The translations under genes were made by a program, and so were the position numbers. A DNA stretch of 37,112 bases from Candidatus Cloacimonetes bacterium HGW-Cloacimonetes-1 (GTDB lineage Bacteria > Cloacimonadota > Cloacimonadia > Cloacimonadales > Cloacimonadaceae). The notes under the pieces were generated by a model, which was given only the letters and a program-made list of their open reading frames with translations, was not told the DNA's origin and searched no databases. Location: positions 1 to 37,112 of the forward strand of contig PHBQ01000022.1 of NCBI GenBank assembly GCA_002841975.1, in the 5' to 3' direction. Of this stretch, positions 1 to 37,112 are shown one piece after another. Each line of letters starts with the position of its first letter. Positions within the stretch are counted from its first letter, which is position 1.

Positions 1-1419
1 GTGCAGAGCTGCTTCCTGTGAGGCTTTTTCTATCATTTCCCGGGACGCTCCTGGTGCTGCGAGACCGATATTCTCTGAGATGGTCCGAGAATAGAGAAAC
101 GGCTCTTGTAACACGATGCCGATTTGACGACGGATCTGCTGTCGGTCAAACTTTCGCAGTTCCACTCCATCTATCCGGATTTTGCCACTACTATATTCAA
201 ACAAGCGGGGGATCAGGTTTACCAATGTAGATTTGCCGGCACCCGTGGAGCCCAATATTGCCAAGGTCTCTCCCGGCGCTATACTGAGATCAATATTTCT
301 CAAGATCGGCTCTTCGTCTTCATTGTAGGCAAAGCTTACATTGAGAAAGTCGATTTTACCACGGACTCGGTAATCCTCTGGGAGATCAAAGTATCCATCC
401 AGCTTCTCTTGTGGTGTATCCAAAATTTCCCGGAGTCTGCCAATGGAGACCTGGGCTCTACCCATATCGGTCAAGATTCTGCCCATTTCCCGGATTGGCC
501 ACAATAGCATTCCTACATAAGTCGTGAATGCCAAGAGTGTCCCCAGGCTAATGTTGCCATTGATCGTTTGGTAGATTCCAAATATCAATACTCCACTAAT
601 CTGGATCAGGCACAAGATATCTGATGATGCCCAGTAATAGGCTAAAACCGTGATCAGTTTCCTGCACTTTTCACGATAATCATCGGCAGCATCTTCAAAA
701 CGCTGGATCTCATAATCTTGCCTCGCAAAGGCACGCACCACCCGTATCCCGTTTAAGGATTCTTCCAACACGGTGGTCATATATCCTTCGGATTCATCAG
801 CAGCAGTAAATCTGCGCCGTACTTGACGGAAGAAGATCACCGCATAAGCAAAGATGAGCGGGATTACGATGATCGAGACCAGAGTCATTTTCACGCTCAG
901 TGACAGCATGATCGGTATCACCAAGATAACCATGATCACACCGCGACCCAGCTGCACGAGCTGCGATCCCATGAACCGCTTGACCGTATCGATATCCGAT
1001 GTACAACGCTGAATGATGTCACCGGTTTGGACTTTGCTATGCCAAGCAAACGGCAATTTCTGGATATGGTCGTATAACGAATTCCGTAAACGTCTGGCAA
1101 ATTCCTCTGCACATTGGGCACTCAATTTGCCTCTCAAATATGAAAAGCTATGACCGATAAAGCCTATGAATACTATCATCACTCCGGCTACCCAGAGGTT
1201 TTTTACCAGGAAAGGAACAGTATCAAACTGGTCCAAAAAGTTCGTCAATCCCCAAGGAAGGTTTATCTTTTGCCCTCCCAGCACAGAATCGACTGTTAAT
1301 TTCATAACAAGGGGTGTCATAAAAGAAAAAAAGGCTGCTAACGCAATACTGGCTATTGCCATCAAATATTTGAGCTTCAAGCCACGCATATAGCTGAGTA
1401 CGAACTTAATCGCAGACAT
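1..1419 (-). CDS. ABC exporter, fused permease-ATPase (MsbA/MdlB-like), 3' end cut off by window edge
   Basis: Reading the minus strand from the ATG at 1417-1419 gives 473 codons open to the window edge, so the C-terminus is missing. A Shine-Dalgarno GGAGAT lies just upstream. The first ~320 residues hold hydrophobic segments typical of a type IV ABC exporter membrane domain (for example around ALAAFFSFMTPLVMKL and VIMVILVIPIMLSL). The ATPase domain begins near residue 355; Walker A is GSTGAGKST and the Q-loop reads VLQEPFLYSRTI. The signature motif and Walker B fall outside the window. The half-transporter layout (membrane domain then ATPase) fits lipid or drug exporters that work as dimers in the inner membrane, using ATP to flip or extrude a substrate. 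Which substrate cannot be told. It is divergent from the permease gene at 2221 across an 800-bp gap. Confidence 0.93.
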   Translation of the reverse strand, partial: MSAIKFVLSYMRGLKLKYLMAIASIALAAFFSFMTPLVMKLTVDSVLGGQKINLPWGLTNFLDQFDTVPFLVKNLWVAGVMIVFIGFIGHSFSYLRGKLSAQCAEEFARRLRNSLYDHIQKLPFAWHSKVQTGDIIQRCTSDIDTVKRFMGSQLVQLGRGVIMVILVIPIMLSLSVKMTLVSIIVIPLIFAYAVIFFRQVRRRFTAADESEGYMTTVLEESLNGIRVVRAFARQDYEIQRFEDAADDYREKCRKLITVLAYYWASSDILCLIQISGVLIFGIYQTINGNISLGTLLAFTTYVGMLLWPIREMGRILTDMGRAQVSIGRLREILDTPQEKLDGYFDLPEDYRVRGKIDFLNVSFAYNEDEEPILRNIDLSIAPGETLAILGSTGAGKSTLVNLIPRLFEYSSGKIRIDGVELRKFDRQQIRRQIGIVLQEPFLYSRTISENIGLAAPGASREMIEKASQEAALH

Positions 1420-1788
1420 CTGGTATCTCCAATTTTAAAATGTTTAAACGGTGTAACGATTAACTATGAACTTATTGGGATTAGGAGTTCTACGCTTCTG
1501 CGGGTTTTACAGGTGGTTAGAACATTATATAGCACTTCTCTCTTTTGCGATTAGCTTGGAAGGTTTGTAATGTCCGTTTAAATTGTAAGATTAAATTGCA
1601 AATAAACGGAGGTACAAACTTACAGCAAATGCTGGGTTGGCATTGCATGTGTTCTTACGATACTTTGTCATATTGTCTTACCTCCTTAGGTATTTTATTG
1701 AAGCAAATTTCAAGATGTCCTAATTGCTGTCAAGCGAAAAGAAGCAAGCCATGCTATGTGTTCCTGTTTGTGATGACACAACGATATT

Positions 1789-1805
1789 GTATCATATTGT
1801 GATAC
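1789..1805. promoter_or_regulatory. Small perfect inverted repeat, possible operator
   Basis: The arms GTATCA and TGATAC are exact complements separated by 5 bp (TATTG). The repeat sits in the long divergent intergenic region, about 370 bp from the exporter start and 415 bp from the permease start. A dimeric regulator site is possible, but chance is a real alternative for 6-bp arms in AT-rich DNA. Confidence 0.25.
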
Positions 1806-1934
1806 AGTGAATAAGTATGTCGAAACGGTACCAAATAAAGCTTCGATAAATTTAATTAAACGTTAATTTATAAAAGCCGAATCGTAAATTAAAACAGACC
1901 ATTTCCACCGCTTTCCTTTACCTTATGCCTTATG

Positions 1935-2012
1935 AAGCCCGGGTGACTCCCAGGCGATTCCCTCGCATTGCCCGGGAGTCGCCTGGGAATCATGAGGGAA
2001 TCGCCCCGCATA
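1935..2012. repeat. Palindromic 11-nt-unit repeat element, copy 1
   Basis: Between 1941 and 2006 the sequence can be cut into six 11-nt units with no gaps. The first three read on the minus strand (1941-1951 GGGAGTCACCC, 1952-1962 GGGAATCGCCT, 1963-1973 GGGCAATGCGA). The last three read on the plus strand (1974-1984 GGGAGTCGCCT, 1985-1995 GGGAATCATGA, 1996-2006 GGGAATCGCCC). The switch of strand at 1973/1974 makes the whole element an imperfect palindrome able to form a long hairpin. It is much more GC-rich than its surroundings. Related copies lie at 14004-14081 and 36658-36723. Confidence 0.8.
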
Positions 2013-2164
2013 CAGTAAAGGTGTGTTCAAGATAAGGGGAGGTTTTGGAACATGTAAACTCTATAAAAAGTCAAATATCCCTTGTCAATCTTCATCAGAC
2101 ACCTACTATGTACTTTGAACATACTACGTATTAACGTTATAAAGCGGCATTGGCAAAATATCTA

Positions 2165-2195
2165 TTGACATTACACGACAAGGCGTGCGTATTGA
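2165..2195 (+). promoter_or_regulatory. Weak candidate promoter for the AI-2E permease operon
   Basis: A consensus -35 box TTGACA lies at 2165-2170. The best -10 is TATTGA at 2190-2195, with a 19-bp spacer that is longer than ideal. The start codon is 26 bp downstream of it. This is the only good -35 close to the gene. Confidence 0.3.
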
Positions 2196-2220
2196 GTATC
2201 GATGAAAATGAGGATTGAAG

Positions 2221-3282
2221 ATGGAAAAAGTTGTTAAAGAAGTCAGGTGGATTCGGTTGCTGCTCACTATTATTGCCTTACCCATAATAGTGATTATTCT
2301 CAAGACATTAAAGGACATATTCGTGCCCTTGATCTTTGCAATGTTCCTCAGTTTTCTCTTTGCACCTGCAATCGATTATCTAAGGAAAAAGAAACTTCCC
2401 CTCAGCATTATCATAGCAATTATGGTAGTTTCTATATTCCTCTTCATAGCATTGATCAGTGGTATTGTCTATGCCTCGGCGATTACGTTCTTAGCAGAGT
2501 TCCCCGCCTATCATCAGAAGCTGATAATGATACTGGAAAGCTCATTGCTAAAATTTGATGACCTTATCGCAAGTCTTGATCTCTCATTTAGCGGGTTCCA
2601 ATTGTTAGAGGCAAAGGACTTGTTTGGAGCGACGGGATTTACAATGACAAAAGTAATTTCCGGAACAATGGGGACCTTTGTAGATGCCAGTATCAAGCTG
2701 TTTCTGACGATGTTTTTTTTGATCTTCATGGTGGCAGAGACGGGAAAACTAGAGAAAAGACTCAAAAAAGTGTTAACAGAGGACGATAAAAGAAAGACAT
2801 GGATTACCCTTCTTAGCATAGAAAACCAGATTCAGAAATATTTGTTTAACAAAACGCTTATCAGTTTGGGGACAGCAGGCATGGGTATGCTCTTCATGCT
2901 GATCTTTGGGGTGGATTTCGTAATTATTGCCGGGATCATGTTATTTGTCTTGAATTTTATCCCGAATATCGGCTCTATTGCGGCTTCTGGCTTTATCATC
3001 ATGATATCTACTGTGAACTACGGATTGGGATGGCGGACAATAGGCGTGACACTCGCAATGATATTTACCCAGACACTGTTTGCAAACATCTTGGAGCCTA
3101 AGCTGATGGGTAAAAAACTCAATCTTACCCCCATTATGGTGCTTGTGTCATTAGTGTTTTGGGGCTGGGTTTGGGGTATTGTCGGGATGGTAATAGCCGT
3201 TCCGCTCACATCTGCTATCAATATAATAATCCAGCAATTTGATGAGAATAATGTCGTTTCTGCCATTATCAGTGGTTCCTAA
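2221..3282 (+). CDS. AI-2E family transporter (PerM/TqsA-type membrane permease)
   Basis: The product is about 353 residues and very hydrophobic, with the family layout: two N-terminal membrane helices (LLLTIIALPIIVIILKTL, LIFAMFLSFLFAPAIDYL), a third, a central amphipathic region, then four to five C-terminal helices. The family's C-terminal hallmark is visible as FVLNFIPNIGSIAAS, followed by LEPKLMGKKLNLTPIMVLVSLVFWGWVWG and a final GMVIAVPLTSAINII helix. ATG 2221 is chosen over TTG 2215 because GAGG sits seven bases upstream. Members have been linked to export of autoinducer-2 or other small molecules, or to ion antiport; the substrate here is unknown. It is first in a plus-strand run with the nuclease and pgk. 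Confidence 0.92.
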   Translation: MEKVVKEVRWIRLLLTIIALPIIVIILKTLKDIFVPLIFAMFLSFLFAPAIDYLRKKKLPLSIIIAIMVVSIFLFIALISGIVYASAITFLAEFPAYHQKLIMILESSLLKFDDLIASLDLSFSGFQLLEAKDLFGATGFTMTKVISGTMGTFVDASIKLFLTMFFLIFMVAETGKLEKRLKKVLTEDDKRKTWITLLSIENQIQKYLFNKTLISLGTAGMGMLFMLIFGVDFVIIAGIMLFVLNFIPNIGSIAASGFIIMISTVNYGLGWRTIGVTLAMIFTQTLFANILEPKLMGKKLNLTPIMVLVSLVFWGWVWGIVGMVIAVPLTSAINIIIQQFDENNVVSAIISGS

Positions 3283-3319
3283 AACTCTTTCGAACTCGCC
3301 TGTATTTATCGGAGCAAAG

Positions 3320-3799
3320 TTGAAAAGACTATTTCTGATATGTTTTGCGCTCTGTGCGATTATTGCGCTCAATGCTCGCGATATTTCAGGAAAGGTAGTA
3401 AGGGTTATGGATGGCGATACTATAGAAATACTAAACAACAGAGTCACATACAAGATACGTCTGGCGGGTATAGACTGTCCGGAGAAGAAACAAGCCTATG
3501 GTATGAAGGCAAAGGCCTTTACTTCCGGAATGGTCTTTGGTGCTCATGTAACAGCAAGGGATGACACAAAAGATCGCTATGGCAGGTATGTAGCATCTGT
3601 TTTGTTGCAAAATGGAAAAAATCTGAATTACGAACTACTCAAGTCTGGATTAGCCTGGCATTACAAGCAGTATAGCAAAAGTCAGATAATGGCAGCTATG
3701 GAAACAACTGCAAAGCGTAAAAGACTTGGGCTCTGGGCAGAAAAGAATCCGATCCCACCTTGGGAATTCCGAAAGATGAAGAGAATCAAACATAATTAG
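3320..3799 (+). CDS. Secreted thermonuclease-like nuclease (SNase/TNase family)
   Basis: The product is a 159-residue protein with an N-terminal signal peptide (KRLFLICFALCAIIALNA, cleavage expected after the second Ala) and one staphylococcal-nuclease OB-fold domain. The catalytic pattern is present: DGDT, RLAGIDCPE (Arg and Glu) and DRYGRYVA (second Arg). The typical C-terminal segment GLAWHYKQYS and LGLWAEKNPIPPWEFRK follows. The family cuts DNA and RNA with Ca2+; the signal peptide places it outside the cytoplasm. TTG 3320 is chosen because GGAG lies five bases before it and the signal peptide starts there. The same frame is open upstream into the permease gene, but that extension has no family match. 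Its stop is joined to the pgk ribosome site. Confidence 0.88.
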   Translation: MKRLFLICFALCAIIALNARDISGKVVRVMDGDTIEILNNRVTYKIRLAGIDCPEKKQAYGMKAKAFTSGMVFGAHVTARDDTKDRYGRYVASVLLQNGKNLNYELLKSGLAWHYKQYSKSQIMAAMETTAKRKRLGLWAEKNPIPPWEFRKMKRIKHN

Positions 3800-3810
3800 G
3801 AGTATAAAAG

Positions 3811-5094
3811 ATGGTTAAAAAGATGGTTAAAAGCATGCTTGAAGCTGACCTTAAGGGAAAAGTAGTTTTAGTGAGATTGGACCATAATGTCGTGAAAGAT
3901 GGTAAGATCAAAGACCCAATGCGTGTCGATGCCACAATTCCTACCTTACTTCATATATTCAAAAAAGGGGGCTTACCGGTCGTAATGACTCATGTGGGAA
4001 GACCCTACGACAAAAAAACAGGGGAGATTGTAGTTTCAGAAGGTGAATCTGTCCAGCCAATAGTAGATTATTTGCATGCTAAACTTGATCTTGATTGCAT
4101 TGTTCCAGATTGCCAAATAGATGGAACTAAGGGGATTACAGATTATTCTTGTATAGAAAGCTCGATCCAACTGCTGAGAGAAGGGAAAACAGATCTTGTA
4201 TATCTTCCCAATACGCGTTGGTTCTGTGGGGAAGAAGCAAAGGATGATAGGGCAGACGTCATGGCAAAGAGTTTGGCAAAATATACGGATGTATTTGTCA
4301 ATGACGCTTTTGGTTCTTGGCAAGCTCATGCCTCTACCTACAATATTGCAAATTACCTGCCATCTTATGCAGGGCTACTTATGTGTAGAGAAATAACTCA
4401 TTTAGAGAGTGTGTTTGCGCCGCAACGTCCTATGCTTAGCATCGTTGCCGGTTCCAAGTTCGATACCAAAATCGGTCCCTTGTCTTCATTGATCCAAATC
4501 AGTGACTATCTGGTTTTGGGTGGTGTGATATACAACGCATATTTATGCTATAAGTATGGCGTAACTATTGCAGGTGTAAGCTCGGAAGACATCATTGCTG
4601 CAAAGCAGTTCATAGAAGATACTGCAGACTTCAAAGATAGAATTATAGAGTTGCCTTATATCATCGAATCTGATTCGTTTGAAGAGATTAAAATAGGTTC
4701 CTGGCGTGTTATCAATGTAGCAGATTTAAAGCCAGGTCAGAAGCTGAACTATGTCCTCGATGTGGCAATTGCCTCTGTGTCGGATGCTCGGATACAGGCT
4801 GTGTTTGCTGATGCCAAAACTATATTCATCAATGCAGTCATGGGCTATACGAATCTCTTCACGGAAGGAACAAAGGCAGTTTATAGCATGATAGATGATA
4901 ATATCGGAGCCCATAAACTGTTTGGTGGAGGTGATACGATTCAAGAATTTAAAGACCTTTTACCTGGGGTATATGCTAGGGCAACAATGAACAATCATTA
5001 TTACTTCTTCACTGGTGGAGGAGCTATATTAGATGCGATTGAAAAGGGATCTCCATACGAAATGAAGCCTGTGCAACTGCTGTTAAGAAAGTAA
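3811..5094 (+). CDS. pgk: Phosphoglycerate kinase, divergent
   Basis: This 427-residue enzyme moves phosphate between 1,3-bisphosphoglycerate and ADP in glycolysis or gluconeogenesis. Recognisable signatures are VRLDHNV (substrate Arg, Asp, Asn), THVGRP, YLPNTRWFCGEEAKDD, FVNDAFG..AHAST, AGSKFDTKIGPL (nucleotide-site Lys), GGGDTIQEF and FTGGGA. It differs from ordinary Pgk in several places. The usual FGTAHRAHAS is FGSWQAHAS, so the arginine that binds the 3-phosphate is absent. The C-terminal hinge region also has an insertion-like stretch (PGVYARATMNNHYYFFTGGGA). AGGAG overlaps the nuclease stop codon, eight bases before ATG 3811, so the two are translated from one message. A hairpin terminator follows at 5133. 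Assignment as Pgk is secure; full activity is an inference. Confidence 0.92.
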   Translation: MVKKMVKSMLEADLKGKVVLVRLDHNVVKDGKIKDPMRVDATIPTLLHIFKKGGLPVVMTHVGRPYDKKTGEIVVSEGESVQPIVDYLHAKLDLDCIVPDCQIDGTKGITDYSCIESSIQLLREGKTDLVYLPNTRWFCGEEAKDDRADVMAKSLAKYTDVFVNDAFGSWQAHASTYNIANYLPSYAGLLMCREITHLESVFAPQRPMLSIVAGSKFDTKIGPLSSLIQISDYLVLGGVIYNAYLCYKYGVTIAGVSSEDIIAAKQFIEDTADFKDRIIELPYIIESDSFEEIKIGSWRVINVADLKPGQKLNYVLDVAIASVSDARIQAVFADAKTIFINAVMGYTNLFTEGTKAVYSMIDDNIGAHKLFGGGDTIQEFKDLLPGVYARATMNNHYYFFTGGGAILDAIEKGSPYEMKPVQLLLRK

Positions 5095-5132
5095 TGAACC
5101 CGTTGTTAAAATTGTTGTAATCAAACTTATCT

Positions 5133-5157
5133 GGGCGAGAGAAGTCTCGCCCTGTTT
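5133..5157 (+). terminator. Hairpin terminator after pgk
   Basis: Perfect 8-bp stem GGGCGAGA / TCTCGCCC (5133-5140 with 5145-5152) with a GAAG loop, followed by the modest U-rich tail TGTTTGT. It closes the permease-nuclease-pgk run before the mut operon. Confidence 0.75.
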
Positions 5158-5292
5158 GTATCCTACCGGTCCGTATCGATTCTTTCGATAAATGAGGATT
5201 AGTAAAAGTCTTGAATCTGCCATCAAACAATCCCATATATGGTCGTACAGAGTGACCTGACAGGACAAAAAAAACTTGCCATATTTGCAGTC

Positions 5293-5320
5293 TTGAGATT
5301 GTTTGAAACGAAACTATAGT
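5293..5320 (+). promoter_or_regulatory. Sigma-70-like promoter for mutA-mutB-meaB
   Basis: TTGAGA (5293-5298) and TATAGT (5315-5320) are separated by 16 bp. A start point near 5327 would leave a ~29-nt leader containing the AAAGGAG ribosome site of mutA. The region 5153-5292 upstream has no gene; a small inverted repeat TATCGA/TCGATA lies at 5174-5190. Confidence 0.55.
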
Positions 5321-5355
5321 ATTTAATGAATAAAAAATAATAAAGGAGATTCGGC

Positions 5356-7467
5356 GTGGAACATGATGAAAAACCAAAGTTGAATCTATTGGATGAATTT
5401 CCCATTCCTACTTGGGAACAATGGCAAAAGGCTGTCATAGATACGCTCAAGGGCGTTGAATATGAAAAGGCAATGACCACCAAAACTTATGAAGGTATTA
5501 CTCTAAAGCCGATATACAGAAAAGAGGATACAGAGAATTTGCCACATTTAAACAGTTTACCCGGAAATGCTCCCTACGTCCGAGGAAATAGGAAAGAGGG
5601 GTATTTGACAGAAGCATGGAAGATCGCGCAATTACAGGACAATCCGGATATTGCAGAATTGAACAAGGAAATCTTGGCGGAGCTGAATCGTGGATTGAAT
5701 GCAGTGAACATTCAGCTTCATCGATCCACCTTACATGGTGCTAAACCAACTGTCTCTGAACAGCATACACGTGGGGTAGCTTTATCGTGTATGGAAGATT
5801 TATCTATCCTGCTCAAGGGCATAGATTTATCAGCTGTTCCAATATTTATCAAGGCAAAGAGTGCTGCCCTACCTATGATGGGCTTGTTAAATGCATATGC
5901 AAAAGATACGGATGTTTCACTTAAGGACTTGCATGGCTGCATTGGCTATGATCCAATTGCCGAGTTTGCAGAAAACGGATACGTACCATATTCGTGGGAG
6001 CAAAGCTGGCGCATGATGTCTCAGCTGGTCTTTTGGACAGATATGAAAGCACCCAAGATGAGGACAATCTGTATTGATGCTACCGTTTACGAACAGAGCG
6101 GTGCTTCTGCAGTTCAGGAAATAGCATTTGCCCTATCTACAGCAATTGGATATATCAAAGGTTTGATCGATAGTGGCTTGAGCATAGAACAAATAGCTCC
6201 CCGATTTCAGCTAAACTTGAGCTTGGGTTCCAATTTCTTTATGGAAATGGCAAAGATTCGAGCTGCCAGATTGGCATGGGCAGAGATGATTAAAGCCTTT
6301 GGAGGTGGGGAAAGCATCCAGAAAGTATGGATTCACGCAGAGACTTCCAAATTTAACAAAAGCATGTATGATCCGTATGTAAATGTGCTTCGAACCTGTA
6401 CTGAAGGGTTTTCAGGTATTATCGGTGGAATCGATAGCTTGGATTTGGGTACATTTGATGAACTCCATAACAAGCGTAACGAGTTCTCCAAACGCATTGC
6501 CCGCAACCAGCAGATAATCCTCCAGGAAGAAGCGCACTTTGACAGGGTGGTCGATCCTGTTGGTGGCTGTTTCTATGTCGAAACACTTACTGCTGAAATT
6601 GCCAAGAATGCTTGGGAACTGATGCAAGCTGTGGAAACCAATGGTGGAATGCTCAAAGCTCTTAACAATGGATTTGTCCATTCTGAGATCAAAAAGGTAG
6701 CTTCGGAGAGGATACTTAATGCTGACCGTAGAAAGGATGTATATGTCGGTGTAAACATGTTTGCCAATACTGATGAAACTAACATAAGCAATAATGCCAT
6801 CAATACGGATTGGTTCACCAAGAGTGTAGAACGCTGGCAGCAAAGTAACAATAAAAAAGGGCTTGATGAAAGCCTGACCTATATTGCTGAACACCGCGAC
6901 AATGATTTTATCATCGATATGATCACTGATGCGTGGATTCATCATGCAGATATCGAGCAAATCACAAATGCAATGGGTATTGATAGAACCAAAACAATTG
7001 CATGCCAAAAGCTGGAAATGCACCGTGCTGTGGAGCATATTGAAGCGCTGAGAACTGCTGTCGAAAAGCATAGCAAGACCAATCCGCTTTCTGTATTTAT
7101 GCTAAACATGGGACCGATATCACAACATAAAGCCAGAGCAGATTTTGCCTCGGCATTTATGCAAGTGGCGGGACTACGAATAATCAATAATCTTGGCTAT
7201 GAAGATACACAGACGGCTATTCAAGCCGCTCTGAATTCCGGTGCTCAGGCTGTGTGCCTCTGTTCAACGGATGATACCTATCCTGTGTTGGTTCCTGAAA
7301 TATGTTCCCAACTCCGGGGCAAGGGAGTAGCGATAGTTTTGGCAGGATATCCAGTAGATATGGTAGAAACCTACATACAAGCAGGGATTGATGTGTTCAT
7401 TCACCTCAAAGCCAATAATTATGATACCATGCTAGATCTTTGCAAAAGAATTGGAGTGAGATTATGA
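5356..7467 (+). CDS. mutA: Methylmalonyl-CoA mutase small (beta) subunit
   Basis: The product is a 703-residue protein aligning along its length with the small subunit of heterodimeric methylmalonyl-CoA mutase. It starts with the N-terminal dimer arm ([19 protein letters not shown]) and continues as the TIM-barrel domain, with [26 protein letters not shown] and KIWIHAETS-type segments visible. The last ~120 residues form a flavodoxin-like cobalamin-type domain, but the DxHxxG motif that ligates cobalt in the large subunit is missing, as expected for the non-catalytic chain. GTG 5356 is the start: AAAGGAG stands seven bases upstream. Its stop overlaps the mutB start (ATGA), indicating coupled translation and equal dosage. 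The partner enzyme uses B12 to interconvert succinyl-CoA and (R)-methylmalonyl-CoA. Confidence 0.93.
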
Positions 7468-9605
7468 AGCCGGATTTTACACGTATTCATCCCAAGTTCG
7501 AAGCCAGTGGTGCCGATAGAATCGATTTGAGTAAATATACTTGGCGAACTAATGAGCAATTAGACGTCAAACCTCTATATTGTGCTGAGGACAATCAGGA
7601 TCTCCAGCACGTGGACTACATGTCTGGACTTGCACCCTTTTTAAGGGGGCCATATCCTACCATGTATATTCAGCGACCCTGGACAATCCGTCAATATGCG
7701 GGATTTTCTACAGCAGAGGAAAGCAATGCCTTTTATCGTAGAAATCTGGCAATGGGGCAGAAGGGCTTGTCTATAGCCTTTGACCTTGCTACTCACCGCG
7801 GGTATGACTCCGATCATCCCAGAGTGACTGGTGATGTAGGAAAAGCCGGTGTAGCTGTAGATTCTATCCTCGATATGAAGATACTGTTTGATCAGATACC
7901 TTTGGATAAAATGTCTGTTTCGATGACCATGAACGGTGCAGTGTTGCCTATATTGGCATTCTATATAGTAGCTGCTGAAGAGCAGGGAGTAAAGTGGGAA
8001 CAGCTGACAGGTACGATTCAGAATGATATTTTGAAAGAGTACATGGTTCGGAATACCTATATTTATCCGCCGCTCCCTTCTATGAATATCATCGCAGATA
8101 TATTTAGCTTCTCCTCAAAGCACATGCCAAAATTTAACTGTATCAGTATCTCCGGATATCATATGCAAGAAGCCGGAGCTACTGCAGACCTTGAAATGGC
8201 ATACACTTTGGCGGATGGTTTGGAGTATATTCGTGCCGGGATAAAAGCAGGTATTGATATAGACGATTTTGCTCCCCGCCTCTCATTCTTCTGGGCAGAA
8301 GGCATGAATTACTTTATGGAAGTTGCAAAGCTGCGTGCTGCCAGAATACTGTGGGCGAAAATAGTAAAACAGTTTAATCCCAAGAATCCTAAATCGATGG
8401 CTCTCAGGACGCACTCCCAGACCTCCGGTTGGAGTTTAACGGAGCAGGATCCATACAACAATATCACCAGAACGTGTATTGAAGCCTTGGCAGCAACAAT
8501 GGGTCATACCCAATCCTTGCACACGAATTCTCTGGATGAGGCTATAGCCCTACCAACAGATTCCTCTGCCCGGATTGCTCGTAACACTCAATTGTACTTG
8601 CAACATGAAACATACGTAACCAAGGTTATCGATCCATGGGCTGGCAGCTGGTACTTGGAAGCTCTTACCAACGATTTGATGGAACGAGCCTGGCAGCATA
8701 TTGAAGAAGTAGAGGCCCTTGGCGGTATGGCAAAAGCTATAGAAACAGGACTCCCCAAAATGCGGATTGAAGAAGCTGCTGCACGCAAACAGGCTAAGAT
8801 CGATTCAGGAGCTGAAACAATTGTAGGCGTAAACAAGTATCGACTTGAAAAGGAAGATCCGATCGAGATTCTGGAAGTGGATAACTCTGCGGTTAGGGAA
8901 GCTCAACTAGAGAGATTAAAACAACTAAAAGAGAATAGAGACAACTCCAAAGTAAAATCTGCTCTTGACGCGTTGACAAATTGCGCAAGAACTGGTGAGG
9001 GTAATCTGCTCGAGTTGGCAATAATAGCCACCCGTGCACGAGCCAGCTTGGGAGAAATCTCCGATGCTTTAGAAATAGTGTACGGTAGGCACCAAGCCAC
9101 AATCCGTATGATCAATAATGTTTATAGTAGTGAGTATGCAAATATGAATGAAATAGATAGTGTGAGAAATCTCACTGACAAGTTTGCCGATCATGAAGGC
9201 CGACGTCCCAGGATTCTTGTTGCCAAGATGGGACAAGATGGGCATGACAGAGGTGCTAAAGTAGTATCCACAGCATATGCTGACATGGGTTTTGATGTGG
9301 ATGTAGGTCCTTTGTTCCAAACTCCGGAAGAAACCGCCAGACAGGCTGTGGATAATGACGTCCATGTCATAGGCATGAGCTCACTTGCGGCAGGACACAA
9401 GACACTCTTGCCACAGCTAATTGCAGAGCTAGAGAAGCTGGGCAGAGCGGATATAATGGTCATCGTGGGTGGAGTAATTCCTGCTCAGGATTATGACTAT
9501 CTATTAGCTCATGGAGCCACTGCTATATTTGGTCCCGGGACCAAGATTCCCTATGCAGCGAATATCATTATCACCGAATTAATCAATAGATTCGAAGTTA
9601 AATAA
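7464..9605 (+). CDS. mutB: Methylmalonyl-CoA mutase large (alpha, catalytic) subunit
   Basis: The 713-residue chain is nearly full family length. The N-terminal barrel carries [18 protein letters not shown], with the active-site Tyr at about residue 78, and [10 protein letters not shown] with the substrate-contacting His near 231. The C-terminal B12 domain has the complete cobalamin signature: GQDGHDRG (DxHxxG, about residues 590-596), MSSLAAGH (the SxL element) and VIVGGVIP (the GG element). This chain therefore carries catalysis: radical rearrangement of methylmalonyl-CoA to succinyl-CoA. ATG 7464 is preferred over an upstream in-frame start inside mutA because GGAG precedes it by seven bases. 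An epimerase and the biotin-dependent carboxyl-transfer enzymes of the pathway are not in the window. Confidence 0.96.
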
Positions 9606-9617
9606 GGATTGAGTATT

Positions 9618-9637
9618 GGGGGCTTTCACGAGCCCCC
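9618..9637 (+). promoter_or_regulatory. GC hairpin between mutB and meaB
   Basis: GGGGGCT and AGCCCCC form a perfect 7-bp stem with a TTCACG loop, 12 bp after the mutB stop and 7 bp before the preferred meaB ATG. There is no U-run, so it is more likely an mRNA-stability or expression-ratio element than a strong terminator. The nearest Shine-Dalgarno-like AAGGA (9604-9608) lies on its far side. Confidence 0.5.
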
Positions 9638-9644
9638 CTTGATT

Positions 9645-10739
9645 ATGAATACAAAAGACAGAAAGCCCGAATGGGTACCCCAAGATGCCGGAAAGGAATT
9701 CACTACCAATGTAATGCCCGGTCAAGCTGATGTGAGCAATATAAGCACCCGTAAGGTGGCTGCAATGAGATCAATTGATACCGATACGATTGTAAAAGGC
9801 GTACTTAGTGGCAATAGAACAATTCTTGCCAAAGCTATCACGCTGATAGAAAGCAATTCACTGCGTCATTTTGATCAAGCACAAGCCATTGTTAATGAAC
9901 TCTTACCATACTCTGGCAACTCTCTACGGATAGGCATTACAGGAACGCCCGGGGCAGGAAAAAGCACCTTTATTGAGAGCTTTGGGCTATGGTTGATCGA
10001 ACTGGGTCACAAAGTTGCAGTATTGGCAATAGATCCTAGCAGCAGTATCTCCAAAGGTAGTGTTTTGGGTGATAAAACAAGGATGGAAAAACTATCAAGA
10101 GCAGACGAAAGTTTTATTCGCCCTTCACCCAGCAGCGGAGTACTGGGTGGCGTAGCCCGTAAAACACGTGAAACTATTATCTTGTGTGAAGCAGCCGGCT
10201 ATGACATTATTCTCATCGAAACAGTGGGTGTCGGGCAATCTGAAATTACAGTCAGATCAATGGTAGATTTCTTCTGTCTCATGCAGATCAGTGGAGCCGG
10301 TGATGAATTGCAAGGTATAAAGAAAGGTATCATGGAACTTGCTGATTTGTTATTGATCAACAAGGCAGATGGTGACAATATTACCAGAGCCAATATCGCA
10401 GCACAAGAGCTCAACAACGCACTCCACTACTTGCAAGCAGCTACAGCAGGTTGGCAAACAAAAGCTATAACCTGTTCTGCATTACATCATATTGGCTTGC
10501 AACAGGTATGGGATTCGATCAATGAGTTTATGACAATAGTCAAAACCTCCGGTACATTTGAACAGCGAAGAAATCAACAAACAGTGGAATGGTTCGAGGC
10601 TCTTCTTACCGAGGCCGTAATGCGTAGATACCACGATAAAAAGGACTTTGCGCAAAAATACCATGCATTAAAAGACCTCGTAGCCAAAGTACAAATATCA
10701 CCAAGCTCAGCTGTGCATGAGTTGTTGGGATTGATGTAA
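9645..10739 (+). CDS. meaB: MeaB/ArgK-type G-protein chaperone of methylmalonyl-CoA mutase
   Basis: The product has 364 residues from ATG 9645. It is a P-loop GTPase of the G3E group with Walker A GTPGAGKS (100-107), AIDPSSSISKGSVLGDKTRM, ETVGVGQSE and the base-specificity motif NKAD. A helical tail ends ...SSAVHELLGLM. MeaB proteins gate loading and exchange of adenosylcobalamin and protect the mutase from inactivation, which matches its place directly after mutB. The start is uncertain: a TTG at 9609 is in frame, but that reading would translate the hairpin. ATG 9645 has no clear ribosome site; the residues after it (RKPEWVPQDAG) resemble N-terminal extensions of relatives. It converges with the phosphatase gene 44 bp away with no obvious terminator. 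Confidence 0.93.
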   Translation: MNTKDRKPEWVPQDAGKEFTTNVMPGQADVSNISTRKVAAMRSIDTDTIVKGVLSGNRTILAKAITLIESNSLRHFDQAQAIVNELLPYSGNSLRIGITGTPGAGKSTFIESFGLWLIELGHKVAVLAIDPSSSISKGSVLGDKTRMEKLSRADESFIRPSPSSGVLGGVARKTRETIILCEAAGYDIILIETVGVGQSEITVRSMVDFFCLMQISGAGDELQGIKKGIMELADLLLINKADGDNITRANIAAQELNNALHYLQAATAGWQTKAITCSALHHIGLQQVWDSINEFMTIVKTSGTFEQRRNQQTVEWFEALLTEAVMRRYHDKKDFAQKYHALKDLVAKVQISPSSAVHELLGLM

Positions 10740-10783
10740 TCCTGTAGATTGCTGAGTCAGTAAAACGAGATAGATCACAACTT

Positions 10784-12733
10784 TCAGCCTTCTGGCGATA
10801 CTATCAATTTTGTTTTGATCTTTGGATGTACGAAATCAATTACCAATATCGTAAGGTCATCATCTTGCTTTTCAACTTCCGAGAATTTTCTGATCGCTTC
10901 CAATATTGCTTGTGCCGTTACTTCCGGATGGTGCTGCTGCAGATCGGACAAAATATTCTCCAGCCGTTGATATCCAAAGAACACCTCGGTCTTACTGATA
11001 GCTTCAGTAATTCCATCCGTAAACAAGATCAATTCATCACCCAAATCCAATTGAATAGTATCAGACCCAATTGTAATATTCGGGAATATTCCCATAGCCG
11101 TAGAATGCGTTTCGGCATATTTCACCAAGCTACGATCGAGTTTCTTGATATATAGTGGGACATGACCTGCATTTGAGTACTCCAATAAACCGGTTCTCAA
11201 ATCCAGAATCCCCAAATTGATTGTCACAAAATTTGATTCAATGTTGTTTTCGCAGAGGAAGATGTTGATATCCTTCAAGAGATCATTTGGCTTTGTGATG
11301 TTATGCACTTTTGAACGAATCAAGGTCGAAACCATTGTCATAGTCATCGCAGCAGCTATGCCTTTACCCAAAACATCGGCAATTACATAACAAAATCTAT
11401 TGTTATCTATGAAGAAATAATCATAAAGGTCACCACCAATATCGGTGGCTGGCTCTAAGATCCCAAATATTTTGAGCTCAGGATTCTGCCCCGGTAGTTC
11501 ATAATTCTGGGGAATCAGTTTTTTCTGAATCTCTGATGCAAATCGAACGTCGGTGACAATTTTATCTTTTTCATCTGTAGTTGCTTTCAAATTGGCAATG
11601 TAGTCCAGTAATGATTCTCGCATTGTCATAAATGAGTTTTCCAACATATAGATTTCGTTTACTGCATTAGTGGGGATTAGCTCAATTTCGAAGTTACCAT
11701 TTCCAAATTCTTGTGCCACTTTAGTCAGTCTTTTAATTGGCTTGTATATATGCAAAGTTCTTGCGTAGATTATTATCGCCAGTGCCAAGAAGGCTATAAT
11801 GGCTATGAAAGCCTGGATCCAAAGTAGCGCATTTAGATCTTCAAAGAGTTCTTTGTCATCGACCACCAGACACAGAGCCCAGCTATTTGAAATAAGAGGT
11901 GCATAATATATCCACTTTCCGGACATAGGACTGGATCCGGCCAATTGCTCAAATCCCTTTGATCCATTTAGCATAGATCTGCCAATGTTTCTTAACTGTT
12001 TATCTTCATACTGTTGAGCCAGGCTAAAAATGGTTTCATTCATCACCAATGAATCTGCAGGATGAGTAATAATCGTGCCGTTGTGTGTAATAATAAACGA
12101 ATATCCGGTTTTCTTCAATTGAACTGGCATCACCATTCTTTGTAAATAGGACAGGGATAAATCGATACGAACAACACCATAGATCTGACCATCTTTGATA
12201 ATAGGCAAGGAATATGAACTCACCATAATTTTCTTTCCAGTGGAGTCAAACCATGGTTCAGACCAGTATGATCTTTTTAAGTTCATTGGGATTTGATACC
12301 AATCTAAGTTTCTGATTTCATCGATATTGATATTAGTCACTTCCGGTTTTTCCAGATACGAGTACAATGTTCGGCTCTGCTGATTGCCAATGGAGGTTCC
12401 ACTCTCAAAAGCTAAAGATATAGACTCTATCTCAGGATTATTATATATCAGATCTGAGATGTACTGATCTGCTACATTCTGCTTGAGATCAAACAATAAT
12501 AGCATTGATCGAATATCTGCTGCATGTGCCTGGATTTTTGTCAGTCGGGATTCGACTTTGTAAATGCATTCATTACTGAGGTAACTGAGAGCTTCACGTG
12601 CGTTACTGATCATTACTCTGGACATCAAGTAATGTGTTGTCCATATCGACATAAACAAAATAAGTAATATGAATGAGAAGATAAATAGGATTATCTGTTG
12701 TGCCAGTGACTGGTGTTTCTTAAATAAGTTCAT
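10784..12733 (-). CDS. Membrane sensor phosphatase: Cache-like sensor, HAMP, SpoIIE/PP2C domain
   Basis: The protein has 649 residues. One membrane helix (about 13-36) is followed by a ~265-residue extracytoplasmic segment with Cache-like patterns (RTLYSYLEKPEV, WYQIPMNLKRSYWSEPWFD, GYSFIITHNGTIITHP). A second helix (about 303-325), a HAMP region and a short coil come next. The SpoIIE-type PP2C domain spans about 410-637, with ASEIQKKLIPQ, DIGGDLYDYF, IADVLGKGIAAAM, NAGHVPLY, LFTDGITEA and DDLTILVI. The metal-binding aspartates are all present. Such proteins dephosphorylate anti-anti-sigma or similar STAS proteins in response to an external signal. No STAS or RsbW-like gene is nearby. Its ATG overlaps the stop of the upstream binding-protein gene by four bases, suggesting a joint function. 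Confidence 0.93.
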   Translation of the reverse strand: MNLFKKHQSLAQQIILFIFSFILLILFMSIWTTHYLMSRVMISNAREALSYLSNECIYKVESRLTKIQAHAADIRSMLLLFDLKQNVADQYISDLIYNNPEIESISLAFESGTSIGNQQSRTLYSYLEKPEVTNINIDEIRNLDWYQIPMNLKRSYWSEPWFDSTGKKIMVSSYSLPIIKDGQIYGVVRIDLSLSYLQRMVMPVQLKKTGYSFIITHNGTIITHPADSLVMNETIFSLAQQYEDKQLRNIGRSMLNGSKGFEQLAGSSPMSGKWIYYAPLISNSWALCLVVDDKELFEDLNALLWIQAFIAIIAFLALAIIIYARTLHIYKPIKRLTKVAQEFGNGNFEIELIPTNAVNEIYMLENSFMTMRESLLDYIANLKATTDEKDKIVTDVRFASEIQKKLIPQNYELPGQNPELKIFGILEPATDIGGDLYDYFFIDNNRFCYVIADVLGKGIAAAMTMTMVSTLIRSKVHNITKPNDLLKDINIFLCENNIESNFVTINLGILDLRTGLLEYSNAGHVPLYIKKLDRSLVKYAETHSTAMGIFPNITIGSDTIQLDLGDELILFTDGITEAISKTEVFFGYQRLENILSDLQQHHPEVTAQAILEAIRKFSEVEKQDDDLTILVIDFVHPKIKTKLIVSPEG

Positions 12734-13740
12734 CTTGCCCCAATAAAGGTCTTATAATCGATGGGAGTTTCTATTAAGTTTGTCTGAATCAATAGGTTAT
12801 ATGCCATTTCAAAATCGGGTTTCCGTAGTTTTCCAATACTAGATTGGTGATAAAGAATGGATTCTCGGAGCTGACTCAGCATCCATTCCTGATGCGGGCG
12901 ATTGGCTGCCAGATGAGCCTTACGCATAACATCAAGTACGATAGCAACTGCTTCCTCTTGATTGTTTATTGCATACATCCAACCTTCCATTGTGGCATCA
13001 GCAAAATCTTTGCAGAGAGCAGGATTTTCGAGCCAGTATTCATCGGTACAATATAAGCCATCCTCAGGAATATCAAAGCCATTTTTACTCATCGGAAACA
13101 CTACCAATTCTTCTCGATTCAAACCGGACTGGATCAACTGATTGTATTCATTATACAACATTACATTCATCAAATCGACACCGTCTTGCATAAACAGATT
13201 AATAGACCAATCAATGGGAACTATTTCAACATTCAGTCGATTTTTCTTGATGAACATCAGAGATATCTCCTGGAAATCAGATCGCCATAAAGCGATTTTC
13301 TTACCATTGATATCTGATAAAGTATTGATACCTTTGTCTTTTTTGGCTACCAATAAGAGAGATGATTTTTGAAATACTTGGGCTAAGTTTACGACTCTGT
13401 TTCCCTTGGAATATTCTCTCATAGCTGATAACAAAAACATCGAACATATATCTGCCTTGTTATCTCGAATAGCATCAGCAGCTGGTAAATTGGGGCCTCC
13501 GGAAAGTATTTCGACATTTAAACCGTAGTTTTGATAAATTCCTTTAGCTTGAGCAACATATACTCCTGCAAACTGTGCTTGATGCATCCATTGGGGGATA
13601 AATCTTACGTTTCGTTGCGTAAGGTTCTTCACGTTTGCAGAATCTCTAGTAGGTACCTGATTGTTTATAGGCTCGGATCGTTGCTTACAGGAAACAAGCA
13701 TTAACAAGAAAAAAAACGCTGCAAAAAAACTTTTCTTCAT
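12730..13740 (-). CDS. NMT1/THI5-like solute-binding lipoprotein
   Basis: The lipoprotein precursor has 336 residues. MKKSFFAAFFFLLMLVSC is a short signal with a lipobox ending in Cys, so the mature protein is membrane-anchored. The body is a type-II periplasmic binding fold of the NMT1/THI5 (nitrate/taurine/pyrimidine-precursor) group: WMHQAQFAGVYVAQAKGIY, GLNVEILSGGPN, LLVAKKDKGINTLSDINGKKIA and a C-terminal helical part. ATG 13738-13740 is chosen over a longer reading because the signal peptide begins there and GGAG precedes it. Family members normally feed ABC importers, but no permease or ATPase gene is adjacent. The gene is instead coupled by a 4-bp overlap to the sensor phosphatase. 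Promoter and operator-like elements lie directly upstream. Confidence 0.9.
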   Translation of the reverse strand: MKKSFFAAFFFLLMLVSCKQRSEPINNQVPTRDSANVKNLTQRNVRFIPQWMHQAQFAGVYVAQAKGIYQNYGLNVEILSGGPNLPAADAIRDNKADICSMFLLSAMREYSKGNRVVNLAQVFQKSSLLLVAKKDKGINTLSDINGKKIALWRSDFQEISLMFIKKNRLNVEIVPIDWSINLFMQDGVDLMNVMLYNEYNQLIQSGLNREELVVFPMSKNGFDIPEDGLYCTDEYWLENPALCKDFADATMEGWMYAINNQEEAVAIVLDVMRKAHLAANRPHQEWMLSQLRESILYHQSSIGKLRKPDFEMAYNLLIQTNLIETPIDYKTFIGAR

Positions 13741-13788
13741 CACTCTCCAGAATGACCAAACATACAAAATTAACTAATATCAAACACC

Positions 13789-13809
13789 GAGTTCGAAGAT
13801 TACGAACTC
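13789..13809. promoter_or_regulatory. Inverted repeat just downstream of the lipoprotein-phosphatase promoter
   Basis: GAGTTCG and CGAACTC are perfect 7-bp arms around a 7-bp spacer. From the predicted start point near 13814 the repeat occupies roughly +5 to +25 on the minus strand. That fits a repressor operator or a 5'-leader hairpin for the binding-protein/phosphatase operon. Arm length and placement make chance less likely, but no regulator can be named. Confidence 0.5.
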
Positions 13810-13820
13810 CAACATTTCAA

Positions 13821-13848
13821 ATTATATTGAAAGGGCCTTTTCAGTCAA
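13821..13848 (-). promoter_or_regulatory. Near-consensus sigma-70 promoter of the lipoprotein-phosphatase operon
   Basis: On the minus strand TTGACT (13843-13848) and a perfect TATAAT (13821-13826) are separated by 16 bp. The lipoprotein ATG lies about 75 bp downstream, leaving a leader that contains the 13789-13809 inverted repeat. This is the best-formed promoter in the window. Confidence 0.75.
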
Positions 13849-14003
13849 TACTTTTTTCAGGAGTAGCCACAATATTGAATATAATTCAACGGTTCAGCTA
13901 CTCTTACACATCTCTAAATGTGGAATCACGCCAGATAAATAGCTAATCAGAAGCGACCTAAGTTTATACGTATAAATCCTTAATCAAAGACCTCATGGTT
14001 GTG

Positions 14004-14081
14004 AGGTGCTTCCCTCGCGATTCCCGGGTGCCGACGAGGGCTTCACGAGGGAGTCACGAGAGAATCACCTGAGATTTGAGT
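14004..14081. repeat. Palindromic 11-nt-unit repeat element, copy 2
   Basis: There are two minus-strand units (14004-14014 GGGAAGCACCT, 14015-14025 GGGAATCGCGA), a 12-nt centre, then plus-strand units at 14038-14048 (GGGCTTCACGA), 14049-14059 (GGGAGTCACGA), 14060-14070 (GAGAATCACCT) and a decayed 14071-14081. The last 44 bp align without gaps to 36680-36723, including one identical unit. The element can fold as a hairpin. Confidence 0.8.
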
Positions 14082-14179
14082 AAGGAATAGTAATTCATAA
14101 GCCTATCGAAGTTTGTATAGATTCGCTGTAAATCTACGTGTTTAGGCTCTCGGAGTATGGATATTTCAAATAAATCATA

Positions 14180-14206
14180 TTGACAGAAATTAGATGTTAA
14201 TAAAGT
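14180..14206 (+). promoter_or_regulatory. Candidate promoter for the glycosyltransferase pair
   Basis: TTGACA (14180-14185) and TAAAGT (14201-14206) are separated by 15 bp. A start point would fall about six bases before ATG 14218. That gene shows no clear Shine-Dalgarno, so a very short leader or near-leaderless message is possible. The -10 match is only moderate. Confidence 0.35.
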
Positions 14207-14217
14207 GCATGTAACGT

Positions 14218-15330
14218 ATGAAGAATAATATTGCTTTCTTAGGTCCGGCGCCACCGTTTAGAGGAGGGATCTCTTCCTTTGCTACTCAACTTGCCAGAGA
14301 GATGGTGAAGTGCGGATATGATGTGAAAATGTTCAGCTTTTTCAAGCAGTATCCCCAAGTGATATTCCCAGGTAAAGAGCAGTTGGATCCTGATATGGAT
14401 ACTTACAACCTGGATATCGAAGCGTGCTTTACTCCCTATTTACCTCACACATGGAAAAATGCCGTTAACAAACTCAAAGAGTATGAACCTGATGTGCTTG
14501 TGGTATCTTTTTGGATTCCATTGATGGCACCTGCTCTGGGCTGGATATGCTCCATGTTAAAACCCTCGGTTAAAGTGATCTATTTGATTCATAATATAGA
14601 TTTTCATGAGAAATGGCCTCTAGCCAAACTGTTCACAAAGTACGCAATGAGATCAGCTTCCCACTACATGACATTGTCGGAAAAGACAGTATCAGACCTC
14701 AAGCAGTTGATTCCCCACAATAGATACTCTGCCATCATTAAAGGTTTTCATCCTATCTATGAAAACTATTCTGCGGAATCTCTTATACATAGAAAAAGTG
14801 TAGAGCACACAATTCTGTTTTTTGGGCTGATCAAAGCATATAAAGGCTTGGATGTTCTATTAAAAGCCTTCCCACTGGTCTTGGAGCACATACAGGATGC
14901 CAGGTTGGTAATAGCCGGTGAGATTTACGGGGATGATACTGTTTATGACGAACTGGTGAAACAGATTCAACCTCGAACAGCGGTCGAAGCATCTTTCAAA
15001 TATGTTCCGGATTCAGAAGTGACCGGATATTTTCATAACTCTAACGTTTGCGTCATACCTTATAAGAGTGCTACTCAAAGTGGAGTGATATCGATTGCAT
15101 TTGCACACAACTTGCCTGTGATAGCCTCCGATGTGGGTGGCATATCGGAAGCTATAGAAGACGGAGTAAACGGTTTATTGGTTCCTGCAGATGATGTAGA
15201 AGCCCTTAGTAATGCAATAATAAGGTACTTCAAAGAAAACATGCAGGCCAAGATGGCGGAGAATATCCGTTCCTCAAAATCTACTCTTACATGGGAAGCT
15301 CTTGTACGCAATATGGAAAGTGTATTATGA
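14218..15330 (+). CDS. GT4-family glycosyltransferase
   Basis: The product is 370 residues with a GT-B fold. The N-terminal domain opens with FLGPAPPFRGGISSFATQLA, the glycine-rich loop typical of GT4. The C-terminal domain has ILFFGLIKAYKGLDVLLKAF, RLVIAGEIYG and VCVIPYKSATQSGVISIAFAH, then LPVIASDVGGISEAIEDG. The usual EAxA glutamate is replaced (VISIAFA), while the later SEAIEDG glutamate is kept; some SATQSG-type GT4 enzymes share this form. It probably adds a sugar from a nucleotide donor to a cell-surface glycan at the inner face of the membrane; donor and acceptor cannot be inferred. ATG 14218 lacks a clear ribosome site. Its TGA overlaps the next gene's ATG by four bases, so the two enzymes likely act in the same glycan pathway. 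Confidence 0.9.
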   Translation: MKNNIAFLGPAPPFRGGISSFATQLAREMVKCGYDVKMFSFFKQYPQVIFPGKEQLDPDMDTYNLDIEACFTPYLPHTWKNAVNKLKEYEPDVLVVSFWIPLMAPALGWICSMLKPSVKVIYLIHNIDFHEKWPLAKLFTKYAMRSASHYMTLSEKTVSDLKQLIPHNRYSAIIKGFHPIYENYSAESLIHRKSVEHTILFFGLIKAYKGLDVLLKAFPLVLEHIQDARLVIAGEIYGDDTVYDELVKQIQPRTAVEASFKYVPDSEVTGYFHNSNVCVIPYKSATQSGVISIAFAHNLPVIASDVGGISEAIEDGVNGLLVPADDVEALSNAIIRYFKENMQAKMAENIRSSKSTLTWEALVRNMESVL

Positions 15331-16601
15331 ACAAACTTCTGTTGATAGTCTATTATTTCCCGCCGTGTGGCGGTGCAGCAGTTCAAAGATGGTTACGCTT
15401 TGTTCCCCAGTTAGTGAATAGGGGATGGCAAGTAACAGTCATCAGTCCTGCAAGTGGGGATTATCCTTTTGAGGATAGCAGTTTACTGCAAAAAATACCA
15501 GATCAGGTGAAGATCATCAAAACTAAGACGTTTTCTTTGAACAGACTGTGGAAAGTTATAATCGGATCCAAGGAATCGATACCTTATGGATCTCTGGAGA
15601 TTACAAAAGATAGTTCACTGCTGAAAAGGCTGTTAATTTGGTTACGGGTGAATCTGATTATCCCGGATATGCGTGTGTTTTGGAATCCTTTTGCCTATCG
15701 GGCTGCGGTTCAGGAACTGTCCAAAGACAGGTATGATCTGGTCATCACCAGTGGACCCCCGCACTCTACTCATCTGGTGGGCTTGAAGCTGCAGCAGATG
15801 TTGAAGATCTCGTGGGTAGCTGATTTCCGGGATCCGTGGAGCACTATTCACTATCTGCAGATGCGAAAACCAACGAAACTCAGTTTCTCTATCCATAGAT
15901 ATATGGAAAGCCAGGTATTGAAGATGGCAAATCTGAGCCTCGTAGTATCAGAACCTATCGCGGATAAACTGCCCGAAGGAAACAAAATGGTGCTGCTCAA
16001 TGGCTATGATGCCACAGATTTCGTGGGTTTAGAGTATAGTCCTACCTCAGAGTTCCGGATCAAGTATGTGGGACAGGTTACTACGGGACAGGATATTCAA
16101 TCACTGCTCCAGGCATTCAAGAGATTTCTCACAGAGTATAATGCCAAGTTCTCCTTTGTGGGCACCAAGTTAAGTAAGATTGATTTAATCAGAAGTAATG
16201 AAGTAATCCCCGATCTTGAAGTGGTCTCTTTTGTGTCTCATAAGATGGCTATAGAGGAGATGGTAAATTCCGAACTGCTGATCATCATCATCAATGACAC
16301 ATACGACAATATGGGTATCATCACAACGAAGCTGTTTGAATATATCGGATCTAAAACTCCGATTTTATGTATAGGTCCAGCTGGTAGTGAGGCCGAAAAG
16401 ATAGTAACGCTTTTCGATTCCGGTAAATGCTTTACAAGTCCATTTGATAGTGGTGTTTTGATCTATTTGGAAGATTTGTTTCAAAAGTGGTCAACTGCTA
16501 ATGCCGTCCGAAACGTAACTGACATCAGTCCTTTAAGCGTTCAAAAACAAATAGATAAACTGGATGAATCGCTAAGAAGGGTCATGAGCGCAAGAAAGTA
16601 G
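15327..16601 (+). CDS. Second GT4-like glycosyltransferase
   Basis: A 424-residue protein starts at the ATGA overlap with the previous gene. The opening LLIVYYFPPCGGAAVQRWLRFVPQLVNRGWQVTVISP is typical of a GT4 subgroup found in surface-polysaccharide clusters. DLVITSGPPHSTHLVGLKL and WVADFRDPWS follow in the N-terminal half. The C-terminal half holds IKYVGQVTTGQDIQSLLQAF and a donor-site region with LFEYIGSKTPILCIGP. The normal GT4 closing EAxA motif is weak; a glutamate occurs as KLFEYIG instead. The function is presumed transfer of a sugar onto a lipid-linked or capsule-type glycan together with the upstream enzyme. No flippase or polymerase gene accompanies the pair. Confidence 0.88.
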   Translation: MNKLLLIVYYFPPCGGAAVQRWLRFVPQLVNRGWQVTVISPASGDYPFEDSSLLQKIPDQVKIIKTKTFSLNRLWKVIIGSKESIPYGSLEITKDSSLLKRLLIWLRVNLIIPDMRVFWNPFAYRAAVQELSKDRYDLVITSGPPHSTHLVGLKLQQMLKISWVADFRDPWSTIHYLQMRKPTKLSFSIHRYMESQVLKMANLSLVVSEPIADKLPEGNKMVLLNGYDATDFVGLEYSPTSEFRIKYVGQVTTGQDIQSLLQAFKRFLTEYNAKFSFVGTKLSKIDLIRSNEVIPDLEVVSFVSHKMAIEEMVNSELLIIIINDTYDNMGIITTKLFEYIGSKTPILCIGPAGSEAEKIVTLFDSGKCFTSPFDSGVLIYLEDLFQKWSTANAVRNVTDISPLSVQKQIDKLDESLRRVMSARK

Positions 16602-16621
16602 TTGACAACTTGAGGCCTCAA
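16602..16621 (+). promoter_or_regulatory. -35 box and 12-bp palindrome upstream of rpsT
   Basis: TTGACA stands at 16602-16607, immediately after the glycosyltransferase stop. It is followed by the perfect 12-bp palindrome TTGAGGCCTCAA (16610-16621). A clear -10 at proper spacing is not visible (nearest AATCTT or TATCAA). A regulated promoter for rpsT is plausible. Confidence 0.35.
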
Positions 16622-16667
16622 ACAATCTTGTATCAAATAATTAACTTAATAGATCATGGAGGATCGA

Positions 16668-16937
16668 ATGCCCCAACATAAGTCACCCAAGAAAAGAATG
16701 ATAACCGATAAAAAACGTCAAGCTCGTAACAACTATGTAAAAAAGACATTGAAGACTCTCTCAAAACAGATGCATTCATCAGTGCCTACAGAGCAAAAGA
16801 CTGAAATCCTGACTGATGTGTATTCACAGTTAGACAAAGCTGCAAAAAAAGGTGTGATCCACAAAAGAACAGCAGCTCGCCGCAAATCACGTCTTGCATT
16901 GTGGTTAAATAAAGAATTAGTAAAAGCCGAAGCTTAA
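16668..16937 (+). CDS. rpsT: 30S ribosomal protein S20
   Basis: The product has 89 residues, is strongly basic and helical, and has the S20 pattern: PQHKSPKKRMITDKKRQARN at the start, then the central VKKTLKTLSKQ helix. DVYSQLDKAAKKGVIHKRTAARRKSRLALWLNK is the conserved C-terminal region. S20 binds 16S rRNA early in small-subunit assembly. ATG 16668 is chosen since GGAGG precedes it by five bases; an upstream in-frame ATG (16656) would overlap that ribosome site. It stands alone between its own upstream palindrome and a strong terminator. Confidence 0.95.
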   Translation: MPQHKSPKKRMITDKKRQARNNYVKKTLKTLSKQMHSSVPTEQKTEILTDVYSQLDKAAKKGVIHKRTAARRKSRLALWLNKELVKAEA

Positions 16938-16980
16938 ATTCTTGATCTTTTGATCATGGATAGTTAAAATAGATATAAAA

Positions 16981-17006
16981 AGTCGTCTAACAGACGGCTT
17001 TTTTTT
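16981..17006 (+). terminator. Intrinsic terminator after rpsT
   Basis: AGTCGTCT pairs with AGACGGCT (one G-U pair) around an AAC loop, followed directly by eight T (16999-17006). It is a strong rho-independent terminator, 20 bp before the mtgA start. Confidence 0.9.
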
Positions 17007-17025
17007 CTACAGGCAAATAGGTATT

Positions 17026-17697
17026 ATGAAAAAGAGACGTAATCCGGTTATTGTCGTATTGAAGATAATACTGCGTGTTCATCTGTGGTTTTGGGGAATT
17101 ATCGCGGGCCTATGTGTATTGTACATATTTGTCAACCCACCCCTTACGCCTTTGATGATAGAGCGTTATTTAGTTCGCGGCTATCCAATCCATAAGAGGG
17201 AGTACATCAGCCTAAACAAGATCCCCAAAAGAGTGGTTTCATATACACTAGCCTTAGAAGATCCCAATTATTATCGGCACTTTGGCTTTGAGTGGGAGAT
17301 GATAAAGCAAGCTTACAAGCGCAACCAAAAAGCCGGAAAAATACGCTTTGGTGCCAGTACTATCAGTAATCAAGTAGCCAGGACTTTGTTTCTGACCACG
17401 AAAAGAAACTACTTGAGAAAGTATCTGGAAGTCCAAGTAACCCTGATCATGGAACTGGTACTGACTAAGAATCGGATGTTGGAACTCTATCTGAACTACG
17501 TGGAATGGGGAAAAGGTATCTACGGTATTGAAACCGCTTCCCGGTATTATTATCATCGCAGCGTTACTAATCTTAGTTCCGGAAAAGCTAAGCAGATGGT
17601 TTCAGTATTGACAAACCCTGTGAAGTACAGTCCTCAATCATATTACAAATCTGCTTCGGCAAGACAGCGATATCAAATACTGGATAGATATTTCTAA
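17026..17697 (+). CDS. mtgA: Monofunctional peptidoglycan glycosyltransferase (GT51)
   Basis: The 223-residue protein has one N-terminal membrane anchor (HLWFWGIIAGLCVLYIFV) and a GT51 domain. Motifs in order: ALEDPNYYRHFGFEW with the catalytic Glu, FGASTISNQVARTLFL, RNYLRKYLEVQVTLIMELVLTK, and LELYLNYVEWGKGIYGIETASRYYYH with the second key Glu. No transpeptidase domain follows. It polymerises lipid II into glycan strands on the outer face of the inner membrane. The stop overlaps the next gene's start by one base (TAATG), so the two are cotranscribed. Confidence 0.93.
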   Translation: MKKRRNPVIVVLKIILRVHLWFWGIIAGLCVLYIFVNPPLTPLMIERYLVRGYPIHKREYISLNKIPKRVVSYTLALEDPNYYRHFGFEWEMIKQAYKRNQKAGKIRFGASTISNQVARTLFLTTKRNYLRKYLEVQVTLIMELVLTKNRMLELYLNYVEWGKGIYGIETASRYYYHRSVTNLSSGKAKQMVSVLTNPVKYSPQSYYKSASARQRYQILDRYF

Positions 17698-18995
17698 TGG
17701 ATTTTAAAGAAAAGTTCTTGTATCATATCTGGGATGAGGGACACCTCCAAGCAGATCTTCATACAGTTTGTGGAAAGCCGGTATCAGTCATATATGCAGG
17801 TCAGTTAAATACTAACCGCGGACCTGATTTTATGAATGCAGTACTGAACATTGAAGGTGAGATCAGAAGCGGTAGTATAGAAATTCATCACAAGAGTCAA
17901 GACTGGTTCAGTCACAATCATCACGAAGATCCCCATTACAACCGAGTAATCCTACATGTAGTGTATGAACATCAACAGCAGAATAAAAATACGATTAAAG
18001 AAGATGGGACAACAGTAGAAATCCTCGAGCTTAAGGATCAATTAGTCGAAGACATAGCAAAACTGCTATTGTTGCATTCTGAAGAATCGATTCACATCAA
18101 CTACTGTGATTTACTCTCTATGACACCCAAGGATTCACTGATCCCTATTTTAAGGCATTTTGGTACTTCCAGATTTAACAGCAAAGTAAAAAGATACAAT
18201 TCCGTTCTCCTAAATAGCGACTTTGACCAAGTTCTGTATGAAGGTTTGATGGAAGCCATCGGCTATGATAAAAACAAATACAATATGCTGAGTATAGCAC
18301 AAACTCTCAAGTGGGATATGTGGAAACAGTGGTACTCGCAGGGAATGACAATCGATGAAATGATTTCTATTGCATTACATAGTAGTGGATTAATCAAGAA
18401 ATCAGGGAAATTGATAGGACCCGAATATCTCAATTTACTTGCAATTACTTATGAAAGACAGGCATTCTATGGAAATCCGCTATTGGTAGACTGGCAGTTG
18501 TTTCGGATCAGACCCCAAAATCATCCAATCTATAGAATCATAGCGCTGTTTCATGTTTTGTATGAGTCCTTATCAACCGGACTACTGCAGTTTTTCAAAT
18601 CACATATTATCAATAGTGATGGCAAATTCGACCTGAAGACGTTTAGAACTCTGTTTTCAGAATACAGTTCATCCTCTGATCTGCCAAACATCGGGAAATC
18701 AGTTGTCTCCAATATAACTGTGAACATAATACTACCAATACTCTATCTATATAGTGAGAAAAACGGTGAGTTAGAAAGCAAGAAAGAATTGTTCTATTTG
18801 TATAGTATCCATCCAGGGCTCATGGATAATCGAGTTTTAAACTTCATGAAAACACATGCATCGCCAAGTGTATCAACATTGATAGATTCAAAGGTTATCT
18901 TGCAACAGGGATTGATAGATTTGTATTATCGCTTTTGTCAATATCACCTTTGCGAAGCTTGTGTATCCAACTATAAAAAATCCCTAAGCGAGTAG
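17697..18995 (+). CDS. DUF2851 family protein, function unknown
   Basis: A 432-residue protein matches the DUF2851 pattern at its N-terminus: FLYHIWDEGHLQADLHTVCGKPVSVIYAGQLNTNRGPDF, then GSIEIHHKSQDWFSHNHHEDPHYNRVILHVVYEH. The H-rich segment HHKSQDWFSHNHHED with acidic neighbours suggests a metal or nuclease-like site, but no activity is established for the family. The C-terminus ends in a cysteine pair (YHLCEACVSNYKK), also common in the family. It has no signal peptide or membrane helix, so it is probably cytosolic. It overlaps mtgA by one base and precedes the ABC protein by three. Confidence 0.85.
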   Translation: MDFKEKFLYHIWDEGHLQADLHTVCGKPVSVIYAGQLNTNRGPDFMNAVLNIEGEIRSGSIEIHHKSQDWFSHNHHEDPHYNRVILHVVYEHQQQNKNTIKEDGTTVEILELKDQLVEDIAKLLLLHSEESIHINYCDLLSMTPKDSLIPILRHFGTSRFNSKVKRYNSVLLNSDFDQVLYEGLMEAIGYDKNKYNMLSIAQTLKWDMWKQWYSQGMTIDEMISIALHSSGLIKKSGKLIGPEYLNLLAITYERQAFYGNPLLVDWQLFRIRPQNHPIYRIIALFHVLYESLSTGLLQFFKSHIINSDGKFDLKTFRTLFSEYSSSSDLPNIGKSVVSNITVNIILPILYLYSEKNGELESKKELFYLYSIHPGLMDNRVLNFMKTHASPSVSTLIDSKVILQQGLIDLYYRFCQYHLCEACVSNYKKSLSE

Positions 18996-18998
18996 TAA

Positions 18999-21900
18999 AT
19001 GATTTTTGACACTCAATCTGAAGCAAAGAAACAACTGGTACATAAGAAAAAGCATATTGACATGGTAACGAGGCTTTATGTCTCTGTCATCAAGTCAGAG
19101 CACGATATTAGTGCCAAAGAAATTGGGATATTGTATTCACTTTTAACAAATCTATTTCGTTATGTAGACATCTCTTGGGAAGTCTATGTTCGCCAGATAC
19201 TTGATGGCGAATATGATGAAAAATCCGTGATAGAATACCTGAACACAAACCTATCTCAGCTTGATAAGATTAGAATAATGCTGAGTTTAGTGATAATGGA
19301 GAAAACGGAAAACGATTTTGAGCTATCCGAAATTACAAATATCTTAGAACTTAGTAAGACCCTAAATTTAGATTCAGATGGATTCATTAATCTGATCAAC
19401 TATTTTGAACTGGATTCTAGGGATCTGGTTTATATGCACTATGGGCACAGTATTACGACTTTGGAATCGTCACTCTTTTCGGACTATGTAAAATTCGGAA
19501 AGGATAGTGGTTGTGATGTAAGATTCCGCAGCAGCAAATTATCTGGCTTTGAAATATTCCTGTTTTCTATTGATACTTTCCTGTTTCTGGGCACTGGTGT
19601 AAATCCCAGTGCTAAAATTAATGGGATGTCCTTACTGGCAAATAATGTCTATATCATTCCCAAAGATTCCGTCGTGGTTTTAAGTGATGTGGAATACACA
19701 AACAATGTTCTTTGGAAAATCCTCCACAACCAAGAAGCAACAGACGAAATTGCTTTCACTAAAGCCGATTATAACTTCATTGTTAAAAGCAACAAAAACA
19801 CTTTTGAGATCACCGTCAACCATGGTACTGTATATCAGAATGGAAAGCAACTTCAGTACAATCGTAAAAGTGGTGTGTATCATGATGACGTTCTACAGAT
19901 CAGGGGATACGCTCCATTTCAACTTCAAGATGTTATTCGTGAACGATCTAGGATTGGAGCTACAAATCTAATTCCCAAGGAACTCTATATAAATAGTGAA
20001 GGCTCTCATTATGTCGTTTCAAAGACAGAAACCAGCAACTCGATTGCTTTGATTGAATTAAAAGACAATAAGTACTTTCTCTACCCACCCAAACGCTCTT
20101 GGAACATTAGAATTAATGGTATTCCGCTCAAAGAAGTCACAGCTTTTTCGATCAACACGGATATCATCAATATCAATAACAGAAGCTATAGAATAAACAG
20201 CTATTATGATTTGATTGAAATACCATTTGAATTGGAGCAGCTTTCAATATTGGATATCAAACACTATTTTAAAGATGGCCAATTAGCTCTGGATAGTGTA
20301 TCATTTGATGCAAGAAAGGGCGAACTAATTGGTGTTATGGGCCAAAGTGGAAGCGGGAAATCTACCTTACTAAAAACCATAAGCTCGGAGATCGTCCCTA
20401 CTTATGGAGATATCCAAATAGATGGGAAAAGTCTTTACAGTGGTAACAACTATTATACACAACATTTTGGTTATGTGCCACAGGACGATCTCTTGTACGC
20501 TTACCTTACCGTTTATGAAAACCTCTGGTATCGGGGTAAGCTCCGAATGCCCAATCTTTCAAATCATTATTTGGAACAGAAGATAAACAATATTTTGCAC
20601 CAAGTCAACTTGATTCACAGAAAAAACACTCAAGTGGGAGATACAAAGAAGAAGCTCTTGAGTGGAGGTGAAAGAAAGCGCTTGAATATCGCTCTTGAGT
20701 TACTGTTTGAGCCTACTGTCATTGTCTGCGACGAACCTACATCAGGGTTGTCCTTCAATGATACTGAGCAAATCGTTGATATCTTGAATACACTTTCGGA
20801 TCAAGGAAAGATTGTGATTATCACGATACATCAGCCCACGAGTACGATTTTCAAGAAATTTGACAAAGTTCTGCTGATGGATATGAATGGAAAGCAAGTA
20901 TATTATGGCACTCCGGATCAGTGCTTTGACTATTTTGATGATGAATTGGCGCAACTCACATATCGTAAAATGGATGTGTTAAAAAAGAAAGAAGCACGTA
21001 CTTCTGATTATATGTATGAAGTGATATCATATCCGGAGTATAATGATCTACACGAGCTGTTATTTGAGCAGTCAAATAAAATGCTTCAAATAAAACGCAA
21101 GTTTCCTCCGGAGTATTGGAGAGATAAATTTAAGCGTAAAATGCTATATGAAATAATTCAGCAGGAGTCGACTGCAGATCCCAATCCGGTTAAGCCTATA
21201 CGCGGTAATATCAATATGGATTTGCAAGCTCATATCGTAAGTTTGTACAGCTATATTCAGAGAAGCCTCACCATGAAGATGCGCAATAAAACAAATACTA
21301 TCATTACGTTCATTGAGGCACCTCTGCTCGCCTTGATCGTTTCATTTATCTTAAGGCTTGCAGAAGAAGGCAAAGGATATTCATTTAGCACGAACTCAAA
21401 CATTGGGATATATGTTTTCGTGTCGTTAATAGCATTCATATTTTTGGGTTTATCAAACAGCATTGAAGAGATTTATGATGAGCGGAAAATCATCCTACGC
21501 GAAAAAATGATGAATCTCAAAATCAGTTACTATCTGATATCGAAGTTTGTTGCTCTGGCTGTATTCTCTATAATTCAGGTGATCCTATATACAAGCGTAT
21601 CATCGATGGTATTAGGAATGAGGGGCGTATTTACAAATAGTATTGCCTATTTTTTCATGGCATCAATGATTGGGTTTTCCATCGGATTGCTGGCTTCCTC
21701 TTTCATTAAAGACAACAAAACCATCGTGAATCTATTGCCTCTCATACTGATACCGCAAATCATATTTGGTGGAGCAGTAATAGAATACGAACGCATGAAT
21801 AAGTCCATTACACTGATCAAGACCAACCCCATTCCTGAGATTGTCCAGATTATTCCATCAAGGTGGCTGTTCGAGGGGCTCGCAACGTCATATGCCAAAA

Positions 21901-22268
21901 ATACCGTATTCCATAGAAAGCTCTACGCACTTGAAAAAAAGAAATTGACATATATCGACAAGCTAAAACACAATACCATCACACATGCGGAGTTTTCGGT
22001 ACTTCTGTCTACTATAAATAGAGACAAAGAACACGTAGTATCGAAATGGGATCCAAATGTAATTAGTAACGAGTACTTAAATTCTGCAGTAAGTGTTATG
22101 GATGGCAGATATTTGAATTATGGAAAGAACGTGTTTCTATCCAGTTACAAACAATACGGATCACATATTTACAGGACATGGAACTTTAATATGCTCATAC
22201 TACTGATGTATTTGGTAGTGTTCAACATCATTACGATGATCAAACTGAAATATTTATTTAAGGAATAG
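18999..22268 (+). CDS. TerB-like / FHA-like / ABCG-type transporter fusion
   Basis: This 1089-residue protein has four parts. Residues ~10-145 are all-helical and TerB-like (KHIDMVTRLYVSVIKSEHDI). Residues ~165-420 are beta-rich, with three cycles resembling degenerate FHA repeats, each showing an NG-x-x-L turn and a D-x-I/V strand (INGMSLLANN, QNGKQLQYN, INGIPLKEV). The ATPase at ~420-650 carries Walker A GQSGSGKST, signature LSGGERKR, Walker B VIVCDEPTSG and switch IHQPTST. From ~760 on there is an ABC2-type membrane domain with six hydrophobic stretches. ABCG layout (ATPase before membrane domain) suggests a dimeric exporter, or an envelope machine controlled by phosphothreonine-like recognition. 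The substrate is unknown. The lipoprotein at 22278 follows by 9 bp. Confidence 0.9.
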   Translation: MIFDTQSEAKKQLVHKKKHIDMVTRLYVSVIKSEHDISAKEIGILYSLLTNLFRYVDISWEVYVRQILDGEYDEKSVIEYLNTNLSQLDKIRIMLSLVIMEKTENDFELSEITNILELSKTLNLDSDGFINLINYFELDSRDLVYMHYGHSITTLESSLFSDYVKFGKDSGCDVRFRSSKLSGFEIFLFSIDTFLFLGTGVNPSAKINGMSLLANNVYIIPKDSVVVLSDVEYTNNVLWKILHNQEATDEIAFTKADYNFIVKSNKNTFEITVNHGTVYQNGKQLQYNRKSGVYHDDVLQIRGYAPFQLQDVIRERSRIGATNLIPKELYINSEGSHYVVSKTETSNSIALIELKDNKYFLYPPKRSWNIRINGIPLKEVTAFSINTDIININNRSYRINSYYDLIEIPFELEQLSILDIKHYFKDGQLALDSVSFDARKGELIGVMGQSGSGKSTLLKTISSEIVPTYGDIQIDGKSLYSGNNYYTQHFGYVPQDDLLYAYLTVYENLWYRGKLRMPNLSNHYLEQKINNILHQVNLIHRKNTQVGDTKKKLLSGGERKRLNIALELLFEPTVIVCDEPTSGLSFNDTEQIVDILNTLSDQGKIVIITIHQPTSTIFKKFDKVLLMDMNGKQVYYGTPDQCFDYFDDELAQLTYRKMDVLKKKEARTSDYMYEVISYPEYNDLHELLFEQSNKMLQIKRKFPPEYWRDKFKRKMLYEIIQQESTADPNPVKPIRGNINMDLQAHIVSLYSYIQRSLTMKMRNKTNTIITFIEAPLLALIVSFILRLAEEGKGYSFSTNSNIGIYVFVSLIAFIFLGLSNSIEEIYDERKIILREKMMNLKISYYLISKFVALAVFSIIQVILYTSVSSMVLGMRGVFTNSIAYFFMASMIGFSIGLLASSFIKDNKTIVNLLPLILIPQIIFGGAVIEYERMNKSITLIKTNPIPEIVQIIPSRWLFEGLATSYAKNTVFHRKLYALEKKKLTYIDKLKHNTITHAEFSVLLSTINRDKEHVVSKWDPNVISNEYLNSAVSVMDGRYLNYGKNVFLSSYKQYGSHIYRTWNFNMLILLMYLVVFNIITMIKLKYLFKE

Positions 22269-22277
22269 GAGGAACTA

Positions 22278-23081
22278 ATGAAAATAAGCAAGTTAGCTCT
22301 CATGATTGCACTGGTCGTTTTGATACTTAGTGGATGCAAGGGTAAACAGGACACACAGAATTTGCCAGAAAACGAGACAACAAAACAGATTACTACTTTT
22401 GCCCCTCTACCATCTTTCAAGGAAGTTTTCCGTGCCCTGGATATGGTCGAATCAAAGAACATCGCACAAGCTGTTAATAAGCAGGTATTCTCTACAAAAC
22501 AGGATATCTCTCGTAATTCCTTCGCTCTTGGTTTATTGACCGCTGATGCTATCGTTGCATCTCGCAGTCACAACAAGAAAGTGATGATCGATATATCCAA
22601 TGAGATGATGAAGCTTACTCCATTATTAGGTTTGGATGAAGAAATCAATCGTCTTGGTGATGATATCAAGACAATGATCGACAAAGAAAAATGGGAAGAT
22701 ATGGAAAAAGCTCTTGATGCTCAGAAAGATCAAGTAGAAGCTAAATTATGGGAATCTGAAAGTTATGACAATTATACTTTGATGCTTTTGGGTGGCTGGA
22801 CTGAAGCTATTAATCGTGTATCCTATTTGATAGACTCGAACTATAGTGCTGACAAAACCAAGGTGCTCAACCAAAAAGGTACTTGGAATAGTTTGATGGC
22901 AAATTTGGACTTGATCAATTCTGAAGTAATTACCAAGGCATCCCACTTTGAGAATGCTAAAGTAAAGGTAAAAGAAATCAAATCGATAATTGATGCTGAT
23001 AATGCCGGCACATATACGCAAGAACAGCTCAAACAACTTATCAGTCTTACGGACAATATAAAAACGAATTTCCAAAAATAG
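22278..23081 (+). CDS. Lipoprotein of unknown function
   Basis: The precursor has 267 residues. MKISKLALMIALVVLILSGC is a clear lipoprotein signal with Cys20 as the lipidated residue; the following KGKQDT makes outer-membrane retention possible. The mature part is highly charged and predicted helical (KEVFRALDMVESKNIAQAVN, AKVKVKEIKSIIDADNAG), with no recognised domain. A very strong ribosome site (AGGAGG) precedes ATG 22278. It lies 9 bp behind the ABCG-type transporter and ends at a strong terminator, so it may be the periplasmic partner of that transporter; this is inferred from position only. Confidence 0.85.
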   Translation: MKISKLALMIALVVLILSGCKGKQDTQNLPENETTKQITTFAPLPSFKEVFRALDMVESKNIAQAVNKQVFSTKQDISRNSFALGLLTADAIVASRSHNKKVMIDISNEMMKLTPLLGLDEEINRLGDDIKTMIDKEKWEDMEKALDAQKDQVEAKLWESESYDNYTLMLLGGWTEAINRVSYLIDSNYSADKTKVLNQKGTWNSLMANLDLINSEVITKASHFENAKVKVKEIKSIIDADNAGTYTQEQLKQLISLTDNIKTNFQK

Positions 23082-23090
23082 ATCAGGAAG

Positions 23091-23120
23091 GACTCGGTGC
23101 CAAACACCGAGTCTTTTTTT
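23091..23120 (+). terminator. Strong intrinsic terminator after the lipoprotein gene
   Basis: GACTCGGTG and CACCGAGTC form a perfect 9-bp stem (23091-23099 with 23105-23113) with a CCAAA loop, followed by seven T (23114-23120). It ends only three bases before ATG 23124 of the next gene and contains the alternative GTG start at 23097. Confidence 0.9.
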
Positions 23121-23123
23121 TAT

Positions 23124-24236
23124 ATGAAAACAAATAGAATTCTATATTCCATTATTCTGTTGTCGTTGCTGAACGTATGCAAGATGAATGCAGTTCATGA
23201 TACCATGGTTCTGGACGTGCCCTGGGACAATGGGACTGCGCTGTCTATTAAAATTGATTATGAACCTATGTGGAAACACGTTATTTTAGAAAAAGCAGAT
23301 TCTAGTGGAGTATTTGTACCCTTAAGCGTGTTCTTTGAAGGACAGACAGAATACATTGATTCTGATGTGCTTGCAAACGCAAAGCAAATATACAGAATAT
23401 CAGCTTATACTTCTGATCGGAAAGATAGCTTAATAGTTGTCAAAGGCGGAGTCGCAACCGAGCAGTGGTTCTATATGGGCAAACTATCAATGTTGATACT
23501 GCTGGTATTGATCTGCACGGCTATCATGTACTTTATCTCTTTAGCAAGAAGGGGAAAAGCTCTATTTATCAGACGGATTAACGGACTTGATTCGATGGAT
23601 GAAGCAGTAGGTAGAGCCACAGAAAAAGGTAAGCCTATCCTATTCATTCCCGGCATTGGTGATCTTGATGATATCCAGACCATAGCAAGCCTTTCGATAT
23701 TGAGTCACTTGGCACAAAGATCGGCGGAGTACAATACAGATATCATAGTACCATGCAAATACTCTATGGTAATGTCCGCAGCTCGCGAAGTGGTTAAAGA
23801 GGCATATCTGAAAGTAGGAAAACCTGATGCATACAAAGAGCAGAACATTTTCTATTTGACCGATGATCAATTTGGATATGTTGCCGGAATAGATGGGATC
23901 ATGCTTCGAGAGCAACCGGCTGCAAACTTCTTTATGGGTTCTTTCTTTGCCGAATCATTGATCTTGGCTGAGACCGGGTTTAGCACTGGTGCCATCCAAA
24001 CTGCGGGCACTGCTCAAGCTCACCAGCTTCCCTTTTTTATAGTATCCTGTGATTATACCCTCATCGGAGAGGAGCTATTTGCCGCCTCAGCTTATCTTTC
24101 AAACGACCCACAGCAAATAGGTAGTTTAAAGGGACACGATTTTGGTAAGGTCATGCTGATTGTTTTGACCATTGCCGGAGTGATCTTTGAAATACTGGGT
24201 TTACATGGGTTCAAAAACTTTTTTACAGTTGGATAG
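23124..24236 (+). CDS. Unknown membrane protein with cytosolic-type domain (possibly DUF6754-like)
   Basis: From ATG 23124 the protein has 370 residues. It shows an N-terminal signal or anchor (ILYSIILLSLLNVC), a ~90-residue beta-rich exported domain and a membrane helix (LSMLILLVLICTAIMYFISLA). A ~190-residue alpha/beta domain follows (KPILFIPGIGDLDDIQT, TDIIVPCKYSMVMSAAREVV, AGTAQAHQLPFFIV), then a C-terminal helix (VMLIVLTIAGVIFEILGLHG). From memory it resembles the uncharacterised DUF6754 group, at low certainty. The start is ambiguous: GTG 23097 has the better ribosome site (AGGAAGG, five bases) but lies inside the terminator stem, while ATG 23124 has none. It heads a closely spaced run of membrane genes (6-bp gap to the next). 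Confidence 0.8.
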   Translation: MKTNRILYSIILLSLLNVCKMNAVHDTMVLDVPWDNGTALSIKIDYEPMWKHVILEKADSSGVFVPLSVFFEGQTEYIDSDVLANAKQIYRISAYTSDRKDSLIVVKGGVATEQWFYMGKLSMLILLVLICTAIMYFISLARRGKALFIRRINGLDSMDEAVGRATEKGKPILFIPGIGDLDDIQTIASLSILSHLAQRSAEYNTDIIVPCKYSMVMSAAREVVKEAYLKVGKPDAYKEQNIFYLTDDQFGYVAGIDGIMLREQPAANFFMGSFFAESLILAETGFSTGAIQTAGTAQAHQLPFFIVSCDYTLIGEELFAASAYLSNDPQQIGSLKGHDFGKVMLIVLTIAGVIFEILGLHGFKNFFTVG

Positions 24237-24242
24237 TGAGAT

Positions 24243-24941
24243 ATGAAACGAACAATACCATTGCTTATCACTTTCATAGTCGGTCTGATAGTTATTTCGT
24301 CCGAATTCATACCACATCGACCATTTAGTATGATAAACTCTACTTTAGAAAACTGGTATTTATCCATATCAGGATTTGCTATTGTTCTGGGATTATTGAG
24401 CCTAGTGCAGGTAAACTCGAGTAAAGTATATCATAAAGCCGAGAATTGGCAGTACTCACTGGCAAGCTTAGTGAGTCTAGTGGTTATTGTTATTTTTGGA
24501 GTACTTTGGGGTATGGAAGATCAGAGAGGTATTTTGGGTAATGGAGAAGCCATTTCGGCATTTATTGGAAAGAAACCCTTTGACTACCTGTTTGACAATG
24601 GCATCACACCACTGTCGTCAACGATGTTTTCACTGCTAGCTTTTTTTATAGCATCAGCTGCATATAGAGCGTTTATTATTAGGAGCTTTGAGTCAAACCT
24701 GTTGATGATCACCGCCGTGATAGTGATCCTAGGTAGAACCAGTTTTGGTCCCATGCTCACATCATGGTTGCCTAAGAGCCTTAGCTTTTTACACTTACCG
24801 AATCTTACAGATTTTATCCTGACATACCCTTCCTCAGCGGCGCAACGAGCAATTCTGATGAGTGCTTCCCTAGGCATTATAGGCAGTAGCCTCAGGATTA
24901 TCATAGGACTCGAAAGATCATACTTGGGAAGTGACGAATGA
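24243..24941 (+). CDS. Polytopic membrane protein of unknown function
   Basis: A 232-residue protein has six hydrophobic stretches, for example LLITFIVGLIVISSEFI, YLSISGFAIVLGLLSLVQV, SLVSLVVIVIFGVLWGM and FSLLAFFIASAAYRAFII. A short polar segment (EDQRGILGNGEAISAFIGKK) sits between helices three and four. I do not recognise a family. It starts 6 bp after the preceding gene and overlaps the next by 4 bp (ATGA), so it is part of the same membrane module. Confidence 0.8.
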   Translation: MKRTIPLLITFIVGLIVISSEFIPHRPFSMINSTLENWYLSISGFAIVLGLLSLVQVNSSKVYHKAENWQYSLASLVSLVVIVIFGVLWGMEDQRGILGNGEAISAFIGKKPFDYLFDNGITPLSSTMFSLLAFFIASAAYRAFIIRSFESNLLMITAVIVILGRTSFGPMLTSWLPKSLSFLHLPNLTDFILTYPSSAAQRAILMSASLGIIGSSLRIIIGLERSYLGSDE

Positions 24942-25768
24942 AGATTGATAGCCAAACCGAACGCCGGATCATCTTCATTGTGTTGTTTATAGCTGTCATG
25001 CTACCTTTGATCTTTCCTATCGGATGGACTTCAGAGGTCTCTCCCCACGTCCAAATGACCTATGATATGGTGGATAATACACCGGAAGGTTCCGTAGTAC
25101 TTCTCTCTTTTGATTATGATCCGTCAACAGCTACAGAGCTGCAACCGATGGCAATATCTCTGATTGAACATGCCTGGAAAAACAACCAAAGAGTCATTGC
25201 AACTGCTTTATGGCCAATGGGTGTAAAAATGGCAGATGCAGCATTTCAGGAGTTATTGCTAAAATACCCTTCCAAAGAGAGTGGAGTAGATTTTGTGAAT
25301 CTTGGTTACAAAACCGGTGGAATGGTTACTATTCAAGCAATGGGAAGAGATATGAAAAGTGTCTTCCCAACTGACACCAAAACCATTCCATATGAAGATA
25401 TTCCACTACTCAAAACCGTTAGATCTCTCAAAGACATCCAATTCGTGATTTCCTTGTCCGCAGGTGATCCGGGTATCAAGCAGTGGATAATGGGTGCGCA
25501 CGACATGTTTGGAGTAAAAGTAGCGGGAGGAACGACTGCTGTCAGTGCCCCCGGATTCCTTCCATACATTAATAGCCAGAATCAATTGTATGGCCTGTTG
25601 GGTGGTCTCAAAGCAGCTTCAGAATACGAACAGCTGCTGGGTATTGTGGGACCTGCTACTGTGAAAATGGATTCTCAATCTGTAGCGCATGTATTGATAC
25701 TGGTTTTTATTGCCATTGGAAATGTTAAAGCTTACAAAAAACGCAATAGCAAAAAGGAAGGAAAGTAA
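24938..25768 (+). CDS. Unknown protein with a soluble domain held between two membrane anchors
   Basis: The protein has 276 residues. A helix near the N-terminus (IIFIVLFIAVMLPLIFPIGW) and one near the C-terminus (VAHVLILVFIAIGNVKAY) flank a ~225-residue alpha/beta domain. That domain has strand-like pieces SVVLLSFDYDPSTA, QRVIATALWPMGVKMA and DIQFVISLSAG, then VAGGTTAVSAPGFLPYI and LLGGLKAASEYEQLLG. This order and the G-T-A...LP...L-x-AAS-x-Y spacing resemble the soluble domain of the protein at 23124 (AGTAQAHQLPFFIV, ELFAASAYLSNDPQQIG), so the two may be distant paralogues. No catalytic signature is recognised. The gene overlaps its upstream neighbour by 4 bp and its downstream neighbour by 1 bp. 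Confidence 0.8.
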   Translation: MKIDSQTERRIIFIVLFIAVMLPLIFPIGWTSEVSPHVQMTYDMVDNTPEGSVVLLSFDYDPSTATELQPMAISLIEHAWKNNQRVIATALWPMGVKMADAAFQELLLKYPSKESGVDFVNLGYKTGGMVTIQAMGRDMKSVFPTDTKTIPYEDIPLLKTVRSLKDIQFVISLSAGDPGIKQWIMGAHDMFGVKVAGGTTAVSAPGFLPYINSQNQLYGLLGGLKAASEYEQLLGIVGPATVKMDSQSVAHVLILVFIAIGNVKAYKKRNSKKEGK

Positions 25769-26406
25769 TGGTGAGTACCATGAGCGTGCTTGGAACCTGG
25801 ATAGGAGTTTTTTTCACTCTTAGCATCTTTAGTTTCCTCTTCAAAGACAATCCGTTTTACAAGTTTGCTGAACAAGTGTTTATTGGTTTGTCAGCCGGTT
25901 ATGGCCTGATTTACTTAATCTATAATGTGCTGATACCAAATTTGTTTCACAAATTGATCTTTGATTTTAGTCACAACGTGATCCTGCTCATACCAGCAAC
26001 ACTGGGATTGATGATGCTTTTGCGTCTGATCCCATCTTTGCAATGGCTCAGTAAATATCCGCTCGCAGTAGTGATAGGAACCGCTGTAGGAATCAGCATG
26101 CTACGCTATATGCAATCGGATTTTCTCAACCAGTTAACTGCTACGATGATCAATCCATTGGCTGGGGCTACAAAAGTTGAGATAGTAGGAAACTTCCTTT
26201 TGATAATAGGTACAATCTGTGGCATATACTTCTTTTACTTTAGCCGCAAGAAAGAAGGGATATACTCGGTGCCATCCAGAATCGGTATCTGGTTTCTCAT
26301 GATCAGTTTTGGAGCATCATTTGGCTATACAGTTATGGCACGTGTATCTCTGTTAATCGGCCGTCTTGACTTTCTGCTCAAGGATTGGTTACACATCATC
26401 AAATAA
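25768..26406 (+). CDS. Polytopic membrane protein of unknown function
   Basis: A 212-residue protein has six hydrophobic stretches (TWIGVFFTLSIFSFLF, FIGLSAGYGLIYLIYNVL, VILLIPATLGLMMLLRLI, LAVVIGTAVGISMLRYM, NFLLIIGTICGIYFFYF, IGIWFLMISFGASFGYTV) and little soluble mass. ATG 25768 overlaps the preceding stop by one base, with AAGGAAGG upstream; a second ATG twelve bases on is possible. I do not recognise the family. Its length and helix count parallel the 24243 protein, giving the module a pattern of soluble-domain protein plus polytopic protein, twice. Confidence 0.8.
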   Translation: MVSTMSVLGTWIGVFFTLSIFSFLFKDNPFYKFAEQVFIGLSAGYGLIYLIYNVLIPNLFHKLIFDFSHNVILLIPATLGLMMLLRLIPSLQWLSKYPLAVVIGTAVGISMLRYMQSDFLNQLTATMINPLAGATKVEIVGNFLLIIGTICGIYFFYFSRKKEGIYSVPSRIGIWFLMISFGASFGYTVMARVSLLIGRLDFLLKDWLHIIK

Positions 26407-26416
26407 AGAGGATAAT

Positions 26417-27949
26417 ATGATTCAACTTCATCATCGCTTCATACTCTCAGCGAAAAAGAACATTTCCAAAATAGCCGTAATTGATAGAGCAACCAACACA
26501 GAATACACCTATGGCAGGATGCTGATAGCTTCCCTAATATTAAAAGAGCATATATGTAAAATGCCTGGCAAATACTTGGGTATCATGCTCCCAACTTCTG
26601 CAGGTTGTATGCTAGCCATCCAGAGTACTTTGATGTGTGGTAAGATCCCGGTTATGATAAATTATGCTACTGGAGCTATGGAAAACTCGATGTATGCCCG
26701 TGATAAATGTAATTTTAAAACTATCATCACCAGCAAGAAATTACTGGATAAACTAGAACTCAAACCTATTGATCACATGATATACATAGAAGATATACTG
26801 GCTAAAGTAACTGTTCTGGCAAAGCTCAAGGCAGCTCTGATCTCAAAATTGCCATATAAAATACTCACCACAATGATTCATAGTGGATCCACAGATGAAG
26901 TGTCTGTAATTCTTTTTACAAGCGGTAGCGAGAAAGAACCCAAGGCGGTGCAACTGACTCATAAAAACATATTGCACAATGTGAACACCGTTCCACAGAT
27001 TATTGATGTCAACTCTGAAGACCGTTTTATATCCATACTTCCCTTTTTCCACGTGTTTGGTCTCACAGTCAATTTCTGGCTTCCTATATGCCTAGGATGC
27101 ACTATAGTTACATATCCCAATCCGCTGGACTACAAAGTGGTTAGTAACATTGTAAGAGATTACAAACTTACGGTTATCACGGCAACACCTGCATTCTTCT
27201 ACGGTTATCTCCAAAAATCTGATCCCGGAGATTTCTCAAGCATTCGTTATGCAATTGCAGGAGCAGATAAATTGCCGCAAAAAGTCTATGATGGATTCAA
27301 GAAAAAACACAATATCCAAGTATTTGAAGGTTATGGAACTACTGAAACAAGTCCCGTGATTTCTACAAATACTCCTACTTTCCAAAAGTTAGGCAGTGTA
27401 GGAAAACCACTCCCCGAGATCCAAGTTCGTATTTTGGACGCTCAAACAGATAAGGTACTCGGGCCTACTCAAGAAGGAAAAATCATGGTTCGGGGTGACT
27501 TGGTGATGCTGGGTTATCTGGGTGATCTGGAAGAGACATCACTACGCATCCGTAACGGTTGGTATGATACAGGTGATATCGGCATGATAGACGAAGATGG
27601 TTTCCTTTGGCACAAAGGCCGTCTCAAACGCTTTGTGAAAGTAGGTGGGGAGATGGTGTCCCTGGTCAAAGTTGAGAGCTTACTGAGTGGCTTGCTTCCT
27701 GAAGATGTTATTTGCTGTGTAGTCGATGTTCCCAACGAAATCAAAGGCGCTGATGTGGTAGCCGCTGTCGCAAACGGTAATTTTGATATGCACGCAGTCC
27801 TGAAAGCGCTCAAAAAGGAGCTACCTGCTATTGCCGTCCCCAAACAGTTTTACGTCATAGACGACATTCCGATGATGGCGAGTGGTAAAGTGAATTTCAG
27901 AGAAGTTGAAAAGATCTGTCGTGAAAAAACCGCAAAGAAAGAAAAATAA
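26417..27949 (+). CDS. AMP-forming acyl-ACP/acyl-CoA synthetase (Aas ligase-like)
   Basis: This 510-residue adenylate-forming enzyme has the A3 phosphate loop FTSGSEKEPKAVQLTH, PFFHVFGLTVNFWLP, the A5 motif GYGTTETSP, the A7 motif YDTGDIG, the A8 hinge WHKGRLKRFVKVGGEMVSL and the A10 lysine in ASGKVNF. The PFFHVFG and VGGEMVSL wording is close to the ligase half of Aas (2-acyl-GPE acyltransferase/acyl-ACP synthetase), but no acyltransferase domain is attached. It would activate a fatty or other carboxylic acid with ATP and load it onto ACP or CoA. ATG 26417 follows AGAGGA by a short spacer and is 10 bp behind the membrane module, so it probably belongs to that operon. This suggests the module handles an acylated or lipid substrate (inference). 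Confidence 0.9.
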   Translation: MIQLHHRFILSAKKNISKIAVIDRATNTEYTYGRMLIASLILKEHICKMPGKYLGIMLPTSAGCMLAIQSTLMCGKIPVMINYATGAMENSMYARDKCNFKTIITSKKLLDKLELKPIDHMIYIEDILAKVTVLAKLKAALISKLPYKILTTMIHSGSTDEVSVILFTSGSEKEPKAVQLTHKNILHNVNTVPQIIDVNSEDRFISILPFFHVFGLTVNFWLPICLGCTIVTYPNPLDYKVVSNIVRDYKLTVITATPAFFYGYLQKSDPGDFSSIRYAIAGADKLPQKVYDGFKKKHNIQVFEGYGTTETSPVISTNTPTFQKLGSVGKPLPEIQVRILDAQTDKVLGPTQEGKIMVRGDLVMLGYLGDLEETSLRIRNGWYDTGDIGMIDEDGFLWHKGRLKRFVKVGGEMVSLVKVESLLSGLLPEDVICCVVDVPNEIKGADVVAAVANGNFDMHAVLKALKKELPAIAVPKQFYVIDDIPMMASGKVNFREVEKICREKTAKKEK

Positions 27950-28003
27950 ACACTGCATCAGTGATATAGCGCTTCCAATAGTTTAGGTAAGATTAGGAAT
28001 TAG

Positions 28004-29722
28004 ATGAAACCTATAGAGTTAATTTGCACGATAAATCCATCAACTATCAGTGTTGAACAGTTGGTAAATTTTAAAGCAGCGGGAATGACAATTGCCCGGA
28101 TTAATGCGTCACACTCCGACATTGAAGAAATATCTTCGCTTGTGTCCATGATTCGCAGCAGCATTGATCGTGAGTCTATTAAAATAATGCTAGATTTACC
28201 GGGTCCTGAGTATCGTTTAACCGGATATGACAAAACACTGAGAATCAAAGCTAATGATGAGTTGATACTGGTTCCCAAAGAGTTTGTACCTACTGATGAG
28301 ATTCAGGCTCTACAAACAGATTACCCCGTCTTTGGCATGCCAAACATGACCGGTAGAACCGTTTTGTTTATGAATGGAGAGCTGCGTTCTATCATTACTT
28401 CCGCCGGAATCGATCAAATCAAAATCCAGTTTCTGAATTCCGGAGCTTTGAGAACCAATGCCCATATTAAAATCAATGACGTACACCACGAGATCCCATA
28501 TATCAGTGCTTATGATCGAAGTTTAATAGACTATGCAGTATCAGAACGAATAGAAATGTTAGCTATATCAATGGTTCGCGCTGCGAGCGATGTGCGGGAC
28601 GTCATCGCATTGTTAAATCAATCCTCACAGAAACCTACGCTTGTGGTCAAATTTGAAACACTGGAATCAATACAGGATCCTGAATCGATTATCTCGCTTG
28701 GAGATGCCTTCTTTGTAGCCAGAGGTGATTTAGGCAATGATGTAAATCCTGTCTCGATTCCGATGCTCCAGAAAGAACTGGTCAGTCTATGCAATAGCTA
28801 CGCCAAACCTGTATATATTGCCACCCAGATGATGAGTTCTATGCAACGCTCTCCGTATCCCACCAGAGCCGAGATCTCGGACGTCGCAAATGCTGTATAT
28901 GAAGGCTGCGATGGTATCACACTTTCCGAGGAAACGGCAGTGGGAGATTATCCGCTCGAAGCTGTTAGGTTAGCACGTGAGATTATAGACTACACAGGGT
29001 CATATTCTTTCTCTGTTCAAGCGCTAGAACCTATCTTTGAACAGGTAATGAATACTGTGTCCCTAAAACCGATAATTTCACATATCCAAGATGTTGCAGA
29101 GCGGATTTGGCACAACGGTTGGGCAGAGGCAAATGCGGGAAACATATCTTGGAATGTCACGGCCCAAATCACTTCACTGCTCGAACTCTTCGAGGAACTA
29201 TCCGAATATCAACACTTCTATATTGTTTCCAAAACGTGCTCTCGTTACAGAGACATTGCACGTGACCCGCTATCCAATCTCATCCTTGTGGCAGTGAATG
29301 AAGACAGTACAGCTTACTATCCCCCGAATCGGGTACCAACTTCAGAATGGATTTCACACCTCAGCATTCACCAGTATCTGCGTGCCGCAGGAAGAGATGA
29401 AACTGTGATTTTACATGCACATCCCACTTCGATTGTGGTACTATCCCAACTTCCGGAGTACGACCACGGCGTGGATTTATCTCAATTCCTGCCAGAACTA
29501 AAGATCTACTTACCGGGTGGAATAGGGTTCACTTCGTACTCTGAACCGGGCTCTGTGGAATTGTCTCGCAAGAGCATCGAGTCTCTTCCAAATAGAAAGA
29601 CGATCATCTGGCAGAAGCATGGTATATTGTGCTTCGGGAAAGACATCGACGAAGCATTTGACTATCTGGAAATAGTAAACAAAGCGGCAGATGTATTTCT
29701 AAATCTAAAGAAGTTGATATAA
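28004..29722 (+). CDS. Fusion of pyruvate-kinase barrel with RhaD-like class II aldolase
   Basis: A single 572-residue frame holds two enzyme domains. Residues 1-~340 match the A and B domains of pyruvate kinase: ICTINPS, ARINASHS (R32, N34, S36), LDLPGPEYR (D64, R71), VVKFE (K216, E218), ARGDLG (D242), ATQM (T274) and PTRAEISDVANAV. The spacing of these residues is very close to bacterial PykF. The usual T-K after D64 is L-P. The pyruvate-kinase C-terminal allosteric domain is absent. Residues ~350-572 match class II aldolases close to rhamnulose-1-phosphate aldolase: GNISW (379-383), FYIVSKT, PTSEW (E448), HAHPT (H471, H473), PGGIGF and WQKHG (H539), the zinc-binding set. It could join phosphoenolpyruvate/pyruvate chemistry to a retro-aldol step, or the barrel may be regulatory. 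It starts 54 bp after the acyl ligase. Confidence 0.9.
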   Translation: MKPIELICTINPSTISVEQLVNFKAAGMTIARINASHSDIEEISSLVSMIRSSIDRESIKIMLDLPGPEYRLTGYDKTLRIKANDELILVPKEFVPTDEIQALQTDYPVFGMPNMTGRTVLFMNGELRSIITSAGIDQIKIQFLNSGALRTNAHIKINDVHHEIPYISAYDRSLIDYAVSERIEMLAISMVRAASDVRDVIALLNQSSQKPTLVVKFETLESIQDPESIISLGDAFFVARGDLGNDVNPVSIPMLQKELVSLCNSYAKPVYIATQMMSSMQRSPYPTRAEISDVANAVYEGCDGITLSEETAVGDYPLEAVRLAREIIDYTGSYSFSVQALEPIFEQVMNTVSLKPIISHIQDVAERIWHNGWAEANAGNISWNVTAQITSLLELFEELSEYQHFYIVSKTCSRYRDIARDPLSNLILVAVNEDSTAYYPPNRVPTSEWISHLSIHQYLRAAGRDETVILHAHPTSIVVLSQLPEYDHGVDLSQFLPELKIYLPGGIGFTSYSEPGSVELSRKSIESLPNRKTIIWQKHGILCFGKDIDEAFDYLEIVNKAADVFLNLKKLI

Positions 29723-29727
29723 AAATA

Positions 29728-29756
29728 GGGGGCGGGCGCCCCCCGTGTGTGTGTGT
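29728..29756 (+). terminator. GC hairpin with a GT-repeat tail after the fusion gene
   Basis: GGGGGC (29728-29733) pairs with GCCCCC (29738-29743) across a four-base loop, 6 bp after the stop codon. In place of a T-run there is (GT)6 at 29745-29756. It probably ends transcription between convergent genes, though the tail is atypical. The GT tract is also a small microsatellite. Confidence 0.55.
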
Positions 29757-29773
29757 TGAGGTATGTGTTGAAG

Positions 29774-30109
29774 CTATATGTACTCAATGCAATGCCAAAC
29801 TCCACCATTGATGGTTTTCAATTGGCATACATCTCTATTTTGACATTTAATACACAGTCCGTACAAAATCGGTTCGTTGTCATCTACATAGGCTATGTCC
29901 AAGCGGGAAAACATGTTCACACCCTGTGTTTCTTCTCCTGCTTCATAATCATCGCAATTATAAACAAGCCCATTATCATGACTGGCTACACAATTCACAT
30001 TACGAGAACAATACGCGCAAAGACCGGATTTATTAAAGGATCTGTCCAAAAGCTCCTTTGAAACCATGCTTTCAATATTTGCTTGATTCATGATTGTCTT
30101 GGCTAACAT
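29774..30109 (-). CDS. Small protein with two four-cysteine repeats
   Basis: From ATG 30107-30109 (AGGAG five bases upstream) the product has 111 residues. It contains two similar units: LCAYCSRNVNC...VYNCDDYE and LCIKCQNRDVC...VWHCIEY, each Cys-x2-Cys-x5-Cys then a distant Cys before a D/E-Y ending. Eight cysteines arranged this way suggest two metal-binding (zinc or iron-sulfur) knuckles. Similar GLC-x2-C...GGVWHCEEY proteins are familiar from anaerobic Deltaproteobacteria, but I know of no function. A longer reading from 30223 has no ribosome site and adds only a hydrophobic stretch. It is transcribed toward the fusion gene. Confidence 0.75.
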   Translation of the reverse strand: MLAKTIMNQANIESMVSKELLDRSFNKSGLCAYCSRNVNCVASHDNGLVYNCDDYEAGEETQGVNMFSRLDIAYVDDNEPILYGLCIKCQNRDVCQLKTINGGVWHCIEYI

Positions 30110-30375
30110 TATTTCTCCTGATATTGTAGTTACACATATATAGAGCATACTATGTGCCATAATCCATACAATCATCAAAACTGTTGTAAGGCTATATATA
30201 CCAGCATAATAGGGTTCAATCACTGATGTTTTACACTTACTGCATTGATCCAGGATGTGGGGAATATGTCCACACAGGGTAAATCTTCCCCTTTCAAGTG
30301 CATGATATTTATTCGACTTGACGTGAAAAGCCGCTGTATAAAATGGATCTTTAAAGATTTGTGAAAGAGGATATC

Positions 30376-32085
30376 ATGAAAACAATAGATGATAACAAAG
30401 AAAGCACTGAAGATAAATCCCCGGTTTCGAATTTTATCAGATTTATTATAGATAAGGACCTTGCTGCCGGCAAACATCAAAAGATAGTTACTCGCTTCCC
30501 GCCGGAACCTAATGGCTATCTCCACATCGGTCATGCCAAATCCATCAGTCTGAATTTTGGTATTGCCAGAGACTATCAAGGCGCATGTCACTTAAGATTT
30601 GACGATACCAATCCGACTGCCGAAGATGTGGAATATGTAGATTCGATCATGGAAGATGTACGCTGGCTCGGTTTTGACTGGCAGGACAAGCTGTTTTACG
30701 CTTCCGACTATTTTGAACAGCTCTATGCTTATGCAGAACTTCTGATCAAAGACGGGAAAGCATTTGTTTGTGATCAAACTCCCATTGAAGTCAGAGAATA
30801 CCGTGGAACCCTCACGGTTCCGGGAAAACCTAGTCCCTATCGTGATCGCAGTATTGAAGAGAATCTTGATCTCTTTCGCAGAATGAAAGCTGGTGAGTTT
30901 GAAGAGGGCACCAAATCACTACGTGCCAAAATCGATATGAACTCTCCTAACCTCAACATGAGAGATCCTGTGATCTATCGCATCAAAAAAGCCGAGCATC
31001 ATCGCACCGGCAACACATGGGTGATTTACCCCATGTACGATTATACGCACTGTATTTCGGACGCCATTGAAGGGATTACTCACTCGATTTGCACCTTAGA
31101 ATTTGAAGATCACCGTCCTCTTTACGATTGGTGTCTGGATCAGCTTCCCGTAGCTTGCCACCCACAGCAGATCGAATTTGCCAGGCTCAATCTTGGCTAC
31201 ACCGTAATGAGTAAAAGAAAACTTTTGGAACTGGTGGAAGGTAATTATGTAAACGGCTGGGACGACCCTAGGATGCCGACTATAGCAGGCATGAGACGCC
31301 GTGGCTATCCACCGGAAGCCATCCGCGAATTTTGTGATAGAATTGGAGTCGCAAAAGCTGCATCTATCGTAGATTTCGGATTATTGCAATTTTGCGTAAG
31401 GGAAAACCTGAATCGTAATGCAAACCGCATTATGGTAGTATTGGATCCCTTGAAAGTTACTATCGAGAACTATCCCAATGACTATGAAGAAATGCTCGAA
31501 GCAGAGAACAATCCGGAAAATCCTGATGCAGGTTCACGGAATGTTCCTTTTGCAAAAACCATTTATATCGATCGTGATGATTTTGCCGAAAACCCACCTA
31601 AAGGTTGGTTTAGAATGACTCCAGATAATGAAGTACGTCTCAAACATGCCTATTACATCCGCTGTAAAGAGATCATTAAAGATCAATCCGGTTCTATTGT
31701 CGAACTGATCTGCACTTATGATCCTGAATCACGAGGAGGTGGAACTGCTGATGGCAGAAAAGTAAAGGGAACTATTCACTGGGTAAGTGCAAAACATGCG
31801 ATCCCCATAGAAGTAAGAAATTACGATCAGTTATTCACGCTCCATAATACTGCGGAAACTGATCCCGGTAAAGACTATAAAGAGTATATGAATCCGGATT
31901 CCCTGATCACTCTTACGAATAGTCTTGCCGAGCCTTGTATCATCGATGCGAAGATCGGAGATCGTTTTCAATTCATGCGTCAGGGATACTATTGCGTAGA
32001 TTTAGATTCTTCAGAGGATAAAATGGTATTCAATCGTATTCTTACTTTAAAGGATTCATGGTCAAAGCTTCAGAATAAGCAATAA
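30376..32085 (+). CDS. glnS: Glutaminyl-tRNA synthetase
   Basis: The 569-residue class I synthetase has the GlnRS-specific start [17 protein letters not shown] (HIGH motif), [37 protein letters not shown] and the second class I motif VMSKRK. The C-terminal beta-barrel anticodon domain contains [20 protein letters not shown], another GlnRS hallmark. It attaches glutamine to tRNA-Gln, so this lineage need not rely on the GatCAB route for Gln. ATG 30376 is preceded by GAAAGAGG at five bases; GTG 30361 is less likely. It is a single-gene unit ended by the terminator at 32114. Confidence 0.96.
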
Positions 32086-32113
32086 CCAGATGTTTGATAA
32101 ATGTCACTTAAAC

Positions 32114-32140
32114 GCCGGAGCAATATGTTCCGGCTTTTTT
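32114..32140. terminator. Terminator shared by convergent glnS and birA
   Basis: GCCGGA and TCCGGC (32114-32119 with 32129-32134) form a stem around a 9-nt loop, followed by six T (32135-32140) on the plus strand. It lies in the 61-bp gap between the convergent glnS and birA stops, so it serves glnS clearly and could serve birA weakly. Confidence 0.85.
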
Positions 32141-32146
32141 ATGGGA

Positions 32147-32842
32147 TCAGAATTGTAAACTGCCGCTGTAGATATCTTGGGTTCCGTTCTCTGTTTTGAT
32201 GCTCAGTGCTCCATCCGGATTGATTTGATGGATTGAGCCGGATATTGTGCTATTTCCCATATCAACCTTGACATGCTTGCCAGCACCATAGAGATGAAGA
32301 TTACAGTACGAAATGTATTCAGCTGTTCCCAGCTCCTGCAAATTGATGATACTTCTACACAGTATTTGTTTCAAGTTTGTATTCGATATAGGCGCACCAA
32401 TACACTTTTTCAGGTTTATAGCATTGATGGCTTGTAAGCTGCTGTCCAAGGAATTATTGGTATTGATTCCGATTCCTATAGAATACAGGTTTTCGGCGGA
32501 GTAGTATTTACACAAAATGCCTGCCAGTTTCTGGTCTTTCCAATAAATGTCATTCGTCCACTTGATTTTGAGCTCCGAGGATATTTTCGGAAAAAGCCGA
32601 GTTAAAACTTGATGGATTTGTGCTCCCACATATAGTGCAAACGAAGGCACAGTATGATCATAATGTAGGCATAAGCTAAACCAAAGTCCACCCTTGGGGG
32701 AGAGCCAGTTATTTGTCCCGCGACCGCTACCGGATGTCTGAACATCAGCACTCACGCAAAAAGGGATATTTACGTGTGTTTTGAGCCTTTCGACTTCAGT
32801 CATTGTGCTGTCCACCATGTCATAGTGAAAACTGAGAATCAC
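32147..32842 (-). CDS. birA: Biotin--[biotin carboxyl-carrier protein] ligase, catalytic domain only
   Basis: The 231-residue enzyme has the biotin-ligase motifs SGSGRGTNNWLSPKGGLWFS (biotinyl-AMP loop), KIKWTNDIYWKDQKLAGILC (catalytic Lys region) and YSIGIGINTNN, plus a small C-terminal SH3-like domain. There is no N-terminal helix-turn-helix, so it is the monofunctional class I form without repressor activity. It attaches biotin to carrier domains of carboxylases or decarboxylases, which in a propionate-type metabolism would include a methylmalonyl/oxaloacetate enzyme. GTG 32840-32842 is the likely start, four bases after the queA stop; a longer upstream frame would overlap queA. It is last in the coaBC-SDR-DUF3108-queA-birA operon. 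Confidence 0.9.
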   Translation of the reverse strand: MILSFHYDMVDSTMTEVERLKTHVNIPFCVSADVQTSGSGRGTNNWLSPKGGLWFSLCLHYDHTVPSFALYVGAQIHQVLTRLFPKISSELKIKWTNDIYWKDQKLAGILCKYYSAENLYSIGIGINTNNSLDSSLQAINAINLKKCIGAPISNTNLKQILCRSIINLQELGTAEYISYCNLHLYGAGKHVKVDMGNSTISGSIHQINPDGALSIKTENGTQDIYSGSLQF

Positions 32843-32846
32843 ACGC

Positions 32847-33881
32847 CTACTCGATGAACATCGCGTCACCATAGCTAAAAAAGCGGTAACGTTCCTGAAT
32901 GGCGATCTCATAGGCACTGCGCATCAAATCGTAACCTGCAAAAGCTGAAACTAACATCAGGAGAGTAGATTTGGGCAGATGGTAATTGGTCACCATGGCA
33001 TCAACCACTTGAAAGCTCTTTCCCGGGTAGATAAATATATCTGTCCACTTACTTCCGCTCTGCAATTGACCTTCTTCAAAAAAACTCTCCAAAGTACGTA
33101 CGGATGTCGTCCCGACTGCTATTATCCTATTGCGTGCTGCTTTGGCAGTGTTGATCAGACTCGCGGTTTCAACGCTGATAGAGCAGTGTTCTGAATGCAT
33201 AATATGATCTGATATCTTCTCCGTTTTGACGGGTCGGAATGTCCCAATCCCCACGTGTAATACTACTTCAGCAATCTTGACATCTTTAGCGCGCAGTTTG
33301 TCCATCAAATCCAGGCTAAAGTGAAGTCCTGCAGTGGGAGCCGCTACAGAACCACGCTCTGATGCATATACGGTTTGGTAGGTTTGGCAGTCTTTTTGGG
33401 TATCCGGACGGTCGATATAAGGGGGGAGAGGGATATGACCAATGCTGTATATCTCTTCCCAAAAATCTGTTAAACATGTAAAAGTGACGTTGCGGAATCC
33501 CTCTTCATCAGGTCCACCGATCCAGCCACATAGATTGTCCGAAAACTTCAAACTCTGCTCTTTCTTCAATCTTTTCCCAGGGTGCACCATACATTTCCAG
33601 GTGTCAGCTTCCAGGTGGTGCAGGAGAAATACCTCGATCCGAGATCCGTTTTCCTTGAAGCCATAAAGTCTTGCCGGAAACACTTTGCTGGAATTGACTA
33701 CCAGTACGTCGTCAGGACCTATCATCTCCACTATATCCGAAAACACGTGGTGACTGATGGTTCCGGTGTTTCGCACTATGCGCATCAAGCGTGATGATGT
33801 TCTTTCGGGAAGCGGAAACTGTGCAATCAGACTTTCGTCCAATGCATAGTCGTAGGTGTTTATATCATCAAAATCTATCAT
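32847..33881 (-). CDS. queA: S-adenosylmethionine:tRNA ribosyltransferase-isomerase
   Basis: The 344-residue protein has QueA motifs throughout: YDYALDESLIAQFPLPERTSSRLM, DDVLVVNSSKVFPARLYG, RGSVAAPTAGLHFS, VVLHVGIGTFRPVKTEKISDHIMHSEHC, AVGTTSVRTLES and DAMVTNYHLPKSTLLMLVSAFAG. It transfers and isomerises the ribosyl part of SAM to make epoxyqueuosine in tRNA. Its ATG overlaps the DUF3108 gene's stop by four bases and birA begins four bases after its stop. No other queuosine gene (tgt, queG) is in the window. Confidence 0.96.
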   Translation of the reverse strand: MIDFDDINTYDYALDESLIAQFPLPERTSSRLMRIVRNTGTISHHVFSDIVEMIGPDDVLVVNSSKVFPARLYGFKENGSRIEVFLLHHLEADTWKCMVHPGKRLKKEQSLKFSDNLCGWIGGPDEEGFRNVTFTCLTDFWEEIYSIGHIPLPPYIDRPDTQKDCQTYQTVYASERGSVAAPTAGLHFSLDLMDKLRAKDVKIAEVVLHVGIGTFRPVKTEKISDHIMHSEHCSISVETASLINTAKAARNRIIAVGTTSVRTLESFFEEGQLQSGSKWTDIFIYPGKSFQVVDAMVTNYHLPKSTLLMLVSAFAGYDLMRSAYEIAIQERYRFFSYGDAMFIE

Positions 33882-34642
33882 TGTTGTCTATAGGGGACGT
33901 TTTCTGCGCTTTTGAGGATAGCCACAAAAGAACCAAAGGAGATTTCACTTTCCATTTTCAAAGGTACCTTATACTCGTCGTTTGTGATCCAAATCCAGAT
34001 CCTTCCGGATTGTTTAAATATTGCCTCACCTTTCATTTTAGGCTCGATCACCAGGCATTCCTTGCGGCCAAATATACTGTCGATGGTCTCCAGGCGATGA
34101 ACGACGATTTCGGTATCGATAGATTTACCGTCGGCAGTGATGTTCAAAACGACATTTCTTCCCGGCATCAAGTCCATGATACGTACCAAGTAAAATGCAC
34201 TGAAGATGTCTTGAGTATCCTTGGGAATTTTGATATCTTTATTTGTGAATTTACCACGTTTAAAGTTCCATCTTTGATACAAGCTTCTCCCGCTTACGTG
34301 ATCATAGTTATGGACCCGGATTTGTTTGTAACTACCTTCATTCAGACGTTTAGTGAAGCGTATGGGTAGCAAGGTGTCCTTTTCCCACAGTGACTCCACT
34401 TTGTCACGGACTTTGAAAAACACATCAAAGAAAGAGTATGTACTGGAGTTTGAAACTATCTGCCAAACTGGCTTACCTTGAAACGTCATAGAATTTAGTT
34501 CCAGGCTTGCTTCTGCCGCAGACACTATCCCGTATTTGATATCATAAACCAGTTTTTCGCCGTCGCGTAAATTGTTCGCGGCAAAAGCACCGGACATTAT
34601 TGCGATTAAGATAAATATCAGCATCACTTTTGGGTAAGTCAT
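33878..34642 (-). CDS. Exported DUF3108 domain protein
   Basis: A 254-residue protein has a signal peptide (VMLIFILIAIMSGAFA, cleavage before AANN). The mature domain fits DUF3108: GEKLVYDIKYGIVSAAEASLEL, SSTYSFFDVFFKVRDKVESLW, then RVHNYDHVSGRSLY and KIPKDTQDIFSAFYLVR. It is a beta-rich periplasmic protein of unproven role; members have been linked loosely to envelope or lipid handling. It overlaps queA and the SDR gene by four bases each, so it belongs to the same transcript. Confidence 0.88.
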   Translation of the reverse strand: MTYPKVMLIFILIAIMSGAFAANNLRDGEKLVYDIKYGIVSAAEASLELNSMTFQGKPVWQIVSNSSTYSFFDVFFKVRDKVESLWEKDTLLPIRFTKRLNEGSYKQIRVHNYDHVSGRSLYQRWNFKRGKFTNKDIKIPKDTQDIFSAFYLVRIMDLMPGRNVVLNITADGKSIDTEIVVHRLETIDSIFGRKECLVIEPKMKGEAIFKQSGRIWIWITNDEYKVPLKMESEISFGSFVAILKSAENVPYRQQ

Positions 34643-35385
34643 GATTTCCCTCCATTGATTGTGATGTCCTGGCCTGTGAGATTTGTAATGTCTTTGGATA
34701 TCAGAAGCTTCACTACAGGCAGTAACTCTTCTTTACAGACCAGTTTCCCGGTCGGAACCTCGGACTGATATTTGCTAAAGTAGTTCTGACGAAACTCCAG
34801 ATATGCACCTTCGTAATCGGCTTCCAGATCCGTTTCTATCGGTCCAGGTGATATAGAATTGATCAAGATGTTGTGTTTTCCGTATTCCAAGGCTATACTT
34901 TTTACCATGTTTACCATAGCCGCCTTGGATGCCGCATAGGCAGATCCATTTTCCAGTCCGCTACTTGCCACTGTGGAACCAAACAACACAATTCGTCCGA
35001 AGTTCGCGTTTTGCATAAATGGTAAGCATGCTCTTAGAGCGTTGTAGGTGGACAGGGTGTTTGTCTCAAAAACGTTCTTCCAGTGCTCCGGATCGCTATC
35101 CCCCAAAGCCAGAGCATCATCACTTCTCAATGAAACGCAATGGATTAAGTAAGATGGTGTAACATTATATAAATCAATAACATCATTAATTATGCATCCC
35201 AACTCTGAAAGCTGCGTGGCATCACATTGGCGGAGGATAACAGCGGGATGATTTTGCAACACATCCAGTCTATCAACACGCTTGTGATACAAGAGCAGCA
35301 GTGTAAAACTGTCTTTCAGCTCTGCCGCCAGATATGAAGCTACCTGGCCGTTGGCACTGGTTATGATCAGTAATGGCTTATTCAT
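34639..35385 (-). CDS. Short-chain dehydrogenase/reductase (FabG-like)
   Basis: The 248-residue SDR has the catalytic serine in VLFGSTVAS and the YAASKAAMVN Tyr-x3-Lys, then the typical NILINSISPGPIETDL and LTGQDITINGGKS ending of FabG-like enzymes. The nucleotide-binding start reads TSANGQVASYLA rather than TGxxxGIG, so cofactor binding may be altered. Its substrate is unknown; acyl-ACP or sugar ketoreduction is possible. Its ATG lies inside the end of coaBC (8-bp overlap). Confidence 0.88.
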   Translation of the reverse strand: MNKPLLIITSANGQVASYLAAELKDSFTLLLLYHKRVDRLDVLQNHPAVILRQCDATQLSELGCIINDVIDLYNVTPSYLIHCVSLRSDDALALGDSDPEHWKNVFETNTLSTYNALRACLPFMQNANFGRIVLFGSTVASSGLENGSAYAASKAAMVNMVKSIALEYGKHNILINSISPGPIETDLEADYEGAYLEFRQNYFSKYQSEVPTGKLVCKEELLPVVKLLISKDITNLTGQDITINGGKS

Positions 35386-36547
35386 GATCGGCGATACGAT
35401 TGAGAATTACGTTGGCAACCTCAATCTTAGTTCCAGAAATGGCTAATTCAGTATCTTTAGAAATGATTGTCACGTCTGTATGATCGGTCCCGGCCACTTT
35501 CAAATCGTTCGCTATCAAGAGATCGCAGTTTTTGGCTATGAGCTTGGCACGTGCATTAGAAAGGATGTTCTCCGTCTCAGCGGCAAAGCCTATGAGTTTT
35601 TGAGCAGGCGTTATAAGCTTTCCCAGTTCGCTCAGGATATCTAGGGTGGGGATCAATTCCAATGTCAAGGACGATCCTTTTTTAATTTTTTGTATAGCTT
35701 CGGATTGCGGACGGTAATCTGATACCGCAGCACATTTGATAATCCAGTTCTGTTCGCGATACTCAGCCATTACCGCTGCGTGCATCTCCTGGGCAGTGTT
35801 TACAGAGATCAATTTGTGAACTTGATATGGAACAGTAACTTTGGGATTGGCAGCGATCAGTGTCACCTCAGCGCCTCTCAGAGTGGCTGCTCTGGCAAGA
35901 GCGATCCCCATTTTGCCGCTGGATTTGTTGCTAATCATCCGCATCGGGTCTATAGCTTCAGACGTAGCTCCTGCGGTGATCAGGCACTTGATGCCGTGCA
36001 AGTCTTCACCATGCTCCATATACGTAGCAATAGCGACTAAAACTTCTTCGTTGGGTGGATACTTACCTTTGCCGCTATAACCGCAAGCCAGGAGCCCGAT
36101 ACTCGGTTCCAGAACATGGTTACTCCGAGATCGTAAGATCCGTACGTTACCAACTGTAGCTGGATGTTCATACATGTGAACATTCATGGCAGGGACAAAT
36201 AGTACAGGTTTGGTGTGGGCAAGCAGTAGAGAGGATAAGAGGTCATCACCTATTCCTTGAGCCGCTTTGGAGAGAATATTTGCCGTAGCAGGAGCTACCA
36301 CAATCATATCTGCCCAGTCTGCAAGAGTGATGTGGGGGATAGGGTCATTATCCATAAACTGTTCTGTATGTACTGTATTATGAGTAATCGCTTCAAAATT
36401 GATCGGAGTCACAAACTCACAGGCATGCCGGGTCATGACGGTTTTTACATTGTAGCCGTTCTTGATCAAGGCACTTGCCAAGTCTATTGCTTTGTAGGCT
36501 GCTATTCCACCGGTTACGCAGAGCAGGATGTTCTTTTTATCATTCAT
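35378..36547 (-). CDS. coaBC: Bifunctional phosphopantothenoylcysteine decarboxylase / phosphopantothenate-cysteine ligase
   Basis: The 389-residue enzyme makes 4'-phosphopantetheine for coenzyme A in two steps. The N-terminal flavoprotein CoaC part has CVTGGIAAYKA, VAPATANILSKAAQGIGDDLLS, FVPAMNVHM (active Asn) and the Cys region LLACGYSGKGKYP. The C-terminal CoaB part has ITAGATSEAIDPMRMISNKSSGKMG, KCAAVSDYRPQ and ERILSEL/IGFAAET-type segments. ATG 36545-36547 follows AGGTGA at six bases; earlier in-frame starts are not supported. It leads the five-gene minus-strand operon. CoA supply fits the CoA-thioester metabolism seen elsewhere in the window. Confidence 0.95.
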   Translation of the reverse strand: MNDKKNILLCVTGGIAAYKAIDLASALIKNGYNVKTVMTRHACEFVTPINFEAITHNTVHTEQFMDNDPIPHITLADWADMIVVAPATANILSKAAQGIGDDLLSSLLLAHTKPVLFVPAMNVHMYEHPATVGNVRILRSRSNHVLEPSIGLLACGYSGKGKYPPNEEVLVAIATYMEHGEDLHGIKCLITAGATSEAIDPMRMISNKSSGKMGIALARAATLRGAEVTLIAANPKVTVPYQVHKLISVNTAQEMHAAVMAEYREQNWIIKCAAVSDYRPQSEAIQKIKKGSSLTLELIPTLDILSELGKLITPAQKLIGFAAETENILSNARAKLIAKNCDLLIANDLKVAGTDHTDVTIISKDTELAISGTKIEVANVILNRIADHE

Positions 36548-36564
36548 ATTGATCACCTTACAGC

Positions 36565-36595
36565 ATCCTAAATCAATGCACCTAAAAATTGTCAA
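36565..36595 (-). promoter_or_regulatory. Candidate promoter of the coaBC operon
   Basis: On the minus strand a perfect -35 TTGACA (36590-36595) is followed after 19 bp by TAGGAT (36565-36570). The spacing is long and the -10 partial, so this is tentative. The start codon is about 18 bp further on, and repeat copy 3 lies about 60 bp upstream. Confidence 0.4.
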
Positions 36596-36657
36596 GGACT
36601 ATTGGTGGGCGTTCATCCAATGCTATTTGAATACCTCATGTTGGCGGAGAACATCCC

Positions 36658-36723
36658 AGCCGCTTCCCTTGTGCGACTAGGGCTTCACGAGCGGAACACG
36701 AGGGCATCACCTCGGGATCGAGT
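36658..36723. repeat. Palindromic 11-nt-unit repeat element, copy 3
   Basis: A minus-strand unit at 36658-36668 (GGGAAGCGGCT) is followed by an 11-nt centre and plus-strand units at 36680-36690 (GGGCTTCACGA), 36691-36701 (GCGGAACACGA), 36702-36712 (GGGCATCACCT) and a decayed 36713-36723. The right half aligns base for base, without gaps, to 14038-14081. It is the most degenerate copy and lies between the coaBC promoter and the primase remnant. Confidence 0.75.
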
Positions 36724-36790
36724 ATGGTCATGTAGAGCAGGACTGAAAAGGCCATACTTGGCAGAAATCGCGGTCCGAGCTGCGGAATTG

Positions 36791-37054
36791 ATGGCAAAGT
36801 ACATCTCAGAAGTCGATATTTTGAACAATTTAATCGATAATTGCTGCACGCGCAGAGTTGATCTAAAGTGCACGCTCAAAGAGTTTTACGATGTGTTTAG
36901 CAGTCAATACGAGAATCGTAGAATTCAGCAAAAAACACTGTCAAAACGCTTGAAAGATGCCGGGTTTAAGGTTGATAAAGGCACAGCCGGAAAACACTAT
37001 GTATATGGCTTTTGCGTTGATGATCATACGAATACGATGAACTTATTGAAGTAA
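36791..37054 (+). pseudogene. C-terminal remnant of a phage/plasmid-type (D5/P4-like) primase
   Basis: About 87 residues from ATG 36791 look like the winged-helix tail of phage, plasmid or D5-type primase-helicases. The pattern is SEVDILNNLIDNCC then CTLKEFYDVFSSQYENRR, QQKTLSKRLKDAGFKV and TAGKHYVYGFCV. This matches the F-x-x-E-C-C / K-x-L-Y-x-x-Y / L-S-x-R-x-F-G-x-x-L-x-x-x-G-F / G-x-x-Y-x-G-I order known for the family. The primase and helicase domains are missing and the frame upstream simply runs into the repeat element, so this is a truncated relic of a mobile element rather than a working gene. The match rests on pattern memory, not on a search. Confidence 0.6.
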
Positions 37055-37112
37055 TATATCAGGTTACCAAGTGGAGCAGGTGGAGCGTTTTCTCTATTAT
37101 AGTCTCTTCAAG

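Follow-up and report, generated by a model that had tools for sequence, protein, structure and literature searches.

A pyruvate kinase barrel and a class II aldolase joined in one reading frame in a family of the Cloacimonadota

The fused protein described in this work resembles the pyruvate kinases (PKs) PykF and PKM in that complete A and B domains and the residues for PEP, Mg2+, and K+ are in place, but it differs from them in the absence of the C-terminal allosteric domain, in a number of changed lid and interface residues, and in the aldolase that is attached to it. The aldolase half shares with RhaD and 1pvt the three zinc histidines, the PTSE acid/base motif and the GWxExNxGN loop; unlike RhaD, it scores under the rhamnulose-1-phosphate aldolase cut-offs and the rhamnose pathway is missing from the genome. 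The joining of a class II aldolase to a second enzyme is also seen in PRK08324, a fusion with a short-chain dehydrogenase; however, the partner in that case is a different one and the match of PRK08324 to the fused protein is weak (13 bits). A further comparison is provided by Ald2, the aldolase of the DHAP shunt, a route known from other bacteria and also put forward for methanogens (PMC10986504; PMC6079011; PMC6302742). The aldolase considered here is found in similar genomic company, viz. mtnA, a deaminase-like gene and purine nucleoside phosphorylase (PNP), with no ARD. However, Ald2 has been likened to MtnB-annotated proteins (PMC6302742), whereas the Cloacimonadota aldolase is of the RhaD-like subgroup and is not clustered with mtnA.

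The DNA that was analyzed (hereafter the window) is a stretch of 37,112 nucleotides from Candidatus Cloacimonetes bacterium HGW-Cloacimonetes-1, a member of the Cloacimonadota, a phylum that is common in anaerobic digesters. The genome from which it derives (2.78 Mb) is 99% complete. At one end of the window (3811–10739), a gene for phosphoglycerate kinase is followed by two methylmalonyl-CoA mutase genes and MeaB, an arrangement that fits propionate metabolism. The best explanation that we can offer for the gene which is the subject of this work is that it encodes a two-headed metabolic enzyme, with a PK-family barrel and a zinc-containing class II aldolase in one chain; taken as a whole, we regard this explanation as an even call.

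The fused gene and its relatives

The fused gene at 28004–29722 (+ strand) is an unbroken ATG-to-stop frame that encodes 572 aa. It had been described, in an earlier sequence-only reading, as a PK barrel joined in a single frame to a RhaD-like aldolase, and both the ORF and the Pfam results bear out this description. The PK profile PF00224 matches residues 4–321 (28013–28966, +; profile positions 4–328 of 328; E 5.5e-71), which include the B (lid) domain, and PF00596 (Aldolase_II) matches residues 361–565 (29084–29698, +; profile positions 3–182 of 183; E 2.8e-24, 86 bits against a cut-off of 22). For either of these profiles a chance match is negligible. The PF00224 match ends at residue 321 and the aldolase, of the RhaD/1pvt-like kind, starts at about residue 353. 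No Pfam match to the PK C-terminal domain was found anywhere in the 572-aa protein. The residues that had been named (R32, N34, S36, K216, E218, D242, T274, D64-L65-P66, G379-N380-I381-S382, H471, H473, and H539) are likewise all found at the positions assigned to them. Just 3′ of the stop codon lies a G+C-rich, terminator-like hairpin (29727–29744), which was recognized by a pattern match alone and was placed by the scan on the minus strand.

A search for relatives with the same domain order, which had been proposed as a check, confirmed that the fusion is real. Among 125 genomes of the phylum it is present, in a syntenic place, in three further genomes, viz. G031 (39% identical), G033 (34%), and G028 (33%), all of which are members of a second genus (g7) in the Cloacimonadota family of the window genome. 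Counting the window genome, the fusion is thus known from at least four genomes, and these represent two or more genera within a single family. In the fused gene of G031 (L032:12726-12815), no ATG, GTG, or TTG is present before the first PK strand, which is itself conserved in frame, and this gene may start at ATC or contain a sequence error. The combination of a PK barrel with a class II aldolase was found neither elsewhere in the scanned collections nor in the literature searched, and no record in the plasmid and phage collections spanned both halves. The alignment-based contig scan made use of the exact patterns MLDLPG[PHY]E and IW[QHA][RN]GWAE, and its reach beyond the phylum is limited; the genome-wide statements made here rest on family searches. 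The domain combination is a conserved and apparently unreported one, which is built from two known kinds of enzymes. As PADLOC gave no match, a role in defence is without support.

Across the four fused proteins, R32, N34, S36, D64, R71, K216, E218, D242, T274, and E310 are invariant, as are the zinc ligands H471, H473, and H539 of the aldolase together with E448. The sole residue named in the sequence-only reading that varies among them is I381, which is I or V. Based upon alignment to RhaD, we take E448 to be the acid/base residue, and N377/N380 and S447 to constitute the phosphate site. An AF2 model of the fused protein, for which the input was an alignment of 56 sequences consisting of the window protein and its relatives, has a mean pLDDT of 93 and a pTM of 0.65, and the only stretch in it with a pLDDT below 50 is residues 336–341 (29009–29026, +), which form the core of a flexible linker. 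We read this model as predicting two domains, each well formed, that are connected by a flexible tether, with no confident prediction of their mutual orientation. In a Foldseek comparison with solved structures, the best matches listed were all PKs, with alignments of 352–398 columns.

Origin and condition of the pyruvate kinase half

Phylogenetic analysis of the PKs placed the four fused barrels together on long branches (support 95/89), within a set supported 100/99 whose other members were three barrel-only PKs from family f3. When either one of the two fused groups was left out, the remaining one still joined the f3 barrel-only PKs (99/99 and 98/94). The AU test rejected a tree in which the fused barrels grouped with their own family's full-length PKs (p 0.0004). 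The PK half thus groups with proteins that are already barrel-only, and the earlier suggestion of an allosteric domain replaced by the aldolase is not supported. By the same test, an origin of the fusion through loss of the C-domain from a full-length PK of the family is rejected. An origin of the window protein from an f3-like PK, separate from that of the g7 proteins, was not rejected (p 0.32), and hence either one or two fusion events may have occurred.

Additional information is provided by rabbit position 117, which is Glu in the fused and f3 barrels and Lys in the full-length PKs of the family; the residue at this position distinguishes K+-dependent PKs from K+-independent ones (PMC4374775). 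Taken together, the tree, the AU test and this signature point to a parsimonious history in which a barrel-only PK became joined in front of a resident aldolase. The f3 proteins (L010, L013, and L023; 329–335 aa) are similar to the fused barrels in possessing Glu117 and lacking the C-domain, but they are standalone, occur in other gene neighborhoods, and retain the lid and interface residues that are missing from the fused barrels. In the barrel-only PKs of another family, f10 (L024, L029, L031, L059, L060, and L065), the same position is occupied by Arg (DLEGYRIR or DLEGFRIR), and thus by neither of the residues, Glu and Lys, that mark the two main clusters.

Judged from its sequence, PK catalysis by the fused barrel is plausible. 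We infer, with moderate confidence, that the PK half would bind Mg2+/K+ and PEP/pyruvate and would act as an independent, non-allosteric, K+-dependent catalyst of the PK type (PEP + ADP → pyruvate + ATP). The change of T-K to L-P after D64 had been taken as a hint of altered phosphoryl transfer. However, the full-length PKs of the family also read DLPGPKxR, so this change is an ordinary one, and one of the two characterized PK clusters often has Leu113 (PMC4374775). Other conserved features, viz. the lid residues 124/125, F190, Q275, and the TRAE motif, have been lost in some or all of the fused proteins, with both Q275 and the TRAE motif gone in two g7 members, and given these changes PK catalysis may be in decay. 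In place of the D-G at positions 124–125 and the KKGVNLPG-type loop of the B domain, the window protein contains N124 and the lid loop TNAHIKIND, and two of the g7 proteins contain G-S; the loop is also variable in the f3 proteins and in some full-length PKs. The other PKs of the phylum share 62 conserved columns, of which 47 are retained by the window protein and 32–37 by the g7 proteins; three of the 62 fall in the C-domain that the fused proteins lack. The PF00224 scores are 337–380 bits for the full-length PKs of the family, 242 for the window protein, and 136–160 for the g7 proteins, and the score of the fused protein with TIGR01064 (pyruvate kinase) is 278.6 against a cut-off of 306.4. 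With the exception of the G033/G028 pair, the PK halves of the fused proteins are 28–41% identical to each other, and the branches of the fused PK domains in the tree correspond to 1–2 changes per site.

Any match to a PK barrel was found in 10 of the 50 family genomes, in one case as a fragment, and neither G033 (99% complete) nor G028 has a PK barrel besides the fused one. Full-length PPDK was present in nine of the 10 genomes tested, and the Cloacimonadota are reported to use PPDK for this step (PMC13082233). As PPDK is present in nearly all of the genomes tested and most of the family genomes are without a PK, the PK step is dispensable.

These results bear upon the alternative that the PK half is a degenerating or repurposed barrel that senses PEP/pyruvate or provides the aldolase with a structural and oligomerization module, which we regard as a serious, albeit tentative, possibility. 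The rapid divergence evident from the long branches and falling PF00224 scores, the stepwise loss of conserved lid and interface residues, and the deletion of the barrel in a genome that kept the aldolase (G032; see below) are all consistent with it, but the metal- and PEP-binding residues have been retained in the four fused proteins and in the closest pair the two halves have equal dN/dS. For this pair (G033 vs. G028), the dN/dS is 0.129/1.061 (~0.12) for the PK half and 0.120/0.913 (~0.13) for the aldolase half, and these low values indicate that both halves are under purifying selection there; they concern the g7 pair and say nothing directly about the window protein. Our preferred reading is that of an independent catalyst of the PK type.

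The aldolase half and its candidate pathway

The solved structures that are nearest to the aldolase half by sequence (phmmer) are 1pvt (E 1.3e-32) followed by RhaD 1gt7 (3e-19), and its best NCBIfam aldolase match is to rhamnulose-1-phosphate aldolase (PRK03634/NF002963). It is on these resemblances that a function as a rhamnulose-1-phosphate or fuculose-1-phosphate aldolase could be based, which we nonetheless consider unlikely. The score with PRK03634 is 160 bits against a cut-off of 170, that with TIGR02624 is 94 against 401, and the aldolase falls below the NCBIfam cut-offs of every named aldolase. Moreover, RhaA was detected in none of the 50 family genomes and an FGGY kinase was not detected in the window genome, with positive controls found in both cases. 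The rhamnose and fucose routes are therefore unlikely, the link to rhamnulose-1-phosphate that had been suggested earlier is not supported, and the aldolase half is probably not a RhaD in function.

Each family genome with a PF00596 match contains one such gene, which in G010 is present as two pieces on two contigs. The gene mtnA is found in 46 of the 50 family genomes, and in the window genome (L117:5947-8339, both genes) it is directly followed by an amidohydrolase related to 5′-deoxyadenosine/MTA deaminases, although this deaminase-like gene misses its curated cut-offs. Among 14 further stretches (L119–L132), an ORF caller that took the longest frames recovered this pair in 12. The two exceptions are G022, which has the deaminase and an mtnA that is hidden by a spurious overlapping frame, and G014, where the contig ends. 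PNP is present, and ARD, the dioxygenase of aerobic methionine salvage, was detected in none of the 50 family genomes. The mtnA and deaminase-like genes, which are often followed by a conserved gene of ~144 aa, probably constitute an anaerobic 5′-dAdo/MTA salvage operon; no description of such an operon for the Cloacimonadota was found in the literature searched. The aldolase gene itself lies outside the mtnA operon. Two other roles for the aldolase were considered and rejected: that of a missing FBP aldolase, as a class II FBA is present, and one in aerobic methionine salvage, as there is no ARD.

On the basis of this genome content, viz. a sole class II aldolase, the mtnA/deaminase-like pair, PNP, and the lack of ARD, we infer fairly strongly that the aldolase half acts at the end of an anaerobic DHAP shunt, as its terminal aldolase. 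In such a pathway, 5′-deoxyadenosine/MTA would be converted by the deaminase, purine nucleoside phosphorylase and MtnA into 5-deoxyribulose-1-phosphate and/or 5-methylthioribulose-1-phosphate, and Zn-dependent retro-aldol cleavage of the 5-deoxy(methylthio)ribulose-1-phosphate would then yield DHAP and an aldehyde.

Locus history and the joining of the two halves

Upstream of the fused gene, at 22278–26406 (+), is a set of genes identified by synteny and Pfam, which encode a 267-aa protein, a DUF6754 protein and three proteins without a Pfam match. This set is kept together across the family and marks the locus as equivalent in related genomes. Directly upstream, at 26411–27949 (+), is a conserved neighbor, an AMP-binding acyl-ACP/CoA synthetase (PF00501), to which 70–77% identical neighbors are found in many related genomes. 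All four fused genes sit behind common upstream genes (the DUF6754 protein and its companions), and G031 also shares with the window locus the AMP-ligase upstream of the fused gene. In most of the other family genomes, the aldolase is present alone at the equivalent locus, as a protein of ~210–255 residues that is 33–47% identical to the C-terminal half of the fused protein.

A third state of the locus is found in G032, which is closely related to G028 and G033. The aldolase in this genome (L051:9608-10372) starts with MRKIDLIATFNSSQ, which is the N-terminus of the fused PK, and continues directly with TVDQIQQKLDEK, the end of the PK part; the counterparts of these scar ends in G028 are MRKIDLIATFGSSQ ... 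QIVSQVQQKLAEK. As both ends of the PK have been kept around an in-frame deletion, the barrel was once present and was later lost, and these sequences indicate that fusion preceded loss in this part of g7. No PK remnant was found upstream of the other standalone aldolases (that of G049 included), G032 being the only case, and hence gain and loss are indistinguishable elsewhere. Under parsimony, the fused state requires at least three changes on the neighbor-gene tree and at least four on the aldolase tree. The aldolase is the resident gene of the locus, and the barrel is its variable part.

With regard to why the two halves are joined, we propose that the tie to the aldolase would serve mainly for shared assembly and expression, with association taking place through the aldolase oligomer, and not for channelling. 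A bifunctional enzyme in which PK-type chemistry and DHAP-shunt cleavage are coupled, e.g., with the aldolase oligomer replacing the C-domain for assembly or control, seems to us rather doubtful. Channelling or cross-regulation, in which the PK site is supplied or governed by what the aldolase produces or by a sugar phosphate, would fit with the retention of the covalent link over the deep split between two genera, but we consider it quite improbable. Several steps of glycolysis lie between DHAP and PEP; since they are not adjacent metabolites, no metabolite being common to adjacent steps, and relatives manage without the link, channelling is unsupported. The flexible linker and a pTM of only 0.65 predict no fixed interface, the domains separate in evolution, and the fact that G032 has lost its barrel speaks against obligate coupling. 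Lastly, although the relatives that carry the fusion are metagenome-assembled genomes, an assembly join or annotation artefact has a negligible probability, as four separate assemblies contain the same fusion and synteny, and the identity of 33–39% between the window and g7 proteins indicates that the four fusions are not copies of one error.

With its three states (fused, standalone, and scarred intermediate), this one locus represents a natural experiment on domain fusion. The DHAP-shunt reading would assign a specific role to the family's only class II aldolase, and it hints at an anaerobic disposal of 5′-deoxyadenosine/MTA. If the coupled reading were true, the disposal of radical-SAM by-products would be tied to the supply of ATP and pyruvate in these syntrophic bacteria.
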